Below are positions 1 through 51,066 of a stretch of 51,066 bases of DNA, piece by piece. The stretch covers positions 395 to 51,460 of the forward strand of contig PLRS01000105.1 of NCBI GenBank assembly GCA_003164035.1, given 5' to 3'. The notes under the pieces were generated by a model, which was not told where the DNA came from, did not search any database, and saw nothing but the letters and a program-made list of their open reading frames with translations. The number at the start of each line of letters is the position of its first letter. Positions within the stretch are counted from its first letter, which is position 1. The position numbers and the translations under genes were made by a program. This stretch comes from Bryobacterales bacterium (GTDB lineage Bacteria > Acidobacteriota > Terriglobia > Bryobacterales > Bryobacteraceae).

Positions 1-112
1 ATTGGAGCGGGTACACAACAGGGTACACAACGAGTGCTGAATACCCCTCATTTCGCGCTCACAGCCGTGCTGGGCCACCTGTAGAATGAATTACATACAC
101 ATCGAGCTTTTC

Positions 113-158
113 CCTCCGGAGCAAAAGGTCGGTGGTTCGAATCCACTCGGGCGTACCA
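113..158 (+). repeat. Left attachment repeat: 3' half of a tRNA gene (tRNA-Arg CCG-like)
   Basis: These 46 bases are identical to 2932-2977. They read as the 3' half of a tRNA: anticodon loop CTCCGGA (anticodon CCG), a variable loop, a T-arm with GGTTCGAATCC, an acceptor strand CGGGCGT, discriminator A and an encoded CCA. I find no matching 5' acceptor strand or D-arm in the preceding 112 bases, so this is a fragment rather than a working tRNA. Tyrosine integrases commonly use tRNA 3' ends as attachment sites and duplicate them on integration. With the integrase remnant at 726-1004 this marks an element boundary. The intact tRNA probably lies upstream of the window, and this copy may be a junction between tandem elements. 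Confidence 0.85.
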
Positions 159-183
159 ATAAGTTCTAATAAATCAATAAGAT

Positions 184-220
184 GGGCACCAGAAACGGAA
201 ACGGGTCTGGTGCCCTTTTT
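184..220 (+). terminator. Rho-independent terminator after the left att copy
   Basis: A perfect 10-bp stem, GGGCACCAGA at 184-193 pairing with TCTGGTGCCC at 206-215, has a 12-nt loop and is followed directly by TTTTT. This is a textbook intrinsic terminator on the plus strand. It lies 26 nt after the tRNA-like repeat and would stop transcription of a tRNA or element transcript entering from the left, insulating the cargo genes. Confidence 0.85.
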
Positions 221-223
221 GCT

Positions 224-249
224 TGTATGCCTAAAACTATGACCACCCC
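224..249 (+). repeat. Inner direct repeat, left copy (26 nt, 6-nt variable core)
   Basis: TGTATGCC, then six variable bases (TAAAAC), then TATGACCACCCC. The same 8+6+12 arrangement recurs at 2792-2817 with CAATAG in the middle. The two copies sit just inside the two tRNA-derived repeats, in the same orientation. They could be recombinase or accessory-protein binding sites, or the relic of an earlier insertion. The function is inferred only. Confidence 0.6.
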
Positions 250-348
250 AAACCTTGAAGCGTGGTCTGGTATGACGCGACCGGGCGGAACACTCATGCT
301 AGTTTTGAGGAGAACGATTGTTGTTCAAAGGAAGCAGGAGGTGCCGCA

Positions 349-636
349 TTGAGTCTGACCAAACGGTTGATGGAAGAATGGCAACACAAGGTGGCGGTCG
401 GAAAGGGGATAGCCATTGATGCGGGCGTGCTCGCCGTCTGCGAGATACACGAAATCGTATACGACGGCGGTGTGGAGATCGAGCGTGCCTACATGTTGGG
501 AAACGCTAGGTTCACGGCGGGGAAACTGAACGAGGTTTTTGCTGATCGCCGCGACCTGACTGATGCGATCAAGAAGGCGTACGAAGAAAACTGCGGCGAT
601 GGGTGCTGGATATGCCAGAAAAACGCTGCTTCGTAG
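349..636 (+). CDS. Small uncharacterised element protein (95 aa, TTG start)
   Basis: I chose the TTG at 349 because a perfect AGGAGG at 336-341 precedes it by 7 nt. The longer reading from 262 has no ribosome-binding site and an unconvincing N-terminus. The product begins MSLTKRLMEEWQ and is mixed alpha/beta by eye, with a Cys-containing tail (CGDGCWIC) whose spacing could hold a metal or form disulfides. I do not recognise the family. It is the first gene inside the tRNA-bounded element, in the position often held by small excisionase-like or regulatory proteins, but no helix-turn-helix is evident. Real gene likely; function unknown. Confidence 0.6.
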   Translation: MSLTKRLMEEWQHKVAVGKGIAIDAGVLAVCEIHEIVYDGGVEIERAYMLGNARFTAGKLNEVFADRRDLTDAIKKAYEENCGDGCWICQKNAAS

Positions 637-725
637 ATCGTACGATATGCCATCGATTGAGGGGATGCGGAGCAAGGCGCATCCGGCCCAGTCTGGCGGG
701 CCGGGCCGGATGCCATCAGGAGTGC

Positions 726-1004
726 TTAGGAAGGCTTGGAAGCTGCGGGCGTAGGTGCTGGGGCATCGGTCTGCGGAACCACATCTGCGGGCACTCTGGC
801 GCGTTCCATAGCGGCGCGCCCGGTGTCCATGTTCGGGTGAACGTAGCGGCGCGTGGTGCCGAAGTCGCTGTGGCCCGCAAAGTATGCCAGGGTGTACGGG
901 TCCATGTGTGAAGACCAGCGCGTCAGGCAAGTATGCCGAAACGTGTAGAAGGGCAATTGTCCGATACCCGCAAGGTCACACGCGCTATGGTGCCGCTTAC
1001 CCAA
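726..1004 (-). pseudogene. Tyrosine recombinase (integrase), C-terminal remnant
   Basis: The 92-residue fragment matches the C-terminal catalytic part of phage-type tyrosine integrases. It has a box II-like YTFRHTCLTRW, then AGHSDFGTTRRYVHPN, which carries the conserved GH and the nucleophilic Tyr. The core-binding domain and the first catalytic Arg and Lys are absent. Upstream the frame runs into the start of the next, opposite-strand gene at 1035. Intact integrases of this type are about 350-400 aa, so about three quarters is missing. It is a decayed integrase and supports the tRNA repeats as attachment sites. The only in-frame start is a weak TTG, so it is probably not expressed. Confidence 0.85.
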
Positions 1005-1034
1005 CGGGGGTGAGACGTGGTGGGAGGAACTACT

Positions 1035-2150
1035 ATGGCATTTACGAAGGCCCTGTACTATCCACGCATCGAAGTTCCCGATGAGGGATGGTTGAAGACG
1101 GCGATGCTTTATTGGGATGAGATCAAGACCATTGTCCCGGCGTCTATGCCAGAGCCTTATACCGCTGCCACATCGCGCGCACTATTTGACGCGGGCGTGC
1201 TCTCTCCGCTACACGTTCACCCTCACCTGGAAAGCGTCGAACGACTCGCAGCGAAGGTCCTGGACTACCTGGGGTCACCGGAAGCAGATGGGGTGCTGGT
1301 TGAAGGTGGCCTGCGGCAATCGGACCTCATCCACCCTGAGAAACTTCCTGAGTTGCGGGAACTCGTGCGCATGCACCCTGAGAAATTCCCACACGTGATT
1401 GAACATCAGTTGGAACGCCTGATCCACGGAAGGGAAGGCGAATGGGTCCGGGTAAATCGACCATTCGCGCGTTTCTACATGACGATGTTGGCCACGGAAT
1501 TGGCGGAAAGTCATGGCATCGCCATGGTGACGGATATGCCTGCCTGTGATCGGCTTGCCGTCAGCGTCCGGCTTGATGGAAAGCTCGGAATTCCGCACCT
1601 TCGCATTGGAGATCCTTACGGGCATCGGTACGGGCACGACTGGTACCACGAACACAGGATGCCCGGAACGCTCGCCCCGGCCCTGCTCGCTGACCTGACC
1701 CTTCAACGGGTGGCGATAAGCCCAGACACATCTGTTGAGGCGATTCTACGATTTCGTGAAGACCACAAGGGCGAACTGGGAAGGTTCCGAACCAAGATGG
1801 CAGACCTCACCAAATTGGTTAAGGATGACATTCCCCTTGCTGCCCTACAGCAAAGCGTTTCCGACATCTACTCCAATGAAGTCAATCCTGCTATTGACGA
1901 AGTGAAGGACTGCCTAAGCGCGTCCAAGATCAAATGGGCACTTGAAAGCTTTCTGAAAACTTCGATGCTGTCCGTTCCCAGTGGAAGCGCTCTGGCTGCA
2001 CTGGGACTTTCGATTCCCCATGCTGTACTGGCGGGCGCTGGAGTCTCCCTCATAGTTTCAGCCGTGCTGTTCAATCTTCAGAAGGAAGAGGAAATGCGCA
2101 AGAATCCATTTTCATACTTGCTGTCGGCTGAGTCTCACTTTCATGCGTGA
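1035..2150 (+). CDS. Uncharacterised cargo protein (DUF6236-like), 371 aa
   Basis: The ATG at 1035 has GGGAGG at 1022-1027, 7 nt upstream. I preferred it to the GTG at 1017, which would put the ribosome site inside the gene. The N-terminus (ALYYPRIEVPDEGWLKTAMLYWD) resembles proteins I remember grouped as DUF6236, which open with a YYP..W...LYWD pattern; this could not be checked here. The middle is soluble and helix-rich. Near the C-terminus a hydrophobic stretch of about 30 residues, around 315-345, looks like a membrane anchor, followed by a charged tail. It is the main cargo gene of the element. Function unknown. Confidence 0.8.
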   Translation: MAFTKALYYPRIEVPDEGWLKTAMLYWDEIKTIVPASMPEPYTAATSRALFDAGVLSPLHVHPHLESVERLAAKVLDYLGSPEADGVLVEGGLRQSDLIHPEKLPELRELVRMHPEKFPHVIEHQLERLIHGREGEWVRVNRPFARFYMTMLATELAESHGIAMVTDMPACDRLAVSVRLDGKLGIPHLRIGDPYGHRYGHDWYHEHRMPGTLAPALLADLTLQRVAISPDTSVEAILRFREDHKGELGRFRTKMADLTKLVKDDIPLAALQQSVSDIYSNEVNPAIDEVKDCLSASKIKWALESFLKTSMLSVPSGSALAALGLSIPHAVLAGAGVSLIVSAVLFNLQKEEEMRKNPFSYLLSAESHFHA

Positions 2151-2284
2151 CAGACTGGGTAGCCGGTACGATTGCCGGGGGGCCTGCCCAGCTTTCAGAA
2201 CAATAGGCGATGCTCGAATTGTTGAAGGCCCCGGAGCAGGCATTCGCGGCGCGGTGGTCCGCAGAGTAGAGAAGGGAGCGCAGA

Positions 2285-2746
2285 GTGGAAACTAAAGACA
2301 TCGTGAGCCTAGCAGTCAGCGGCCTTGCGGCATGCGTGGCCGCGTATGCTGCCGTGTATACAAGGCACGCCGTCCACAGTCAGAAGACTGCCGAGAAGTG
2401 GTCCGCAAATCATGGCTTTTTGGTGCGCGTCTACGAAATGCTTGTGACGAATCCAGAGCTTCTCCACTTGCACGGGCTTAGTCCCGAGGATCTGGCGCAA
2501 GACGGCGTGTCCGTTTCTGAGTTCACATACATCCATCTCCACATGGATGCTGGCAGCGCCTTCTATCACATCGGCGGGGCCAAGAACGCAAAGCTGACCG
2601 AAGTGCGAAAGGCATTCCTCGACAACCCAAAAGTCAGAACTGTCTGGAAGAAGCATCTTAGCGGAAGATTCTTCAGCCCCTCGCACCCGTATTCGATTGC
2701 CGTAGACGCCTATATCGCAGAGATTGAAGCCAGGATACAGGCTTAG
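2285..2746 (+). CDS. Uncharacterised protein with N-terminal membrane anchor, 153 aa
   Basis: It starts at GTG 2285 with AGGGAG a few bases upstream. Residues about 7-26 form one hydrophobic segment (IVSLAVSGLAACVAAYAAVY), followed by a soluble, mostly helical domain rich in His, Tyr and acidic residues. This single-anchor plus cytosolic helical layout is common in small unannotated accessory proteins (I recall similar DUF4760/DUF6082-type entries, unverified). It lies 134 nt downstream of the preceding cargo gene on the same strand, so the two may be co-transcribed. Function unknown. Confidence 0.7.
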   Translation: METKDIVSLAVSGLAACVAAYAAVYTRHAVHSQKTAEKWSANHGFLVRVYEMLVTNPELLHLHGLSPEDLAQDGVSVSEFTYIHLHMDAGSAFYHIGGAKNAKLTEVRKAFLDNPKVRTVWKKHLSGRFFSPSHPYSIAVDAYIAEIEARIQA

Positions 2747-2791
2747 GGGCCACAAATGGCAACCGGGAATACGTGGGGCGCAGCCTGGACG

Positions 2792-2817
2792 TGTATGCCC
2801 AATAGTATGACCACCCC
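2792..2817 (+). repeat. Inner direct repeat, right copy
   Basis: TGTATGCC, six variable bases (CAATAG), TATGACCACCCC. This is the partner of the copy at 224-249. Twenty of 26 positions are fixed, with all differences confined to the central six bases. It lies 114 nt before the right tRNA-derived repeat. Confidence 0.6.
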
Positions 2818-2931
2818 CTGCATAAACCACATATCACAACCTGCTACGGATGGCCTGCAAGCCGTTGAAAAAAATAGCTGGTGACACTTTGTGATAGGAA
2901 GTGTAAGTTATTGATTCTTCGTGCGGTCCTG

Positions 2932-2977
2932 CCTCCGGAGCAAAAGGTCGGTGGTTCGAATCCACTCGGGCGTACCA
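2932..2977 (+). repeat. Right attachment repeat: 3' half of a tRNA gene
   Basis: Identical over 46 bases to 113-158 and ends in the encoded CCA. The bases just upstream (CCTG) would not complete an anticodon stem with GCAAA and no 5' tRNA half is visible, so this too is a fragment. Sequence after 2977 looks like ordinary chromosome leading to glcD, so this is read as the distal attachment site. The 256 bases from here to glcD hold no gene I can support. Confidence 0.85.
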
Positions 2978-3233
2978 TATTCTAAAGGACTGAGCCGATT
3001 TTCGCTTTATTCTTTCCCTGGCAACTTCCCCTGCACTTTCGGCTACGCTGACCGCTTACGGCTTTCCGTGTGGTCAAAGTATCAAGCCGCTCGGGAAGTA
3101 AAACTTGAGCAAGCCCCCCAGGCGATCGCAACGGTAAACGATATGGCATCCAGATGGCCACCTGGTATTGAACGGCCCGTTTACCCACGGTCGAGCCACA
3201 CGCATCCCCCGCCCTGTGCCAACATAAGGGAAT

Positions 3234-4667
3234 ATGCTGGGCGCAGAACCGCGGCGGCGCATTTTGGAACTGGTGGGGCGGCAGGGGTTTCTCGACCGTC
3301 CCGAGGACTTGTCGCTATATGAATACGACGCCGGGGTGGATAAGCACCGACCGGACGTGGTGGTATTTCCGCGCTCGACGGCGGAAGTCTCAGGGATCGT
3401 CAAGATCGCCAATCAATATCACATGCCGGTGGTGGGCCGCGGCGCGGGCACGGGGCTTTCGGGCGGCGCCATTCCCGCGGAGGGCGGCGTCGTGGTCGCC
3501 TTTGCGCGGATGAACCGGATTCTCGAAATCGACCTCGAAAACGAACGGGCGACGGTGCAGCCGGGAGTGGTGAACCTGGATGTGACCCTGGCGGTTGAGG
3601 GGCGCGGCTTTTTCTATGCGCCCGATCCGTCCAGCCAGCGGGCCTGCACGATCGGCGGCAACGTGGCGGAGAACGCCGGCGGGCCGCACACGCTGGCCTA
3701 CGGCGTCACCACCAACCACGTACTCGGGCTGGAGCTGGTGCTGGCGGATGGAACGGTGGTCGAGACCGGCGGCAAGGAGCTGGACTTGCCCGGCCTGGAT
3801 CTGACAGGCCTGTTGACGGGCTCGGAGGGGACGATGGTGCTGGTGACCAAAGTCGTCGTCCGCCTGATCCGCAAGCCCGAAGTGGTGAAAACGCTCCTCG
3901 CCATTTACGACAACAACGAAGACGCCGGACGGACGGTGACGGAAATCACGGCGCTCGGGATTACTCCGGTGGCGGTGGAGATGCTCGACGGGGTGATGCT
4001 GCGCATGGTGGAAGAAGCCACCCACGCCGGCTATCCGATGGATGCCGCGGCGGTGTTGCTGATCGAGCTCGAAGGCATCCGGGAAGCGGTGGACGAGCAG
4101 ACGGAACAGATCCGCGAGGTTTGCGGCAGCTCCGGGGCGCGGGAAGTGCGGGTGGCACGGAGCGCGGAGGAACGCGAGCTGCTGTGGAAGGGACGCAAGA
4201 ACGCCTTCGGAGCGGTGGGCCGCGTGAGCCCCACTTACTATGTGCACGATGGAGTGGTGCCGCGCACGCAGATCCCTTCGACGCTGCATGTGGTTAACGA
4301 AGTGGCCGCGCGCTACGGGCTGACGATTTCGAATATCTTCCATGCCGGCGACGGCAATCTGCATCCCATCATTTTGTTCGACGGGCGCGTTCCGGGCGAG
4401 TTGGAAAAGGCGCGCGCGGCCGGGGTGGAGATTCTGTCGCACTGCATCGCGGTGGGCGGCACGATCACCGGAGAGCACGGCGTCGGGTTGGAGAAGAAAG
4501 AGCTGATGCCGCGGTTGTTTTCGAGCGAAACGCTGGCCACGATGGCGCGGCTCAAGCTGCTTTTCGATCCCAACAACCGCATGAACCCGGGCAAAATGTT
4601 ACCCACGGGGAAAGGCTGCATCGAGATCCGCCAGCCGGCGTTGGTGAAAGGCGCGATGCGGTACTGA
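3234..4667 (+). CDS. glcD: FAD-linked oxidase, glycolate oxidase GlcD-type
   Basis: This 477-aa protein belongs to the vanillyl-alcohol-oxidase-fold flavoproteins that oxidise 2-hydroxy acids such as glycolate or D-lactate. The FAD-binding half shows PVVGRGAGTGLSGG near residues 65-78 and PDPSSQRACTIGGNVAENAGG near 130-150. The C-terminal half shows FHAGDGNLHP near 365 and GEHGVGLEKK near 415, followed by the family's closing FDPNNRMNPGK. Length is normal for GlcD. The glcE and glcF partners do not follow, so it may work alone or with subunits encoded elsewhere. Start ATG is preceded by AAGGGA. Confidence 0.95.
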   Translation: MLGAEPRRRILELVGRQGFLDRPEDLSLYEYDAGVDKHRPDVVVFPRSTAEVSGIVKIANQYHMPVVGRGAGTGLSGGAIPAEGGVVVAFARMNRILEIDLENERATVQPGVVNLDVTLAVEGRGFFYAPDPSSQRACTIGGNVAENAGGPHTLAYGVTTNHVLGLELVLADGTVVETGGKELDLPGLDLTGLLTGSEGTMVLVTKVVVRLIRKPEVVKTLLAIYDNNEDAGRTVTEITALGITPVAVEMLDGVMLRMVEEATHAGYPMDAAAVLLIELEGIREAVDEQTEQIREVCGSSGAREVRVARSAEERELLWKGRKNAFGAVGRVSPTYYVHDGVVPRTQIPSTLHVVNEVAARYGLTISNIFHAGDGNLHPIILFDGRVPGELEKARAAGVEILSHCIAVGGTITGEHGVGLEKKELMPRLFSSETLATMARLKLLFDPNNRMNPGKMLPTGKGCIEIRQPALVKGAMRY

Positions 4668-4672
4668 CAGTA

Positions 4673-4696
4673 ATCAGTTATCAGTTATCAGTTATC
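4673..4696 (+). repeat. Short tandem repeat (ATCAGTT)x3
   Basis: Three exact copies of ATCAGTT plus ATC lie directly after the glcD stop codon. This is a 7-bp microsatellite-like run with no gene in it. Confidence 0.8.
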
Positions 4697-4756
4697 GGGT
4701 CAGCCGGATCGTTGTTTAGTACACAGCTTCATAAGTTCGCTAACGTATTTCCGGGC

Positions 4757-4822
4757 AACCGTTCCCTGACGGTCGCGGCTCGGAAACAAACGAAACCGAG
4801 CCGCGACCGTCAGGGAGCGGTT
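4757..4822. repeat. Palindromic dispersed repeat, copy 1 (27-bp arms)
   Basis: Left arm 4757-4783 and right arm 4796-4822 are inverted over 27 bases with one mismatch, around a 12-nt A-rich loop. The right arm contains GAGCCGCGACCGTCAGGGAG. Half or whole copies recur at 41978-42005 and 44381-44465. It sits between the convergent glcD and GNAT genes and ends in CGGTTTTC, so it may serve as a bidirectional terminator, but recurrence shows it is a REP-like repeat family. Confidence 0.85.
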
Positions 4823-4850
4823 TTCTTGATACGTGGCCGTAATTCCGAAA

Positions 4851-5555
4851 TCAGGCACTTAGCTTGTCGGCGATTCCTTCGCTATAGGTGAAGTGGGTGC
4901 GGAAGCCGATGCGTTCATACGCGCGGATGGCTGCCGTGTTCGTGGCTTCGACATTCAAGCCGACGGTTGCGATTCCCGCCTCCCGTACGGCGGCCGCGAC
5001 GGCGGAGGTTACGGTCTGCGCGAGGCCCTGCCCGCGCTAATCCGGCCGCGTAAATATATTTCCCACGGCGGCGACGCCTTCGTTTCGCGACGCCACTTGC
5101 ACGCCGGCTACCGCCACCAGTTCGCCGTCGCGCCGGATGCCACGAAAGAACCCCGTGTCCAATTGAAAAGGAGCGAACGCGATCCCGCCTCCATCGCCGC
5201 ACGAGTACAGATGGCGGATATCGCCGCAATCGGCCGCGGTTAGCAGTTCTGTTGCGCCGGAGCGGGGCTGGAAGGCGTCGAGAAACATGCGCCGCATCTC
5301 ATGCCGCTCCCGATAGCGATAGAGACCTTCGGCGTCATCCATCTGATCGGCCTTGAGGTTCAGATAGCCGGTCGGCCCGGGGAGCGCAGCGAGGAGGACG
5401 CGGGTGGACGCGGCATCGCCCACAACGACAATGGGCATGCCGTCGTCCAGATCGGCCAGTGCGTAAAGCGACCACTCGCGGTCGGCGTTCAGACGGTGGC
5501 GGATCTCGAATTTGTCGCTGAGACGGTGCGGAACGACTCTGGAGCCATCGGACAT
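4851..5555 (-). pseudogene. GNAT acetyltransferase gene interrupted by one in-frame TAG
   Basis: Read from ATG 5555 to TGA 4851 this is a 234-codon gene with a single in-frame amber at 5037-5039 (codon 173). The N-terminal part carries the alpha/beta fold start. The acetyl-CoA loop is split exactly at the motif TRPD-stop-RGQGLA, and the GNAT C-terminus (LNVEATNTAAIRAYERIGF) continues in the same frame with no other lesion. In GNATs the residue before RGxG is commonly Tyr, Trp, His or Phe, so one base change explains the stop. As written the product lacks its cofactor loop and is almost certainly inactive. It follows the cupin gene by 9 nt and is in the same reading frame. Confidence 0.85.
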
Positions 5556-5564
5556 AACGAGGAT

Positions 5565-6245
5565 CTAGCGGTTCCGCGGCGGAGCCGGTTTGCCCTTGAG
5601 TTCTATGCGTACCTGTTGCATGGGTCCCTCGGCCGGTGCGGGCGACCAATCCACGTCGCCGCGATGGGGACCCGACATGACGACCACCACGGCCGGATCG
5701 CCGGGGTGCTCGGAATCCGGACAGCGCTGCGCCGCGGTACACGCCACCCGCACGATTCGGATCTGCCCGTTTTCGAACTGGACCTCGATCGCGGATTTCG
5801 ACGGATCCATTGCCACTGGCGGCAGCCGGACGTCCGTGGTGGGCCGGTCCAGCGCCTCGGTTCGGAGTTCGAGCATGACGTATTCGGTCGGAGTGTCGCC
5901 AAGGTATTCGACGGAGTGTGTCTCCGGTGCACCCTTCGCGAAACGAATCGCGCCCGCTTGAACCGGCTTGCGGTCAATCGTGATTCCGGCTACGTGCTGG
6001 CCGGTGAAATGCTGAAAGCGCATCACCCCTCCGTCGGTCACATAGATGTAAACCGTTGTTGGCGTCTCCGGGTGGTCGTGGATGGGAGACGTTCCGTGTG
6101 GCGTATACGTCACCCGACTGGCGCGCACCCACTGATTCTCGAAAACCAGGTGGTAGTGGTCGCCCGCAACGACGTATGGATCCTGCGCCATCAAAGCGAT
6201 CGGAAACAGGCTCAGCGCTATAGCCACGCGGACGGCAATTGGCAT
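5565..6245 (-). CDS. Secreted cupin-domain protein
   Basis: The 226-aa product opens with a signal peptide (hydrophobic residues 5-20, likely cleavage after LMAQ). A beta-rich cupin region follows, with HGTSPIHDHPETP near 50-62 resembling the metal-binding first cupin motif. A second, weaker beta block follows (VQFENGQIRIVRVAC), suggesting a bicupin or a degenerate second half. No catalytic assignment is possible. It is secreted to the periplasm or outside. The gene ends in TAG, only three codons before the GNAT start in the same frame. Confidence 0.8.
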   Translation of the reverse strand: MPIAVRVAIALSLFPIALMAQDPYVVAGDHYHLVFENQWVRASRVTYTPHGTSPIHDHPETPTTVYIYVTDGGVMRFQHFTGQHVAGITIDRKPVQAGAIRFAKGAPETHSVEYLGDTPTEYVMLELRTEALDRPTTDVRLPPVAMDPSKSAIEVQFENGQIRIVRVACTAAQRCPDSEHPGDPAVVVVMSGPHRGDVDWSPAPAEGPMQQVRIELKGKPAPPRNR

Positions 6246-6331
6246 GGAACCATCCTACCGCCCCCGGGAACGCGATCCAAGAGTGCCGAGTGCGTCCGGA
6301 GACGGAGCGTCACGTCCCCGCCGGAGCCGCT

Positions 6332-8023
6332 TCAACCCGTGGTTCTCTTCAGCCGCGGCAGGGCGGTCAGTACGGCGCCGTAAAGCAGCAGAGAAAAGAA
6401 GAGCGCTCCGGTGTGGCCCTGGTTGAGGTCCTGAAGCACCAGGCGGCAGCCGCCGAGAAACATGGCGGGGTAGACCAGGTGCGATAATTCCAGGCGACTC
6501 CAGCGCGGGCCGGCCCAGGCGAGCAGAAGGGAGAGACCGGCCAGGACGGCGGTGCGCAAGGTGGCGCAATAGGCATGACTGGCGCCGGCGCCGAATGCGG
6601 CGTGATAGGCGCCCGTCAGAATGCCCGCCGCGACGCCCGCTACCAGCCAGAGAAAACCGGCGGAAACCGCCAGGCGAAAGACGCGCGTGTTCCACGAAGG
6701 GTGGTCGCCCGAGCCGTAATGTGCCGCCAGGAGACAGGCGACGGCGGCAACCGCCAGGCCGGTCCACAGAGCCGCCTGCCTTTGACCCGGCCATAAGGCG
6801 GAGCCCAATAGCTGGCTAGCCGCCTCCTGAACCGCGCCGGAAGCGGTCAGCGCCAGCGACAGGTAAATGACTCCATGCACCCGCAACGTCATGCGGCCAA
6901 AGGCGCCGCCGGCCCAGATACAGGCGATCGCGAGGATGGACCAGACCCAAGCCGAGGCGGCACTCGAAAGCAGGATTCGGGCGCCCGCCAGAGCCAGCAG
7001 GATGCCGAAGGTGGAATAGGTGTAGAAGTTTCGGCTGGAAGCGCCTTGCCGCTCGAGCCGCACGAAAGACAGCAGGTAACAGGCGGCGGCGCAGACCAAC
7101 ATGACCGCGGCCATCGCCGGCGCCATCCGCAGACCGCCATTGAGGCTGATGGCGAAGGCCACGGCAACTTGAGCCGTCTCAAAGGCGGTGAAGGAGAAGC
7201 CGCGAAGCAGTGTGCGGACGATGGTGCTGGCAAGGTAAATGGTCAGCAGCGCTACTTGCGCGGCGAGCAGCCACGCATGGGGAATGGGGGCGTAGCCTTC
7301 GGGCAGGCCGCGCTGGTTGGCTACCAGCCAGGTGGCCAGCAGAACCGCAAGATCGGCTGCAGCCGCGCCCAGCCAGCGCTCGCTCAACCAGTGTTCCAGG
7401 CAGGCGGAAGCTTCGATGGCCGCGGCCACGGCGAGGAACAGGAAGGTGAATGGCAGCACGTCGCGAGTGGCTATCAGCAGGGCGGCGGCGGTTCCCAGGG
7501 CGGCCAGGGTGGCGAAGGTGGAGACGACGAGCAGGCTCCCGCGCCAGGAGATCGTCATGCCGAAAACGGCGAAGACCAGCAGGACGGCCGCGGTGGTCCA
7601 GTCGCCGATGGCGTGGAATCGCACGGTGGCTTCCCAGAGCAGCGGAGAGAGCACCAGCACGGCGGTCAGGCTGTTGAGGGCGGTTTTGAGGCGCTCGGTG
7701 GCCGTGCTTCGAGCCGCCCAGCCGAGCCACAGCATGGCGTAGGCGATTCCGGCGGCGATTCCGGCCCTGGTGGGCAGAATTCCGGACTCGGTGAGGGCGC
7801 GCAGCAGGAAAGCGCCGGCGAGACCCACCAGCGCCCGTCCCACCACCGGAAGGATGCCGGACATGGCGGGCATTTCGGCCAGCGGATGGACCGAGGGGAA
7901 CTGGGCCAGGATCTCCGGCGGCGCCGCGGGGGCGCTCAAACCGACGTGTCGCTCGATCGACGCCACGCGCACGGCCAGTTCGCGGACCTCGCGCTCGAGC
8001 GTCTCCCACTCCGGTTGCGGCAT
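6332..8023 (-). CDS. Polytopic membrane protein, DUF2339-like
   Basis: This 563-aa protein has a short N-terminal coiled-coil-like segment (WETLEREVRELAVRVASIERHVG) followed by many hydrophobic helices, roughly 14-16 by eye, separated by very short loops. A helical N-terminus plus a long run of transmembrane segments is typical of DUF2339 proteins, whose function is unknown. It starts 10 nt after the nrfD-type gene and is probably translated from the same mRNA, suggesting a link to that redox module, though the domain itself has no redox motif. Confidence 0.75.
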   Translation of the reverse strand: MPQPEWETLEREVRELAVRVASIERHVGLSAPAAPPEILAQFPSVHPLAEMPAMSGILPVVGRALVGLAGAFLLRALTESGILPTRAGIAAGIAYAMLWLGWAARSTATERLKTALNSLTAVLVLSPLLWEATVRFHAIGDWTTAAVLLVFAVFGMTISWRGSLLVVSTFATLAALGTAAALLIATRDVLPFTFLFLAVAAAIEASACLEHWLSERWLGAAAADLAVLLATWLVANQRGLPEGYAPIPHAWLLAAQVALLTIYLASTIVRTLLRGFSFTAFETAQVAVAFAISLNGGLRMAPAMAAVMLVCAAACYLLSFVRLERQGASSRNFYTYSTFGILLALAGARILLSSAASAWVWSILAIACIWAGGAFGRMTLRVHGVIYLSLALTASGAVQEAASQLLGSALWPGQRQAALWTGLAVAAVACLLAAHYGSGDHPSWNTRVFRLAVSAGFLWLVAGVAAGILTGAYHAAFGAGASHAYCATLRTAVLAGLSLLLAWAGPRWSRLELSHLVYPAMFLGGCRLVLQDLNQGHTGALFFSLLLYGAVLTALPRLKRTTG

Positions 8024-8033
8024 GGCAACCTCC

Positions 8034-9203
8034 TCAGGCTTTGTGGGCCTCTCCGTCCTGCCAGGGCGGCAAGAGCTTCACCAGAATAAGCAGGATCGCA
8101 AACGGAAGGAGCATCAGCAGGCTCGCCGACAATAGTCCTTCCCGCGCCCCCAGTTGCAGTTTGTAGGATGTGTAACCGAGAAAGCTTTTGGAAAACAGTT
8201 GGCCGCCGATCACCACGTTCCAGCGCATGGCGAAGATGCCGATCAGAGTCAGGCCGCCGGCCATCATGTACATGGCTTTTCGCCTGGCCTCGGAGAACGT
8301 CCACAATTGATTGGCGGCCAGCAGAACCAGCGGCAGCAGGGTGCCCAGAAAGATCTGCAGAATCACGTGCGAGCCCCAGAGGCGCGTGTGCACCATGAAA
8401 TCCAGGCTGCGGAAGGACTCGTCGGACTCGTAGGTGCGGTGCACCAGGTCCAGCATTTCCAGGCTGAAATCGATGACGAAGGTGTAGAACAGGTAGCGCG
8501 CGATGGTGTCGAGACAGCGCATGTCGATGGGGGTCTTGCGCAGCTTCATGGAAACCACGTACAGAACCATCACGGCGGCGATTCCCGAGACCATGGCGGA
8601 GAACAGGAACACCACCGGCATCAGGGGAGTGGACCACCACGGGTTGGCTTTCACCGAGCCGAAAATAAAGCCCACATACCCGTGCAGCAGAAACGCCGAC
8701 GGGATGCCGATGACGGTGACGGCATAGCCCACCTTATCGTCGATTCGGCGCGCCTCCGGGCTGACGTTATACGAGCCGAGAGTGAGGGCGCGGTAGATCC
8801 AGCGCTTCGGCCCCGTGGCGGATTGCGCCAGGGCGACAATTTCGGCGCGATATTCCAGCCAGATCTCCAGCAGCAGAACCACCGTGAGGTACCAGAGGTA
8901 TACGAACCCGAACATGGCCATGGCCGAGGAGCGGTGGGGCGTAAGGTACATTTCAAAGGAACGCTCGGGATGCCCCAGATGGAGTTGCAGGGGCAAGGGC
9001 GCCACCAGCAGGAAGGCCAGGGCCGTGAGCAAGGCCATGCGGTAGGTGGGCCGCACGGCATCCACCTTGAAAACCCTTTCGAGCGACGCCAGAATGAACG
9101 CGCCGGCAACCAGGCCCGTGATGTAGGGGTAGAGCACGATCAGCACGCTCCATTGCAGTTCCGCCTCGTTCGGGTATATGAAACCGTCAACGCCGGGTAT
9201 CAT
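8034..9203 (-). CDS. NrfD/PsrC-type quinol-binding membrane subunit
   Basis: This 389-aa protein has about 9-10 transmembrane helices and matches the NrfD family of heme-free membrane subunits that exchange electrons between quinone and a peripheral Fe-S protein. Characteristic features are the N-terminal YPYITGLVAGAFILASL and the LHLGHPERSFEMY loop after the third helix. RBS AGGAGC precedes ATG 9203. The gene lies 12 nt after the four-cluster Fe-S gene, its expected partner. Specific substrate cannot be deduced. Confidence 0.9.
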   Translation of the reverse strand: MIPGVDGFIYPNEAELQWSVLIVLYPYITGLVAGAFILASLERVFKVDAVRPTYRMALLTALAFLLVAPLPLQLHLGHPERSFEMYLTPHRSSAMAMFGFVYLWYLTVVLLLEIWLEYRAEIVALAQSATGPKRWIYRALTLGSYNVSPEARRIDDKVGYAVTVIGIPSAFLLHGYVGFIFGSVKANPWWSTPLMPVVFLFSAMVSGIAAVMVLYVVSMKLRKTPIDMRCLDTIARYLFYTFVIDFSLEMLDLVHRTYESDESFRSLDFMVHTRLWGSHVILQIFLGTLLPLVLLAANQLWTFSEARRKAMYMMAGGLTLIGIFAMRWNVVIGGQLFSKSFLGYTSYKLQLGAREGLLSASLLMLLPFAILLILVKLLPPWQDGEAHKA

Positions 9204-9215
9204 CGATCGCTCCTA

Positions 9216-9956
9216 TCAGCGCACATCGCCATCCAGGTTCTTGTAGTAGACCTTGGCTCGGGTGGCCATGTAGGGTTTCAAAACCTGAACTTTGCTGGTG
9301 CGCAGGATTTCGTGGACAGGGTCTTTGGGATTCTTGAAATCCACCAGCAGGCGGGCGCCGGTGGGGCAGTTTTCGCAGCAGGCCGTGGTCAGGCCCTGGG
9401 TGATGCGGTGGTAGCAGAGCGTACACTTGTCGATGGTCTGCTTGTCCGGATGCAGGTACCGGCAGCCATAGGGACAGGCCTGCACGCAGTAGCGGCAGCC
9501 CAGGCAGTAGGATTCGTCGACCAGCACCACGCCATCCGGGCTGACGAAGGTGGCGCCGACCGGGCAGACCTGCACGCAGGGGGAATCGGCGCACTGGTTG
9601 CACAGCTTGGGGACGTAGAAGCTCTTCAGGTCGGTGCGGGTCGACGGCGGGAAGCCGTCCATCGCGCCGTCGGGCGATTCCACGTGAGGCTGGCTGCCTT
9701 CCTCGATCTGGTAACGCTCCACCCAGGTGCGGAAGTACCCCCGCGGCACGTTGTTCTCCTTGGAACAGGCGCGCACGCAGTTGCCGCAGCCGATGCACAA
9801 GTCGATGTCGACGATCATGCCCCACCAGTGGTCGGCCATGCGGTAAGCTTCGCTGGGCGGCGCGGCGCCGGTGATCTGCTCGAGCGTGGCGCCGGCCGAA
9901 GCCAGAACCAGCAACTTGCCCCCAAACTTGAATAGGTCGCGCCGGGTGAAGTCCAT
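9216..9956 (-). CDS. Tat-exported 4[4Fe-4S] ferredoxin subunit (NrfC/DmsB-like)
   Basis: The 246-aa product starts at ATG 9956 behind AAGGAGA; longer upstream readings lack support. Residues 4-10 (TRRDLFK) form a twin-arginine signal followed by a hydrophobic stretch. Four cysteine groups are visible: CIGCGNCVRAC at about 54-64, CNQCADSPCVQVC, CLGCRYCVQACPYGC, and CTLC with the later CCENCPTGA. This is the DmsB/NrfC/PsrB pattern for four [4Fe-4S] clusters. It should relay electrons between NrfD and the cytochrome encoded immediately upstream. Confidence 0.93.
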   Translation of the reverse strand: MDFTRRDLFKFGGKLLVLASAGATLEQITGAAPPSEAYRMADHWWGMIVDIDLCIGCGNCVRACSKENNVPRGYFRTWVERYQIEEGSQPHVESPDGAMDGFPPSTRTDLKSFYVPKLCNQCADSPCVQVCPVGATFVSPDGVVLVDESYCLGCRYCVQACPYGCRYLHPDKQTIDKCTLCYHRITQGLTTACCENCPTGARLLVDFKNPKDPVHEILRTSKVQVLKPYMATRAKVYYKNLDGDVR

Positions 9957-9972
9957 GCTCGTCTCCTTTATC

Positions 9973-10431
9973 TCAGAGATGGGGATTGTGAGGTTGATGG
10001 CAGTTGTTGCAGGCCATGCCGCCGGAGTGTTCGGCGGTCGCCACCTGGGGAAAGTTCTTCGGCTTGGCCGCGTCCCGTTCATGACAACGGCGGCACAGGT
10101 TAGCGACCTCGGGCAGCTTCGGAGGGTGCGCGACGGGGTCGGCGGCGTGTTGCGCCAGCGGACCGTGGCACGCTTCGCAGGCTACGTGGGCGTGTTTGCC
10201 GGCGGCCCTGGTTTTGGCTTCCTCATCGTGACAAAGCACGCAGGTGTCCTGCCCGGCGAAGGCTACGGGATGCTGGCGGACCAGGTCGAGCGCACCGGGG
10301 CGGTAGTGGCCATATTGCCCAAAAGCCTTGGGGACGATGGCGCTGCGGATGACAAGAAAGGCCGCCAGGGCGGCGAGCAGTACCAGGGCCGGCCGCAAAA
10401 GATGAGCGGAATCACGGAGAAAGCGGCGCAC
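9973..10431 (-). CDS. Membrane-anchored tetraheme c-type cytochrome
   Basis: Four CxxCH heme sites are visible at residues about 64-68, 85-89, 113-117 and 141-145 of a 152-aa product. One N-terminal hydrophobic helix (about residues 11-29) anchors it. I chose GTG 10431 because AAAGGGG precedes it; an ATG reading from 10445 is in another frame. The spacing resembles small NapC/NrfH- or cytochrome c7-like electron carriers, but I cannot place it in one family. It heads the operon with the Fe-S and NrfD subunits; no nitrite reductase or molybdoenzyme gene follows. Confidence 0.88.
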   Translation of the reverse strand: MRRFLRDSAHLLRPALVLLAALAAFLVIRSAIVPKAFGQYGHYRPGALDLVRQHPVAFAGQDTCVLCHDEEAKTRAAGKHAHVACEACHGPLAQHAADPVAHPPKLPEVANLCRRCHERDAAKPKNFPQVATAEHSGGMACNNCHQPHNPHL

Positions 10432-10800
10432 TTTACCCCTTTCATGGCAGGTATTTGAACCTGCGCGGTTGGGATTCGCGGCGTGAGTTAAGCAATAATA
10501 TGCCCAAAAGGTCTGATTATCCAAATCAGCGTGTTTTCGAAGGAAATTCGTTGTTGTTTACAACGGTTGCCGATTGGACATATGGGGAAATTGGGGTAAT
10601 TCACACAGGCAGATGGGGCAAACCGCCAATAAATACTACGAACGTGGCTTGCACGGCGTCCGAACCTGGCAGGGGAAGGGCGCACGACTGCTGCGTGCCC
10701 CTTAGGGTTTACAAAGGCGGAATTCTGCGCAAATGATGGGGCGGGCCGACCAGCGTGCCAGTGTTCGATAGAGGAGAACTCCCCGCGCCACACCGGCGGT
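10432..10800. other. Intergenic stretch upstream of the cytochrome operon
   Basis: No convincing gene in these 369 bases. It is noticeably more AT-rich than its neighbours in 10490-10640 and should hold the promoter of the leftward cytochrome operon. A small inverted repeat (CGTTGT, 5-nt loop, ACAACG) lies at 10549-10565. I could not assign a -35/-10 pair with confidence. Confidence 0.4.
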
Positions 10801-11292
10801 TCAGGTCTTCTTGAATAGCCTATCGAAGGCGCTGCGAGCGTCTTCGGGATTGCGCGGCACCGGAGGGCCAGGGTTCGAAGCCTGCGGTCCGGGGCCGGTG
10901 GCGCCGTTCGAGGTGCCCTCGCGCGCCACCGTCACTCTAGGCTGGAACAGACCGCAGTCGTTGGCCTTGTCCTTCACTGGAATCCGCAGGGGAATCGGTT
11001 TCAGGCACTGGAAACGAGTGGCGGGCTCAAAATGGGTGCATTGTTTGCAACAGTGGAGCTCGGCGTTGCACTTGGGACAATTGCCGCTGAAACTAATGTC
11101 GGGCGGCAGGGTGACCGAACAGTTATAACAGCGCGAAGCTGCCACATGCTGCACCAGGCGGGGCAGCCTGGGACCGGTGATATCGATGGGCGGGCGGGGA
11201 CCCGGTGGCTTGGGGCGGTCGTCTCGAGGGCCGCGGGAATCGCGGTCTGAGTCCATGTACCCCGGCTGTCTGTACTTGCGGTCGCTATCCAT
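10801..11292 (-). CDS. Zinc-ribbon protein, uncharacterised
   Basis: The 163-aa product has a disordered, Arg/Asp/Pro-rich N-terminus with a repeated MDSDR motif (residues 1 and 13). A central cysteine-rich block follows (CYNC, CPKC, CCKQC, then C and C further on), able to bind one or two zinc ions. The C-terminal tail is Pro/Gly-rich and disordered. No enzymatic motif is present. It is probably a protein- or nucleic-acid-binding adaptor. The 273 bases upstream, before the glucan phosphorylase stop, show no supported gene. Confidence 0.75.
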   Translation of the reverse strand: MDSDRKYRQPGYMDSDRDSRGPRDDRPKPPGPRPPIDITGPRLPRLVQHVAASRCYNCSVTLPPDISFSGNCPKCNAELHCCKQCTHFEPATRFQCLKPIPLRIPVKDKANDCGLFQPRVTVAREGTSNGATGPGPQASNPGPPVPRNPEDARSAFDRLFKKT

Positions 11293-11565
11293 GGAGAAGG
11301 AACTCCGTTTGTGAAGGAATCGTTCTAGCTACGGTACCGATGGTACGAATAGTCTTCCGGTATGGTACCTTACGGCGCCGGGCGGGAACTGCCACCGATT
11401 CCACGCGCGGACCGGTCGCGAGGAATTGAGGTGACTGAGGGAACAGCGGGAACGCCCAAGGCGCGAGGTTATTATCGGAAAAGCACCCGCCAAGCGGTCG
11501 AAACCAATATGTACCATGGAATGGGGGTCAATTGCATCCCCTTTCCTTCGGTCTATGCCAAAAAG

Positions 11566-14121
11566 TTAACCCACGGAACTCCATTTCAGCAGATTGCTGC
11601 AGGGCCGGGTGAGTGGATCGTCGAAATGATTCGGGCTCACGCGCAAGGCGTAGCCCAGCCGGCCGGTTCTCTCAGGCAGGATATCGCTGCCGAAAGTCGC
11701 GACGGTTCCCTGGAGGCCGAGCGAGGGCAGCAACAGCACTTCGGTTTCTTCCAAATGGCCGGAGGAATCCACGCGGCCCAGGACCACTTCCACGCGAACG
11801 TCTTCCGGCTTCAAGCCCGCCAGGTCGATGGCGGCACGAACGGCAACGGCGGATCCGCTGAACAGCGTGGCTCCGGGGGACGCCGCGGCGGACTCGACAA
11901 AACGAACCCGATCCCAGACCGCGCGCACCTTGGCATTCCACGCCGCTTTGTCGCGGGCCAGGGCGTAATCGGCCGCCTGCATCCGCAAATGCTGCCGGTG
12001 AGCGGGCTCGTACAGTTCGGCCATGTACTCGCGCACCATGCGGCGGCAGTCGAAGTGGGGCGTAATGTAGCGAAGCGACTGTTTCATCCGCCGCACCCAC
12101 TCGCGCGGGGTCTGCTCGCGGCGCTCGTAATACATGGGCACAATCTCGTTTTCGAGGAGGTAATAAATAGCGCTGGCGTGGAGGGCATCCTGGTCGTCGC
12201 CGTAAGTTTCCCGCTCGCCGATGGCCCAACCGCCGGACTGTTCGTAGGCTTCGTCGAACCAGCCGTCGAGGATGCTCAGGTTGATGATGCCGTTGCACGC
12301 GGCTTTCATGCCGCTGGTTCCGCAAGCCTCTTCGCCACGCCTGGGCGTATTGAGCCAAAGGTCGACGCCCTGCACCAGCTCGCGGCCAACCTTCATATCG
12401 TAGTCTTCGAGAAAGACCAGGTGCTTCCACAATTCCGGATCGCGGGACAGTTGCACGATCTCGCGAATCAAGGCCTTGCCGGGCTGGTCCTTGGGATGGG
12501 CCTTGCCGGCGATGACCATTTGCACCGGCATGTCCTTGTTCAGCAGAATCTTTTTGAACCGTTCCACGTCGCGAAACAGAAGCGTGGCGCGCTTGTAGGT
12601 GGCGAAGCGGCGCGCGAAACCGATGGTGAACGCGTTGGGATCGAGCGCCTCGCCGGAGTGCCGCAGTTCGGCGGCCGAAGCCTTGCGCCGCAGCGCCGAG
12701 GTCTGCTGCCGCCCGCGCACGAAATTGACCAGCCGGCGTTTGCGCCTGCGGTGGGCCTCGAACAATTCCTCGTCCGGTATGTCCACGACCTGTTCCCAGA
12801 TCGAAGGATCGTTGAAACGCTCCCGCCAGTCCGGTTCCAGGTACTGATCGTAGAGGCCGGCCAGATCGCCGTTGAGCCAACTCGGCAGGTGCACGCCGTT
12901 AGTCACCGAGGTAATCGGCACTTCCCAGACCGGCAACTGCGGCCAGAGGTCGTGGAACATCTCCTGCGATACGTCCCGGTGCAGGCGGCTGACGGCATTG
13001 CGATAGGACGAAGTGTTGAGCGCCAACACGGCCATCGAGAAACGTTCGTCGCGGTCGAACGGGTTGCGGCGTCCGAGGCCCATCAACTGTTGAAAGTCGA
13101 TACCGATATCCGAGCAATAACCGGAGAAATAATGATACATCATGCCCGGATCGAACAGATCGATTCCGGCCGGGACAGGCGTATGAGTGGTGAAGACGTT
13201 GCTCGCGCGGGTGGCTTCCACGGCCTCCTCGAAGCTGAGCCGGTTCTCTTTCATGTAGACACGAATCCGCTCCAGCGCGAGGAACGCGGAGTGGCCCTCG
13301 TTCATATGGAAGACGGTAGGCTGCAAGCCCATCGCCTCCAGCGCCTTGATCCCACCGATACCCAGGACGATTTCCTGACGAATGCGGGTATCGTTGTCGC
13401 CGCCGTATAGAGAATCGGTGATGTCGCGATCCTGCGGCAGGACGTTTTCCGGGATGTTGGTATCGAGCAGGAACAGTGTGATCCGTCCCACGCCGATTTT
13501 CCAAACCTGCACGTACACTTCGCCGGTGGGCAGTTTCACGCCGACGCGGAGGTCCTTGCCGGCCGCATCCTTCACCGGGGCCACCGGGAGGGTATAGAAA
13601 TCGTTCATCGGGTAGCGCTCCTGCTGCCAGCCGTCCGGATTGAGGTACTGCCGGAAATAGCCTTGCTGGTAGAGGAGGCCGAGGCCGATCAGCGGATAAT
13701 CCTGGTCGCTCGAGGACTTGAGGTGATCGCCCGAGAGGATTCCCAGGCCTCCCGAGTAGACCGGTAAACACTCCGTGAGGCCGTATTCGGCGGAGAAATA
13801 GGCGATCAGTTTTCCGTCGGCGGCCGGATTTCCTTTGTGGGCGCGCGCATCGTAGGCCTCGCACGCCAGGCGGTAAAGCGCCAGGTAGCGTGGATCGGCG
13901 GCGGCCTTTCCGAGGGTCGCCTGGGAAACTCTGCCGAGCATCAGGACCGGGTTGTAGCCGCAATCGCGCCACAACACCGGGTCCAGCCGGCGAAACACCG
14001 CACGCACAATGGGTTCCCAACTCCATAGGATGTTATGCGCCAACTCGCTCATGCGAGCCAGAGAGGCGGGGAGAACCGGGCGAACCAGAAATTCTCGTAA
14101 GGGCTGTATGTGGAAAGGCAT
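11566..14121 (-). CDS. glgP: Alpha-glucan (glycogen/maltodextrin) phosphorylase
   Basis: This 851-aa protein is a GT35 phosphorylase of the long bacterial type with an N-terminal DUF3417-like region. It releases glucose-1-phosphate from alpha-1,4-glucans using phosphate and pyridoxal phosphate. Visible signatures are FSAEYGLTECLPVYSGGLGILSGDH near residues 109-133, HMNEGHSAF, and the PLP-binding block ending GTSGMKAACNG, whose Lys forms the Schiff base. Length agrees with the family. It stands alone, divergent from the small gene at 14245. Confidence 0.96.
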   Translation of the reverse strand: MPFHIQPLREFLVRPVLPASLARMSELAHNILWSWEPIVRAVFRRLDPVLWRDCGYNPVLMLGRVSQATLGKAAADPRYLALYRLACEAYDARAHKGNPAADGKLIAYFSAEYGLTECLPVYSGGLGILSGDHLKSSSDQDYPLIGLGLLYQQGYFRQYLNPDGWQQERYPMNDFYTLPVAPVKDAAGKDLRVGVKLPTGEVYVQVWKIGVGRITLFLLDTNIPENVLPQDRDITDSLYGGDNDTRIRQEIVLGIGGIKALEAMGLQPTVFHMNEGHSAFLALERIRVYMKENRLSFEEAVEATRASNVFTTHTPVPAGIDLFDPGMMYHYFSGYCSDIGIDFQQLMGLGRRNPFDRDERFSMAVLALNTSSYRNAVSRLHRDVSQEMFHDLWPQLPVWEVPITSVTNGVHLPSWLNGDLAGLYDQYLEPDWRERFNDPSIWEQVVDIPDEELFEAHRRRKRRLVNFVRGRQQTSALRRKASAAELRHSGEALDPNAFTIGFARRFATYKRATLLFRDVERFKKILLNKDMPVQMVIAGKAHPKDQPGKALIREIVQLSRDPELWKHLVFLEDYDMKVGRELVQGVDLWLNTPRRGEEACGTSGMKAACNGIINLSILDGWFDEAYEQSGGWAIGERETYGDDQDALHASAIYYLLENEIVPMYYERREQTPREWVRRMKQSLRYITPHFDCRRMVREYMAELYEPAHRQHLRMQAADYALARDKAAWNAKVRAVWDRVRFVESAAASPGATLFSGSAVAVRAAIDLAGLKPEDVRVEVVLGRVDSSGHLEETEVLLLPSLGLQGTVATFGSDILPERTGRLGYALRVSPNHFDDPLTRPCSNLLKWSSVG

Positions 14122-14244
14122 ACCAGGGTAGCCAACCTTTCAAGATACCAAATCGGCGGGTACCGCTTGTTCCGATAGGGCGGAGTAGGCGATTCGACGG
14201 GCGCCACCAAGCGGCCGGTATCGGTTTGATATAATATTGAAGTT

Positions 14245-14454
14245 ATGGCAATTCCCAACGTGAAACGGTTCCGGCCCTACTGCCCGACCTGCAGCGATAA
14301 CTTCACCGTGATGGCGGTGCTGCCCAAGGAAGCGGACGTCGACCGGTACCTGGCGGACGCCGTGGTACGCCACGACCACAAGGCGTTTCAAGAAGCCAAG
14401 GCAGGACACTTCAAGGTGCGCGTCGGCCAGCAAAAGCAGAAGAAGGCCAAGTAA
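14245..14454 (+). CDS. Small conserved-looking basic protein (69 aa)
   Basis: A 69-residue protein with a YCPTC knuckle near residue 12 and a highly basic Lys/Gln-rich C-terminus (KVRVGQQKQKKAK). A single CxxC could bind metal only as a dimer or with other ligands. A TATAAT hexamer lies at 14230-14235, 9 nt before the ATG, so the transcript may be nearly leaderless. I see no good -35. It is divergent from glgP and convergent with the HEAT-repeat gene, whose stop is 5 nt away. Function unknown. Confidence 0.65.
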   Translation: MAIPNVKRFRPYCPTCSDNFTVMAVLPKEADVDRYLADAVVRHDHKAFQEAKAGHFKVRVGQQKQKKAK

Positions 14455-14458
14455 GGGT

Positions 14459-15730
14459 TCAAAGCCTGGATTGCAGGTTGCGTACGGCCGTGAGCGCGGC
14501 CTGCGCAACCTCCGGGTTCGGATCGTCCTTAAGCTTGTTCAGTTCCTCCAGGCTGCGCCGATCCCCACTGGCGCTCAATACCTGGGCCAAACCGATTTTT
14601 TCCAGCTTGGTTCCGCTCCCCAGCGGGCCGTATAGCGCCGCCCTGACGGCGTTGTCGCGCGCCAATTCCGTCAGATACGGCTGAGCGATTCCGCTATAGG
14701 AAGCCGAATCCAGGTTGTTAACGAGGTATGGAAGCGGGCTGAACTCGCTCCATCCGACCTGGCCGTGCATGACCAGAGCGAAAGCGAGCGCCAGACGAGC
14801 CGCCGGCTTCACTTCGTCCTTCCAGGCCTGGTCCAGCATGGGGGTGTCAGCCGGATTGCGGAGGCGGGCGAAGCCTTCGGCGGCGGAGGCCCGCAGCTTG
14901 TCGTCCTTGTCGCGAATGTACTGCTGGTAGAGGGCGCGATTGGTTTCGGCCGGCAGCATCGCCAGGGAAGTGAGCGCGGTGCGCTTGACGCGGATGTTGC
15001 CGCTGCGGTTCAGAACGTCGATCAGGCCGGAGCGGGCGTTCAGATCGCGTAGCAGCCCGACCGCTTCGATGGCCGCGACCTGGACCTTGGGATCCAGGTC
15101 GTTCATCAGAAATTCCAGGTGCGGCGCGGCGGCTTCGACGCGAATCTTTTCGAGGGCCACGACCGTTTCGTAGATCAGGATGCTGTCCTTGGAATGCGTG
15201 GCGGCGACCAGGTCGTCGACCGCTGCCGAGGCGCGGAGCACGCCCAAGGCGCGCGCGGCATTGGCCTTCGCGTCGCGAGTGGCGCCGTTGTTCAGTACCA
15301 CCACCAGGGCCGTGACCACTTCGGGCCGAACCGTAATGTAACGGTCGATCACCTGGTCGTTGGTATCGGTAAATCTGCCCTTGAGGTCCGTGCCCACGCG
15401 GCGCAACGACGCGCCCACGCCGCTCTTAAAGTATCCCGGCAGGTAAAAGTTGACCAGTCCATCGGTGGCCAGGATCTGGACCTGGGCGTCGGCGTCGCGG
15501 GTAGCCACCACCAGCGGATCCAGGCTGCGCGGCGGCCCGATCTCGATGATCTGTTTGACCGCCTCGGCGCGCACGTCCAGGCTGGGATCGGTGAGGTATT
15601 GGGTCAGGCGGGGGATGGCGTTCGGACCGGCCTTGGCAGCCTCGCGAACGTCCTTGGGGCGCGCGGCTTGTTGTGCCGCCAGAGCCGCCGCAAACGCCAG
15701 AAGCGGAACCACGATTCGAAGACGCACCAT
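14459..15730 (-). CDS. Exported HEAT-repeat protein
   Basis: I chose ATG 15730 because it opens directly with a signal peptide (MVRLRIVVPLLAFAAALAAQQ); the reading from 15979 adds low-complexity sequence overlapping mqnD. The mature 400-odd residues are a series of helical pairs with the HEAT/PBS-lyase-like spacing (for example SLDVRAEAVKQIIEIG, DPKVQVAAIEAVGLL, DDKLRASAAEGFARL). These form a solenoid scaffold for protein binding in the periplasm. It follows mqnD by 49 nt on the same strand. Confidence 0.85.
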   Translation of the reverse strand: MVRLRIVVPLLAFAAALAAQQAARPKDVREAAKAGPNAIPRLTQYLTDPSLDVRAEAVKQIIEIGPPRSLDPLVVATRDADAQVQILATDGLVNFYLPGYFKSGVGASLRRVGTDLKGRFTDTNDQVIDRYITVRPEVVTALVVVLNNGATRDAKANAARALGVLRASAAVDDLVAATHSKDSILIYETVVALEKIRVEAAAPHLEFLMNDLDPKVQVAAIEAVGLLRDLNARSGLIDVLNRSGNIRVKRTALTSLAMLPAETNRALYQQYIRDKDDKLRASAAEGFARLRNPADTPMLDQAWKDEVKPAARLALAFALVMHGQVGWSEFSPLPYLVNNLDSASYSGIAQPYLTELARDNAVRAALYGPLGSGTKLEKIGLAQVLSASGDRRSLEELNKLKDDPNPEVAQAALTAVRNLQSRL

Positions 15731-15779
15731 GTCTCTACTGTAACTCGACTGGGCGGCCTTCTGAACAGCGGCACCGGGG

Positions 15780-16625
15780 TTAGCGAACGAACTCGACGGT
15801 GATTCGGTGCGGGACCACGCCGGCTTCGTAACCGAGGTCGAGCAGTTTCTGAACGGCGCGGGGCACCACTTCTCCCGCATCCAGGGTGTAGTGGTTGACG
15901 TACATGCCGACGAATTTCTCGGCCTGGCGGGTTTCGAGCTCGCGGGCGAACTGGAGAGCGTAGGACAGCGCTTCGTCATGATTATCGAGCGCGTACTGAA
16001 TGCTCTCGCGCATCAAGCGGCAGCATTCGCTCTGAATCTCGGGTCCGAGGCTGCGCAGCAGCACGTTGGCACCGAGCGGCAGAGGAAGATCGTAAGTGCT
16101 CTTGAACCAACGCCCCAGGTCGACTACGCGGTGAAAGCCCTGCCGGTCGTAGGTCAACTGGGCTTCGTGGATGATCAGCCCGGCATCGGCGGAGCGTTCC
16201 CGCACGGCTTCCAGGATCTTATCGAAGCGGGTAACCACAGGCTCGAAATCCGGTTCGAAAAGGCGGGCGGCCAGGTAGGAGGACGTCAATTTGCCGGGGA
16301 TGGCAATGCGCTTGCCCTTCAGCTCTTCGGGCTCCATGGGCCGCGCGGACACGATCATGGGGCCATAGCCGTCGCCGATGCTGGAGCCGCTGGCCATCAG
16401 CACGTACTTGTCACAAACGTAAGGATAGGCGTGGTACGAAATGGCGGTGAGATCGTACTGGCCCTCGATCGCTTTCCGGTTGAGCGTCTCAATATCTTCG
16501 AGCACGTGCCGGAAAGAGATTTTCGGCGACCGCACTTTCTTGGTCGCGAGCCCATAGAACATGAATGCGTCGTCGGAATCTGGACTGTGGGCGCTGACAA
16601 TTTCCCGGTGAGAAGCCGAATTCAT
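15780..16625 (-). CDS. mqnD: 1,4-dihydroxy-6-naphthoate synthase MqnD
   Basis: The 281-aa product matches the MqnA/MqnD periplasmic-binding-fold enzymes of the futalosine menaquinone pathway. It begins with the family's substrate-loop motif HSPDSDDAFMFYGL near residues 12-25 and contains ISYHAYPYV and DAGLIIHEAQLTY. MqnD converts cyclic dehypoxanthine futalosine to 1,4-dihydroxy-6-naphthoate. ATG 16625 is preferred over an upstream TTG at 16670, which adds unrelated residues; neither has a strong ribosome site. Other mqn genes are not in the window. Confidence 0.9.
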   Translation of the reverse strand: MNSASHREIVSAHSPDSDDAFMFYGLATKKVRSPKISFRHVLEDIETLNRKAIEGQYDLTAISYHAYPYVCDKYVLMASGSSIGDGYGPMIVSARPMEPEELKGKRIAIPGKLTSSYLAARLFEPDFEPVVTRFDKILEAVRERSADAGLIIHEAQLTYDRQGFHRVVDLGRWFKSTYDLPLPLGANVLLRSLGPEIQSECCRLMRESIQYALDNHDEALSYALQFARELETRQAEKFVGMYVNHYTLDAGEVVPRAVQKLLDLGYEAGVVPHRITVEFVR

Positions 16626-17047
16626 AAAATAAAAAAGACTTGTTCCAGTGTACACTAACGGGGGTTTCAAACCGGAGACAATCGGAGAGGAATGGGAGGG
16701 CGGGAGAAAAAAAAGAAAAGGGCGGAGGTTCCGTTCTTCGCAAGCTCAGAAAACCAACCACCGATCATCATCTGTGCGCACGGGGTGCGCTTGGCCAGTA
16801 CCGCTTGGCCCGGTAATATCCGATCGCGGGAGACTCTCTGTACAGCACGCTCACTCGAACGAAACGCAACCGCCCTCATGCTGGTCCGGTTCTATCCAGT
16901 CACCTCCCGCCAAACCCAGGTGGGCTGGCTTTTGCGTCAGACGATTTCGGAACCAAATCGCTTCTGATTCCATCTTCAGTTTGCCCCCGGCCCGGCGCAT
17001 TGTCAATAGCTCCGATGGCCTGTTATCTATACTGGGGTAGAGACCTT
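16626..17047. promoter_or_regulatory. Divergent intergenic region between mqnD and a small gene
   Basis: No gene in these 422 bases. For the rightward gene at 17048 a plausible promoter is TTGTCA at 17000-17005, a 17-nt spacer, then TTATCT at 17023-17028. A purine-rich run (AAAAAAAAGAAAAGGG-like) lies around 16705-16730. Nothing else recognisable. Confidence 0.4.
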
Positions 17048-17452
17048 ATGTTTCGCAGGCTTTTCTCCAATAAAGCCGCCGCCACGCCTCTAAGTGGAGC
17101 GCCGCGCCAGCCGCGAGAAAAGGTCTATAGCGCACAGAGCGGCTATGTTTACCACTATTTTTATCGGGGATTCCGGGTGGACGAGCGGGAACAGGGGACG
17201 ACCGAGTTCGTCTTTGAGATATCCGCGGACCGGAAGAGCTGGCGGGAAACCACCGTGCGGCAGCGCCACGCCGGCATAGCGGCCTGGGAGAGCGCCAACC
17301 AGCGAACGCTCACGGCCGCGGAGCGCTACGCCATCGCCAAGATCGCTCTATTCCAGGCTTTCGACGAACGCGCCGCACCGGATGCGCTGGATGCGGTGAT
17401 CGAGGTCGGATTGGCCGAAATCGCCGCCGTGGTGGAAGCGCTGGGGCTGTGA
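17048..17452 (+). CDS. Uncharacterised protein (134 aa)
   Basis: Start ATG 17048 is preferred over a TTG at 17000, which would overlap the promoter-like sequence. The product has a basic N-terminus, an aromatic block (GYVYHYFYRGFRVDE) and a helical acidic C-terminus. No signal peptide, membrane segment or catalytic motif is evident. It looks like a lineage-restricted cytosolic protein; function unknown. It is convergent with purA, 82 nt away. Confidence 0.7.
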   Translation: MFRRLFSNKAAATPLSGAPRQPREKVYSAQSGYVYHYFYRGFRVDEREQGTTEFVFEISADRKSWRETTVRQRHAGIAAWESANQRTLTAAERYAIAKIALFQAFDERAAPDALDAVIEVGLAEIAAVVEALGL

Positions 17453-17534
17453 GAGGGCGGGGAAGGCAGAAGTGAGAAGTGAGAATGGAGCCGCGCCTTC
17501 CTTCTCTCTTCTTCCTTCCCTCTCCGCTCGTCCT

Positions 17535-18839
17535 TCAACTCAGCAGATCTTCCAGGCGGGAACCGCGGCGGAGGATGGTCTGGGTGCGCTCGGGTCCGGT
17601 GGACACGCAGCCCACCTCGACGCCAATATGGCTTTCGAGAAAAGCCAGGTAGTCCTTGGCGCGGGCGGGCAGTTGCTCCCATGAGGAGAAACCGAAGGTG
17701 CTGGAACGCCACCCCGGCAGGCATTCGTATACCGGCTGGAGGCTCGAGACCGCCGAAACCAGGGCGGGCATGCCGTCGACGGGCTTCCCCGCCGATCGGT
17801 AGCCGGTGCAGACCGGAATGGTCTCAAAGTCGTCGAGCACGTCGAGTTTGGTCACGACCAGGCTGTCGAATCCATTGATGGCGGCGGTATAACGCAACAG
17901 GGGAGCGTCGAACCAGCCGCAGCGGCGCGGCCGGCCGGTGACGGCGCCGAATTCATTGCCGCGCTGGCGAATCAGTTCGCCCGCTCCATCCAGCGCTTCG
18001 GTGGGAAAGGGGCCGCCGCCGACGCGCGTAATATAGGCTTTGGAAACACCCACGATCCCCTGGATGCGGGTAGGAGGCACTCCGGTGCCGGTGCAGGCGC
18101 CGCCGGCCGAAGCGCTGGACGAAGTCACAAACGGGTAGGTGCCATGGTCGATATCGAGCATGGTGCCTTGGGCGCCCTCGAACAGGACCCGCTTCCCATT
18201 GGCAATCGCCTGGTTGAGGAAGAGCGCCGTATCGCACACCATGGGGCGGATGCGTGCGGCGAAGACTTCGTACTGGTCGCGAATGGCGGCCAGATCCAGC
18301 CCTTCGTCGATGCCGAAGGTGCGGGCGATCTCGACTTTTTCCTCCATCAGCGCGCGGTATTGGGCCGGAAAGCTTTCCCGGTCCAGCAGGTCCGCCACGC
18401 GAATGCCGCGGCGCGCGATTTTGTCCTCGTAGCAGGGGCCGATGCCGCGCGAGGTGGTGCCGATCGAAACTCTGCCTTCCCGTCCTTCCGACATCCGCTC
18501 CATCATCCGATGAGCGGGGAACAGGACGTGGGCGCGGTCGCTAATGAACAGGTTTCCTTCGACAGCGACACCGCCGGCCTCGAGCGCATCGATTTCCTTC
18601 AACAGTGCCGCCGGATCGACCACCAGCCCGTTGCCGATGACCGCGATTTTTCCCGGGCGGAGAATGCCGCTGGGGATCAACTTCAGCACGTACCGCCGTT
18701 CGCCGATGAAGACGGTGTGCCCGGCATTATGGCCGCCCTGATAGCGCGCCACAATGTCGAAGGGCTCGCTGAACAGGTCCACAATTTTCCCCTTGCCTTC
18801 GTCTCCCCACTGGGATCCCAGGATGATAATGTTTTTCAT
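17535..18839 (-). CDS. purA: Adenylosuccinate synthetase
   Basis: The 434-aa enzyme couples IMP and aspartate at the expense of GTP in AMP synthesis. It shows the N-terminal P-loop-like GSQWGDEGKGKIVD at residues 8-21, GHNAGHTV near 36-43 and GTTSRGIGPCYEDK near 127-140, and is of normal length. It is monocistronic, facing away from the gene at 19070 across a 230-base divergent spacer. Confidence 0.97.
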   Translation of the reverse strand: MKNIIILGSQWGDEGKGKIVDLFSEPFDIVARYQGGHNAGHTVFIGERRYVLKLIPSGILRPGKIAVIGNGLVVDPAALLKEIDALEAGGVAVEGNLFISDRAHVLFPAHRMMERMSEGREGRVSIGTTSRGIGPCYEDKIARRGIRVADLLDRESFPAQYRALMEEKVEIARTFGIDEGLDLAAIRDQYEVFAARIRPMVCDTALFLNQAIANGKRVLFEGAQGTMLDIDHGTYPFVTSSSASAGGACTGTGVPPTRIQGIVGVSKAYITRVGGGPFPTEALDGAGELIRQRGNEFGAVTGRPRRCGWFDAPLLRYTAAINGFDSLVVTKLDVLDDFETIPVCTGYRSAGKPVDGMPALVSAVSSLQPVYECLPGWRSSTFGFSSWEQLPARAKDYLAFLESHIGVEVGCVSTGPERTQTILRRGSRLEDLLS

Positions 18840-19069
18840 TTGACCGAAACCACTATTCTAGCAAGGTGCCGAAATCCACTTACTGGAAGCCGATAGAGAA
18901 GGCTCGACGGGCAATCCGGCCCGATTTTCGGGGTTTTCACGGGATTTCAGGGTCTCCCCTCTGAATAAACATGCGATATCGGATATCATGGTAGAGAGAG
19001 GGTGCGCGGCAAGCGCACTTTTGGACCTGAAATCCACTCGCGCCGCCAGCCGTGATAGGCTGAGAGTTT

Positions 19070-19540
19070 ATGCAGATTTCGGATGTTTACCTCGGGCTTG
19101 GCCAGGAAGCCTTCGCCCAGCTCATCCGCGGGATCTCGATCGGCCGGTTGAAGACGTACCGAATCTACGAAGGCTTCAAGGTCCGGGCACACCTGACCAA
19201 GGTCAATACCGAGGCTTTACGAAAGGCTTCGCCGCGTTTTTGGACCCGCATCGTGGAAGGGGACGTCGATTTCGCCAAGGATCTGGCGCAGGCGATTTTG
19301 GTTTCGCACCTGGATATGATCGCGGCGGTGCTGGACTGGTTGAACGTTCCGCATGAAAATGGTTTTTTCGCGAAAGACCTGGATCCGAAACCGTTTTTCA
19401 CCCAAGGCTGGGAGGAGCGGGTGTATGAGAAGTTTCGCTCGCTCTATCCGGAGGCCGTATTAGTCTTCTATATGAATCACTTGCGATGGGAGTTGCTGGG
19501 TGCGGAGGAAGTATTTCGCCCGGCGGCTTCGCTTGCATAG
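19070..19540 (+). CDS. Uncharacterised protein (156 aa)
   Basis: A soluble, mostly helical 156-residue protein without signal peptide or known motif. It starts MQISDVYLGLGQEAF and carries Trp/Tyr-rich segments (FWTRIVEGDVDF, FYMNHLRWELL). GAGAG precedes the ATG. TATCGGATATCATGG-like sequence upstream at about 18973-18990 contains a TATCAT hexamer that could be a -10. I do not recognise the family. Confidence 0.75.
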   Translation: MQISDVYLGLGQEAFAQLIRGISIGRLKTYRIYEGFKVRAHLTKVNTEALRKASPRFWTRIVEGDVDFAKDLAQAILVSHLDMIAAVLDWLNVPHENGFFAKDLDPKPFFTQGWEERVYEKFRSLYPEAVLVFYMNHLRWELLGAEEVFRPAASLA

Positions 19541-19679
19541 CTTCGGAACGCGGCGTGCTAGAGCTACATGCAGATGATTGCCGAACAAAGCATTCGGGCG
19601 GGGGCAGGGCAAGCTTATCCTTCGTCCGGGGCGGGCAAGTTCCTTGTAACCAGAGTGTTGGTGGTATTTATCTTAAGTG

Positions 19680-19707
19680 CCCCCGGAGTGGCTCATTGAT
19701 CCGGGGG
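19680..19707 (+). other. GC-rich hairpin in a gene-free spacer
   Basis: CCCCCGGA at 19680-19687 pairs with TCCGGGGG at 19700-19707 around a 12-nt loop; no T-tract follows. It lies in the 271-base spacer 19541-19811, which holds no supported gene. GGGTTGCTGCAAC near 19711 and GTTGCAACCCC near 19781 could also pair at longer range. It could be a leader structure for the zinc-knuckle gene downstream. Confidence 0.4.
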
Positions 19708-19811
19708 TGTGGGTTGCTGCAACGTGAGCGCTGCCGGCTGGGGCATTACACCCATCCCAGGTCCCGCACTCCGAATCCGATGTTGCAACCCCCTACGAGC
19801 GAGGTCCGGAT

Positions 19812-20054
19812 ATGAACCATTGCGATTTCCACTATTCCCATCTTCTGCCGAAGAAGCCGGGAATTCTCCCGCTTGAGGAGACCATGAAGAAGCAGTGCCG
19901 ACGTTGCGGAGCGGAGTTCATCACGCGATCCAGAATCCGGAAGCGCTGTGACGCCTGCCAATCCGTTGTTTCGGCGGAAAAGCAAAAGAAAGCGAATGAG
20001 AGGCTGAAGGCCAGGCGGGCGGCGCGCCGCATGTGCCTGGTAAACGCGAACTGA
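19812..20054 (+). CDS. Small zinc-knuckle protein
   Basis: 80 residues if started at ATG 19812 (GAGG 7 nt upstream), or 56 if started at ATG 19884 (GAGGAG only 3 nt upstream). The conserved part is the shorter form, which has CRRCGAEFITRSRIRKRCDAC, a four-cysteine zinc site, followed by a strongly basic Lys/Arg helix. This suggests nucleic-acid binding. Start uncertain; gene likely. Confidence 0.65.
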   Translation: MNHCDFHYSHLLPKKPGILPLEETMKKQCRRCGAEFITRSRIRKRCDACQSVVSAEKQKKANERLKARRAARRMCLVNAN

Positions 20055-20197
20055 CCGGCCGAAAAGCAGCGATCAGCTAGCGGCGAACAGCTTTCATCAG
20101 TCGGGCGCGGCCGGCATGAGGCGCATGGTTGCCTCGGAGCCGCGCCGCGCCGGAGTGCCAGCACTGTTGCGTGGGAAGCTGCTTTCGCGGATGGTCT

Positions 20198-20698
20198 TCA
20201 ACCCGCTTTCAGGGTAACGATGGCTTGAGCTTCGGCCGAGAGGCCTTCGCCGACGGGTCCGACCTTTTCGGCGGTTTTGAACTTCACCGACACCCGGTCG
20301 AGGTCGAGGCCAAGGGTTTCGGCCAGCCGTTGGCGAATGGCTTGACGAAAGTCCTTCAGCTTGGGGCGCTCCAGGATTACGGTAGAGTCCACGTTGACCA
20401 GCCGGTAGCCGCGCTCGCCGGCAAGTTGACGGGCGCGGCGCAGGAAGACCAGACTGTCGGCGCCCTTCCAGCGCGGGTCGGTATCGGGGAAATGCATCCC
20501 AATGTCGCCCAAAGCGGCGGCGCCCAGAATGGCATCGGTAATGGCGTGGGCCAGCACATCGGCATCGGAGTGACCATCGAGACCATGCTCGCTGGGGACC
20601 GGGACTCCGCCGAGAATCAGGGGACGCCCTGGCGCCAAACGATGCACATCCCAGCCCAGTCCGATTCGAATCTCGCCCGGCTCCGGCGCCTGGCTCAA
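20198..20698 (-). CDS. ispF: 2-C-methyl-D-erythritol 2,4-cyclodiphosphate synthase
   Basis: The 166-aa enzyme of the MEP isoprenoid pathway. The metal-binding GLGWDVHRL is at residues 13-21 (Asp17, His19), followed by LGGVPVPSEHGLDGHSDADVL and GDIGMHFPDTDPRWKGADS, all hallmarks of IspF. Its start overlaps the ispD stop by 4 nt, so the two are translationally coupled. Confidence 0.97.
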   Translation of the reverse strand: MSQAPEPGEIRIGLGWDVHRLAPGRPLILGGVPVPSEHGLDGHSDADVLAHAITDAILGAAALGDIGMHFPDTDPRWKGADSLVFLRRARQLAGERGYRLVNVDSTVILERPKLKDFRQAIRQRLAETLGLDLDRVSVKFKTAEKVGPVGEGLSAEAQAIVTLKAG

Positions 20699-21429
20699 AG
20701 GGCGTGGTCCTTGGCCATCTCGTCCTGCAGAAACAGGCGGGCCAGTTCCATGTCGCCAGGCTTGGTGATTTTGATATTGTGGTCGTTGCCCATCACCACG
20801 GTCACTTCCACGTCCAGGCGCTCCACCAAGCTGGATTCGTCGGTGCCGCTGAAGCCGTCCTGGCGGGCGGACTCGAAAGCCCGCCGCAGCAGTTCGTAGC
20901 GGAAGACCTGGGGGGTTTGCGCCATCACCAGCTTTTCGCGGAGCAAGGTGGCGCGAATCCGCGCCTTACCGGTGGAGCGGCTGACCTGCTTGACGGTATC
21001 GACCGCGGGCACGCCCACGATAGCCGCGCCGCTCTCGGCGGCTTCGTCGAGCACGCGGTGAATGGTTTCGGCGTCGATGAACGGACGCACGCCGTCATGC
21101 ACCGCCACCAGATCGGTTTCCGGGCCGAGCACGGCCAGGGCGTTTTCGACCGACTGCTGGCGGCTGTTGCCACCTTCCACCACGCGCACCGGGCGCGCGG
21201 GAAATTCACGCTCCAGCAGCTCGCCGACCCATTCCACGTCCTCGGCGCGCACCGCCACCACAATCTCGCCGACGCGCTCGAGCGAGGCGAACTTGCGCAC
21301 CGCGTGCAGCAGGATGGGAGCGCCGTCGAGCAACATGAACTGCTTACGGCTGGTGCCGGTCTTCTCCGCCGAGGATTTTCCCATGCGTGTGCCCAGACCC
21401 GCGGCGGGCACGATCACAGCGATTTTCAT
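20695..21429 (-). CDS. ispD: 2-C-methyl-D-erythritol 4-phosphate cytidylyltransferase
   Basis: The 244-aa nucleotidyltransferase joins CTP to methylerythritol 4-phosphate, the step two reactions before IspF. AAGLGTRMG at residues 9-17, KQFMLLDGAPILLH near 29-42 and VAVHDGVRPF near 108-117 are diagnostic. It is 5 nt from the PIN-TRAM gene upstream and overlaps ispF downstream, forming a three-gene operon. Confidence 0.97.
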   Translation of the reverse strand: MKIAVIVPAAGLGTRMGKSSAEKTGTSRKQFMLLDGAPILLHAVRKFASLERVGEIVVAVRAEDVEWVGELLEREFPARPVRVVEGGNSRQQSVENALAVLGPETDLVAVHDGVRPFIDAETIHRVLDEAAESGAAIVGVPAVDTVKQVSRSTGKARIRATLLREKLVMAQTPQVFRYELLRRAFESARQDGFSGTDESSLVERLDVEVTVVMGNDHNIKITKPGDMELARLFLQDEMAKDHAL

Positions 21430-21434
21430 GCGTT

Positions 21435-22517
21435 CTACGATTCTATCGTGGTTTTCTCACTGCCGACAGCGCTGCCCGGCTGCGCCTCGCTCTTGCGGGG
21501 TGGGCGCTCGACCCGCTCGCTCGAAGCGACGGCGTGGATACGGTCATCGTACTTACCGAAAATCATTTTGCCGGCGGTAGTCTGCAACACGCTGGTGACG
21601 GAGATGTCGATGGTCTTCGAGATCATCTTCTTGGCGTTATCCACCACTACCATGGTGCCGTCGTCCAGGTAGGCGACGCCCTGGTTATACTCCTTGCCTT
21701 CCTTCAGGATGAAGACCCGCATGGTTTCTCCCGGCAGGACGATGGGCTTGAGCGAATTCGCCAATTCGTTGATGTTGAGCACTTCCACGCCGTGCAACTG
21801 GGCGACCTTGTTGAGATTGAAATCGTTGGTGACGACTTTGCAATCGTAGATTTTGGCCAGCTCGATCAGTTTCATGTCGACCTCCCGTACCTGGGGGAAG
21901 TCCTCTTCCACGATCTGCACCGTCAGGTGAGCGATTTTTTGAATGCGCTGCAGAATGTCGAGACCGCGACGGCCGCGGTTGCGCTTCATCGAATCGGCCG
22001 AATCGGCCACCAATTGCAACTCCCGCAGCACGAACTGCGGCACCACCAGCACGCCGTCGAGGAATCCGGTTTCGGCGATATCGGCGATGCGGCCGTCGAT
22101 GACCACGCTGGTATCCAAGATTTTGAAGCTCTTCTTGGAGGTTTTTTCCACGCCGAAGACGCCGCCCAGCGCGGAGAGGTTGAGCAGTTCGCCCTTCTTG
22201 GCGCCCACTACCAGGCCGATATAGGCCATCAGCAGCAGCAGGCAAACCGGCAGGAACGGCTGCGCCGGAAGCGCCCGGCCCACCACCAGCGACATCAGGA
22301 ATGCACCCAGAATGCCGAGGACCGACCCGACGGCAGCTCCAATCAGCCGTTTCAGGCTGACGTGTTCCAGGCGAACTTCGAAGAATATGATGGCCGCCGC
22401 CAGCACCACGCCTCCCGCCACGGAAAGTACCGGCTGGCCGGGAATGGGATTCAGTGCATAGGCGCAGCAACCCAGGACGATTACGAAAATGGCCCGAACA
22501 ATGACGAGGTCCAACAC
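21435..22517 (-). CDS. Membrane-anchored PIN-TRAM domain protein (YacL-like)
   Basis: The 360-aa protein has four hydrophobic segments in residues 5-115, a PIN nuclease-like domain starting KILDTSVVIDGRIADI near 133, and a C-terminal TRAM domain (GETMRVFILKEGKEYNQGVAYLDDGT). This is the YacL architecture that often sits next to ispD in bacteria. The PIN acidic residues appear conserved, so an RNase role is plausible but not shown. It heads the ispD-ispF operon and ends in TAG. Confidence 0.92.
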   Translation of the reverse strand: MLDLVIVRAIFVIVLGCCAYALNPIPGQPVLSVAGGVVLAAAIIFFEVRLEHVSLKRLIGAAVGSVLGILGAFLMSLVVGRALPAQPFLPVCLLLLMAYIGLVVGAKKGELLNLSALGGVFGVEKTSKKSFKILDTSVVIDGRIADIAETGFLDGVLVVPQFVLRELQLVADSADSMKRNRGRRGLDILQRIQKIAHLTVQIVEEDFPQVREVDMKLIELAKIYDCKVVTNDFNLNKVAQLHGVEVLNINELANSLKPIVLPGETMRVFILKEGKEYNQGVAYLDDGTMVVVDNAKKMISKTIDISVTSVLQTTAGKMIFGKYDDRIHAVASSERVERPPRKSEAQPGSAVGSEKTTIES

Positions 22518-22718
22518 AACGACACCCCCTTCCAGGGTGGATCAGGGCTTGGATCGAACAATCCGATATGACACGGGTCGCCGGGAAAAATGCGCAGGCA
22601 GACGCCGCGCCAAGATTTTACCATTTTTGGGACATGGCAGTGCTCGTTTTCCGCTCTTGCTCGACTGACTGCTCCGGTGCGCTGAAGTGGGTACGATGTA
22701 ATTACTGAGGTGAATTCC

Positions 22719-22860
22719 ATGAAAGTCGCCCTGGTGCGGGTCGGCAACTCGCGTGGCGTACGGATCCCGAAGCCTGTCATCCGGCACTGTGGTGGCAGTG
22801 GTGAGCCCCGAGCCCCGGCTGGCTGGTCACCCTTGACCCAACCGAGGGTTCGGAAATCCG
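22719..22860 (+). pseudogene. MazE/AbrB-type antitoxin remnant
   Basis: The reading begins MKVALVRVGNSRGVRIPKPVIRHCG, the swapped-hairpin AbrB DNA-binding start of MazE-like antitoxins, behind AGGTG. It then jumps to PRAPAGW, which resembles the PRxGW near the C-terminus of such proteins, skipping the expected middle. What follows in this frame to 23117 has no family character. I read it as an internally deleted antitoxin with no toxin beside it. The 201 bases between it and the PIN-TRAM gene hold nothing recognisable. Confidence 0.6.
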
Positions 22861-22957
22861 CAAGACCCGGCCCCTGCGTGGCGGTGTCGCCCGACGAGAT
22901 GATCGAGCAGGCGGCGCATGCCCTCACCGGCCAGGCGGATTGCGTCGCGTCCGCCCG

Positions 22958-23179
22958 CTATGGCCGGTCCATCGCTTCCGGGGGAGCGTCGCTCACTTTC
23001 GACAACACACGCTTGAGCTTTACTACGGAACCCCGCGCGGCTCGCGCCTGCAACTTGGACCAATCGCCGACCCGCTCGTTCACAAGCGCCGCCACCAGCC
23101 TGTCGACCGAGACGTGATCGATCTCGGCCAACTCCGCGGCGCGCTGGTAAACCTCATCCGGAAGTTGAATGTTCTTCAT
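22958..23179 (-). CDS. Solitary antitoxin-like protein (73 aa)
   Basis: MKNIQLPDEVYQRAAELAEIDHVSVDRLVAALVNERV... has the beta-strand plus two-helix layout of ribbon-helix-helix antitoxins; the tail (LKRVLSKVSDAPPEAMDRP) also matches that type. No toxin gene follows on the same strand: the next 130 bases overlap the MazE remnant and carry no toxin motif. Either an orphan antitoxin or one whose toxin was deleted. Confidence 0.65.
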   Translation of the reverse strand: MKNIQLPDEVYQRAAELAEIDHVSVDRLVAALVNERVGDWSKLQARAARGSVVKLKRVLSKVSDAPPEAMDRP

Positions 23180-23340
23180 GGCAGCCCTCTATCAGTATAA
23201 GGACCGGCCCGGCGCCATCGGAACCTCGCTCGTCGTGAATGCGGCACAATCTCACGCCCCTTTCCGTGGCTGCGGCGGGCGTTTTTTCGCCGTCCCGGCG
23301 CTTACGCGCTGGGCTACTCTCTTTCGCCCTGCCGGGCGAT

Positions 23341-25212
23341 CTACAGCCGGCAGATCAGCAGTTCGCGCTCGTAGATCATCTGCGGCGGCAAGTGGTCGTG
23401 CAAATCCATGAACAACTCGGCGTGGCCCAGCACTTCGCGGCGCCACTCGGGGCGGTGAAAGGCCTGCAGGGATTCGAAGTCCTCCCGACGGAATTCGAGG
23501 CCGTTCCATTCCAGCTCTTCGTAGCGTGGCATCCACCCGATGGGGGTTTCGCGGCCGGCCGCATTGCCGCGGGCGCGGTCTACGATCCACTTCAATACGC
23601 GCATGTTCTCGGCGAAGCCGGGCCAGAGGAAATTGCCGTCCGGCCCGCGCCGGAACCAATTCACGTGAAAGATGCGCGGGGTGACCGAAAGCGAGCGCTG
23701 CATCTTGATCCAGTGGCGGAAATAATCGCCCATGTGGTAACCGCAGAAGGGCAGCATGGCCATCGGGTCGCGGCGGACCTTGCCCACCGCGCCACCCGCG
23801 GCGGCGGTGGTTTCCGAGCCCATGGTGGCGCCGATGTAGACGCCGGAACTCCAGTTGAAAGCCTGGAAAACCAGCGGCATCGTGTCCGCCCTGCGCCCTC
23901 CGAAGACGATGGCGCCGAGGGGCACTCCGCGCGGGTTCTCCCAGTCCGGGTCGATGCAGGGGCACTGGCGGGCGGGCGCGGTAAAACGGGCGTTGGGATG
24001 GGCCGCTTTGGCGCCGGTTCGCTGGGCGATTTCGGGGGTCCAGACGTTGCCCTGCCAATCCAGGCACTCGGCGGGCGGCGTTTCCGTCATACCCTCCCAC
24101 CAAACGCCGCCTTCCAGGGTGACAGCGGTGTTGGTGAAGATGGTGTTGCGGGAAATAGTAGCCATGGCGTTGGGATTGGTCCGCAGGGAAGTGCCCGGCG
24201 CCACGCCAAAGAAACCAGCCTCGGGATTGATGGCGCGAAGCACGCCATTTTCGTCCGGACGGATCCAGGCGATGTCGTCGCCCACCGTCCAGACCTTCCA
24301 GCCGGGAAACGCCTGCGGCGGAATCAGCATGGCCAGGTTGGTCTTGCCACAAGCGCTGGGGAAGGCGGCGGCAAGGTAGGTTTTCTCGCCCTGAGGGTTC
24401 TCGACGCCCAGAATGAGCATGTGCTCGGCCATCCAACCTTCGTCGCGGGCGATGTTGGAGGCGATGCGCAGGGCGAAGCATTTCTTGCCCAGCAGCGCAT
24501 TGCCGCCGTAGCCCGATCCGTACGACCAGATTTCGCGGGTTTCCGGGAAGTGCACGATGTACTTTTCGGGGTTGCAGGGCCACGGGACGTCTTTTTGGCC
24601 GGGCGGCAACGGCATACCCACCGAATGGATGCAGGGCACCACGCGCTTGCGGTCGCGGTCGATTTCCTCGAAGACCTTCGTGCCGATGCGGGCCATGATG
24701 CGCATGTTGACCACCACGTAGGGCGAATCGGTCAACTGCACCCCGATCTGCGACAACGGGGATTCGACCGGACCCATGCTGAAGGGCAGTACGTACATGG
24801 TGCGCCCCTGCATGGAGCCGCTGAACAGATCCTTCAGGCGGCGCCGCATGCGGAACGGTTCCTCCCAATTGTTGGTCGGCCCGGCGTGGTCTTTGGACAG
24901 CGAGCAGACGAAGGTGCGGTCTTCGACCCGGGCCACGTCGCTGGCGTCGGAACGGGCATAGTAGCAGCCGGGCCACAGCTCCTGGTTGAGGCGGATGAAG
25001 GTGCCGCTGGAGACCAACTGGGCGCACAGGGCGTCGTTCTCCTCCTGGGATCCGTCCACCCAATGAATCGCCGCCGGTCTGGTGAGGCGGGCCATCTTAT
25101 CGACCCAATTCAACAAATGGGTATTGGTGCTCAGCGGCAGGGCGGGATTTCGCGGCGGCGCCTCGGCGGCGGAGGCGGGTACATCTAGGGCGGTGGTGGC
25201 TTTGGTCTTCAT
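23341..25212 (-). CDS. pckG: Phosphoenolpyruvate carboxykinase (GTP)
   Basis: The 623-aa enzyme converts oxaloacetate and GTP to phosphoenolpyruvate. The P-loop [14 protein letters not shown] and [10 protein letters not shown] are visible, along with the GTP-class motif [21 protein letters not shown] 25212 ([11 protein letters not shown]) is preferred to the in-frame start at 25302, which adds 30 unrelated residues. Length fits the GTP-dependent class, not the 540-aa ATP class. The stop is TAG. Confidence 0.96.
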
Positions 25213-25345
25213 GATTGGAGTTTCGCCCTCCCAGCCGCACGGGAAAGGCCAGCGGCCCACGGCTGCATTAAGGGCGGTTTCTAGCATCGTAGCGCATTCC
25301 ACCAGCCGGTTTGGGGAGGGGGAAGCTCACCGGGGCGCTACCGCG

Positions 25346-25894
25346 TTACCGAACGCGGCGGCGGAGCAACAGCGCCAGCAGACCGGCAGCGCCGGTGAGG
25401 CAACACGTGGACGGTTCGGGGGACGCCTCCGCTAGCGGCGTGGTCGACGCAACTCCGGAAGCGATTGCCGTAGCCTTGGTGCTGCCAAACTCGGCTTCAG
25501 ACAGGTCCCCGATCGAAGTTACCGGGACCGCCGGGGCGTTTCCCGTGAAAGGCTCGTCGAAGAACAGGTCGATCGCATTTAAGTTGGCGAGATCCACGAA
25601 GTCAATCAGGAGCGCACCCTCGCCGGTCAGATCCTGGTCGTAATAGACAGCTTCGGAGTTGGGTTGATTGTTGTCGATTTCGAACGATTCGTTGGCGCTC
25701 TGAATCACGATGTCAAAGACGGAGAGCGATTCGGTGTCGTCGGTCGGAAACTCCATGTCGAAACTGCCGGAGAAGGTGCCTCCGCCAAGCTCGCCCACGG
25801 AAACGAAGGTTCCCGAGGTGTAGACGGTGGTCGCCCCGGCCGGCAGTGCGGCAATCGTCGCCGCGGCCGCGATTCCAAGTAGTGAGATTTTCAT
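25346..25894 (-). CDS. PEP-CTERM sorted exported protein
   Basis: The 182-aa product has a signal peptide (MKISLLGIAAAATIAALPAGA), an acidic beta-rich mature part (many Asp/Glu, one central domain of unknown type) and a C-terminal PEP-CTERM signal: SPEPSTCC at about 158, a hydrophobic helix, then RRRVR. PEP-CTERM proteins are processed by an exosortase and exported to the surface. It is the last gene of a three-gene leftward PEP-CTERM operon, 10 nt after the previous stop. Confidence 0.85.
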   Translation of the reverse strand: MKISLLGIAAAATIAALPAGATTVYTSGTFVSVGELGGGTFSGSFDMEFPTDDTESLSVFDIVIQSANESFEIDNNQPNSEAVYYDQDLTGEGALLIDFVDLANLNAIDLFFDEPFTGNAPAVPVTSIGDLSEAEFGSTKATAIASGVASTTPLAEASPEPSTCCLTGAAGLLALLLRRRVR

Positions 25895-25904
25895 GGGTAG
25901 TCTC

Positions 25905-26063
25905 TTAATTCCGACGCGCTTGTTTTGCGCGCATTGCAAAAGCCAGTAGGCCGCCCGCTCCGTTAAGCCACCATGTCGGGGGTTCGGGCACCGCTTTTGC
26001 GGGCGGCGCGGCAAGTGTGGCCGTGACGATCATTCCCAGTGTGGCGAATCGCGGTGTAATCAC
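25905..26063 (-). CDS. 52-aa minimal PEP-CTERM protein
   Basis: The start is GTG 26063, overlapping the stop of the upstream PEP-CTERM gene as GTGA, so it is translationally coupled. Residues 1-24 form a signal peptide ending AKA. VPEP at 25-28 immediately opens a PEP-CTERM tail (hydrophobic GAGGLLAFAM, basic RAKQARRN). Almost no mature domain lies between them. A longer in-frame reading to 26318 is antisense-like padding over the neighbouring gene and is not supported. It could be a deletion remnant or a genuine micro-substrate. Confidence 0.7.
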   Translation of the reverse strand: MITPRFATLGMIVTATLAAPPAKAVPEPPTWWLNGAGGLLAFAMRAKQARRN

Positions 26064-26695
26064 CGATTCCCCTTTCGGCGGCGCGTCAGCCCCAGTGTCA
26101 CAAGCGCGGATCCGGCCAGCAGTTCGGTTCCCGGCTCCGGCGTCACCACGGATGGATCGTCGATCTGCACTTCCATCTGGTAGGGTCCGTTCGGATCGTT
26201 CGAAAGGATTCCTATGCCATCCTGGAAGTACTCGTTCTCCACGCCCGTCCCGCTCGTATCGAAGGTGTAACCCCAGGCGGCCGTAATGTTGTCGGCTTGG
26301 GTAGTCAGCGCGATCCAATAGCGCGTGTCCGCTTGCAGCACGGGGCTTGACGTGACATCGAGAACCACCGGGGTGGTGGAAAAAGACAGAAGCGAGTCAT
26401 CGATGGTTCCCAGGGTGGTGATAAGGATGCCCAGGTTTTCACCATGGCCGGCGGAATACAGATCCACCGAAATGCTGCCCGGAACGTCGCTCAGGCCCTG
26501 CAGCATCAAGGTGATTTGGGTGATCGGGCCGGAATACTCGTCGGTTGAGAAGGAATCGGCCAACGGCAAGCCAAAGGCAATTCCATCCTGTGAGGCGGTT
26601 TCTCCGTCCATGCTGTCGTAAAGGACTATGGTGGTGTCGGCACGCAGGCTCCACGCCAGAAACAGAAGTCCGCAAGCCCCAATGAGTTTGTGCAT
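26060..26695 (-). CDS. PEP-CTERM protein with choice-of-anchor-type domain
   Basis: The 211-aa product has a signal peptide (MHKLIGACGLLFLAWSLRA), a beta-sandwich domain with the pattern LADSFSTDEY...ITLMLQG...SISVDLYSAG seen in choice-of-anchor domains (family assignment from memory), and a PEP-CTERM tail: TPEPGTELLAG at about 185, then LTRRRKGNR. First gene of the PEP-CTERM operon; its promoter should lie in the 26696-26858 spacer shared with the divergent regulator. Confidence 0.85.
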   Translation of the reverse strand: MHKLIGACGLLFLAWSLRADTTIVLYDSMDGETASQDGIAFGLPLADSFSTDEYSGPITQITLMLQGLSDVPGSISVDLYSAGHGENLGILITTLGTIDDSLLSFSTTPVVLDVTSSPVLQADTRYWIALTTQADNITAAWGYTFDTSGTGVENEYFQDGIGILSNDPNGPYQMEVQIDDPSVVTPEPGTELLAGSALVTLGLTRRRKGNR

Positions 26696-26858
26696 GCAGA
26701 CGAAGGTAGCCCACCAATCGGCGCCAGCCCCTTAACCTCTGCCCGCTTTGATTTATCTTCTTAGTTAACCTGGTAACCCTATTGTATTGTTCAGAATGCG
26801 GATGTGTTTATCCGGCGGCGTGGTATCCTTTTCAGCAGACGCCCCGGAAAAGCAACCG

Positions 26859-29087
26859 ATGGCCGATACGCCGGCGCAGCCGCAAAGCACGAATTCCTCC
26901 GTAGCGCGGTTCGGACCGTTTGAACTGGACCCGGTCGCCGGCGAACTTCGCCGCCGCGGCAAGCTCGTCAACCTTCAAGATCAGCAGGTGGTGGTTCTGA
27001 AATGCCTGGTGGAACGCGCCGGTGACACGGTCACTCGGGAAGAGCTGCGGGAACTCATCTGGCCCGAGGGCACCTTCGTCGAGTTCGAGTTCGGCCTCTA
27101 CAATGCTGTAAATCGATTGCGGCGCGCCCTGGGCGACACGGCCTCCAATCCACACTTCATCGAGACTGTTCCGAAACAGGGATACCGTTTCATCGCCGCG
27201 GTTCATCGCGAGCCGCCGCCCGACGAGGAATATCAGCCGCTCCTGCGTGTCCAGCCCCCGGCCGATAGTCCGGCGGCGGACCCGATCCATGAAAAAGGCC
27301 ATCCGTGGTTGGCGTTCGCCTGTGTGGCGATACTGTTTCTGTTGTTGGGATTTGGACTGCGGCCGGCGTTCTGGCGTCTCCCCGCGGCTGGTTCCACCGG
27401 GAACCAGGTTTACCGTTATTCCATTATTTCAGAGACCACCGGCCAGATTAGTTCCCTGGCCATCTCTCCCGCCGGCGACCAGATCGTGTTTCAAGGATCC
27501 GGCCCCATGCTGTACCGGCTGTATCTGGAACAAAGCGACCCACAGTCCATACGGGGCACCGAGTCGGGCCGCTCGCCCTTCTTTTCGCCGGACGGCCAGA
27601 GCCTGGGATTCTTCACCGAACATGAGTTGAAAATACTGGAAGACGGCCGACTGCGCACTCTGGCCGTACTCCCGCCCGGCTACCGGTTTCACGACGCGCA
27701 GTGGGCACCCGATGGCTACGTCTACTACAACAGCCAAAACGAGGACAAAGACGGAATCTGGCGGATACCGGAAAAAGGCGGCAAGAGCGAATTGGTGGTC
27801 GGCGAGACACATAGCGGCCGCGGCGACCAGCGCTCATTTGTGAACCAGGTCGTCACCAGGCCGCGGCACCTGCTGGTCTATTCCGCCAATCGGGGGCCTA
27901 TCCGGCGCTCCCTTCATGTATTGGATCTGGACACGCACATCGACAAGACCGTGGTCGAGCGCGGCATTGGGGGCTACATTCTTCCGAGTGGCCATCTGGT
28001 GTATTACAGACTCGGGAGTCTGTTCGCCGTATCGTTCGACGCCCGGTCGATGAGTACCATCGGCACGCCGCTCGAGATGGTGAAGGATGTCGCCGATTAC
28101 TTCTGGCAATCGGGCCGCGCCGGCATTTCCGCCAACGGCACGCTGGTCTACGTGCCGCAATTCGATCCGGAATTGCGGAAGCTATCCTGGCTGGACAGCG
28201 AGGGCCGTTCCACGCCCCTGCCGCTTCCGGCCGACCAATACGAGCAGGCGGAAGTATCGCCCAAAGGGGATGCGCTGGCCATTGTCCGCGGCGAGGGCGG
28301 CTACAATTCCAGTCTGTGGACCTATCACCTCGCTACCGCGGCATGGCGCCATATTTCCAGCTCTCAGGTGCCTTATCTGCGGGCGCAGTGGAGTCCCGAT
28401 GAAACGGAACTGGTGGTGAGTTCCGAGCGGCAAAACCAGGATTTCGTGAACCTGAACCGGGTCTCTCTGGCCGATCCACGAAAAGTGGAACGGCTTACCG
28501 AGGATCCCGATTTCGGCCAGTTCCCTCTTTGCTGGTCGGCGAAAGCCAACGCCATTCTGTTCGTGGATGGCACCCACCCGAAGACCAATGGGGACCTGAT
28601 GGTGCTGCCCCTCGGTCCCCGCCAGACTCCCAAACGCCTGGTGGCGACTCCCGGAATGGACCGTGCCGCTTCCTTCTCCCCGGATGGCCGTTATTTTGTG
28701 TACGAAACGGACGATTCCGGCCAGCCCGGAATTTTCGTGCGTTCCTATGAGAAAGAGACAGCCGCACCGGGAGCGACAGCCATCCGGATTTCACAGGGCG
28801 GCGGACACGACCCCGTCTGGAGCCCGGACGGGAGCCGGATCTATTACACGGATTCCGAGCACCGGTTAATCGAGGTACGGCTGTCGGCGGGCAAGCTTCC
28901 CGCGTCGCGCAGGATCGTGGCATCCGGTCTTATCAATTCGGTAAACTACTGGACGCGCGCGTACAGCATGGCCCCCGATGGGCGCCTGCTGGTCATGAAT
29001 TCCCTTCCCGCCGCGGCCGCTCCGGCACAAATCCAGGTTGTAGTGAACTGGATGGCGGAACTGAAGCGCCTCGTGCCGGTGCGGTGA
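26859..29087 (+). CDS. Winged-helix transmembrane regulator with TolB-like beta-propeller
   Basis: The product begins with an OmpR/CadC-type winged helix (FGPFELDPVAGELRRRGKLV ... PEGTFVEFEFGLYNAVNRLRRALGD ... IETVPKQGYRF), roughly residues 18-110. One membrane helix follows near 150-170 (WLAFACVAILFLLLGFGL), then a long periplasmic propeller with repeated SPDG-like turns (FFSPDGQS, WAPDGYV, WSPDETE, FSPDGRY, WSPDGSR, MAPDGRL). This is a one-component membrane sensor layout common in Acidobacteria. ATG 26859 gives 742 aa; ATG 26787 in frame gives 766 aa. Neither has a clear ribosome site. Divergent from the PEP-CTERM operon. Confidence 0.88.
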   Translation: MADTPAQPQSTNSSVARFGPFELDPVAGELRRRGKLVNLQDQQVVVLKCLVERAGDTVTREELRELIWPEGTFVEFEFGLYNAVNRLRRALGDTASNPHFIETVPKQGYRFIAAVHREPPPDEEYQPLLRVQPPADSPAADPIHEKGHPWLAFACVAILFLLLGFGLRPAFWRLPAAGSTGNQVYRYSIISETTGQISSLAISPAGDQIVFQGSGPMLYRLYLEQSDPQSIRGTESGRSPFFSPDGQSLGFFTEHELKILEDGRLRTLAVLPPGYRFHDAQWAPDGYVYYNSQNEDKDGIWRIPEKGGKSELVVGETHSGRGDQRSFVNQVVTRPRHLLVYSANRGPIRRSLHVLDLDTHIDKTVVERGIGGYILPSGHLVYYRLGSLFAVSFDARSMSTIGTPLEMVKDVADYFWQSGRAGISANGTLVYVPQFDPELRKLSWLDSEGRSTPLPLPADQYEQAEVSPKGDALAIVRGEGGYNSSLWTYHLATAAWRHISSSQVPYLRAQWSPDETELVVSSERQNQDFVNLNRVSLADPRKVERLTEDPDFGQFPLCWSAKANAILFVDGTHPKTNGDLMVLPLGPRQTPKRLVATPGMDRAASFSPDGRYFVYETDDSGQPGIFVRSYEKETAAPGATAIRISQGGGHDPVWSPDGSRIYYTDSEHRLIEVRLSAGKLPASRRIVASGLINSVNYWTRAYSMAPDGRLLVMNSLPAAAAPAQIQVVVNWMAELKRLVPVR

Positions 29088-29105
29088 CGAATGGAGCCCG
29101 ATCCA

Positions 29106-30179
29106 ATGACGATTCGAACTTGCGTGATTTTCAGCATCGCCTGGAGCTTTGCGCTGCTGGCGCAAACTCCCTCGCCGGGCCCGACGGCCGAAGCCGATTA
29201 CACCGTCCACGACTTCGTGTTTCGATCCGGCCAGACGCTGGCCGATCTGCGTCTGCACTACATTACCCTGGGAACTCCGCGGCGCGACGGCGAAGGGCGG
29301 GTACGGAATGCGGTGCTGATCATGCACGGCACCGGCGGCAGCGGCCGTCCTTTTCTGGGCGAACAATTCGCCGGAGTGCTGTTCGGCCCGGGCCAGCCGC
29401 TCGACGCCGCCCGCTATTACATCATTCTTCCGGATGCCATCGGGCACGGGAAATCCAGCAAGCCGAGCGACGGCCTGCGCCAGAGATTCCCCCACTACGA
29501 CTACTACGACATGGTGCGCGCGCAATACCTGCTGGTTCACGACGGGTTGAAGGTCGACCACCTGCGCCTGGCGATGGGAACCTCGATGGGCGCCATGCAC
29601 ACCTGGCTATGGGGCGAGCTGTACCCCGAATTCATGGACGCGCTGATGCCGCTAGCGAGCGCGCCGGTCGAGATCGCCGGCCGGAACCGCATCCTGCGGG
29701 ACATGATTATCGATTCCATCCGCGGCGACCCGGATTTCCACGACGGCGAATACACCACCCCGATCCGCGGACTTTTTGCGGCCGAGTACGCGCTCTACGT
29801 CATGACCAGCAGCCCGCTGCAGCAGCACAAGTCCGCGCCCACCAGGGCCGCCGCCGATGAAGCCTTCGAGCAAATCAAGCGGCGGGCTCTCAACCTGGAC
29901 GCCAACGATATGGTGTATCAGTACGAGAGTTCGGCGACCTACAACCCGCAGCCCGAACTGGGAAAGATCCGCGCTCCGCTCTACGCCGTTAATTCCGCCG
30001 ACGACGAAGTGAACCCGCCGGAATTGGGCATCCTGGAACGCGAAATCGCGCGCGTCCCCCGCGGCCGCTACATCCTGCTCCCCACCAGCGATGAAACTCG
30101 CGGCCATGGCACGCATTCGCGCCCCGTCGTATGGCGGAAGTACCTGTTGGAACTGCTGGCGGAATCGGAGCGGCCGTAG
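29106..30179 (+). CDS. Exported alpha/beta hydrolase, MetX-like
   Basis: The 357-aa protein starts at ATG 29106 with GGAG 9 nt upstream (an ATG at 29091 is less likely) and has a signal peptide ending LLAQ. It follows the homoserine-acetyltransferase-like hydrolase pattern: oxyanion region MHGTGGSG, nucleophile Ser about 160 in GTSMGAMHTW, Asp in NSADDEVNPPE and His in RGHGTHS. A signal peptide argues against a biosynthetic MetX role; it is probably a secreted esterase or transferase. It lies 18 nt after the regulator gene. Confidence 0.85.
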   Translation: MTIRTCVIFSIAWSFALLAQTPSPGPTAEADYTVHDFVFRSGQTLADLRLHYITLGTPRRDGEGRVRNAVLIMHGTGGSGRPFLGEQFAGVLFGPGQPLDAARYYIILPDAIGHGKSSKPSDGLRQRFPHYDYYDMVRAQYLLVHDGLKVDHLRLAMGTSMGAMHTWLWGELYPEFMDALMPLASAPVEIAGRNRILRDMIIDSIRGDPDFHDGEYTTPIRGLFAAEYALYVMTSSPLQQHKSAPTRAAADEAFEQIKRRALNLDANDMVYQYESSATYNPQPELGKIRAPLYAVNSADDEVNPPELGILEREIARVPRGRYILLPTSDETRGHGTHSRPVVWRKYLLELLAESERP

Positions 30180-30239
30180 GAGATCGGCCTCCGATTGACG
30201 ACCTCGCCCGCTCCCATAAATATGGGAAGATGGCAATGG

Positions 30240-30488
30240 ATGAAGACCACCCTCGAAATTCCCGACGCGATTTTCAGGCGTGCCAAGTCGGCGGCGGCCG
30301 AGCGGGGAATTCCGCTACGGGAATTGGTATCGGAGGCGCTTGTGGAGAAGCTACGGACACGGGCGGGCCCGGACAAGCCGTGGCTGAAAGCCTTCGGCAA
30401 ACTACGCGGCCTGCACAAGGAGACAGCGGATATTAACCGGATTATCGAGGAGGAGTTCGGCCAGGTCGAGCCTGAGGACTGGCGGTGA
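30240..30488 (+). CDS. VapB-type antitoxin
   Basis: The 82-aa product MKTTLEIPDAIFRRAKSAAAERG... has a ribbon-helix-helix start and an acidic toxin-neutralising tail (IIEEEFGQVEPEDWR), as in VapB antitoxins. It overlaps the toxin start as GTGA, the usual coupled order. The reading is intact. Start ATG 30240 fits the family N-terminus better than 30195. Confidence 0.8.
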   Translation: MKTTLEIPDAIFRRAKSAAAERGIPLRELVSEALVEKLRTRAGPDKPWLKAFGKLRGLHKETADINRIIEEEFGQVEPEDWR

Positions 30489-30825
30489 TCCTGGACACGA
30501 ATGGGCTATCCGCCATGGCGGATGGCGATATCAAGCTGGCGCCCATTCTTCAACGGGCATCCGAGATCGCAGTTCCAGTAATTGTGTTGGGCGAGTATCG
30601 TTACGGCGTCCGGCAATCGCGCCACCGGACTCGGTATGAGCAATGGTTGGCGGAGGTGCTCGCTAACTGCCGTGTGCTGGCAGTGGATGAGGGAACGGCG
30701 GAAGCTTATTCCGATGTCCGCGACGAACTGAAACGGAGCGGCCGGCGCGGCAGCACGGGTTGCCGCTAGTAAGCCGCGACCGGCATTTCGATTTCGTGCC
30801 GGGAATCAAGCGGATAGGCTGGTAA
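30485..30825 (+). pseudogene. VapC PIN-domain toxin with internal frameshifting deletion
   Basis: Frame 1 gives MILDTNGLSAMADGD... with Asp4 and Glu37 (VLGEYRYG) of the PIN active site and runs to VRDELKRSGR. From about 30743 the correct sequence jumps to another frame: RQHGLPLVSRDRHFDFVPGIKRIGW ending at TAA 30823-30825. In intact VapCs the missing stretch is roughly PIPxNDxWIAALA, which carries a third catalytic acid. The lesion is thus a deletion of about 37 nt that also shifts the frame. The toxin should be inactive while its antitoxin is intact. Confidence 0.85.
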
Positions 30826-30912
30826 GGAATCCCCCGGTACTTCTGGTACCGGCCTTCTGGATACGCTGCAAGCTTCCACTACAATAGCAACAGGGTCGCC
30901 GGAATACTGCCT

Positions 30913-32079
30913 GTGCATTTCTCTTTTGACCTCCTGGTTGTCGGAGTTTTCGCTTTCGTTCAGTGGCGGATCAGCCGTATGCTGCTGGCGGCAGGCGCGC
31001 GCCGCTGGCAGGGTGCGCGGCTGCGCGCTTCGCGTGGGGCGGTGGCTGTCTTCAGCGTATTCGTCGCTTTGGGTTATGCGATCACCTGGCCCGGCGTCGC
31101 CAACATTTTGAGAGTGAGCGGTCCCCATGCCACGCTGGCCGGTGCGCTGGCGTTGGGTTATCTCATGATCGCGACCGGGGCGCTGGCCGTTCACGCGATC
31201 TCGCGCGGAATCGGGCGAAGGTGGAGCGCTCCGGCCGATTTAGGGCGGCGGCGCGCGATTCAAACCGCCGGCAACGCCCTGATGGCCGCGCCTCTCGCCG
31301 TGATGGGCTACGGCACGTTTGTCGAGCGGTCCGATTTTCGGGTGCGACAGGTAGATATCCCCCTGGCGGACTTGCCCGCCGATTTGGACGGGCTGCGAAT
31401 TCTACAGTTGAGCGACATTCACCTCAGCATCTTTCTGAGGGAAGACGAGCTGGCGTGGGTGATTGGCCAGTCCAACGAGTTGAAGCCACACCTGGCGGTG
31501 GTCACCGGCGATTTGATCTCGGCCAGGGGCGACCCTCTGGATGCCTGCCTGCGCCAGTTGAAGCGCCTGAAAGCCGACGCCGGCGTGTTCGGCTGCATGG
31601 GAAACCACGAGCGTTATGCCGCTGTGGAAAACTATACCAGCCACGCGGCGGCGCGGTTGGGAATCGACTTTCTGCGCGGCCGCGCCCGCGAGGTGCGCTT
31701 CGGCGGCGCGGTTCTGAACCTGGCCGGGGTGGACTACCAGCGCATGGGGGAGAGACACCTCTACCTGCGAAATGCCGGCGCGCTGGTCAAGCCGGGGACC
31801 TGCAACGTGTTACTCTCGCACAATCCCGACGTGCTGCCGGCGGCGGCCCGCCAAGGCTACGACTTGGTGCTCTCGGGCCACACGCACGGCGGGCAGGTGA
31901 CGGTGGAAATTCTGGACCGCTCGCTCAGCCCGGCCCACTTTTTCACACCCTATGTCTACGGCTTGTATCGGGCTGGGCGCACCGCCGAATACGTGACGCG
32001 CGGCATCGGAACCATCGGCGTTCCGGCGCGGATCGGCGCACCACCCGAGATCTCCCTGCTACGCTTGAGAAAGGCGTAA
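30913..32079 (+). CDS. Membrane-anchored metallophosphoesterase (YkuE-like)
   Basis: The 388-aa protein starts at GTG 30913. The first about 145 residues contain four hydrophobic segments; the rest is a calcineurin-like phosphoesterase with LSDIHLS, TGDLISARGD, MGNHE, LLSHNPD and LSGHTHGGQ, the complete dinuclear metal site. Proteins of this type remove phosphate from lipid or nucleotide headgroups; the substrate is not deducible. It lies 12 nt upstream of a second phosphoesterase gene. Confidence 0.92.
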   Translation: MHFSFDLLVVGVFAFVQWRISRMLLAAGARRWQGARLRASRGAVAVFSVFVALGYAITWPGVANILRVSGPHATLAGALALGYLMIATGALAVHAISRGIGRRWSAPADLGRRRAIQTAGNALMAAPLAVMGYGTFVERSDFRVRQVDIPLADLPADLDGLRILQLSDIHLSIFLREDELAWVIGQSNELKPHLAVVTGDLISARGDPLDACLRQLKRLKADAGVFGCMGNHERYAAVENYTSHAAARLGIDFLRGRAREVRFGGAVLNLAGVDYQRMGERHLYLRNAGALVKPGTCNVLLSHNPDVLPAAARQGYDLVLSGHTHGGQVTVEILDRSLSPAHFFTPYVYGLYRAGRTAEYVTRGIGTIGVPARIGAPPEISLLRLRKA

Positions 32080-32091
32080 CCGCCGAGATTC

Positions 32092-32832
32092 GTGCGTTAT
32101 CTTATCGTCAGCGACATTCACTCCAACTGGCAGGCACTCAGGGCCGTTCTCGGCCACGCCGAGGGCGCCTGGGACCAAGCTCTGTGCTGCGGCGACCTGG
32201 TGGGCTACGGCGCCGATCCCAACCCGGTAACGGAATGGTTTCGCGACCACGGCTCTTACACCGTGCGCGGCAACCACGACAAGGTTTCGCTCGACGCCGA
32301 AGATCTGGAGTGGTTCAACCCGGTGGCCCGCGCGGCGGCCGAGTGGACCCGCACCGCGCTGACGAGGGAAAACGCCGCCTTCATCGCCGCGCTGCCCCGC
32401 GGTCCGTTGATGATCGAAGATTTCGAGATCGTGCATGGATCGCCGCTCGATGAAGACGACTACCTGGCGGCGGCGGCCGACGCCCACCAGGCGTTCGGGT
32501 ACCTGGAGCGGCGCCTGGCTTTTTTCGGCCACACCCACCTGCAGGGCGGATTCGTGTGGAACCGGGCGCGAGTCGAGACCATTCCCAGCTTCATCGCCTC
32601 GGAGGGTCCGGCGCCAGTCGAACTGGATGGCGAGTGCGCCTACCTGATCAATCCCGGCTCGGTAGGCCAACCGCGTGACGGCGACCCGCGCGCGGCCTAT
32701 GCGCTTTACGATTCGGCCAGCAAGGTGCTGACTTATGAGCGAACCGAATACGACATCGAGGGAGCGCAGCGACGGATCATGGAAGAGGGCCTGCCGGCAA
32801 TTCTGGCGGAGCGGTTGCTGGTGGGGAGGTAG
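32092..32832 (+). CDS. Cytosolic metallophosphoesterase (YfcE/MJ0936-like)
   Basis: The 246-aa protein opens directly with VSDIHSN and continues with CGDLVGYGADP, RGNHD, HGSP, FGHTHL and INPGSVGQPRDGDPRAAY, a full metallophosphoesterase set. There is no signal peptide. GTG start at 32092. Co-oriented and 12 nt after the membrane phosphoesterase, probably one operon. Likely a phosphodiesterase; substrate unknown. Confidence 0.92.
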   Translation: MRYLIVSDIHSNWQALRAVLGHAEGAWDQALCCGDLVGYGADPNPVTEWFRDHGSYTVRGNHDKVSLDAEDLEWFNPVARAAAEWTRTALTRENAAFIAALPRGPLMIEDFEIVHGSPLDEDDYLAAAADAHQAFGYLERRLAFFGHTHLQGGFVWNRARVETIPSFIASEGPAPVELDGECAYLINPGSVGQPRDGDPRAAYALYDSASKVLTYERTEYDIEGAQRRIMEEGLPAILAERLLVGR

Positions 32833-33038
32833 CGGACATTTTCCTTGGCGTGTCGTGTCGGTGTGCTGGCCGCAGGCATTTGTCCGACATGGCGGCTAAG
32901 TACTCGGTTTCGCAATTACGGTCACACATCCTGCAACCGCTCCCATGACAGCAGAGTGCAACTCGCAGCACTCTTGAGTGCTGCGGCTCCACAGTCGTGT
33001 TGTGCCCCAAGGCCCTCGCGCGGTACGATACTCTTACC

Positions 33039-33296
33039 ATGCAAACCCGCATTTCCAGCAAGGGGCAGGTGGTTCTTCCCGGTCCCATCCGGCGGAAGCT
33101 TCGACTTGGCCCTGGCGATGCCCTCGATGCTTGCGTGAAGAGCGGGCAAATTGTCCTTACGCCGCACCATGCGCGGCCCGCTAAGGCGACCATCGGGCGT
33201 GATACCGTTACTGGTCTGCCGGTTCTCAGTGCCGGACCGCGGGCGCCGCAACTCACTAGCGCACAGGTCGAGGACATTCTGTCGAATCTGCCGTGA
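33039..33296 (+). CDS. AbrB/SpoVT-type antitoxin
   Basis: The 85-aa product MQTRISSKGQVVLPGPIRRKLRLGPGDALDA... is a swapped-hairpin AbrB domain with an acidic, toxin-binding C-terminus (LTSAQVEDILSNLP). It overlaps the next gene as GTGA. TACGAT a few bases upstream of the ATG could be part of a -10. Intact. The spacer from 32833 to here has no gene. Confidence 0.85.
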   Translation: MQTRISSKGQVVLPGPIRRKLRLGPGDALDACVKSGQIVLTPHHARPAKATIGRDTVTGLPVLSAGPRAPQLTSAQVEDILSNLP

Positions 33297-33696
33297 GATA
33301 TCTCCTTGATGTAACGCACTGGTCGCGCTGGGCTTTCTCGAACACGAGTTCCATGAGCGCGTGGGCCGGTGGCTGCTGAGTCTGGGGAAGGGCAAGAGCT
33401 ACGAAATCCTGACTTGCCCGATCACGGAATTAGGGTTCGTCCGCGTTCTCTCTCAGGCTCCGCAATACGGATTGACCGTCGCTCAGTCGAGAACTCTCCT
33501 GGCGAGACTCAAGTCGCAGCGAAGGGTTCCCTTCCGCTTCATCTCGGACGATCACGACGTCTCGCGGCTTCCTGCGTGGGTCAAGACGGGGCGGCAGACC
33601 ACCGACGGCCATTTGGCGGAGTTGGCGCGGGCACACGATTCCGTGCTTGCGACGCTGGACGAACGAATCCCCTCCGCGTTCGTCATTCCCTGCTAA
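33293..33696 (+). pseudogene. PIN-domain toxin with one-base deletion at the active site
   Basis: Starting at GTG 33293 the frame reads VRYLLDV, then shifts at 33311-33313. Continuing from 33313 in the other frame gives NALVALGFLEHEFHERVGRWLL... through to TAA at 33694. Restoring one base gives a 134-aa PIN protein (DVNALVALGF, LPITELGF-like CPITELGFVRVL, TDGHLAELA, LDERIPS), so the lesion falls inside the first catalytic motif. The upstream antitoxin is intact. A sequencing error is the main alternative. Confidence 0.85.
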
Positions 33697-33769
33697 CTGC
33701 CCTTCCTGACGCTGGACCCGGGTGGCGCGTATTTTCGTCTCATAACTTATCCTCTATGAAACGGCACGG

Positions 33770-34030
33770 CTACCTCTCTCTGATCATCGATTGCCCGAGC
33801 TTCGTAAGCCGATATTTCCCGTCGATCTCGCCGTGAGCAGTGTACTCAAATAGTTCGCCGGTGCGAGGGTCAAAAAACGTCGCCTCACCTGAATCCGCAA
33901 ACCGCAGACCTATAAACGACCCCTGTGCGCTGGCGGAAACGGCCGGGTGGATATATTGGTTGCAGGCGACCAGCACAAGAGCAAGCGCCATAACGGTTAG
34001 CACGATTTTGGTGTAGAGATCGAGTTTCAT
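33770..34030 (-). CDS. Small membrane or lipoprotein, uncharacterised
   Basis: The 86-aa product starts at ATG 34030 (MKLDLYTKIVLTVMALALVLVACNQ). It has one hydrophobic segment ending LVAC, which could be a lipobox or simply a membrane anchor. A beta-rich exterior follows (FIGLRFADSGEATFFDPRTGELFEY). The longer in-frame reading from 34135 is not supported. It is divergent from nothing obvious and 82 nt downstream of higA. Function unknown. Confidence 0.7.
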   Translation of the reverse strand: MKLDLYTKIVLTVMALALVLVACNQYIHPAVSASAQGSFIGLRFADSGEATFFDPRTGELFEYTAHGEIDGKYRLTKLGQSMIRER

Positions 34031-34112
34031 GCGCCGCAGATTAACACGCCGCGGCCCTCCCCGGCGCACAGGGGCCGTTTCGCAAAGGACCCTTTGTGAA
34101 GCGTTGCGGCGC

Positions 34113-34406
34113 TTAAGTCGACGGATGCTCGACAAGGCGCGGGATATTCATCTTGCGTTGGTTCTTTCGTGCCTGCGCAAGATCATACGCGGCCTGCATC
34201 CGCAACCACATGTCGGCGCTGCCGCCGAAAGCCTTTTCAAAGCGTAGCGCCATCTCAGGCGTGACGGCGCTTCTACCCTTCATCACGTTGTGAAGCTGCT
34301 GGCGGGTGACCTTCATCGTTTTCGCTGCCTCGGCCACACTTACGTTAAGTTCCTCAAGGTTCGCCTTGGCGAGGGCGCCGGGGTGAACGGGATTTTTCAT
34401 CGGCAT
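34113..34406 (-). CDS. higA: HigA-type antitoxin
   Basis: The 97-aa protein has the HigA/XRE start NPVHPGALAKANLEELNVSVAEAAKTMKV and a helix-turn-helix near residues 22-45 (VAEAAKTMKVTRQQLHNVMKG). AGGAGG lies 9 nt upstream of ATG 34406. It follows higB by 13 nt, the toxin-first order typical of HigBA. It should bind HigB and repress the shared promoter at 34706-34734. Confidence 0.92.
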   Translation of the reverse strand: MPMKNPVHPGALAKANLEELNVSVAEAAKTMKVTRQQLHNVMKGRSAVTPEMALRFEKAFGGSADMWLRMQAAYDLAQARKNQRKMNIPRLVEHPST

Positions 34407-34419
34407 AGCATCGTCCCTC

Positions 34420-34698
34420 CTAATGGTAATCTTCCAAATCCACGTCGTAGGCGTTGTCCCCCTCAAAACGGAAGGTCACTCGCCAGTTGGCCCTTACCGT
34501 CACTGCCCAGACGCCTTTTCGGTCGCCCTTGAGCGGATGCAACCGAAAGGTGGGCTGGTTCATATCCTGCACTTCGCTGGCCTGGTCCAGCGCCGAAAGG
34601 ATTAACCGCAAACGGTCAACTTGATCGGCTCCAACCTTGCGGGCGTCGTCCTGTTCGAACAAGCTCCGCAGGCCCTTATGCTTAAAGCCCTCGATCAT
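34420..34698 (-). CDS. higB: HigB-type mRNA interferase toxin
   Basis: The 92-aa product MIEGFKHKGLRSLFEQ...RLHPLKGDRKGVWAVTVRANWRVTFRFEGDNAYDVDLEDYH is a complete RelE-superfamily HigB of family length, a ribosome-dependent mRNA endonuclease. It is the only toxin in this accessory zone with no visible lesion. Its ATG lies 7 nt after the predicted -10 hexamer, so the mRNA may be leaderless. Confidence 0.93.
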   Translation of the reverse strand: MIEGFKHKGLRSLFEQDDARKVGADQVDRLRLILSALDQASEVQDMNQPTFRLHPLKGDRKGVWAVTVRANWRVTFRFEGDNAYDVDLEDYH

Positions 34699-34705
34699 CG
34701 TCCGA

Positions 34706-34734
34706 AGTGTAAAACGTCAATTGACGTTTGTCAA
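34706..34734 (-). promoter_or_regulatory. higBA promoter with palindromic operator in the spacer
   Basis: On the minus strand TTGACA (34734-34729), exactly 17 nt, then TACACT (34711-34706). The spacer is filled by a perfect 18-bp palindrome, AAACGTCAATTGACGTTT, at 34712-34729, overlapping the -35 by one base. Binding of a dimeric HigA there would block polymerase. This is an autoregulatory design with the operator between -35 and -10. Confidence 0.85.
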
Positions 34735-34920
34735 CAGGGAGGTGCTGCGTTCAACACCTACCCATTATGCAACGTCGTCTCGTCCACTTGGCCGTCTGAC
34801 GCCCAACAGTTTATTTGACGCCCCGCGGCACCCGAGGGCCGGAGCCGAAAGCGCCGTCGAGGTGCCGCACCGACCGGGTCCGCATCCGCCAGTTGTGGCA
34901 AACTGGGTGAGGGACGAACC

Positions 34921-35343
34921 ATGGCTCTCGATCGCGCCACTATTTTCAGGACTCCGACGGCCAGCGATACGGCTTTGTCCGAAGTGGTGCGCCGTCTGGT
35001 GGAAGCCTACCGCCCGGAGCGCATCTACCTGTTCGGTTCCGTCGCCAGGGGCGACGCAGGGCCGGACAGCGACTACGACATCATGGTCGTCGTGCCCGAC
35101 GATGCGCCGCCCGAACTCCGTCGCAGCCGCACCGCCCATGTGGCGCTCTGGGGCACCGGGGTTGCGTCCGACGTGTTGGTTTAGACCGCCAGCCAGTTCG
35201 ATAGCAGGTTGCACTTGGCCGCGTCCCTGCCCGCTACCGTCATTCGCGAGGGAAGACTGCTTCATGCGCAGCGCCCGAAGGCCGGGGGCGAAAGCGCCAT
35301 CGGGGCACCTCGCCTCCAATCGGGATGGTCTGCGGTCCGATAG
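34921..35343 (+). pseudogene. MNT-type nucleotidyltransferase with in-frame TAG
   Basis: The first 87 codons give a minimal nucleotidyltransferase with YLFGSVARGDAGPDSDYDIMVVV (Gly39-Ser40, Asp51, Asp53). A TAG at 35182-35184 interrupts DVLV-stop-TASQFDSRLHLAASLPATVIREGRLLHA, which continues in frame. Family members have Trp at that place (VLVW), so TGG to TAG explains it. The catalytic core precedes the stop, so a truncated protein might fold, but the C-terminal strand and helix are lost. No HEPN partner follows. The next in-frame stop is 35341-35343. Confidence 0.8.
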
Positions 35344-35358
35344 GTGTAAACTGGATTT

Positions 35359-35568
35359 ATGGCGGCCTGGGAGCTTCAAATCGTCTCCAACGAGAATGGC
35401 GAGCCGACCGGTGTCATCGTGCCCATCGAGCTCTGGCACGAAATCGAATCCGAGCGCGAAACGGCACACCTGCTTAGGTCTCAAGCGATGAAAAACTGCT
35501 TGCTGGCTGCGAAGCGACGCCAGGATGGAATCCCATTCGAGGCGGCCGTTGAGAAGCTTGGAATATGA
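35359..35568 (+). CDS. Small antitoxin (RelB/Phd-like), 69 aa
   Basis: MAAWELQIVSNENGEPTGVIVPIELWHEIESERETAHLLRS... begins with a beta strand and continues with an amphipathic helix of the kind that wraps a YoeB/RelE toxin. It overlaps the damaged toxin gene and is itself intact. I recognise it mainly from context and the downstream toxin. Confidence 0.75.
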   Translation: MAAWELQIVSNENGEPTGVIVPIELWHEIESERETAHLLRSQAMKNCLLAAKRRQDGIPFEAAVEKLGI

Positions 35569-35806
35569 CTCCGCAGCCTTCGAAGACCTCGCGTGGTAGG
35601 TGGAGCGGGATCGCGCCCAGGCCCTTCGGCTGATTCGTATCATCCGGGAGACTCAGCGCGAGCCGTTTACTGGTATCGGGAAGCCTGAGCCGCTCAAGCA
35701 TGAACTCACTGGATGCTGGTCCAGGCGGATCGATCGGGAGCACCGGCTCGTTTACGAGGTGCAGCCAGAAAAGAACCGGATTCTCGCCTGCCGATATCAC
35801 TACTGA
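35549..35806 (+). pseudogene. YoeB/RelE-type toxin with in-frame TAG
   Basis: Read from TTG 35549: RSLEYDSAAFEDLAW, then TAG at 35597-35599, then [54 protein letters not shown]...CRYHY, the complete YoeB fold ending in the family's HY. YoeB toxins have two Trp here (LAWWVERD), so a TGG to TAG change is the only visible lesion. The start overlaps the antitoxin by 20 nt. The catalytic Glu/Arg/His region lies after the stop, so the toxin should be off. Confidence 0.88.
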
Positions 35807-35859
35807 TTCGCCCGGCGTGCTGGCATCGTTGAGCCCTGCTTGCATCGAGCCATGGGACA

Positions 35860-36936
35860 ATGGAAGCACGCATGAGGGCATGGAACCGCGCGAAGCTTTT
35901 GTGGGGTTACCTGGCGCGGCGGTCCACGCTGAACGCCTTGCCGGTTGAATACATCGTCGAAACCACCGCCAAGTGCAACCTGTACTGCCCCATGTGCCCG
36001 CGCGAGACCCACAAGCAGCCCAAGGCCGACATGGCCGACGGCGTTTTCGAGCGCCTGGTGCGCGAAGCCGGCGATTCAGCCGAGCACATGATGCTGATTG
36101 GCCTGGGCGAGCCGTTCATGGATCCCGCCATCTTCCGGCGCATCGAGTTCTGCCATCGCCACAGCATTTCCACGCTGCTTTCCACCAACGGCACTTTCCT
36201 TGACGAAAAGCTGGCGGCGCGCGTGCTCGATTCGCCGCTGGAACAGATTACTTTGAGCTTCGACGGCGCCCGAAAGGAGACCTTCGAGTACTATCGAAAG
36301 GGCGCCAAATTCGAGAAGGTGCGCGACAACTTCGTGCGCTTCGCCAAGCTGAAGCACGAGCGCGGATCGAAGCTGCAGGTGGTGGTGCAGATGGTGCGCA
36401 TGGAAGGCAATGCCAGCGAGGTGGATGAGTTTCTGCGCTTCTGGAGCAATCTCGAAGGCGTCGACCAGGTCCGCATCAAGGAAGACGAAACCAACCTGAT
36501 GCGGCCGGATGCGGGCCATGCCGCCGAGGATTGGAAACACCCCTGCCACTACCTGTGGCGCGGGCCGATGTACGTCAAGCAGAATGGCGACGTGTATCCG
36601 TGCTGCCAGAGCTACATGCTGGACGGGGCGCCGCTGGGTAACCTGGAGCGGGATTCGCTGATCGGGATCTGGAACGGGCAGGCGATGGAGGGCATGCGGC
36701 GCCTGCACGCGGGCGGCCGGGCCGGCGAGATCGACATCTGTTCCCGATGCTGTACCACCATTCCGCACCCCGCGCTGGTGGCCGGAAGCCTGCTGCTCGA
36801 CGGCCGGACGGTGCGCCGCCTGTTACCCATGGTGGAGCGGTTGACGTATCTTTCGAAACTGCCGCGCCGTTTACTGCGGCCGCCAGCCAGGGTGGGCGGG
36901 AAGCAACCGCGGACGCAGGCCCCGATAGAGAAATAG
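35860..36936 (+). CDS. Radical SAM protein with SPASM-like C-terminal domain
   Basis: The 358-aa protein carries CNLYCPMC (residues about 38-45), the CxxxCxxC that binds the SAM-cleaving [4Fe-4S] cluster, and the GLGEPFMDP motif of the barrel. The C-terminal part has extra cysteines (HPCHYLW, GDVYPCCQSY, ICSRCCTTIP) as in SPASM/twitch domains that bind auxiliary clusters. Such enzymes modify peptides, lipids or cofactors. No peptide substrate gene is evident next door. ATG 35860 or 35872 are both possible. Confidence 0.9.
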   Translation: MEARMRAWNRAKLLWGYLARRSTLNALPVEYIVETTAKCNLYCPMCPRETHKQPKADMADGVFERLVREAGDSAEHMMLIGLGEPFMDPAIFRRIEFCHRHSISTLLSTNGTFLDEKLAARVLDSPLEQITLSFDGARKETFEYYRKGAKFEKVRDNFVRFAKLKHERGSKLQVVVQMVRMEGNASEVDEFLRFWSNLEGVDQVRIKEDETNLMRPDAGHAAEDWKHPCHYLWRGPMYVKQNGDVYPCCQSYMLDGAPLGNLERDSLIGIWNGQAMEGMRRLHAGGRAGEIDICSRCCTTIPHPALVAGSLLLDGRTVRRLLPMVERLTYLSKLPRRLLRPPARVGGKQPRTQAPIEK

Positions 36937-37145
36937 TTTGGTACTACATTTTTCTCTAAAACGACAATTATGCCCATATGTTTCAACGAGGTAAGCAGCG
37001 AGACGTCGAGGCAGGCAAGGCCGCGTACCGCCAGGCCGTCGAAGACAACCGCGACTGACAGGCGCGCAAAGCGGAGGCTCCGCGGCGGGACTCCGCAGCC
37101 AAGCCCCCACAACGTGCCAAGATAGGAAAGAGAGACGCCCCTCCC
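36937..37145. other. Gene-poor spacer with a 26-codon ORF
   Basis: The only reading is 36978-37058 (MFQRGKQRDVEAGKAAYRQAVEDNRD), short and basic, without a ribosome-binding site. It may be a remnant; I do not claim a gene. Confidence 0.3.
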
Positions 37146-37349
37146 ATGACCGACTTACAGCTCTACATCGCCATCGGCCTGCCCACCGTCGCCGTGCTGG
37201 CCAGCCTCACCGTAAGCCTGGTGCAGATCTCCGCCATCCGCGACGACATCCGCGAAATCCGCGCCGACACCCGCGCCCAGCTCACCGAAATACGCAGTGA
37301 CATCAAGCTGCTCACCGGAAAGGTGTACGAAATGATGGGCCAGAAATGA
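37146..37349 (+). CDS. Small membrane protein with coiled coil (67 aa)
   Basis: One transmembrane helix at residues 6-28 (YIAIGLPTVAVLASLTVSLVQI split by a short turn) is followed by a heptad-like helix (IRDDIREIRADTRAQLTEIRSDIKLLTGKVYEMM). Small anchored coiled-coil proteins of this type are common and mostly uncharacterised. Upstream GAAAGAGAG may serve as a weak ribosome site. Confidence 0.65.
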   Translation: MTDLQLYIAIGLPTVAVLASLTVSLVQISAIRDDIREIRADTRAQLTEIRSDIKLLTGKVYEMMGQK

Positions 37350-37377
37350 CCGGGCCGCCGCAACTCCATTAACCGCC

Positions 37378-37470
37378 ATGCCCACCGACACCAGGGAGCG
37401 CCGCATCCGCGCCGCGGTCCCCTGCCCGCTGTGCGGCGCCACCCGCGGAATCATGGCGAACATGCGCTAG
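37378..37470 (+). CDS. Possible 30-aa protein with a single CPLC knuckle
   Basis: MPTDTRERRIRAAVPCPLCG... ends at TAG 37468, whose bases also form TAGAAT, a -10-like hexamer just before rsmB. The ORF is too short to judge. It could be a fragment of a zinc-ribbon protein or chance. Confidence 0.25.
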   Translation: MPTDTRERRIRAAVPCPLCGATRGIMANMR

Positions 37471-37482
37471 AATGCTCACTGC

Positions 37483-38577
37483 ATGAAACCAGCCGCCTCC
37501 GCGCGCACTCTGGCGTTTGACATTTTGCGCAAGGTGGAAACTGGCGGCTACGCTTCCGACCTTTTGCTCGAACGCACCGCCGGGATGGATAGCCGCGACG
37601 CCGGCCTGGCCACGGAAATCGTGTTCGGCGTGCTGCGCTACCGGGCGCAACTCGATTACCTGATCGCGTTGTTTTCGGGCCGCGCGCGAAAGCTCGACCC
37701 GGAAGTGCGGCTGGCGCTTGAAATGGGGATTTACCAGTTGCGGTACCTGGAACGGGTGCCGGCGCACGCTGCCGTGGGGGACAGCGTGGAGTTGGTGCGG
37801 CGCGCGCGCAAGACGTCGGCGGCGGGTTTTGTAAATGCGGTGCTACGCAAGACGCATCGCGAGCCCGTGGAGTGGCCGACCCGCGAAATCGCGCTTTCCT
37901 GCCCGGAGTGGCTGCTCGCACGCTGGGAGCGGCAGTACGGCGGCGCAGCGGCCGAAGCCATCGCCCGCGCGGCGCTGGAGGAGCCGGGGAAATACTGCCA
38001 CGGCGAGCGCTTCCAGGATATCGGTTCGCAATCGATCGTGCCGCTGCTCGAAATCGAGCCCGGCCAGCGCGTGCTGGACCTGTGCGCGGCGCCGGGCAAC
38101 AAGACCACGCAGGCGGTGGAAGCCGGAGGGCGCGTGGTAGCCGCGGACTTACACCTTCACCGCCTCGCGCAGGTGAAAGGGATCACAGCCGACCTGGTGC
38201 AACTGGATGCGACCCGGCCGCTGCCCTTCTCCGCGCGTTTCGAACGGGTGCTGGTGGACGCGCCCTGCTCGGGTACGGGCACGCTGGCGCGCAATCCGGA
38301 GATTAAGTGGCGCCTGAAACCGGCGGACCTGGCCGACCTGGCCGGGCGGCAACGAGGGATTCTGACCAACGCCCTGGCGGCGCTGGCGCCGGGCGGCCGG
38401 CTGGTTTATGCCACCTGTTCGCTCGAAGCGGAAGAGAATCGAGAGGTGGTGGAACGGGCGCTGGCCGGGGCGCGGGGATGGCGGATTGCGGCCACCCATG
38501 AACGGCTGCCGGGCCGCGATGCGGGCGACGGGTTTCTAGCCGCTGTGATAAAATCGGACGAACCCGCAAATGGTTGA
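37483..38577 (+). CDS. rsmB: 16S rRNA m5C967 methyltransferase
   Basis: The 364-aa protein combines an N-terminal NusB-like RNA-binding domain (residues 1-130) with a SAM methyltransferase: LDLCAAPGNKTTQ near 201-213, VDAPCSGTGTLARNPEIKW near 257-275 and YATCSLEAEEN near 310-320, which contain the two catalytic cysteines of the RsmB/Fmu class. It is shorter than the E. coli enzyme (429 aa), mostly in the linker. It overlaps rpe by 8 nt. Confidence 0.93.
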   Translation: MKPAASARTLAFDILRKVETGGYASDLLLERTAGMDSRDAGLATEIVFGVLRYRAQLDYLIALFSGRARKLDPEVRLALEMGIYQLRYLERVPAHAAVGDSVELVRRARKTSAAGFVNAVLRKTHREPVEWPTREIALSCPEWLLARWERQYGGAAAEAIARAALEEPGKYCHGERFQDIGSQSIVPLLEIEPGQRVLDLCAAPGNKTTQAVEAGGRVVAADLHLHRLAQVKGITADLVQLDATRPLPFSARFERVLVDAPCSGTGTLARNPEIKWRLKPADLADLAGRQRGILTNALAALAPGGRLVYATCSLEAEENREVVERALAGARGWRIAATHERLPGRDAGDGFLAAVIKSDEPANG

Positions 38578-39244
38578 AATCGTTCCCTCGATTCTATCCG
38601 CGGACTTTGCCCGCCTGGCGGACGAAATGGCCCGCGTCGAGCGCGGCGGAGCGCGAATTCTGCATCTCGACGTGATGGACGGCCACTTCGTCACGAACAT
38701 CACCATCGGCCCGCCGGTGGTCGAATCGATTCGCAAGGCGACCAAGGCGCATCTGGATGTCCACCTCATGATCGAAAATCCGGAGCGCTACGTTACCGAT
38801 TTCGTGCACGCCGGGGCGAATTCGGTTTCGGTGCATTGGGAGGCTTGCCGGCACCTGGACGGCACGCTGGAAATGATCCGCTCGGCGAAAGCCATGGCGG
38901 GGGTGGTGCTGAATCCGGCCACGCCGGTGGAGGTGTTGGAAGACGTGCTGCATGTGGCCGACTACGTGCTGCTGATGAGCGTCAACCCCGGCTTCGGAGG
39001 CCAGAAGCTGATCCCGTACGTGCTGGAAAAGGTGCGCAAGCTGGCGGAGATGAGGCGGGTGAAGCGGTTGGCGCTGCCCATCGAAATCGATGGCGGCGTG
39101 CATCCGGAGAACCTGGCGGAAGTGGTGCGGGCGGGGTGTGACTGGATCGTCACAGGTTCGGCGATCTTTCACAGCCCGGAACCTGAGGCCACCGTGCGCC
39201 GGATGCGGGAAATCGCCGCGCAGGCGACCGCGGTTCGGGTTTGA
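38570..39244 (+). CDS. rpe: Ribulose-phosphate 3-epimerase
   Basis: The 224-aa TIM-barrel enzyme interconverts ribulose- and xylulose-5-phosphate. VPSILSADFARL at the start, LHLDVMDGHFVTNITIG, HLMIENPERY, LMSVNPGFGGQ and IEIDGGVHPEN supply the metal and phosphate ligands. It overlaps rsmB by 8 nt and is followed 28 nt later by the BamD-like gene, so these are one operon. Confidence 0.97.
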   Translation: MVEIVPSILSADFARLADEMARVERGGARILHLDVMDGHFVTNITIGPPVVESIRKATKAHLDVHLMIENPERYVTDFVHAGANSVSVHWEACRHLDGTLEMIRSAKAMAGVVLNPATPVEVLEDVLHVADYVLLMSVNPGFGGQKLIPYVLEKVRKLAEMRRVKRLALPIEIDGGVHPENLAEVVRAGCDWIVTGSAIFHSPEPEATVRRMREIAAQATAVRV

Positions 39245-39272
39245 AATAGGAAGAATGGAACGGGGAATCGCA

Positions 39273-40724
39273 ATGGTTTCAAGAGCCTTACGGACGGCCG
39301 CGGTGGGCGCGGCGCTGGCTGCCATGGTCATCGCGCCGGCTTGCCGCAAGAAAGTCTATATCAATCCCATCGCCAAGGATACGCAGCAGCCGGACAAGGT
39401 GCTGTTCGACACCTCCCTCGGCGACATCCAGCACGGCCGTTATGAGCGCGCGCGGCTAACGCTGCAAACCCTCATGAACACCTACGACACCAGCGAGTAT
39501 CTGGCCAAGGCGAAGCTGGCGGTGGCGGATAGCTGGTTCCGGGAGGGCGGCGCGCACGGACTGGCGCAGGCGGAAGCCGAATACAAGGATTTTATCCTGT
39601 TCTATCCGCAAATGGAGGAATCGGCCGAGGCGCAGGAAAAAGTCTGCCAGATGCAGTACGACCAGGTCGACAAGGCCGACCGGGACAACCTGCACGCCCG
39701 CCGCGCCCTGGACGAATGCCGCACCATGCTGGCGCAATATCCCAATTCCAAGTTTGCGCCGGCGGCCCAGCAATACTTGCGCAACACGGAGGAAGTGCTG
39801 GCGGAGGGCGAGAACAAGGTCGGTACGTTCTACCTGGGCAAGGGCAGCTTCCCGGCCGCCACCAACCGCTTCCAGGCGATGACGGACCAGTATCCGCTCT
39901 ATAGCAAGGGCGCGGACGCGCTGTGGGACATGGCCGAGGGCTATCATCACATGGGCGACAATTTCGAGAACCAGGAAGCCGCCGCCTATACCAAGATCGT
40001 GCAGGAGTACCCGCTCAGCGCGCACGTGGCGGAAGCCAAGGCCAAGCTGACGGCCATGCACCGCCCGGTGCCGGAGGCCGACCCGGTAGCCTATGCGCGC
40101 GAAAAGTTCGAACAGCAGAACCGGCTGAAGCGTTCGCTGTTGAGCAAGGCGACCGGGCCTTTCATTGGCAGGCCGGACGTAACGCTGGCGGCCCGCTCGG
40201 GCACGCCGCAGATGACCGATTTCACGCCCTACGTTCCGGTGAGTGTGCCGCAAGTGGCGGGGGTGGGCGACAACACGGTCACCGCCGGCCAGGGCGGCGG
40301 TACAGGCGGCTCGGATGTCAGCGCGGGCACGGTCGGCTCCGGCAAGTCGCTGATTGAAACGCAACCGGACGCGCGCGAAGGCGGGCCGGCGGCTACCCCG
40401 GCGGCCAACACGATTTCGCCGAAACCGTCGGACGCGAAAAATGCCACCGCTCCGCCGGCGGCGATAGCCGGACCCAAGCCTCTGCCCCAGAACCACACCG
40501 GCAACCTGACTCCCAAGCAACAGGCGCGGCTGCTGAAGAGGCAACAGGACGCGATGCGGAAAAAGCAGGAAACGCAGGCCAAAGCGAAAAAGAAACAGCA
40601 GGACGAGGAAGACCGGAAGAAAAAGAAGAGCGGACAGCCGGCCGACACCCAGTCCGGACAGGCGAATCCGGCCAATTCGACGAATTCCGCAACAACCACT
40701 CCGCCAACCACCGGCAAGCAATGA
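39273..40724 (+). CDS. BamD-like TPR lipoprotein with long charged tail
   Basis: ATG 39273 gives a lipoprotein signal (AAMVIAPAC, lipobox Cys about 24); ATG 39255 is also in frame. Residues about 40-280 carry TPR-like repeats typical of BamD outer-membrane assembly factors (FDTSLGDIQHGRYERARLTLQTLM, LAQAEAEYKDFILFYP). The C-terminal about 180 residues are an unusual Ala/Gly/Lys/Gln-rich, low-complexity tail absent from classical BamD. It overlaps the response-regulator gene as ATGA. Confidence 0.85.
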   Translation: MVSRALRTAAVGAALAAMVIAPACRKKVYINPIAKDTQQPDKVLFDTSLGDIQHGRYERARLTLQTLMNTYDTSEYLAKAKLAVADSWFREGGAHGLAQAEAEYKDFILFYPQMEESAEAQEKVCQMQYDQVDKADRDNLHARRALDECRTMLAQYPNSKFAPAAQQYLRNTEEVLAEGENKVGTFYLGKGSFPAATNRFQAMTDQYPLYSKGADALWDMAEGYHHMGDNFENQEAAAYTKIVQEYPLSAHVAEAKAKLTAMHRPVPEADPVAYAREKFEQQNRLKRSLLSKATGPFIGRPDVTLAARSGTPQMTDFTPYVPVSVPQVAGVGDNTVTAGQGGGTGGSDVSAGTVGSGKSLIETQPDAREGGPAATPAANTISPKPSDAKNATAPPAAIAGPKPLPQNHTGNLTPKQQARLLKRQQDAMRKKQETQAKAKKKQQDEEDRKKKKSGQPADTQSGQANPANSTNSATTTPPTTGKQ

Positions 40725-41467
40725 ATCGTGTCTTGCTGGTTGACGACAGCCCGCACGCGCAGCGTATGGGCGAGCGGATCCTGAGCGACGAGGGATTCGA
40801 AGTCGTCACCGTGAGCAATGCGGATGCGGCCCTGGTGCGCCTGGAAGATGTGGATCCGGACGTGATTGTGGCCGATACGGTGATGCCGGGACGGACCGGC
40901 TACGAAATTTGCCAGTACGTAAAGCTGAGTCCGCGCCATCGCCACGTCAAGGTGATTCTCACCGCCGGCGTATTGGAACCTTTCGAGGAAGAGCGGATCC
41001 GGCAGGCCGAAGCCGACGGGTCGCTCAAGAAGCCGTTCGAGGCCAGCGCGCTGGTGGGGATGGTGCGGCCGCTGGCGGAAGCGTCCGCCGCGGCCCGCGC
41101 CGATGCGGCCGCCGCGAAGCCCGCCAGCCAGGCTGTTTCCAAAGCGCCGGTTGCGCCCGCCGCGCCTTTCATCGCGGTGGTGGACGCCGAACAGGTGCGC
41201 GCGGCGGTGACGGTCGCCCTCGACGCATCCATGGCCAATATGGTGGATGAGATTTCGCGCCGCGTGATTGCCGCCCTGAACGTACGCAAGCACGAAACGC
41301 CGGCCGCCGCGCCGCCCCACGCGCCCATGGCACCCGAGCAACCGCGAGTGGCCGAACCGCCGCCGCCGCCCCGCGCCGATTCCGTGCGGCGCATCACTCC
41401 GGTGCGCACGCGCCATAGTTCCGGATCCTTTGTCAGTCTCGATATCAACCGCCCCGATCCCGAGTGA
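40721..41467 (+). CDS. Response regulator with REC domain and Pro/Ala-rich tail
   Basis: The 248-aa protein has a receiver domain with acidic pair Asp8-Asp9 (LLVDDS), phospho-acceptor Asp52 (VIVADTVMPGRTG) and Lys104 (LKKPFEAS). The second half is Ala/Pro-rich with one helical segment (EQVRAAVTVALDASMANMVDEISRRVIAALNV) and no DNA-binding output, so it may act by protein contact. It overlaps the upstream lipoprotein gene by 4 nt and is followed by yajQ 3 nt later. Confidence 0.92.
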   Translation: MNRVLLVDDSPHAQRMGERILSDEGFEVVTVSNADAALVRLEDVDPDVIVADTVMPGRTGYEICQYVKLSPRHRHVKVILTAGVLEPFEEERIRQAEADGSLKKPFEASALVGMVRPLAEASAAARADAAAAKPASQAVSKAPVAPAAPFIAVVDAEQVRAAVTVALDASMANMVDEISRRVIAALNVRKHETPAAAPPHAPMAPEQPRVAEPPPPPRADSVRRITPVRTRHSSGSFVSLDINRPDPE

Positions 41468-41470
41468 CCT

Positions 41471-41971
41471 ATGCCCGATAACAGCTTCGACGTGGTTTCC
41501 AAGATCGAAATACCTGAAGTCATGAATGCCGTGCAGCAGACTCAGAAGGAGGTCCAGCAGCGCTTCGACCTCAAAGATACACACTCGTCGGTCGTGCTGA
41601 ACGAGAAAGAAAACAAGATCGCCCTGGCCAGTAAGGACGAGTATAAGCTGAAGGCGGTGATCGAGATTCTCGAATCCAAGCTGGTGAAGCGCAAAGTGCC
41701 GCTGAAGGGATTGCAGTTCGGCGAGGTCATCGCCGCGGCGGGGTCGAGCGTGAAGCAGGAAATCACCTTGCAGCAGGGGATTCCGATCGAAAAGGCGCGC
41801 GCCATCGTCAAGACGGTCAAGGACAGCAAGCTCAAAGTGCAAGCGTCGATTCAGGGCGATTTCGTGCGCATTGCCGGCAAGGATCGCGACACCCTCCAGG
41901 CGGCGATCAAGCTGCTGCGCGACACCGATTTCGGCATCGACATGCAGTTCATCAATTACCGGACAAACTAG
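41471..41971 (+). CDS. yajQ: YajQ-family nucleotide-binding protein
   Basis: The 166-aa protein matches YajQ (DUF520) along its length: NSFDVVSKIEIPEVMNAVQQ..RFDLKD, ASKDEYKLKAVIEILESKLVKRKVPLK and the final DIDMQFINYR. Members bind c-di-GMP or nucleotides in some bacteria. It sits directly after the response-regulator gene. Confidence 0.95.
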   Translation: MPDNSFDVVSKIEIPEVMNAVQQTQKEVQQRFDLKDTHSSVVLNEKENKIALASKDEYKLKAVIEILESKLVKRKVPLKGLQFGEVIAAAGSSVKQEITLQQGIPIEKARAIVKTVKDSKLKVQASIQGDFVRIAGKDRDTLQAAIKLLRDTDFGIDMQFINYRTN

Positions 41972-41976
41972 CCCTT

Positions 41977-42028
41977 AACCGAGCCGCGACCGTCAGGGAG
42001 CGGTTGCTGCGCCTGAAACTGCGAAATC
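41977..42028. repeat. Dispersed repeat, copy 2 (single arm)
   Basis: The arm ACCGAGCCGCGACCGTCAGG... at 41978-42005 matches the right arm of the palindrome at 4796-4822, followed by GCGCCTGAAACTGCGAAA, which recurs (with small changes) after the copy at 44381-44465. No left arm is present here. It lies between yajQ and a hydrolase gene. Confidence 0.8.
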
Positions 42029-42042
42029 CCAAGTAACCTCCC

Positions 42043-42690
42043 ATGGCCCGCCGCATCGAATCTCTGCTGCTCGCCGGTCCGGCCGGCCGGTTGGAAGCGT
42101 TGCTGGAAGAGCCCGAGGGCGCCCCACCCGGCTTTGCCGCCCTGGTTTGCCATCCCCACCCGCTCTACGGAGGCACCATGCTCAACAAAGTGGTGCACCG
42201 GCTGGGACGGGGGCTGCGCGCGGCGGGCGGAGCGGTTCTGCGATTTAATTTCCGCGGCGTGGGCCGGAGCCAGGGCGAGCACGGTAACCTGGCGGGCGAA
42301 GTGGAAGACGCTCGCGCCGCGCTGGGTTGGCTGCGCGGCCGCTACCCGGAGCTGCCCTACGCGCTGGCGGGCTTCTCCTTCGGCAGCCGGGTGATCACGC
42401 GTTTGGGTTGCGAAGAGCGCCGCGAGGCCGAGGGAGCGCGCTTCCTGATGGCTGCGGGATTTCCCACCCGCATGGGCGCGGTCGATTACCTGGAGCGCTG
42501 CGGCGCGGCCAAGATCTTCATTCAGAGCACGCACGACGAGTTCGGTCCCAAGCCGGAGTTGGAAGCGGCCTTTGCGCGCTTCGCCGAGCCCAAGCGCCTG
42601 ATCTGGGTGGAAGCCGCCGATCACTTCTTTGCGGGCGCACTGGATGAGTTGGAGAGGCAAGTCCGGACGGCGGCGGAAGCGGCGCGATAG
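42043..42690 (+). CDS. Alpha/beta hydrolase (dienelactone-hydrolase-like)
   Basis: The 215-aa protein has an oxyanion motif HPHPLYGGTM near 39-48, GRS near RGVGRSQGEH, a nucleophile elbow GFSFGSR near 112-118, and later Asp and His (THDEFGP, ADHFFAG). The small size and HPHP motif match the compact dienelactone-hydrolase/KANL3-like group. Substrate unknown. It starts 37 nt after the repeat arm and 74 nt before phzF. Confidence 0.85.
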   Translation: MARRIESLLLAGPAGRLEALLEEPEGAPPGFAALVCHPHPLYGGTMLNKVVHRLGRGLRAAGGAVLRFNFRGVGRSQGEHGNLAGEVEDARAALGWLRGRYPELPYALAGFSFGSRVITRLGCEERREAEGARFLMAAGFPTRMGAVDYLERCGAAKIFIQSTHDEFGPKPELEAAFARFAEPKRLIWVEAADHFFAGALDELERQVRTAAEAAR

Positions 42691-42764
42691 GCTGTGGATC
42701 CGCGTGGGGCAGACCATCGTCTTTTGTGGTCTGCCCTACGGTGCCCGTCTGCTAACCTGCGAAT

Positions 42765-43565
42765 ATGTCGGTTCGCATCGTAACTGTCGACGCTTTTACG
42801 GCCGTGCCCTTCGCCGGGAATCCCGCGGCCGTCTGTATCCTCGCCGAAGCACGCCCGGACGACTGGATGCGGCAGGTGGCGCGGGAGATGAATCTTTCCG
42901 AGACCGCCTTTCTGACGCCGGAAGCCGATGGCTACCGGCTGCGCTGGTTCACACCGGCGGTGGAGGTGGATCTATGCGGGCACGCCACGGTGGCGAGCGC
43001 CCACGTGCTGTGGGAAGAGGGCCACCTGGCGGCCGACAAGCAGGCGCGCTTTTACACCCGCAGCGGGCTGCTGTCGGCCGCGCGAAGGGGGGAATGGATC
43101 GAGCTGAATTTCCCTGCCACGGAGGCCGCTGAATCCCAACCGCCGGCGGAGCTGATCGTGGCCCTGGGAGTCAAAGCCAAAGCCGTGGCGCGAAACCGGT
43201 TCGATTACCTGGTAGAGGTGGGGAGCGAAGCGGACGTGCGGGCGGCCAATCCCGATCACGGTGCGCTGAAGAGGATTCCGGTGCGAGGGGTGATCGTGAC
43301 CGCGCCGGCCTCGACCGCCGGTTTCGATTTCGTCTCGCGGTTTTTCGCGCCGGGCTCGGGCATCGATGAAGACCCGGTCACCGGCTCGGCCCACTGTGCA
43401 TTGGGGCCATACTGGGCGGCGCGAATGGGCAAACGGGAATTCACGGCGTATCAGGCGTCGGCGCGAGGCGGGGTAGTGCGGGTGCGGGTGGAAGGCGATC
43501 GCGTCCTGCTGGGCGGCCAGGCGGTGACCGTGCTGCGGGCCGAGATGGCGGAAGGCTGGAAGTGA
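42765..43565 (+). CDS. PhzF-family isomerase
   Basis: The 266-aa protein has the PhzF fold: DAFTAVPFAGNPAAV near 9-23, catalytic Glu46 in NLSETAFL, DLCGHATVASAHVL, and EDPVTGSAHCALGPYW near the C-terminus. PhzF proteins isomerise small acids (phenazine pathway or related roles). No phenazine genes are nearby, so a housekeeping isomerase is likelier. It is convergent with nth. Confidence 0.93.
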   Translation: MSVRIVTVDAFTAVPFAGNPAAVCILAEARPDDWMRQVAREMNLSETAFLTPEADGYRLRWFTPAVEVDLCGHATVASAHVLWEEGHLAADKQARFYTRSGLLSAARRGEWIELNFPATEAAESQPPAELIVALGVKAKAVARNRFDYLVEVGSEADVRAANPDHGALKRIPVRGVIVTAPASTAGFDFVSRFFAPGSGIDEDPVTGSAHCALGPYWAARMGKREFTAYQASARGGVVRVRVEGDRVLLGGQAVTVLRAEMAEGWK

Positions 43566-43597
43566 GAAGTGAGAAGTAACTTCTGTCTTCTCACTTC
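43559..43597. terminator. Hairpin between the convergent phzF and nth genes
   Basis: GAAGTGAGAAG at 43559-43569 pairs with CTTCTCACTTC at 43587-43597 (11 bp). It sits in the 25-base gap where the two genes meet tail to tail and can act from either strand. No strict T-tract. The same GAAGTGAGAA motif appears near 17469, in the spacer after the gene at 17048. Confidence 0.6.
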
Positions 43598-44301
43598 TGT
43601 CTTCTCTCTTCCGTCTTATCCTTCGAATAGCAGATATCGTCGAGCTGGCATTCGCCGCACAGTGGCTTTCGCGCCGAGCAGAGCGCGCGGCCGTGCAGGA
43701 TCACCTGGTGCGAGAACAGAATCCACTTCTCCCGGGGAATGATTTTGACTAAGTCCTGTTCGATCTTGACAGGGTCGGTGTGACGGGTTAAGTCGAGCCG
43801 GGCGGCGATCCGCGCCACGTGGGTATCGACGACGATACCGGAAGCGATTCCGTAGGCCGTTCCCAGGACTACATTGGCGGTCTTGCGGGCCGCGCCGGGA
43901 ATGGTCAGCATTTCTTCCATGCTTCGCGGTACCTGGCCGCCGAATTCGCCCCGGATCTTTTTGGCGGCGCCGACGATGGACTTGGCTTTGTTGTTGAAGA
44001 AGCCGGTGCTGCGGATGTCCTGCGCCAGGACTTCAGGGTGCACCGCGGCAAAGTCGGCGGGAGTCGGATACTTGGCGAAGAGGCCGGGCGTGACTTCGTT
44101 GACGCGCTTATCGGTGCACTGGGCCGAGAGGATGGTGGCCACCAGCAACTCCCACGGGTTGCGGTGGTGGAGGGCGCAAGTCGCGCCGGGGTACATGGCG
44201 TCGAGGCGGCGAAGCACGTCGCCCACGCGTGCGGCGCGTTGAGCCGCGGTCTTGGGACGGCTTGGACGGGCGACGGTGGGTCGGCTGGTTGAGGATTTCA
44301 C
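43591..44301 (-). CDS. nth: Endonuclease III
   Basis: The 236-aa base-excision glycosylase/lyase has a helix-hairpin-helix with catalytic Lys (LTIPGAARKTANVVL), the catalytic Asp in VVDTHV, and a C-terminal [4Fe-4S] motif CSARKPLCGECQLDDIC (C-x6-C-x2-C-x5-C). The GAA in the hairpin replaces the more usual GVG, a mild oddity. GTG 44301 is preferred; an earlier start adds residues with no family match. Confidence 0.94.
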   Translation of the reverse strand: MKSSTSRPTVARPSRPKTAAQRAARVGDVLRRLDAMYPGATCALHHRNPWELLVATILSAQCTDKRVNEVTPGLFAKYPTPADFAAVHPEVLAQDIRSTGFFNNKAKSIVGAAKKIRGEFGGQVPRSMEEMLTIPGAARKTANVVLGTAYGIASGIVVDTHVARIAARLDLTRHTDPVKIEQDLVKIIPREKWILFSHQVILHGRALCSARKPLCGECQLDDICYSKDKTEERRQK

Positions 44302-44380
44302 TCTGACGATTATGCCATGGCTCCGGCCGGAGCCGGCGCTGCTGGGCGCGTACCCGATTCGGGGGGAGTTAGTTCCTGGC

Positions 44381-44486
44381 AACCGCTCCCTGGCGGTCAG
44401 CGGCTCGGTAAGTGACTGGAAACACGCGGCGCCCGTTACCGAGCCGCGACCGCGAGGGAGCGGTTGTTAGGCCTAAACTGCGAAAA
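44381..44486. repeat. Dispersed palindromic repeat, copy 3
   Basis: Arms at 44381-44410 (AACCGCTCCCTGGCGGTCAG...) and 44437-44465 (TACCGAGCCGCGACCGCGAG...) are inverted with a few mismatches around a 26-base loop, then a flank (about 44466-44486, GCCTAAACTGCGAAAA-like) shared with copy 2. It occupies the gap between nth and the zinc-ribbon gene. Confidence 0.8.
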
Positions 44487-44512
44487 CCTCCGGATCGGTT
44501 AAGCACCCGGCG

Positions 44513-45370
44513 CTACTGGGCACCTTGAAGGGCTGTCGGCGCGGTGATCTGCAAGTCCGTGGTCAGGTTTTGCCAGTCCGCCAACTCGTAGATTTTCTTC
44601 TTGGTGTCGAGCGGCGCGCTCAATTCCAGCGAGGTGAACGGCTTCAAATCGGTGGTGAAGGCGAATGAGCCCTGGGCGTCTTCCTCGGAACGTTGCGTGC
44701 TGCCCCAAAGGCTGACGTTGCCCTTCAGGCCCATCCAATCGGCGGAGGAGTGGTTCACCAGCAGGAACCGAACCAAGGTTTTGTCCTTATTCTTAGGATC
44801 CTCGACAAATCGAACCCCGGCGACCTCGATGAACTTCTGCGCCGGACTGACCGCCGTGCCGGGCTTAGCGGCGGGATTCTCCACGGCCGCCGCCGGAGAC
44901 GACGAGCCGTGGGAAGAACCCACCAGACTATAAACGAGCCATAACACGCCACCGAAAGCGACCACCGCCAGGACCGTGAGCAGCCAGACCGGCAGACTGC
45001 GTTTCGGCGGCGGGTACGCCGCGGTTTGCGGCGGCGCATAGCGCGGTTCGGGCGCGACCGGATAGGACGGCTGCGGAGGAGAAGGCGGAGGGGGCGGCGC
45101 AGCCTGAGGCGGAGGGGGCTGAAAGGCCGGGGGCGCGTAGGCCTGGGGTGGAGCGTAGTTCGGAGCAGTCGGGTACCCCGTCGGTGTTGGATAGGACGGC
45201 GGTGTCGGGTAAGCCTGTGGCGGCGGAGGAACTCCCGGTAGCGGCGGCGCTTGCGGCGATGGCGGTGCGGCCGGCTGCTGGCTCTGCGCGGCCAGATCGC
45301 GGCAGTTGGGGCAGTCGTTGTATGCGGGAGGAACTTCGCGCCCGCACTGCGGGCATATCCAGGTGAACAT
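44513..45370 (-). CDS. Zinc-ribbon, Pro-rich, single-membrane-helix protein
   Basis: The 285-aa protein begins with a zinc ribbon (WICPQCGREVPPAYNDCPNC, residues 4-23), continues with an about 100-residue Pro/Ala/Tyr linker, one membrane helix near 131-150 (WLLTVLAVVAFGGVLWLVYSL) and a C-terminal beta domain without known motif. The zinc ribbon is probably cytosolic and the C-terminal domain outside. Function unknown. Confidence 0.75.
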   Translation of the reverse strand: MFTWICPQCGREVPPAYNDCPNCRDLAAQSQQPAAPPSPQAPPLPGVPPPPQAYPTPPSYPTPTGYPTAPNYAPPQAYAPPAFQPPPPQAAPPPPPSPPQPSYPVAPEPRYAPPQTAAYPPPKRSLPVWLLTVLAVVAFGGVLWLVYSLVGSSHGSSSPAAAVENPAAKPGTAVSPAQKFIEVAGVRFVEDPKNKDKTLVRFLLVNHSSADWMGLKGNVSLWGSTQRSEEDAQGSFAFTTDLKPFTSLELSAPLDTKKKIYELADWQNLTTDLQITAPTALQGAQ

Positions 45371-45425
45371 TTCAGCCTTTCGCTTCTACTCTACTACCGG
45401 CGGCACGCGCATGGGCGGCCGGCGG

Positions 45426-46088
45426 TCACGACGCTCCCAGAGCGGCAAACGACAACATTCGGCCGGCCTTTTCCCGGTCGCGCCGATACGACTCGAATTC
45501 GTTCGCCTGGCACATGGTGCACAAATTCGACGTGGCGATGGCGGATGCCGTTACACCGGCTTCGAGCAATTGGCGGCGGTTGGCGGCGGCCAGATCGACG
45601 TGGGCGCGGCGGCCTTCGCCCGAAACCGGTTCCTGGAACTCGGCAGCCACCTCGGGGCCGACTTCGAAGCAGCACTTGCCGATGCCGGGACCGATGGCGG
45701 CGCGGAGGTTTCCGGGCTCGGTCCCAAATTCCGCGGCCATGGCGGCCACCGCGCCGGCGGCGATGCGCGCCACCGTACCGCGCCAGCCGGCGTGGACCGC
45801 GGCGACCGCTCGCACGACCGGGTCCACCAACAGAATGGGAAGGCAATCGGCGGTCTTGACCGCGACCATCCCACCTGGCGTATTTTCCAGCAAGGCGTCG
45901 CCCTGGCCCAATACGCCGGTGCGGCCGCGCGCGGCCACGCACGCCGCCGAATGGACCTGCTTCAGGGTGGCGAGCCGGGCTAGCCCGCCGGGGGTTACGG
46001 CGTGCCTGGTACCGAAGCCGTGATCCAGCCACTCGAAGCCGTCCCAATCGTCGACCCGGTAGAAGCCGCGGGAATCTTTATGAAACAT
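45426..46088 (-). CDS. pgeF: PgeF/YfiH-type purine nucleoside phosphorylase (laccase domain)
   Basis: ATG 46088 (MFHKDSRGFYRVDDWDG) is chosen; a longer GTG reading from 46109 starts inside the inverted repeat. The 220-aa enzyme has the zinc-binding His in KQVHSA, Cys in KTADCLPIL and His in AVHAGWRGT, plus the closing CTMCQANEFESYRRD. The family acts as a peptidoglycan editing or purine nucleoside phosphorylase. It follows nuoB on the same strand, separated by the repeat. Confidence 0.92.
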   Translation of the reverse strand: MFHKDSRGFYRVDDWDGFEWLDHGFGTRHAVTPGGLARLATLKQVHSAACVAARGRTGVLGQGDALLENTPGGMVAVKTADCLPILLVDPVVRAVAAVHAGWRGTVARIAAGAVAAMAAEFGTEPGNLRAAIGPGIGKCCFEVGPEVAAEFQEPVSGEGRRAHVDLAAANRRQLLEAGVTASAIATSNLCTMCQANEFESYRRDREKAGRMLSFAALGAS

Positions 46089-46100
46089 GGGTAAAAGAGT

Positions 46101-46182
46101 TTTAGCCACGGATGAACACGGATGAACACAGATAAATCCGTTTGTTCTTATCTGTGTTCATCCGTGTTCATCCGTGGCTAAA
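46101..46182. repeat. Perfect 35-bp inverted repeat (dispersed-type)
   Basis: Arms at 46101-46135 and 46148-46182 are perfect reverse complements over 35 bases, around a 12-nt loop. Each arm contains the 10-base unit GGATGAACAC in tandem. From memory, repeats of this TAGCCACGGATGAACAC type recur in several planctomycete, verrucomicrobial and acidobacterial genomes (not checked). It lies between nuoB and pgeF and would form a very stable hairpin in their mRNA. Confidence 0.9.
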
Positions 46183-46195
46183 TATTTTTCCGTAG

Positions 46196-46762
46196 CTACG
46201 CCGGATTGGAAATCTGGGCGATGCGGACCTGCTGCTGAAACTGGGCGAGCATACTTTCTTCCAGCCGTATCTCGGTGGGCCGCTTCACTAGCGTGCTCAT
46301 GCCATCGATCTTTTCCTGCAATTTCAACAGGCCGTAAAAGAGATTCTCCGGACGGGGCGGGCAGCCTTGCACGTAAACATCCACGGGTACGATTTTATCC
46401 ACGCCCTGCAGCACGGCATAAGTATTGAAAGGGCCGCCCACGCTGCTGCAGGCGCCCATGGAGATGCACCATTTGGGGTCGGGCATCTGGTCCCAGATGC
46501 GTTTCAGTACCGGCGCCATTTTCAAAGTCACCGTGCCCGCCACAATCATCAGATCGCTCTGCCGCGGGCTGGGACGGAAGACTTCCGCGCCGAAACGGGC
46601 GATGTCGAAGCGCGACGTGCTGGAGGCGATCATTTCAATCGCGCAGCAAGCCAATCCGAACGTCAGCGGCCACAACGAGGACTGCCGGGCCCAGTTGAAA
46701 ACGTGATCCACCGAGGTGGTGATCACGTTCCGCTCAAACTGGTTTTCGAGAAACGACGGCAC
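46196..46762 (-). CDS. nuoB: NADH-quinone oxidoreductase subunit B
   Basis: The 188-aa subunit holds cluster N2: GLACCAIEM (Cys39-Cys40), SMGACSS (Cys105) and VQGCPPRPE (Cys134). I start it at GTG 46762 because AAGGGGAGG precedes it by 6 nt and the family N-terminus begins nearby; the TTG start at 46900 would include the divergent promoter of the receptor gene. TACAAT at 46791-46786 (minus strand) could be its -10. Other nuo genes are not here, so it is a solitary copy. Confidence 0.9.
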
Positions 46763-46893
46763 CGGGAACCTCCCCTTAAGGTTGAATTGTAGCACCGCTT
46801 CCCCTGCAGGCACCATGGCGTTCGAGGCGTCGCCGGCGACAAAGGCACCAGGAAGAAGTGGTGGCATCGGGGAAAGCTCAACATGAACGTCGC

Positions 46894-46923
46894 TTGACAA
46901 AACTCCTGCAATGGCAATACAAT
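46894..46923 (+). promoter_or_regulatory. Promoter of the TonB-dependent receptor gene
   Basis: TTGACA at 46894-46899, an 18-nt spacer, TACAAT at 46918-46923. Transcription would start about 46930, leaving a leader of about 64 nt before ATG 46994, which is preceded by GGAGG. It is a clear sigma-70-like promoter. Confidence 0.8.
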
Positions 46924-46993
46924 CTCACCCAATATCCCCGCTACGTGTGCGGGCGAGTGAGCGGTCTATTACGTAACTATTTTTGGAGGATTC

Positions 46994-49900
46994 ATGGCTT
47001 ACCTTAGGAGACGTGTGTCCAGCGTCGGAACCCTGGCTTTGGCGACGCTTCTGTTGTGCGGGCCGGCGTGGCCGCAAACCAGTTCCACCGGAAGTGTGTC
47101 GGGCCTCGTCACCGATCAACAGCACGCAGTTGTCGCAGGCGCGGCGATCAAGCTGACAGATCCCTCAACCGGCATCACCTTGTCGACATCGAGCAACGAC
47201 ACCGGCCGCTACATCTTCGCCAACGTTGCACCCGGGAAGTACAACATCAGCATCGCTAAGACCGGATTCTCGACGGAGGACATCAACGCGCAAACCATAG
47301 AGGTCGGCCAGGTGCTGACCATCAACGCGACGCTGCAAGTGGGCGCCACCGCAACCACGGTGGAAGTCGCCGCGCAGACAGGCGCGGATTTGCAGACCGC
47401 GAATTCAACGGTGGGCCAGACCGTCTCCGGGGATTCGATGATCTATCTGCCGGGTTTCAGCCGTGAAGCCGCGCAGCTCGCGATCTATCAGCCGGGCGTT
47501 TCGCCGGAAGGCTCGGTAGCCGGCGCGATGTGGGACCAGAACACCTTCCAGCTCGACGGCGGCAACAACTCCAGCGATATGGACGGCGGCCAGAACGTCT
47601 ATACCGCGAGTTACGGCGGCAACGGGACCAACGGAGGGTCATATAACGCGGGTGTCGGGGCACCTACCGGGACCATGCCGACGCCGGTCGAGAGCATCGA
47701 GGAATTCAAAGTGAACACCAGCGGCATGACGGCGGATTTCAACGGTTCCTCCGGCAGCCAGGTGCAGATGGTGACCAAGCGCGGCACCAATGCGTTCCAC
47801 GGGTCGGCTTATGAATACTACTACGCCACCGACGTGGGCGCGGCCAATACCTGGGACAACAACCACGTGCCTTCGGGCAACCTGGGTTACACGCCCCTGC
47901 CGATCACCCACAACAACCGTTTTGGCGGGGCATTGGGTGGGCAGCTCATCCCCAAGAACCTGCTGGGCGGCAAATGGTATTTCTTCGTGAATTACGAGGG
48001 TTTCCGCTTCCCGCAGTCGGCGCTCGTCGAAAGGACCGTTCCCACGGCGATGCTGAAAGCCGGCGTGGTTCAGATTAACGAGGGCGGGACGTATGTGCCC
48101 TACAACCTGAACCCCTACCCGGTTACCGTGGCAGGAACGACCTATCAGCCGGCGACCTGCCCGGCGGGCGCCTGCGATCCGCGCGGAATCGGATTGAATT
48201 CGCTGGTGTCGAAACTCTGGAACAACTACATGCCGGCGCCGAACTATCCTGCCGGCGGCGACCACTACAACACCCAGGGATATCAGGGCATCGTAGCGCT
48301 CCCCCAAAAGAGCAACAACGAAATCGCCCGCATCGATCACGATTTCAGCGACAAATGGCGGTTCATGAGCAGCTACCGCTATTACCGCTTTATCAACCTC
48401 ACCACCAACCAGTTGGATATCGGCGGCGGGCTGCCGGGCGACAAGCTGGGGACACCCACCGCCCAGGGACCGCGGCCGCAGATTCCCAGCTACTGGGCAG
48501 CGGGGCTGACCACCACCATCAACGCCACCACCACCAACGATTTCCGCTTCAGCTACCTGCGCAACTACTGGGACTGGGGCACGGACGGCGCAATACCGCA
48601 GTTGCCGGGTTCGGGTTTGACGGCGGCTCTGGAAATCGGCGGCGAAACCACCAATGCGCTGATTCCCTACAACGTCAACACCCAGCAGACTCGCCAGCGT
48701 TTCTGGGACGGGCAGGATAAGAGCATCCGCGACGACGTAACCAAGATCAAGGGCAATCACCTGATCAGTTTCGGCGGCATGTACCAGCGCAATTTCGATT
48801 ACCATCAGCGCACCGACAACGGCGGCGGCATTATGTTCCAACCGGTGGACCAGATCGGGCAATCGAGCGGCTATGCATCGGGCATCAGCTTCCCCTCGCA
48901 ATACGTGCCGGCGGGTGTTCCGAGCAGTCAGCTCTCCACTTACGAGAGGTACTACGAGGAAATCATGGGTATCGTGACCCAGCCCCAGGATCTGTATACC
49001 CGCAGCGGCGCCAGCTTGACGCTCAACCCGCCGGGAACGCCGATGTTCGACCAGAGCATCATTCCCTCCTACAACTTCTATTTCACCGACACGTGGAAGA
49101 TGAAGCCAACATTTACGATCAATTACGGCCTGGGCTACGCGCTGGAGATGCCGCCCTACGAGGTGAACGGCAAGCAGATCGTGCTTACCGACACCAGCGG
49201 TCATCCGATCGATCTTACCAGCTACCTTGCCCAGCGCCAATCGGCGGCACTGGCGGGACAGGTGTACAACCCGACGCTGGCGTACGATGGCGTGCGCAAC
49301 CTGACCGGAGCCAGCACCAAGTATCCCTACAACCCCTTCTACGGCGGTATAAGTCCGCATGTGGCGGTGGCCTGGAATCCGAAATTTCAGAATGGCGTTC
49401 TAGGCAAGCTGTTGGGCGACGGCAAGACCGTGATCCGCGGCGGATACAGCCGGGTGATGAGTCGGCTGAACGGCGTCGACCTGGTACTGATTCCACTGCT
49501 GGGCACGGGGTTGGGGCAACCGGTTTCGTGTCTCGGCGCCACCTCCAGCGGCCAGTGCCTGGGCAACGCCGGCGCAACTCCGTCGACGGCATTTCGTATC
49601 GGCACCGATGGCCTGGTGGCGCCGCTGGGGACGCCACCTACTCAGACCCTGGCTCAGCCTTACATACCGGGCTTCAACAACGGGACTGCCGGTTCGGGCA
49701 GCGTGCTGGACCCCAACTTCCGCCCGGCGCGCACCGACAACTTCACCCTGAGCGTCCAGCGTGAAATCAGCTCGAAGGCGATGTTCGAGGTGGGTTACAT
49801 CGGCCGTTTGATCCGCCACGAATGGCAGGAAGTGGACATGGACGCGGTGCCGTACATGACCACCCTGGGCGGCCAGAGCTTCGCCCAGGCGTACTCGAAT

Positions 49901-51061
49901 ACCTACTGGTCGCTGTACAACCAGAGCTTTTCCCCGACTGCCACGGTGGCCGCACAGCCGTTCTTTGAAAATGCCTTCGGCGGCGCCAATTCGGCGTTTT
50001 GCAAAGGCTACGGAAGCTGCACCATGGCGGTATTGAATAATCCCGCGGTGGGCGGCGCGAGCATGGTTCAGAGCACCTCGGTTTACGACCTGTGGGCGGC
50101 GATGAACAGCGCGCCGTCCTGGACCCTGGGACGCACCATGCCGAGTTCGCCGGTGGCCGGCGGCAACGCCCAGCTCTCGGCGGTCTACTACGATACCAGC
50201 ATCGGCTTCGCCAACTACAACGCGGCGTACGCGCAATTGACCCTGCGCGACTGGCACGGCTTTACGGTGCACACCAACTTCACCTGGGGCCGTGCTCTGG
50301 GCACCGGCAACCAGGACCAGGCCACCAGCGAATACACCGTGGTGGATCCCTGGAACATGCATGCGATGTACGGTCCGCAGTACTTCGACTACAAGTTCAA
50401 CCTGAATCTGACCTTGGTGTTTCAACCGCCCTTCTACCGCAACCAGAAAGGCGTAATCGGACATTTGCTGGGTGGTTGGACCATCGCTCCACTCTTCGTC
50501 GCTCACAGCGGAGCGCCGCTCGCGGTCGTCAACGACAACGGCGATTGCGAATCGTTCGGCGAAGCCAACTGCAGTACGGGTTCGACGGAGGACTTCGCGG
50601 TATTTATGAGCAAGTACACGGGTGGCAGTTCGGCGCACTATAACCAGGTGGTATCGGAGAGCGCCACGGCGAACCCCAACGGCGTGGGCATCAACTCCAA
50701 CGCCGATAACGGCGGCCAGAACGTGCAGTTCTTTACCAACCCGATCGCCACCTACGGCCAATTCCGCGATTGCGTCCTGGGATTCGATACCAACTGCGGC
50801 GCAACGGGCACCATTCGCACGTTGCCGTGGTGGAACCTGGATGCCTCGGTTTCGAAGGACATCGGGATTTGGAAGGAAGGGCGGGTAGGAGCGACCTTGA
50901 TCTTCCAGTTCAGCAACCTGCTCAACCACGTGCAGATGGCGCAACCTTACCTCTCTACCGCCGATCCGGCCGATTGGGGCGTGCTGGGAACGTCCAATCC
51001 CAACGGCGGCCAGGCGAACGCGCCGCGAAACATGGAGTTCGGCGTTCGCGTGCATTTCTAG
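46994..51061 (+). CDS. Oar-like TonB-dependent outer-membrane receptor
   Basis: The 1355-aa protein has a signal peptide (MAYLRRRVSSVGTLALATLLLCGPAWP), a carboxypeptidase-regulatory-like domain at about 33-115 (GSVSGLVTDQQHAVVAGAAIKLTD...SNDTGRYIFANVAPGKYNISIAKTGF), a plug region (FKVNTSGMTADFNGSSGSQVQMVTKRGTN near 235-265) and a long beta barrel, ending in Phe (FGVRVHF), the outer-membrane C-terminal signature. This architecture is expanded in Acidobacteria and Bacteroidetes for import of large substrates. No SusD partner follows within the window. Confidence 0.95.
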   Translation: MAYLRRRVSSVGTLALATLLLCGPAWPQTSSTGSVSGLVTDQQHAVVAGAAIKLTDPSTGITLSTSSNDTGRYIFANVAPGKYNISIAKTGFSTEDINAQTIEVGQVLTINATLQVGATATTVEVAAQTGADLQTANSTVGQTVSGDSMIYLPGFSREAAQLAIYQPGVSPEGSVAGAMWDQNTFQLDGGNNSSDMDGGQNVYTASYGGNGTNGGSYNAGVGAPTGTMPTPVESIEEFKVNTSGMTADFNGSSGSQVQMVTKRGTNAFHGSAYEYYYATDVGAANTWDNNHVPSGNLGYTPLPITHNNRFGGALGGQLIPKNLLGGKWYFFVNYEGFRFPQSALVERTVPTAMLKAGVVQINEGGTYVPYNLNPYPVTVAGTTYQPATCPAGACDPRGIGLNSLVSKLWNNYMPAPNYPAGGDHYNTQGYQGIVALPQKSNNEIARIDHDFSDKWRFMSSYRYYRFINLTTNQLDIGGGLPGDKLGTPTAQGPRPQIPSYWAAGLTTTINATTTNDFRFSYLRNYWDWGTDGAIPQLPGSGLTAALEIGGETTNALIPYNVNTQQTRQRFWDGQDKSIRDDVTKIKGNHLISFGGMYQRNFDYHQRTDNGGGIMFQPVDQIGQSSGYASGISFPSQYVPAGVPSSQLSTYERYYEEIMGIVTQPQDLYTRSGASLTLNPPGTPMFDQSIIPSYNFYFTDTWKMKPTFTINYGLGYALEMPPYEVNGKQIVLTDTSGHPIDLTSYLAQRQSAALAGQVYNPTLAYDGVRNLTGASTKYPYNPFYGGISPHVAVAWNPKFQNGVLGKLLGDGKTVIRGGYSRVMSRLNGVDLVLIPLLGTGLGQPVSCLGATSSGQCLGNAGATPSTAFRIGTDGLVAPLGTPPTQTLAQPYIPGFNNGTAGSGSVLDPNFRPARTDNFTLSVQREISSKAMFEVGYIGRLIRHEWQEVDMDAVPYMTTLGGQSFAQAYSNTYWSLYNQSFSPTATVAAQPFFENAFGGANSAFCKGYGSCTMAVLNNPAVGGASMVQSTSVYDLWAAMNSAPSWTLGRTMPSSPVAGGNAQLSAVYYDTSIGFANYNAAYAQLTLRDWHGFTVHTNFTWGRALGTGNQDQATSEYTVVDPWNMHAMYGPQYFDYKFNLNLTLVFQPPFYRNQKGVIGHLLGGWTIAPLFVAHSGAPLAVVNDNGDCESFGEANCSTGSTEDFAVFMSKYTGGSSAHYNQVVSESATANPNGVGINSNADNGGQNVQFFTNPIATYGQFRDCVLGFDTNCGATGTIRTLPWWNLDASVSKDIGIWKEGRVGATLIFQFSNLLNHVQMAQPYLSTADPADWGVLGTSNPNGGQANAPRNMEFGVRVHF

Positions 51062-51066
51062 AGTGA

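Follow-up and report, generated by a model that had tools for sequence, protein, structure and literature searches.

The window, meaning the whole stretch of 51,066 nucleotides analyzed here, carries near its left edge an element of 2819 bp from repeat to repeat, hereafter element B, which stands directly behind the end of another element, element A. The features are collected in Table 1. The first-pass annotation had described identical 46-bp repeats at 113-158 and 2932-2977, taken as tRNA 3' ends with a T-arm and an encoded CCA, and the C-terminus of a decayed tyrosine integrase between them. Direct comparison confirmed the repeats (46/46 identity), and both equal the last 46 bases of a tRNA-Arg(CCG) gene on contig C91. 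The integrase remnant was also recovered, and it spans positions 296-375 (80 of 412) of a profile built from six integrases of relatives.

Table 1. Features of element B and its surroundings (positions in the window)
Feature	Position	Strand	Basis or remark
Element A, right end	1-112	+	Left of left repeat; sequence identity to relatives
Twin direct repeat GGGTACACAAC x2 (12-bp spacing), proposed arm-type site of element A	9-31	+	Pattern scan
Left attachment copy	113-158	+	tRNA-Arg(CCG) 3' end; junction of elements A and B
G+C-rich hairpin followed by T5, possible terminator	184-215	+	Fold z -6.3; between att and proximal arm site
Proximal arm-type motif (putative) TATGCCTAAAACTATGACCACCCC	226-249	+	Motif scan
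ORF, 124 aa, Lambda ea8.5-related domain	262-636	+	PF20735, 46.6 bits
Tyrosine integrase, C-terminal fragment	726-1004	-	PF00589; 3' end towards left att
ORF, 377 aa, cargo	1017-2150	+	Weak DUF6236 match, just below Pfam cut-off
ORF, 153 aa, cargo	2285-2746	+	Weak DUF6082 match, just below Pfam cut-off
Distal arm-type motif (putative) TATGCCCAATAGTATGACCACCCC	2794-2817	+	Motif scan
TAAGTTATTGAT box	2904-2915	+	46 bp before T-arm
Right attachment copy	2932-2977	+	Displaced tRNA-Arg 3' end
FAD-linked oxidase (GlcD-like)	3234-4667	+	First clear chromosomal gene right of element B

The tRNA-Arg(CCG) repeats and the junction with element A

Neither repeat has a 5' tRNA half, as had been noted before, and ARAGORN found no tRNA in the window. 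The intact tRNA, which had been expected outside the window, was found at C91:1-77, and the contig terminates precisely at its CCA, the last base of the repeat. We searched the own assembly (8.0 Mb, 169 contigs) for the 33-bp T-arm/CCA part with up to three mismatches, which resulted in three copies: the two of the window and the 3' end of this gene. The first-pass annotation had named a repeat spread throughout the genome without integrases as the counter-case; apart from the window, only the tRNA-Arg(CCG) on C91 carries it.

Window position 1 is base 395 of contig C72, and C72:376-394 consists of 19 N. Since the window starts just behind this gap, the assembly lacks the greater part of the sequence that separates the tRNA from the left repeat. 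No contig of the assembly was found to link C91 with C72, and no empty site was found among the relatives compared, all of which belong to other genera. All stop-to-stop frames with 150 codons or more from window positions 3001-51066 and from C91:1-12000 were also compared with 16 intact-tRNA loci covering about 1.5 kb or less per side. The sole matching long frame (46961-51058) matched at 2 of the 16 loci with 22-30% identity; thus, synteny gives no bridge between C91 and C72.

The left repeat had been suspected to be a junction in a tandem array, and the flanking sequences bear this out. Positions 1-112 match G489 (locus L123) with 93.8% identity over 112 bp, G566 (L127) with 88% over 110 bp, and G036 and G559 with 76-77%; in these four other genera, the element A end always stands before a tRNA-Arg-type 3' end. 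To the right of the repeat, element B starts with its own end motif. An end of one type on the left and a start of another on the right make the left repeat a tandem junction; a similar one, a tRNA tail flanked by the motif on each side, occurs in G415.

A scan of 257 genomes, the own one among them, for the GGGTACACAAC twin pattern yielded 9 hits, and the control yielded 8; taken by itself, the pattern lacks specificity. In five cases, however (G000, which is the own genome, G036, G559, G566, and G489), the hit stands before a tRNA-Arg-type 3' end. The T-arm lies exactly 99 bp downstream of the twin repeat in the first four, and G489 has the same layout with a T-arm missed by the rule. No T-arm lies within 250 bp of the remaining four. 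In the own assembly, the GGTACACAAC twin site has a single occurrence, on C72. No integrase of element A was found; the own assembly contains 16 PF00589 hits, some of them near contig ends, and when the ends at eight such loci were read, two (L132 and L137) started in tRNA tails. Beside the element A ends, ARAGORN found no tRNA gene in about 13 kb (G489), about 16 kb (G566), and 33 kb (G036).

Integrase fragment, cargo and ends of element B

The integrase fragment scored 27.4 bits against the PF00589 cut-off of 27.1, and we take it to retain the C-terminal motifs HxxR, GH, and Y. Due to the absence of the region of the first catalytic arginine, the fragment, judged from its sequence, should be inactive. 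A profile search found no further recombinase of this integrase group between the repeats. No close intact relative was found in the own assembly; the best other match to the family is only 31% identical, which leaves no candidate helper integrase there. The nearest integrases (76-77%) are those of G022 and G035, and one relative of the G022 integrase was found in viral contigs. By reading, the G022 and G035 integrases have a differing twin site inside their 3' ends, so the fragment and the arm sites of element B may come from different lineages.

All three non-integrase ORFs are uninterrupted, and beyond the matches in Table 1 they gave sub-threshold matches. The ea8.5-like protein occurs in 2 of 257 genomes of the order (match at E<=0.001), the DUF6236-like protein in 3 of 297 genomes of the phylum, and the DUF6082-like protein in 1 of 257 genomes of the order, the own genome included in each count; the cargo is sporadic. 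The ea8.5-like protein had no match among phage records, and the DUF6236-like protein matched four plasmid records, each with less than 60% identity. PADLOC gave zero matches for the three cargo proteins, and no relaxase or secretion gene appeared among the Pfam, NCBIfam, and PHROGs rows.

The two ends share a 26-bp near-repeat (224-249 and 2792-2817), which lies inward of the left copy by 65 bp and of the right copy by 114 bp. Its 24-bp site has a twin repeat with a 12-bp period as its core, from which we infer arm-type sites. The motif had two hits in the window versus none in 100 shuffles. The exact pattern was found at four loci of the genome collection, all from Acidobacteriota, and had no hits in viral contigs. 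At all four loci, the motif lies between a tRNA 3' end (one Pro and three Thr, one Thr being only a tail identified by reading) and an integrase-coding sequence aimed at that end. With up to three mismatches, the pattern, which was derived from the window itself, gave 75 hits in 55 of 257 genomes of the order versus 7 for the reversed pattern. The window copies differ from the group consensus by two and one mismatches.

We read 42 distinct hits, a part of the 75, comprising the exact-scan loci, 30 relaxed-scan loci, and further fetched stretches. In twelve, the proximal ends, a T-arm lies upstream and ends at a distance of 77-83 bp; in 15, the distal ends, a T-arm lies downstream and starts at 132-155 bp. 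At random positions, a T-arm was met 23 times in 5800 (75-100 bp) and 32 times in 5800 (120-165 bp). The distances in element B are 78 bp (proximal) and 132 bp (distal). The remaining 15 hits had a T-arm at neither place under the strict rule, and one of these, L114, does precede a tRNA-Pro copy.

Two further parts recur at these ends. The TAAGTTATTGAT box, the reverse complement of which presumably fits the IHF consensus, was found with up to two mismatches in 7/16 distal ends versus 13/3200 shuffles, as counted on the same sequences in which it was first noticed; in all seven, it lies 46 bp ahead of the T-arm. Within 60 nt ahead of the proximal motif, a G+C-rich stem can be seen in 9/12 proximal ends (z between -6.3 and -1.2), whereas three show none (z between -0.7 and 0.3). 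The terminator scan made no calls; its loop limit is 8 nt, and the hairpin at 184-215 was probably not called due to its 12-nt loop. In element B, each end part (att, motifs, box, and hairpin) is in register. Both ends thus appear to be complete attachment ends with arm-type sites, the enzyme being broken.

Related elements and the reading of element B

The integrase 3' end faces the tRNA 3' end within the locus at 9 of the 20 integrase loci listed, own included. For delimiting whole elements, we started from 20 distal ends and searched for a second att copy upstream. As a result, eight had one, and 12 had none in the 0.1-15.5 kb available upstream. G536, missed by the strict rule, was added as a ninth element. 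The nine elements (Table 2) comprise one full-length integrase, one nearly full-length frame, and seven broken or missing integrases; the relatives' assemblies are mostly in many contigs, so sequencing errors may explain some of the broken frames. In G446, a third, internal att copy divides the element into 1.35 and 1.96 kb; it was counted once, as these units have one motif each. The antitoxins of G446, G462, and G536 are 87.5-92.3% identical across three genera, and no integrase of the group was detected in two of them (G446 and G536).

Table 2. Nine att-bounded elements (proximal motif with up to six mismatches scored as present or absent in all but G446 and G536)
Element	Length (kb)	Integrase	Proximal motif	Cargo
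G561	1.98	C-terminal fragment, beside proximal end	not found	No Pfam match for two ORFs tested
G536	2.15	none detected	not found	HTH_37 protein, TIR domain protein
G000 (element B)	2.82	fragment	present	See Table 1
G462	2.94	pseudogene in pieces, beside proximal end	not found	Gp49/HTH_37 toxin-antitoxin pair
G446	3.3	none detected	present	Gp49/HTH_37 toxin-antitoxin pair
G451	4.12	frame broken	present	DUF5615 protein
G556	4.40	348-aa frame, profile 20-409 of 412	present	RelA_SpoT domain
G424	5.39	C-terminal fragment, beside proximal end	present	HD, AAA_18 and PNP_UDP proteins
G028	8.41	421 aa, full, at L060:10036-11301	present	

Element B is very probably a CIME-like (cis-mobilizable element), integrase-defective tRNA-Arg(CCG) cassette that is stacked behind element A and has cis-acting ends of complete appearance. 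A tyrosine integrase would have put it (113-2977) into the tRNA gene. Recombination in the 3' half of the gene would have produced one 46-bp copy per end while preserving a whole tRNA, as the repeats suggest. Each end has a twin-repeat, putatively arm-type site, and the placement of these sites at the usual distance of the group gives the cis-acting ends a complete appearance. Only the C-terminal fifth of the integrase gene is left, so self-driven movement of the element is not expected. Its position behind element A, with differing arm sites and the same target, would reflect tandem accretion at one tRNA, probably in the order C91-A-B. If element B moved at all, the integrase of another element would have served it. 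Such movement in trans is possible, and it is plausible because the ends are intact and similar elements with missing or broken integrases carry closely similar antitoxins in three genera.

The strongest alternative is a dead relic: element B came with its own integrase, lost it, and decays in place, the ends being leftovers that do not move in trans. The C-terminal fragments of G424 and G561 and the pseudogene of G462 lie beside the proximal end, as loss after arrival predicts. Of the seven elements in which the integrase is broken or missing, three (G462, G561, and G536) lack the proximal motif by the pattern used, which favors decay. The own assembly yielded no helper integrase, and the 12 distal ends without a second att indicate that many ends may be remnants. 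However, the motif persists at the usual distance at either end of element B, the three non-integrase ORFs have stayed open, and the shared antitoxins span three genera with two elements lacking a detected integrase. We lean slightly towards this alternative. Decay after arrival and spread in trans explain the same facts, and decay was rated somewhat more likely.

A false join of the 2.8 kb through the 46-bp repeat would fit the end of C91 at the last repeat base and the scaffold gap that stops 112 bp short of the left repeat; however, element B contains no N and both of its ends share their layout with ends in other genera, which makes an assembly artefact very unlikely. Finally, tRNA-derived duplications without a tie to an integrase, which the presence of a mere integrase fragment might suggest, are extremely improbable, as the fragment aims at the tRNA-derived end, relatives with the same layout have longer integrases, and the orientation recurs among the integrase loci listed.

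The reading of element B as an integrase-defective cassette can be extended to a broader proposal, which we regard as doubtful. In this view, tRNA genes of Bryobacterales would carry arrays of cassettes, about 2-5 kb long and for the most part without an integrase, that share two-part ends and are spread in trans by rare integrase-bearing relatives. In its logic, such a system would resemble integrase-less integron arrays.

Significance and comparison with known systems

The new observation is the 24-bp twin-repeat site inside each repeat, of which many copies in other Bryobacterales keep the same two distances to tRNA 3' ends. Island finders that take integrase genes as their starting point miss short elements without the enzyme. 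The end signature (T-arm, 77-83 bp, twin 12-bp repeat; or twin repeat, 132-155 bp, T-arm) allows candidates to be found without an integrase. It also opens the test of how many cargo genes, defence-like ones included, travel in this way in Acidobacteriota. Several of the proposed Bryobacterales cassettes have toxin-antitoxin or defence-like cargo. Among the literature matches listed, none dealt with such elements in Acidobacteriota; for Candidatus Solibacter usitatus, PMC3174227 reports 16 candidate islands that contain tRNA genes and mobile-element genes.

CALIN arrays and MITEs, named 'hitchers' in PMC11389934, offer an analogy only: like element B, they would lack the enzyme, keep the cis sites, and need the enzyme in trans, whereas their enzymes and sites are other than those of element B. 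Tycheposons likewise carry cargo at tRNA genes and have tyrosine recombinases, and PMC10872708 quotes their size as 4-200 kb; element B, with 2819 bp and an integrase fragment, is below this range and has no complete recombinase.

The tRNA-targeting genomic islands of the Islander type, described in PMC4383910, share with element B the displaced tRNA fragment and a tyrosine integrase gene near the tRNA end. The intact tRNA-Arg(CCG) on C91 and the displaced 3' copies in the window fit this scheme, a physical link between them being probable. In contrast to these islands, element B has only a fragment in place of a full-length integrase, and two elements are stacked.

The closest match is the CIME, defined together with tandem accretion in PMC5704250. 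Element B lacks a working integrase, of which only the C-terminal remnant is left, and has no transfer (conjugation) genes among the Pfam, NCBIfam, and PHROGs rows. It has kept attL and attR with putative arm-type motifs at both ends and stands in tandem with another element. It differs in its very small size, in the twin arm-type motifs at its ends, and in its occurrence in Bryobacterales. No intact parent was found; descent from an ICE or IME aside, element B matches the CIME definition.

Contig end, displaced tail and inverted ends near the tRNA

Contig C91, which carries the intact tRNA-Arg(CCG) of the same assembly, stops exactly at the final base of the 46-bp repeat, and a break at this point is as expected if the reads have more than one continuation past the tRNA. 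In genome G037, tRNA-Arg(CCG) is separated from a displaced tail by a 2.5-kb stretch whose integrase belongs to another lineage. The displaced tail is identical to the version in our own assembly, G000, and the 3' sequence of the G037 tRNA-Arg(CCG) differs by three mismatches.

Left of the window, a stretch adjoining the end of element A carries GAAATTCCGAGAAT / ATTCTCGGAATTTC repeated as inverted ends, about 160 bp apart, and resembles a MITE. Similar stretches were found in three other genomes (L123, L127, and L050).

Locations of the features described
Feature	Location
End of C91	L005:1
G037 stretch	L051:3405-5959
Inverted-end stretch	L004:125-375
G415 lone tail and flanks	L102:7410-7672
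G035 integrase fragment	L056:2902-3273
Element B integrase fragment	window 726-1004 (-)
Contig C16 start	L137 (G000:C16:1-2116)

Lone tRNA tails and integrase fragments in other genera

The lone tRNA tail of G415 has an arm motif, a twin repeat proposed as an arm-type site, on both sides; this tail is one attachment copy at which two element ends meet, one distal and the other proximal. In addition to an intact tRNA-Arg(CCG), G030 contains three lone tRNA-Arg-type tails (L026, L028, and L029). Behind these tails come two or three flanks that resemble one another (TTTCAATAACTT and related sequences). This may be a further array, in another genus.

The integrase fragments of G035 and of element B come from two genera, both lie at tRNA-Arg(CCG), and their starting points roughly coincide, close to residue 297 of the full-length G028 integrase or the integrase profile. 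This common start reflects either an old shared truncation or coincidence.

Integrase frame and tRNA genes on contig C16

By reading of the sequence, contig C16 opens within a tRNA 3' end. Next comes an integrase frame, and beyond it lie ten tRNA genes in about 1 kb (two Gly, three Thr, two Gln, and one each of Ile, Val, and Lys). The cluster is a phage-like tRNA array.
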